A DNA stretch of 7,661 nt from an uncultured Bacilli bacterium. Lineage in GTDB: Bacteria; Bacillota_I; Bacilli_A; RF39; UBA660. The position numbers and the translations under genes are program-made. The notes under the pieces were generated by a model. The model worked only from the letters and a program-made list of their open reading frames with translations. It was not told where the DNA came from and did not search any database. Of this stretch, positions 1-7,661 are shown one piece after another (the stretch's first letter is position 1; every line of letters begins with the position of its first letter). The stretch is from positions 1 through 7,661 of the forward strand of contig CANQHM010000052.1 in NCBI GenBank assembly GCA_947623845.1, given 5' to 3'.

Positions 1-11
1 CCCCCCGTCAA
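1..11 (-). promoter_or_regulatory. Truncated poly-G promoter of a gene left of the window
   Basis: On the minus strand the sequence GTCTTGAC is followed by at least six G before the window ends. This matches the -35 side of the promoter at 1928-1959, where TTGAC is followed by 11 G and then TATAAT. It therefore probably drives another array member whose coding region is outside the window. The G-run length, the -10 and the gene cannot be seen. Confidence 0.5.
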
Positions 12-19
12 GACAAAGT

Positions 20-46
20 CCCTAAAAATTTTAAATTTTTTCAGGG
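20..46. repeat. Imperfect inverted repeat between box A and the left-edge promoter
   Basis: CCCT with an A-tract (20-28) faces a T-tract with AGGG (36-46), giving an imperfect hairpin with one bulge. The other copy of this module has a G8 tract at the corresponding place instead. It could be an operator or simply AT-rich symmetry. It is unlikely to be the terminator of copy 1, because a better one lies at 104-128. Confidence 0.3.
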
Positions 47-48
47 TA

Positions 49-75
49 AATTATTTATTTAAATGCACTTTTTTT
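49..75 (-). repeat. 27-bp conserved upstream box, copy A
   Basis: Identical over 27 bases to 2001-2027. On the minus strand it begins with seven A, continues GTGCATTTAAAT (which contains the palindrome ATTTAAAT) and ends AATAATT. It sits 37 bases upstream of the TTGAC element at 7-11, between the terminator of the preceding gene and the next poly-G promoter. An activator site or an UP-like A-tract element is possible; the function is unknown. Confidence 0.7.
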
Positions 76-103
76 AAACAACCATTAAATATAATAATGT
101 ATG

Positions 104-128
104 AAAAAAAGAAGAACCGAAATCTTCT
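104..128 (-). terminator. Rho-independent terminator of array copy 1
   Basis: Read on the minus strand, AGAAGA (128-123) pairs with TCTTCT (115-110) around a 7-base loop containing TTCGG, followed directly by seven T (110-104). It lies 14 bases past the stop codon of the surface-protein gene. The stem is short and AT-rich, so strength is uncertain, but the position and T-run fit well. Confidence 0.6.
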
Positions 129-141
129 CGACCTTTTAAAA

Positions 142-1902
142 TTATTCATGTGATAAAACTGAACGAAACGTCTTGTCCTGATTCGCTGCTCCATTACCTC
201 CCAGATAGTTAAAGATTCCTGTTGTAGTAGGAAGATAATAATGTCCCCCGCGAAGGAACCAAACATATGATATTGTAGTGCTCAAATACGGGAAGACTGC
301 CTGTTCTGAATTCCATCCACCTAATGAACTACCAAACGTTATTAAGGTTTCTCTAGTGGCATCTCCTAGATGTCCTCTTCCATGTGTTATTTGACTATTA
401 CTAAATTCATACAAATCATAATACTTGGAATCTGGCATATTTTCTTCACTAAATTCACTACTTGCATAAAATATATCTGTTCCATCTTGTTTTTTTATAA
501 CACCCATCATATATTTCCATGCGCCACCGCTCATATCATATATGCCATACATATTACCAGTTGTACTTGCATTTATTCCATTTGTTGTATTCCATTTTTT
601 ATCATCGTCACATTTTGCTGGTGTACCTTCTTCAGTATTCCATTTTACCGGTTCATTTACAGAAGCCCCTACACATCCAGTATATGTTCCTCCATACCAC
701 CATCCCCCTTCAGTTCCTGTACCTTGAGCAGTGTTATTTTTCCATACTTCACAATTCTCTTTTGTCATTCCTGCTATATTACAAGTATTTTCATCTTTAT
801 ATATTCCATATATACTTTGCGTTAAATATACCACTGCTCCCCATTCCATATTCTTCATCATATGAGTGTCTACTTCAGTATGATTTAAATTATATTTATT
901 ACCTATTTTTTCGATATTTCTTTCAGCATCAAACATAGTTTTTATCGATTTATATACCATTGATGTTTTATCTGGTAGTATTGTTATATCTCCAATAACA
1001 TTAACAGTTCTACCATTTGGGTCAGTGGGATCACTCGGTTCAAATTTTCCTACCCATATGCCACGCAATTCTGTATCACCAAAGGTGAAGGCGGGATGTG
1101 TATACCAATTTCCATTCTCCGCATTTTTACAATCTTCTAATACTGTGCCATTTTTCATATCAGTATATGTACATGATACTTCTCCTGTGGTTTCGATGGT
1201 TTTTTCAAATTTGATATTTATTAATTGTTTTGGTTTACCTTCATTATTTACATTAAATAATTGATATTTATATCTTGGAATCCACACATACATTTGAAGG
1301 ATATCATCTGTGGTTATTTCTGTATTTACATTCAACTTTCCATCAGTATAAAACTTTTCCATTACAGATGGATTATCATGGTCGATTAATACCGCATTCG
1401 CCCATTCATTATTGTTATAATCATACCATTTTTGTTTATAATCAGCGATATATATTTTATTATTATCATATCTTATTGGTATTAAACCTTGAAACAAATC
1501 TGGATAATTCGCTCCACTTTCATCCATATATGGCTTAGTAATAAATTTAACTGTACATTTATTAGTAGTACCTGTCGTCAAAGTTAGTTTCCATGTTTCA
1601 CTGTTAAAACTTGCTTCAATTCCTGTTTTATCACATTGTATATTGTCAAAAACATAACCATCATCTTTACCAGGAAACTCACTTTTAGTTTCTCCATCTA
1701 CTAATACCGATAAAATAATATCTCGCTTTTTAAATTCAGCTACTGTATTAAATACCAATTTTTGAGTGTGGCGTACTTGGTATAAGGCAAAAGAATAACC
1801 TAGTACACCAACAACCAATAATGCACATATACTTATTATGATTTTCTTTTTATTACCATTTTTTATTTTACTTAATTCTTTTTCCGGATTAAATCTTCTC
1901 AT
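142..1902 (-). CDS. Membrane-anchored surface protein with FGE/C-lectin-like C-terminal domain (array copy 1)
   Basis: The 586-residue product has a basic N-terminus (residues 1-20), one hydrophobic segment (about 21-42) that looks like an uncleaved signal anchor, and an extracellular part. A small beta-rich-looking module (about 45-122) carries Cys90 and Cys116; further cysteines (244/258, 374/384, 410, 431) could form disulfides. From about 260 the protein resembles the FGE-sulfatase/C-type-lectin fold: GIWVGKFE near 282-289, EWGAVVYL near 353-360, GIYDMSGGAW at 453-462 (compare the family's LYDMxGNVWEW), RGG at 551-553 and a terminal FRSVL. The catalytic Cys pair that follows RGGS in true FGE is absent, so a binding rather than enzymatic role is inferred. 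There is no LPXTG sorting signal. ATG 1902 is preceded by AAGTAAGG nine bases upstream. It is a tandem paralogue of 2194-3966, of the same length range. The ligand is unknown. Confidence 0.85.
   Translation of the reverse strand: MRRFNPEKELSKIKNGNKKKIIISICALLVVGVLGYSFALYQVRHTQKLVFNTVAEFKKRDIILSVLVDGETKSEFPGKDDGYVFDNIQCDKTGIEASFNSETWKLTLTTGTTNKCTVKFITKPYMDESGANYPDLFQGLIPIRYDNNKIYIADYKQKWYDYNNNEWANAVLIDHDNPSVMEKFYTDGKLNVNTEITTDDILQMYVWIPRYKYQLFNVNNEGKPKQLINIKFEKTIETTGEVSCTYTDMKNGTVLEDCKNAENGNWYTHPAFTFGDTELRGIWVGKFEPSDPTDPNGRTVNVIGDITILPDKTSMVYKSIKTMFDAERNIEKIGNKYNLNHTEVDTHMMKNMEWGAVVYLTQSIYGIYKDENTCNIAGMTKENCEVWKNNTAQGTGTEGGWWYGGTYTGCVGASVNEPVKWNTEEGTPAKCDDDKKWNTTNGINASTTGNMYGIYDMSGGAWKYMMGVIKKQDGTDIFYASSEFSEENMPDSKYYDLYEFSNSQITHGRGHLGDATRETLITFGSSLGGWNSEQAVFPYLSTTISYVWFLRGGHYYLPTTTGIFNYLGGNGAANQDKTFRSVLSHE
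145..363 (-). other. Hypervariable C-terminal tip of array copy 1
   Basis: The last 73 codons (residues 514-586) align without a gap to the last 73 of the neighbouring paralogue, but only 32 residues are identical by my count. Conserved positions are structural (DATRET, GGW, FP, WF, RGG, GIF, K.FR.VL); the rest change freely, including most of the eight residues after RGG. This is the pattern of a C-lectin binding face. Several variable codons here end in T (CAT TAT TAT CTT CCT ACT), as would be expected if they derived from AAT by adenine mutagenesis. GC is 75/180 at positions 181-360, against 15/60 and 13/60 in sampled upstream lines. Confidence 0.6.
1202..1311 (-). repeat. 110-bp tract identical to 3266-3375
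   Basis: Every base matches the corresponding stretch of the other surface gene, offset 2064, including third codon positions. The ends of both genes are far more diverged. It codes for the core around MYVWIPRYKY and the following NVNNEGKPKQ. A recent gene-conversion tract is the simplest reading. Confidence 0.85.
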
Positions 1903-1911
1903 CTATGATTA

Positions 1912-1919
1912 CCTTACTT
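1912..1919 (-). promoter_or_regulatory. Ribosome binding site of array copy 1
   Basis: AAGTAAGG on the minus strand ends nine bases before ATG 1902. It supports this start, which also gives the same N-terminus as the paralogue (MR[RK]FNPE). Confidence 0.6.
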
Positions 1920-1927
1920 TCATAATA

Positions 1928-1959
1928 ATCATAGCAAATTATACCCCCCCCCCCGTCAA
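1928..1959 (-). promoter_or_regulatory. Poly-G spacer promoter of array copy 1 (likely phase-variable)
   Basis: On the minus strand TTGAC (1959-1955) is followed by 11 consecutive G (1954-1944) and at once by TATAAT (1943-1938). An extended -10, TGcTATGAT (1936-1928), follows. Taking TTGACG as the -35, the spacer is 10 bases to TATAAT and 20 bases to TATGAT, both away from the optimal 17. Losing three G would give 17 to TATGAT; gaining seven would give 17 to TATAAT. Slippage in the tract should therefore change promoter strength. The arrangement is known from phase-variable Neisseria promoters such as porA and opc; its operation here is inferred. Confidence 0.7.
1944..1954. repeat. C11/G11 homopolymer tract
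   Basis: Eleven consecutive C on the plus strand in a very AT-rich surrounding. Tracts of this length are prone to slipped-strand mispairing. It lies exactly between the -35 and -10 of the surface-protein promoter. Confidence 0.95.
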
Positions 1960-1970
1960 GACATAAGTTT

Positions 1971-1978
1971 GGGGGGGG
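1971..1978. repeat. G8 homopolymer tract upstream of the poly-G promoter
   Basis: Eight consecutive G on the plus strand, 11 bases beyond the TTGAC element. Together with the C11 run at 1944-1954 it forms an inverted pair of homopolymers around a 16-base loop that contains the -35. The left-edge copy of the module lacks it, so it is not an essential part of the promoter. Confidence 0.9.
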
Positions 1979-2000
1979 ATGTTATCATTTTGTTAAGGCG

Positions 2001-2027
2001 AATTATTTATTTAAATGCACTTTTTTT
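2001..2027 (-). repeat. 27-bp conserved upstream box, copy B
   Basis: Identical to 49-75. It lies 41 bases beyond the TTGAC of the copy-1 promoter and past the terminator of copy 2, so by position it belongs to the control region of copy 1. No such box precedes the right-hand gene (2194-3966), whose promoter is of a different type. Confidence 0.7.
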
Positions 2028-2044
2028 CAAAACTTAATGTATAT

Positions 2045-2097
2045 AAAAAAGTAAGAACTGTTAAGCTTTAATTTTGAATTATATAAAGAGTTCTTAC
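2045..2097 (-). terminator. Rho-independent terminator of array copy 2
   Basis: On the minus strand AGTTCTTAC's partner GTAAGAACT (2097-2089) pairs perfectly over nine bases with AGTTCTTAC (2059-2051), followed by six T (2050-2045). The loop is long (29 bases) and AT-rich. It lies about 100 bases after the stop of the right-hand surface gene. The perfect stem plus T-run supports a terminator; the long loop lowers confidence. Confidence 0.55.
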
Positions 2098-2163
2098 AAA
2101 TTCATGATATAAATCTTAGAAAAAATAAATAAATGTATTGAAAAACTTTGTTAACACTCTAAT

Positions 2164-2188
2164 AAAAACCAATTATTAATTGATTTTT
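2164..2188 (-). terminator. AT-rich hairpin just after array copy 2
   Basis: An 11-base stem (AAAAATCAATT with AATTGGTTTTT on the minus strand, one T-G wobble) closes a 3-base loop starting five bases past the stop codon. The stem is almost all A/T and ends in five T, so it may act as a weak first terminator or an mRNA 3'-end protector. It could be chance symmetry in AT-rich DNA. Confidence 0.3.
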
Positions 2189-2193
2189 TATAT

Positions 2194-3966
2194 TTATTGA
2201 GCGGTTAGAACGGCACGAAATGATTTGTACCAATGCTCTTCACCTGGTGCCCAATAGAAAGAGAAAATTCCTGAATAAATCGTGCCAGAATGATTTCCAC
2301 CCCGTTCGAACCAAGAGCAGTTGTTTGTAACAATACCAACAGGAAAAGTTGATTGATCTTGATTCCATCCGCCATTACGGTCTCCAAATGTTTGTAACGT
2401 TTCTCTTGTAGCATCTCCTAAATGACCGCGTTCATGTGTATAACCATCAGCACTAAATGAATATAGATCATAGTATTTAGTTTCTGGCAATGTATCTAAT
2501 AGGAACTTACTAGACGCTACATTTACACTGCCATCGTTCTGATCAACGGTAACACCCATTACATATTCAGTAGCACCCCCTGCAATATCATATATGCCGT
2601 AAATATTACCAGTTGTACTGGCTTTTACTCCATTTGTGGTATTCCACACTTTATCTGCATCACATTTTGCAGGAGAACCATCATCATCAGTATTCCATTT
2701 TACTGCTGCACCAATGCTTTCTCCTACACATCCAGTATATGTACCACCATGTCTATTTTTAAGATTTGCCTCTCCGCCGGCTCCTTGGGCTGTATTATTA
2801 ATCCATACTTCGCAATCATCTTTTGTCATTCCTGCTATATTACAAGTATTTTCATCCTTGTATATACCATAAATACTTTGAGTTAAATATGCAATAGCTC
2901 CCCACTCTATATTTTTAAGTATATGAGTATCTATTTCATTAGCATTTAAATTATATTTATCAGCTTTTTGTAATTCTATATTTCTTGTTGCATTGAATGC
3001 CGTCGATATGCTTTTTTCGACTACACTCGTTTTATTAGGTAGTATTGTTATTTCTTCTATTCTACTATTCTTTCTTCCATTAGCAACATTTGGATCACTT
3101 GTTTCAAATTTTCCTACCCATATTCCTTTTAATTCTGTATCGCCAAAAGTAAATGCGGGATGTGTATACCAGTTGCCATTCTTCGCATTTTTACAATCTT
3201 CTAATATAGTACCATTTTTCATATTTGTATATGTGCAAGATACTTCTCCTGTAGTTTCAATAGTATTTTCAAATTTGATATTTATTAATTGTTTTGGTTT
3301 ACCTTCATTATTTACATTAAATAATTGATATTTATATCTTGGAATCCACACATACATTTGAAGGATATCATCTGTTGTTATTTCTGTATTTACATTTAAC
3401 TTACCATCAGTATAAAACTTTTTCATTACCTCTGGATTAGTATGATCTATTAGTACTGCATTCGCCCATTCATTATTGTTATAATCATACCATTTTTCTT
3501 TATAATCTGCTATATATATTTTATTGTTATCATATCTTATTGGAATTAAACCCTGAAATAAATCTGGATAGTTTGCTCCACTTTCATCCATATATGGCTT
3601 AGTAATAAATTTAACTGTACATTTATTAGTAGTTTTTGTAGTTAAAGTTAATTCCCAAGTATCATTATTAAAACTAGCTTTTATCCCTGGTTTATCACAT
3701 TGTATATTATCAAAGACATAACCATCACCTTGATTGGGAAAATCATTTTGCGTTTTACCATCTACCATAACGGATAAAATAATATCACGTTTTTTAAATT
3801 CTTCGACTGTATTAAATGCTAAGTTTTGAGTATGACGTACTTGGTACAATGCAAAGGAATAACCTAGTATACCTACTACAAGTAAGGCACATATAATAAG
3901 AATTACTTTCTTTTTATTATCCTTTCTTATTTTATTTAGTTCTTGTTCGGGATTAAATTTTCTCAT
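2194..3966 (-). CDS. Membrane-anchored surface protein with FGE/C-lectin-like C-terminal domain (array copy 2)
   Basis: The 590-residue paralogue of 142-1902 has the same plan: basic N-terminus, hydrophobic anchor at about 21-42, a two-cysteine module (Cys90, Cys116), then an FGE/C-lectin-like half with GIWVGKFE near 282, EWGAIAYL at 354-361, GIYDIAGG at 457-464, an RGG near 555-557 and terminal FRAVL. The catalytic cysteines of FGE after RGG are absent. By my count residues 1-122 are about 78% identical to copy 1, residues 123-292 about 94% (160/170), and the last 73 about 44%. ATG 3966 follows AAGGTAGGT by six bases. It is the first gene of the array, behind a terminator and a normally spaced promoter, so it is probably transcribed on its own. 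A ligand-binding surface role is inferred; the substrate is unknown. Confidence 0.85.
   Translation of the reverse strand: MRKFNPEQELNKIRKDNKKKVILIICALLVVGILGYSFALYQVRHTQNLAFNTVEEFKKRDIILSVMVDGKTQNDFPNQGDGYVFDNIQCDKPGIKASFNNDTWELTLTTKTTNKCTVKFITKPYMDESGANYPDLFQGLIPIRYDNNKIYIADYKEKWYDYNNNEWANAVLIDHTNPEVMKKFYTDGKLNVNTEITTDDILQMYVWIPRYKYQLFNVNNEGKPKQLINIKFENTIETTGEVSCTYTNMKNGTILEDCKNAKNGNWYTHPAFTFGDTELKGIWVGKFETSDPNVANGRKNSRIEEITILPNKTSVVEKSISTAFNATRNIELQKADKYNLNANEIDTHILKNIEWGAIAYLTQSIYGIYKDENTCNIAGMTKDDCEVWINNTAQGAGGEANLKNRHGGTYTGCVGESIGAAVKWNTDDDGSPAKCDADKVWNTTNGVKASTTGNIYGIYDIAGGATEYVMGVTVDQNDGSVNVASSKFLLDTLPETKYYDLYSFSADGYTHERGHLGDATRETLQTFGDRNGGWNQDQSTFPVGIVTNNCSWFERGGNHSGTIYSGIFSFYWAPGEEHWYKSFRAVLTAQ
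2197..2415 (-). other. Hypervariable C-terminal tip of array copy 2
   Basis: Residues 518-590 align ungapped with the tip of copy 1 at 32 of 73 positions. GC is 74/180 at positions 2221-2400, clearly above the body of the gene. Synonymous third positions also differ between the copies in conserved codons (GGG/GGT, ATC/ATT, TTT/TTC), so the two tips are not simply adenine-mutated copies of one shared template. Confidence 0.6.
3266..3375 (-). repeat. 110-bp tract identical to 1202-1311
   Basis: Partner of the identical tract in array copy 1. As a long direct repeat in tandem genes it is also a substrate for unequal recombination, which would fuse the N-terminus of one copy to the variable tip of the other. 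Confidence 0.85.
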
Positions 3967-3972
3967 ATTAAG

Positions 3973-3981
3973 ACCTACCTT
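3973..3981 (-). promoter_or_regulatory. Ribosome binding site of array copy 2
   Basis: AAGGTAGGT on the minus strand ends six bases before ATG 3966 and supports this start codon. Confidence 0.65.
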
Positions 3982-4045
3982 TTTATATATTATAAGAGAT
4001 ATATTCTAAATAATTTGTCGAATATTATCTACTTTATATACTTTA

Positions 4046-4075
4046 ATTATATACGTAAAACGTATATAAAGTCAA
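4046..4075 (-). promoter_or_regulatory. SigA-type promoter of array copy 2
   Basis: On the minus strand TTGACT (4075-4070) and TATAAT (4051-4046) are separated by 18 bases, close to consensus for the housekeeping sigma factor. Transcription would start near 4039 and leave a leader of about 70 bases before ATG 3966. Unlike the promoter of copy 1 it has no homopolymer spacer. Confidence 0.7.
4047..4069. promoter_or_regulatory. Perfect inverted repeat filling the copy-2 promoter spacer (putative operator)
   Basis: The arms TTATATACGT (4047-4056) and ACGTATATAA (4060-4069) are perfect reverse complements around AAA. They cover the spacer and overlap the -10, the usual place for a dimeric repressor to block polymerase. 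The regulator is unknown and none is encoded in the window. Confidence 0.55.
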
Positions 4076-4094
4076 TGGCGTAAATTGAGATATT

Positions 4095-4130
4095 TTTAAA
4101 AAATTTAAAAAGACCTAGTCTTTAGGTCTT
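4095..4130 (-). terminator. Terminator of the spoVA operon, overlapping the spoVAE stop
   Basis: On the minus strand AAGACCTA (4130-4123) and TAGGTCTT (4117-4110) form a perfect 8-bp stem with a 5-base loop, followed by a T-rich tail (TTTAAATTTTTT, 4109-4098). The TAG stop codon of spoVAE (4117-4115) is within the stem. It separates the sporulation operon from the surface-protein array. Confidence 0.8.
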
Positions 4131-4465
4131 GTAAATAATGTAAAGAAAGCAGCAAAGATGATAGCAGCGGTAATACCTCCGGAAGTGGTAGTAAGCATAT
4201 TGGTAAACATACCTAGAATTCCTTTACTTTTAAACCCCTCATAACAAGCTTGATATAATAAATTACCAAAAGAAGTTATGGGAACACTTGCTCCTACTCC
4301 TGCAAAAGAGATAAATTTTTCATATATACCGAAGAAACTTAATATAGCTCCTACAACTACTAAGATACTAGTAACATGACCGGGTGTTAATTTTGTATTA
4401 TCTAGAATTAACTCCCCAATTAAACAAACTAATCCAACAAATAAAAATGCTTTTAAATATAACAT
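4115..4465 (-). CDS. spoVAE: Stage V sporulation protein AE (SpoVAE)
   Basis: A 116-residue membrane protein with three to four hydrophobic segments (about 3-21, 33-47, possibly 56-72, 94-112) and the family core GVGASVPITSFGNLL around 57-70. Its length is that expected for SpoVAE. It belongs to the SpoVA inner-membrane complex of the forespore, which takes up dipicolinic acid (DPA) during sporulation and releases it at germination; SpoVAC and SpoVAD are its partners, encoded directly upstream. I chose ATG 4465, which overlaps the spoVAD stop as TGATG; a TTG two codon letters upstream at 4468 would add one residue. GGAGG at 4476-4480 (ten bases from ATG, seven from TTG) lies inside the end of spoVAD, indicating coupled translation. 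It is the last gene of the operon, with a terminator over its stop. Confidence 0.9.
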   Translation of the reverse strand: MLYLKAFLFVGLVCLIGELILDNTKLTPGHVTSILVVVGAILSFFGIYEKFISFAGVGASVPITSFGNLLYQACYEGFKSKGILGMFTNMLTTTSGGITAAIIFAAFFTLFTRPKD

Positions 4466-5430
4466 CAATTTATAACCTCCAAACTAACGGCATGGCATAT
4501 CGCCGGAATGGCTAATTTTTGATTAACTAAAGTAGGACAATGTAAAGCTCCCGTTGCTAGTAATAAGATATTTTTGTATTTTTTTTCTTTTAAGATTTTA
4601 CCAAATAATACTAATGGTAAAGTAGCAGGACCCGAACTTCCACTACCTAAATTTTGTTCTTTTTTATAAAGTATTTCCCCAGCATCAATATGTTTTTTAA
4701 TAAAAATATTAGAAGATTTTAATAGTTCTTTAAATAAATTAGATCCTACTGTACCTAGATCGCCCGTTAAAACTAAATCATAATCCGTAATACTTTTCTT
4801 TAACTCCGTTAAATGTCTTAGTAAAGTATCCGCGGCGGCGGGAGCCATAACAGCACCCATATTAAAGACATCAGTAACCCCATAATCTACTACTCTACCA
4901 AATGTAGCCGAAGTAATTTTAATATTCGTAGGTTCAGTACTTACTATCGTACTTACCGCCCCTGTCACCGTGATAGTTGCTCTTTTAGGTTTAGGAGCAC
5001 CATATTCTACAGGATAGCGAAATTGTTTCTCCGCATTTAGAGCATGACTACTAGTAATAGTAAGAATACTTTTAGCTAGTTTTTTATTAACCATATTAGC
5101 AGCTAAGATTAAAGACTCATTAAACGTAGCACAAGCCCCATAGATACCAATAAAAGGTATGGGATATTTTGAAGCACTATAAGAAGTAACTGCTATTTGG
5201 TTATTTAGATCTCCCCCAATAAGATAATCTACTTCTTTATTATATTTAGCTAAGATTTTATCAATAACAAATTGTTGCATTTTAATTTCACTTTGTTCAA
5301 AAGTTTTAGCTTTAAAGTAGTAATCTTCCATAACATAATCAATTTGTTTTAGATTACCCTCTTTTTCTAGTTTACTAGTTAGTGTAAAGTAATCTTGTAA
5401 ATAAATATTATTATAAGTATAACTAGACAT
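4465..5430 (-). CDS. spoVAD: Stage V sporulation protein AD (SpoVAD)
   Basis: A 321-residue protein of the thiolase-like fold, slightly shorter than the 338 residues of the Bacillus subtilis protein. Recognisable family segments are GGDLNNQ at 72-78, GIYGACATFNESL at 95-107, TSSHALNAEKQFRYP at 126-140 with EYGAPKP following, FGRVVDYGVTD near 178-188, GAVMAPAAADTLLRHL near 192-207, and ATGALHCPTL at 292-301. In Bacillus SpoVAD binds dipicolinic acid and sits on the forespore inner membrane with the other SpoVA proteins; no enzyme activity is known. It has no membrane segment. The start overlaps the end of spoVAC by eight bases, and GGTGATC at about 5435-5441 serves as its SD site. It ends in TGA overlapping the spoVAE start. 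Confidence 0.94.
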   Translation of the reverse strand: MSSYTYNNIYLQDYFTLTSKLEKEGNLKQIDYVMEDYYFKAKTFEQSEIKMQQFVIDKILAKYNKEVDYLIGGDLNNQIAVTSYSASKYPIPFIGIYGACATFNESLILAANMVNKKLAKSILTITSSHALNAEKQFRYPVEYGAPKPKRATITVTGAVSTIVSTEPTNIKITSATFGRVVDYGVTDVFNMGAVMAPAAADTLLRHLTELKKSITDYDLVLTGDLGTVGSNLFKELLKSSNIFIKKHIDAGEILYKKEQNLGSGSSGPATLPLVLFGKILKEKKYKNILLLATGALHCPTLVNQKLAIPAICHAVSLEVIN

Positions 5431-5857
5431 TAAAGATCACCGCCAATAAGGTAAGGATGTAAGCACTAATTACCCCATAGATAATAACACTACCGGCTAA
5501 TTTAAAGATATTAGCTCCTAAACCAGTAATTAAACCATCTTGTTTATAATCCATCGCTGCACTAGTTACAGAATGGGCAAAACCCGTGATAGGAACAATT
5601 AAACCACAACGAAATTTAGTCACCCATTTATCAAAGATACACATACTAGTTAAGAATGAAGCGATTAAGACTAAGATAATAATAGTCCAAATAATACTAG
5701 TTTTAGAACTTATATCAAACATCATAAGTATTTGATAAATAAAGACACTTATAAATCCTACTATTCCACCAGATATGAAAGCTATTAAAGCATTTTCAAT
5801 TTTATTATCCTTAGGAGTATATTTTTTAACTAATTTTTGATATTCTTCTTTTTTCAT
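5423..5857 (-). CDS. spoVAC: Stage V sporulation protein AC (SpoVAC)
   Basis: A 144-residue integral membrane protein with hydrophobic segments at about 24-46, 54-74, 84-100 and 119-142. It carries the hallmark stretch VPITGFAHSVTSAAMDYKQ at 88-106, followed by DGLITGLG. In Bacillus SpoVAC acts as a mechanosensitive channel in the SpoVA complex that moves dipicolinic acid across the spore inner membrane. ATG 5857 is preferred: GGAGG at 5863-5867 lies five bases upstream. The longer reading from GTG 5869 would put the SD site inside the gene. It is the first gene of a three-gene operon; spoVAA, AB and AF are not present, as in clostridia such as C. difficile that carry only AC, AD and AE. A SigG-like promoter lies directly upstream. 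Confidence 0.94.
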   Translation of the reverse strand: MKKEEYQKLVKKYTPKDNKIENALIAFISGGIVGFISVFIYQILMMFDISSKTSIIWTIIILVLIASFLTSMCIFDKWVTKFRCGLIVPITGFAHSVTSAAMDYKQDGLITGLGANIFKLAGSVIIYGVISAYILTLLAVIFNV

Positions 5858-5872
5858 ATAATCCTCCACTTA

Positions 5873-5902
5873 TATTATGGGGACTTTATTTAGATTTTAT
5901 AC
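5873..5902 (-). promoter_or_regulatory. SigG-type forespore promoter of the spoVA operon
   Basis: On the minus strand GTATA (5902-5898), an 18-base spacer and CATAATA (5879-5873) match the Bacillus SigG consensus (GnATR, 18 bases, CATnnTA) at every specified position. spoVA is SigG-controlled in B. subtilis. The weak point is the very short leader: the start site would fall at or just before the GGAGG at 5867. Confidence 0.55.
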
Positions 5903-5905
5903 AAT

Positions 5906-5934
5906 TTGACAATTTAGGTAATTTGTAGTAGGAT
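5906..5934 (+). promoter_or_regulatory. SigA-like promoter of the divergent gene at 5964
   Basis: TTGACA (5906-5911) is a perfect -35; 17 bases on lies TAGGAT (5929-5934), four of six matches to the -10 consensus. Transcription would start near 5941. It is back to back with the spoVA promoter, the two -35 elements being three bases apart. Confidence 0.5.
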
Positions 5935-5963
5935 ATACCTTACTAAAAAAGGGGGATTTTTTT

Positions 5964-6791
5964 ATGAATAAGAATGATATTAGGGATGTATCACTAGTTT
6001 TTGTAAGTTTGGTTTTATCAGCAGGAATGATTGCTATAACACCACATGATCGAAGTAAATTACCAGGTTATAATAAAGATACTACTACGAGTATGGGAGA
6101 TGATGATTTAGATAGTGCTAATACCATAGGTGATAATAATAACTATCAACAAAATGTAGAAGTATTTCAACCAACTCTAAGTGGAACAGTATTTGAAAGT
6201 AGTGATATTATTACAACTGGTGATATTAATCCTTATGATTTATTTATTAATAATATAAATACGAATTTTAGTTATAATGCTAATACGAAAACTTTAAATA
6301 AATTAGTTAAAAGTTTAGATCCTAAAAGTGAAGCATATACTAGTGCTAGTAAAATAATTCTTGATAAAATATTAAGTGATGCTACTTATAATGTTAAAAA
6401 TGATAAAAATTTTATTTATGCAAAATCTCAAAATAGTGATATAGCGATTGCTTTAAATACGTCGATTAATCACGAAGGAATTACCATTTACAATGCTTAT
6501 AATAGTATAGCTTATTATAATTTTATACATAATAGTTCATTAAATAGATATATTTTAAATTTGTTTAATGAAAATGTTAGGTTAGAATATAAACCTAATA
6601 TGGGTGTATTAACCATTTTTGGTAATCGATTAAGCGAAGAGTTTACAATACCTTATGATAAACAATCTTTAGTAGAACAACAATTATTCTTAGATTATAA
6701 AAATCAAGCAACTCTTAATGACATTATTAGTCATATGGCGTTAATACTTAGTTATGATGTAGATGAAGCTCAAAAACTAGTTTTAAAATAA
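5964..6791 (+). CDS. Unknown exported or membrane-anchored protein beside spoVA
   Basis: I do not recognise this 275-residue protein. Residues 9-25 (SLVFVSLVLSAGMIAI) form one hydrophobic segment near the N-terminus, followed by a low-complexity linker rich in Asp, Asn, Thr and Ser (about 30-75) and a globular part from about 85 to 275. There is no lipobox cysteine, and the protein has no cysteine at all. It is very rich in Asn, Tyr and Ile. ATG 5964 follows AAGGGGGA with a spacer of about seven T. It is transcribed away from the spoVA operon and its TAA ends at the base before the end of the converging sigma-factor gene, with no gap. Its position between a sporulation-type sigma gene and spoVA suggests a role in the spore or forespore envelope, but this is only context. 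Confidence 0.8.
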   Translation: MNKNDIRDVSLVFVSLVLSAGMIAITPHDRSKLPGYNKDTTTSMGDDDLDSANTIGDNNNYQQNVEVFQPTLSGTVFESSDIITTGDINPYDLFINNINTNFSYNANTKTLNKLVKSLDPKSEAYTSASKIILDKILSDATYNVKNDKNFIYAKSQNSDIAIALNTSINHEGITIYNAYNSIAYYNFIHNSSLNRYILNLFNENVRLEYKPNMGVLTIFGNRLSEEFTIPYDKQSLVEQQLFLDYKNQATLNDIISHMALILSYDVDEAQKLVLK

Positions 6792-7460
6792 TTAATTAGT
6801 AAAGTAATCTTTCATTTTACTTAAGCTTCGTTTTTCATATCTTGAAACAGTTACTTGGGATAACCCGAGTTTTTCAGCAACTTCACTTTGGGTATAATCA
6901 TTAAAATAACGATATCTAATAATATTTTGTTCATCAGGAGAAAGAGTTTCAATACTATTTTGTAAATCAATTTTAGTAGTTAATGGAAGAGATTCATTAC
7001 TGGCAATGGTGTCGATAAGGGCATCATTTTCTTCGTTGATATAATTTAAACTTAAAGCTTCTTTAGAAGTATTAATAACATTAGCAATTAGTAATTCATC
7101 CATTTCTAAAAAGTCTGCTAGTTCTTTAGTCGTAGGAATTTTTCCTTTTATTTGGGTAAGACGTTCTTTAGCATAGTTAATGGCTTTTAAAATCTTTCTA
7201 CCTTCCCTATTTTGATTAATGTTTTTAGAAGAAGCTTGTAAGGCATACATTTCACCATAGATATATGTCCAAGCATAAGTAGAAAATTTACAATTTTTAT
7301 TTTCTTGATAGTTTTTTAGAGCTTCTAAAACACCCATAACTCCTGCTTGATATAAATCACTTTTAGGAACACCATAAAATTTTTTCATAATATCATAAAT
7401 CATATTATGACATATCTTAATGGCTTGTAATTCTTTTAAATTTAAATTATCAGTTATCAT
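6792..7460 (-). CDS. SigF/SigG-type RNA polymerase sigma factor
   Basis: A 222-residue sigma-70 family protein without region 1. Region 2 covers about 17-77 with DLYQAGVMGVLEALKNY at 35-51 and KFSTYAWTYIYGE at 58-70; region 3 about 84-140; region 4 about 170-218 with the helix-turn-helix QSEVAEKLGLSQVTVSRYEK at 191-210. The GLSQVxVSR helix and the FSTYA block are typical of the SigB/SigF/SigG group, and nearness to spoVA favours a sporulation sigma. Whether it is SigF or SigG cannot be settled: spoIIAA/AB, which precede sigF in Bacillus, are absent, and the region after KFSTYA is diverged. It is shorter than the roughly 255-260 residues of the Bacillus proteins. ATG 7460 has AGGTGAT four bases upstream; a GTG at 7469 would lie inside that SD site and is rejected. 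Confidence 0.85.
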   Translation of the reverse strand: MITDNLNLKELQAIKICHNMIYDIMKKFYGVPKSDLYQAGVMGVLEALKNYQENKNCKFSTYAWTYIYGEMYALQASSKNINQNREGRKILKAINYAKERLTQIKGKIPTTKELADFLEMDELLIANVINTSKEALSLNYINEENDALIDTIASNESLPLTTKIDLQNSIETLSPDEQNIIRYRYFNDYTQSEVAEKLGLSQVTVSRYEKRSLSKMKDYFTN

Positions 7461-7480
7461 TATAATCACCTGTTACATTT

Positions 7481-7510
7481 ATAATATAGAGCAAAAAAAA
7501 GAATTGTTAA
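7481..7510 (-). promoter_or_regulatory. Possible promoter of the sigma-factor gene
   Basis: On the minus strand TTAACA (7510-7505) and TATTAT (7486-7481) are 18 bases apart, the spacer holding a run of eight T. Each hexamer has one mismatch to the SigA consensus, but AT-rich DNA produces such matches easily. I saw no convincing SigH site, which controls the spoIIA operon in Bacillus. Confidence 0.35.
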
Positions 7511-7581
7511 ACAGTTTCGACACCGAATAACAAAACTTCTAATTATGAAACATTTTTTTGAAAAATAGATAATATATAATG

Positions 7582-7610
7582 TTGCCATTTAGTAAAAAAG
7601 TTATTATAAT
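7582..7610 (+). promoter_or_regulatory. SigA-type promoter of the gene starting at 7634
   Basis: TTGCCA (7582-7587), a 17-base spacer and a perfect TATAAT (7605-7610) place a start site near 7617, about 17 bases before the ATG at 7634. It is divergent from the sigma-factor gene. Confidence 0.65.
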
Positions 7611-7633
7611 TAAGATAGAAAGTTGGTGAAAAT

Positions 7634-7661
7634 ATGACTAAGAAAGTTAATAAGAAAGCAA
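7634..7661 (+). CDS. Start of an unidentified gene, cut by the window end
   Basis: Only the first nine codons are present (MTKKVNKKA), opened by ATG 7634 with GGTGA at 7625-7629 as a suitably spaced SD site and a strong promoter upstream. The visible residues are basic, as in a cytoplasmic tail before a membrane segment or in a ribosomal or nucleic-acid-binding protein. Nothing more can be said. Confidence 0.55.

What the first reader, a model, noticed from the sequence alone, without database searches (positions are those of the whole stretch)
1928..1959. Promoter with an 11-G spacer: probable slipped-strand phase switch for a surface protein
TTGAC and TATAAT are joined by nothing but G11, in DNA that is otherwise extremely AT-rich. 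The tract length sets the -35 to -10 distance: 10 bases to TATAAT and 20 to the extended -10 TGcTATGAT. Small tract changes bring one or the other to 17. This is the logic of the Neisseria porA/opc/fetA phase-variable promoters. I know of no well-described case in this type of Firmicute, though I cannot search.
Basis: partly seen in the sequence, partly recalled or inferred. Interest (0 to 1): 0.85.

Follow-up and report, generated by a model that had tools for sequence, protein, structure and literature searches.

The report
Poly-G promoter switches for surface proteins
In little-known gut bacteria, runs of about ten Gs sit inside the promoters of many cell-surface genes, where small copying slips should change promoter spacing and turn each gene up or down; the layout is clear, but switching has not yet been observed.

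Summary
Confirmed: on the minus strand TTGAC-G11-TATAATTTGCTATGAT lies at 1959..1928, 25 nt before the start codon of a membrane-anchored surface protein (142-1902). A second copy is cut by the window edge (1-15). A rabbit-gut Bacilli MAG with related proteins has 22 TTGAC-G8+ promoters. Another genome has 51 G9+ runs; 44 of its 46 distinct ones have TTGAC just upstream. In 395 genomes of the class, a G9+ tract between TTGAC and TANNAT occurs in 34 (199 pattern matches); the reversed pattern in 0, the C-tract version in 1. The tract's position in the spacer differs between promoters, but total spacing is 15-20 in 80 of 88 families. An N-terminal membrane anchor begins 98 of 113 downstream ORFs, against 47 of 185 background ORFs. 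Same-genome promoters with identical flanks differ in tract length in 49 of 160 pairs. Best explanation: spacer-length phase variation by slipped-strand mispairing, as in Neisseria porA or Mycoplasma hyorhinis vlp, arisen repeatedly here. Not shown: length variation within a population, transcription starts, length-dependent expression. Correction: the extended -10 (20 nt at G11, 17 at G8) is the likely -10, not the TATAAT beside the tract.

The parts
1954..1959 (-). -35 hexamer TTGACG (its last G is the first G of the tract)
   Evidence: sequence; TTGAC lies within 12 nt upstream of 114 of 129 distinct G9+ runs in 8 genomes that have such sites
1944..1954 (-). G11 tract, the proposed length-variable spacer
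1928..1936 (-). extended -10 TGCTATGAT, 20 nt from TTGACG at G11
   Evidence: best-scoring -10 in the window (6.8 against 5.7 for TATAAT) and same offset as in most copies of G001, G184 and class A of G358
1938..1943 (-). TATAAT directly after the tract; judged not to be the -10
   Evidence: 10 nt from TTGACG; not kept at this offset in G001 or G184
1912..1915 (-). AAGG, likely ribosome-binding site
   Evidence: read from AAGTAAGGTAATCATAGATG at 1900-1919
142..1902 (-). 586-aa membrane-anchored surface protein; C-terminal part resembles DGR variable proteins of C-type-lectin fold
1..15 (-). second G-tract promoter, cut by the window edge (TTGAC-G6...)
   Evidence: exact copy of 1949-1963
2001..2027 (-). 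AAAAAAAGTGCATTTAAATAAATAATT, shared element upstream of the promoter
49..75 (-). second copy of the same upstream element
2194..3966 (-). paralogous surface protein, 590 aa, 73% identical
4046..4075 (-). promoter-like sequence TTGACT-18-TATAAT of the paralog, no G tract

Best explanation
The G tract is the length-variable spacer of a sigma-A-type promoter. Replication slippage adds or removes Gs. This changes the -35 to extended -10 distance (number of Gs + 9 here: 20 at G11, 17 at G8) and so sets transcription of a membrane-anchored, lectin-fold-like surface protein. In this bacterium's relatives many surface genes have a tract of their own, so cells would show different combinations of surface proteins. 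Shown: placement of the tract, recurrence in many genomes, total spacing mostly in the promoter range, surface genes downstream, and length differences between same-genome promoters with identical flanks. Inferred: slippage within a population, which lengths are ON (an optimum near 17 nt is general promoter knowledge, recalled; a G tract may shift it), and the benefit (immune, phage or binding diversity).
For: 22 TTGAC-G8+ sites in G001; each of 23 copies of the core follows a G tract, 3 of them cut at a contig edge inside it. Class scan 34 of 395 genomes, reversed control 0 of 395; phylum scan 22 of 387, control 0 of 387. 114 of 129 distinct G9+ runs in 8 genomes have TTGAC within 12 nt 5' (0.76% expected), 1 in the opposite orientation. 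Total spacing 15-20 nt in 80 of 88 families against 38% (at most 55%) with shuffled downstream DNA; gap before and gap after the tract trade off, r = -0.66, 0 of 5000 permutations. N-terminal membrane anchor in 98 of 113 downstream ORFs against 47 of 185. 49 of 160 same-genome pairs with identical flanks differ in tract length.
Against: No reads, no transcription starts, no expression data. Lengths are nearly uniform in G358 (38 of 44 G10), G081 (9 of 10 G9) and G072 (7 of 7 G10). Most G001 and G358 tracts give 19 nt rather than 17. In the five genomes scanned without requiring a -10, the trade-off is weak (r = -0.23, p = 0.079, 38 families). Tract length does not compensate for the rest of the spacer (r = 0.07). 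The narrower TTGAC-G8 scans have a less clean control: reversed pattern in 5 of 386 genomes (family) and 11 of 385 (order), against 14 and 19 forward. The strand rule (G almost never C) is not explained by spacing alone.
Confidence: 0.8

Rival explanations
1. A fixed G-rich promoter element: the tract is a constant binding site or DNA-structure signal (for a regulator, or through G-quadruplex or A-form DNA) that co-regulates surface genes, with little or no slippage.
For: Near-uniform lengths in G358, G081 and G072; strong strand rule, 34 genomes with G against 1 with C in the same 395.
Against: The tract lies next to the -35, in the middle, or next to the -10 in different promoters, which does not suit a fixed site; total spacing is mostly kept at 15-20 nt; lengths run from 9 to 12 in G001 and G184 and 9 to 11 in G466.
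Confidence: 0.13
2. Recombination rather than slippage: the near-identical promoter copies, or the C8/G11 arms in the window, serve cassette exchange or a hairpin, and tract length is a by-product.
For: A C8 run lies upstream in the window; the promoter core is repeated 23 times in G001 with at most 1 mismatch in 21 nt.
Against: Hairpin z = -1.34, 22 of 200 shuffles fold as well; no such C run is seen in the upstream stretches printed for G001 and G358; copies in other genomes lie in unrelated contexts.
Confidence: 0.04
3. Sequencing or assembly artefact (false poly-G).
For: Some contigs end inside or near tracts, in the window and in G001.
Against: Most tracts are internal to contigs, with conserved promoter elements on both sides, in many separate genomes, on one strand only. 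The contig ends are better explained by the repeated promoter core.
Confidence: 0.02

Closest known systems
Neisseria meningitidis porA promoter (poly-G in the -35/-10 spacer)
   Same: A G tract between -35 and -10 upstream of a surface-protein gene; there, transcript level follows the number of Gs (PMC3899988, passages).
   Different: Many such promoters per genome here, in Bacilli; the tract position inside the spacer varies; C tracts, which Neisseria also uses (opc, fetA; recalled), are almost absent; length effect untested here.
Mycoplasma hyorhinis vlp family (poly-A tract in every vlp promoter)
   Same: A surface-protein family whose members each carry a homopolymer in the promoter, giving combinatorial ON/OFF (PMC10502178, passages).
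   Different: G instead of A; proteins with an N-terminal membrane anchor and, in the window, no cysteine there (sequence), so not lipoproteins by reading; more copies (up to 51 G9+ runs per genome); several unrelated surface families.
Bifidobacterium breve pilus G-tract slippage
   Same: A gut commensal with G10-G12 tracts, surface structures, and length mixtures measured in culture and in mice (PMC9187656, passages).
   Different: The tract studied there is inside coding sequence and acts by frame; the paper only mentions further tracts in promoter spacers.
Diversity-generating retroelement variable proteins (TaqVP, Mtd)
   Different: No template repeat matching these genes was found near the G001 reverse transcriptase; resemblance of fold only, on a model of mean pLDDT 64.

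Membership tests
Promoter-spacer homopolymer phase variation (porA/vlp type) | Homopolymer tract between the -35 and -10 of a sigma-70-type promoter | tested here: met
   (sequence level only)
Promoter-spacer homopolymer phase variation (porA/vlp type) | Surface-exposed or secreted product | tested here: met
   98 of 113 downstream ORFs with an N-terminal hydrophobic segment against 47 of 185; exposure itself not tested
Promoter-spacer homopolymer phase variation (porA/vlp type) | Tract length varies within a clone or population | tested here: inconclusive
   only differences between paralogous promoters, 49 of 160 pairs; no reads or strains held
Promoter-spacer homopolymer phase variation (porA/vlp type) | Transcription depends on tract length; start site fits the -10 | not testable with these tools
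   needs RNA data or reporters
Mycoplasma hyorhinis vlp-like system | Each member of a multigene surface family has its own homopolymer promoter tract | tested here: inconclusive
   true for many genes in G001, G358, G466, G072, G081, but several paralogs in G001 and one in the window have promoters without a tract
Mycoplasma hyorhinis vlp-like system | Poly-A tract | tested here: not met
   the tract is G
DGR variable protein | C-type-lectin fold of the variable protein | tested here: inconclusive
DGR variable protein | Reverse transcriptase with a template repeat matching the gene's variable region | tested here: inconclusive
   in G001 the RT region matched only L082, none of the surface-gene loci given; the window's own genome is not held

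The most novel reading that the evidence does not exclude
Uncultured gut Bacilli have repeatedly evolved genome-wide sets of up to about 50 independent poly-G promoter switches on surface-protein genes, under a strict rule that the G run is on the non-template strand. Each cell would draw a combinatorial surface by replication slippage, with tract length at a mutational equilibrium of G9-G10 and the flanking spacer tuned so that one or two slips cross the promoter's working range.
Probability: 0.65. Interest if true: 0.85.

Novelty: new variant of a known kind. Interest (0 to 1): 0.74.

Why it matters
If right, a large group of uncultured gut bacteria carries sizeable sets of spacer-type phase switches, up to about 50 candidate sites in one genome. 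The sites can be read from existing metagenomes by counting Gs, so surface states of strains could be followed in hosts over time. The G-only strand rule and the kept total spacing make two general questions testable: why homopolymer switches favour one strand, and how promoters evolve to sit a slip or two away from activity.

Tried and rejected
Own genome: not held. The search for related loci with the two window paralogs found no relative. With 23 relatives it found 32 loci in genome contigs, 29 of them from one MAG, and none in viral contigs. Viral contigs: the G001 promoter core gave 0; the general pattern gave 3, dropped from most counts as probable chance (two have best -10 spacings of 7 and 9 nt, the third 16). 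Contig ends at tracts: rejected as evidence of slippage, since the promoter core is repeated. DGR control of the surface genes: no matching template repeat in G001. Foldseek against PDB: nothing with E <= 0.001. PDB sequence search: 0. NCBIfam on 3 window proteins: 0. Pfam on the two window surface proteins: 0; on 23 relatives: one weak FGE-sulfatase hit, E 0.0035. Pfam on 25 chosen downstream ORFs: 9 hit something, 16 nothing. Hairpin between C8 and G11: not significant. Loss of mismatch repair as the cause: MutS domain in 21 of 22 genomes; MutL not tested.

Selection and drops: the family and order scans used TTGAC-G8 only, the class and phylum scans the broader pattern, so their counts are not interchangeable; over all four scans 52 of 985 handled genomes were positive by one pattern or the other (my tally). 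The 199 matches are my sum of its columns and count alternative -10 ends more than once. The 8 genomes were chosen because they had such sites; for G081 and G072 only 15 of 37 and 15 of 46 runs were fetched and merging by identical upstream 15 nt left 10 each; the same merging reduced G358 from 50 to 46 and G001 from 27 to 25. In one search, 3 viral sites were dropped and 34 of 147 promoters had no usable ORF in the fetched DNA; paralogs are not independent; background ORFs (>=150 aa, from G001, G358, G466) had a longer minimum length than downstream ORFs (>=60 aa, many genomes). Where two -10 candidates tie, the script picks one; one search repeats the test on the 76 families with a clear best.

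Full report
OBSERVATION. On the minus strand the window reads TTGAC-G11-TATAATTTGCTATGAT at 1959..1928, in a 29.6% G+C window. Simulated windows with the same dinucleotide frequencies have longest G/C runs of 5.6-5.9 on average (300 per model, maximum 9 or 11). The start codon of a 586-aa protein (142-1902) lies 25 nt after the TATGAT hexamer, with AAGG before it. The first 15 bases of the window repeat 1949-1963 exactly, so another such promoter is cut by the window edge. The paralog 2194-3966 (73% identical) has an ordinary TTGACT-18-TATAAT promoter-like sequence. Nearby are two SpoVAC/SpoVAEB-like genes, SpoVAD and a sigma-70-family gene, which fits a spore-forming Bacilli-type host.

THE SAME GENE FAMILY ELSEWHERE. 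A protein search scored 8000 candidates and accepted 7978. With 23 of the closest as query, 32 loci were found in genome contigs, 29 of them from one rabbit-gut MAG, CANRME01, 'uncultured Bacilli bacterium isolate Lapin-030__bin6' ('rabbit' is my reading of 'Lapin'), held as G001. There many paralogs are preceded by TTGAC-G9..12-TGTAAAATGATAAGATATACACATAAGGTAGG or a close variant, while others have promoters without a tract. A whole-genome scan gave 22 TTGAC-G8+ sites and 0 for the reversed pattern. The downstream core occurs 23 times; each copy follows a G tract, 20 seen in full and 3 cut at a contig edge inside it.

BREADTH. TTGAC-G8 occurs in 14 of 386 genomes of the family (77 matches by my sum; reversed control 5 genomes, 7 matches) and 19 of 385 of the order (88 matches; reversed control 11 genomes, 25 matches), so for this short pattern the control is not clean, though forward hits are concentrated in a few genomes. 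With the tract anywhere between TTGAC and TANNAT, 34 of 395 genomes of the class are positive, 199 matches by my sum, and the reversed control is 0 of 395. At phylum level it is 22 of 387, control 0 of 387 (this sample overlaps the class sample). The C-tract version in the same 395 genomes gives 1 genome and 1 match. Some genomes have dozens of G9+ runs: G358 51, G072 46 and G081 37.

THE TRACT IS A SPACER. In eight genomes chosen for having such sites, 129 distinct G9+ runs were examined; 114 have TTGAC within 12 nt on the 5' side (0.76% expected), and 1 has it in the opposite orientation. Where the tract sits differs: TTGAC|G, TTGACAC|G, TTGACAAGT|G, TTGACAAAACTGTT|G|TATGAT, TTGACAAAATCATA|G|TATAAT. 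Picking the best -10 without regard to distance, total spacing is 15-20 nt in 80 of 88 families; shuffled downstream DNA gives 38% on average and at most 55% in 300 rounds. The gap before the tract trades off against the gap after it (r = -0.66, 0 of 5000 permutations; r = -0.85 in the 76 families with a clear best -10). Against this, in the five genomes scanned without requiring a -10 the trade-off is weak (r = -0.23, p = 0.079, 38 families), though 34 of 38 are still at 15-20 nt. In the window, and in most copies of G001, G184 and class A of G358, the kept hexamer lies 10 nt after a tract that follows TTGAC directly, so spacing = G count + 9 (exceptions include L075, L083, L084 and L138). 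This favours TATGAT over the nearer TATAAT in the window.

DOES IT SLIP? Not observed directly. Among same-genome promoters identical over the -35 prefix and the 20 nt after the tract, 49 of 160 pairs differ in tract length, so length seems to change faster than the flanks. Lengths are 9-12 in G001 and G184 and 9-11 in G466, but nearly uniform in G358 (38 of 44 G10), G081 (9 of 10 G9) and G072 (7 of 7 G10). A modal length per genome, unrelated to the rest of the spacer (r = 0.07), is what a mutational equilibrium seen through consensus assembly would give (inference), but a fixed element would give it too. A MutS domain is found in 21 of 22 genomes tested.

COMPARISON. The logic is that of meningococcal porA (PMC3899988, passages) and, in its family-wide use, of M. 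hyorhinis vlp (PMC10502178, passages). G-tract slippage in a gut commensal is shown for B. breve pilus genes, inside coding sequence, with promoter-spacer tracts mentioned in passing (PMC9187656, passages). Ten answered literature searches listed no account for this group; the 2025 review PMC11868660 has 0 occurrences of spacer, spacing and Firmicutes in its main text (passages seen). It works like these systems; membership in the full sense needs length variation in a population and length-dependent expression, which could not be tested here. The near-exclusive use of G on the non-template strand is unexplained.

Noticed in passing
395 genomes of the class of G001: G-tract spacers in 34 genomes, C-tract spacers in 1: a strong strand rule without an explanation.
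   Followed up: partly
window 1971-1978: A C8 run (minus strand) lies 11 nt upstream of TTGAC; with the G tract it could form a hairpin, but the fold is not better than shuffles (z -1.34).
   Followed up: partly
window 49-75 and 2001-2027; L069, L077: An AT-rich element (core AAATAAATAATT) lies upstream of both window tract promoters and of 2 of 22 in G001, and is absent from 80 kb of G001 background on both strands.
   Followed up: partly
L081 (G13), L063/L064 (G9), L073 (G10), L082 (G11): Other long G runs in G001 not preceded by TTGAC; L081 is inside a relative of the surface-protein genes by eye, so some may act by reading frame instead.
   Followed up: no
G001 tract promoters, e.g. L066, L069: ATATACACAT...ATGTGTATAT, an inverted repeat just after the -10, flanks AAGGTAGG, the likely ribosome-binding site; possible second layer of control (by eye).
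   Followed up: no
L083 (G001 contig 85) against window 4115-4468: By eye, the sequence before a G10 promoter in L083 resembles the end of the window's SpoVAC/SpoVAEB-like gene; at that place the window gene has an ordinary promoter, so tracts may be gained or lost at one site.
   Followed up: no
L246 2687-6004 (G001 contig 6): A reverse transcriptase next to a gene whose end looks like a DGR variable region; its neighbourhood looks phage-like by eye, and a related stretch is in L082 beside a G11 run.
   Followed up: partly
L107, L149: Signal-peptidase-like genes (below Pfam cut-off) behind G-tract promoters: a switch there could affect export of several proteins at once.
   Followed up: no
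L164 (G466): A sigma-70-like ORF behind a G9 tract with TTGACAT upstream: a possible switch of a regulator.
   Followed up: no
G913 contigs 2 and 4 (L291): Three TTGAC-G tracts of unusual length, G13 to G21, in a 0.8 Mb genome.
   Followed up: no
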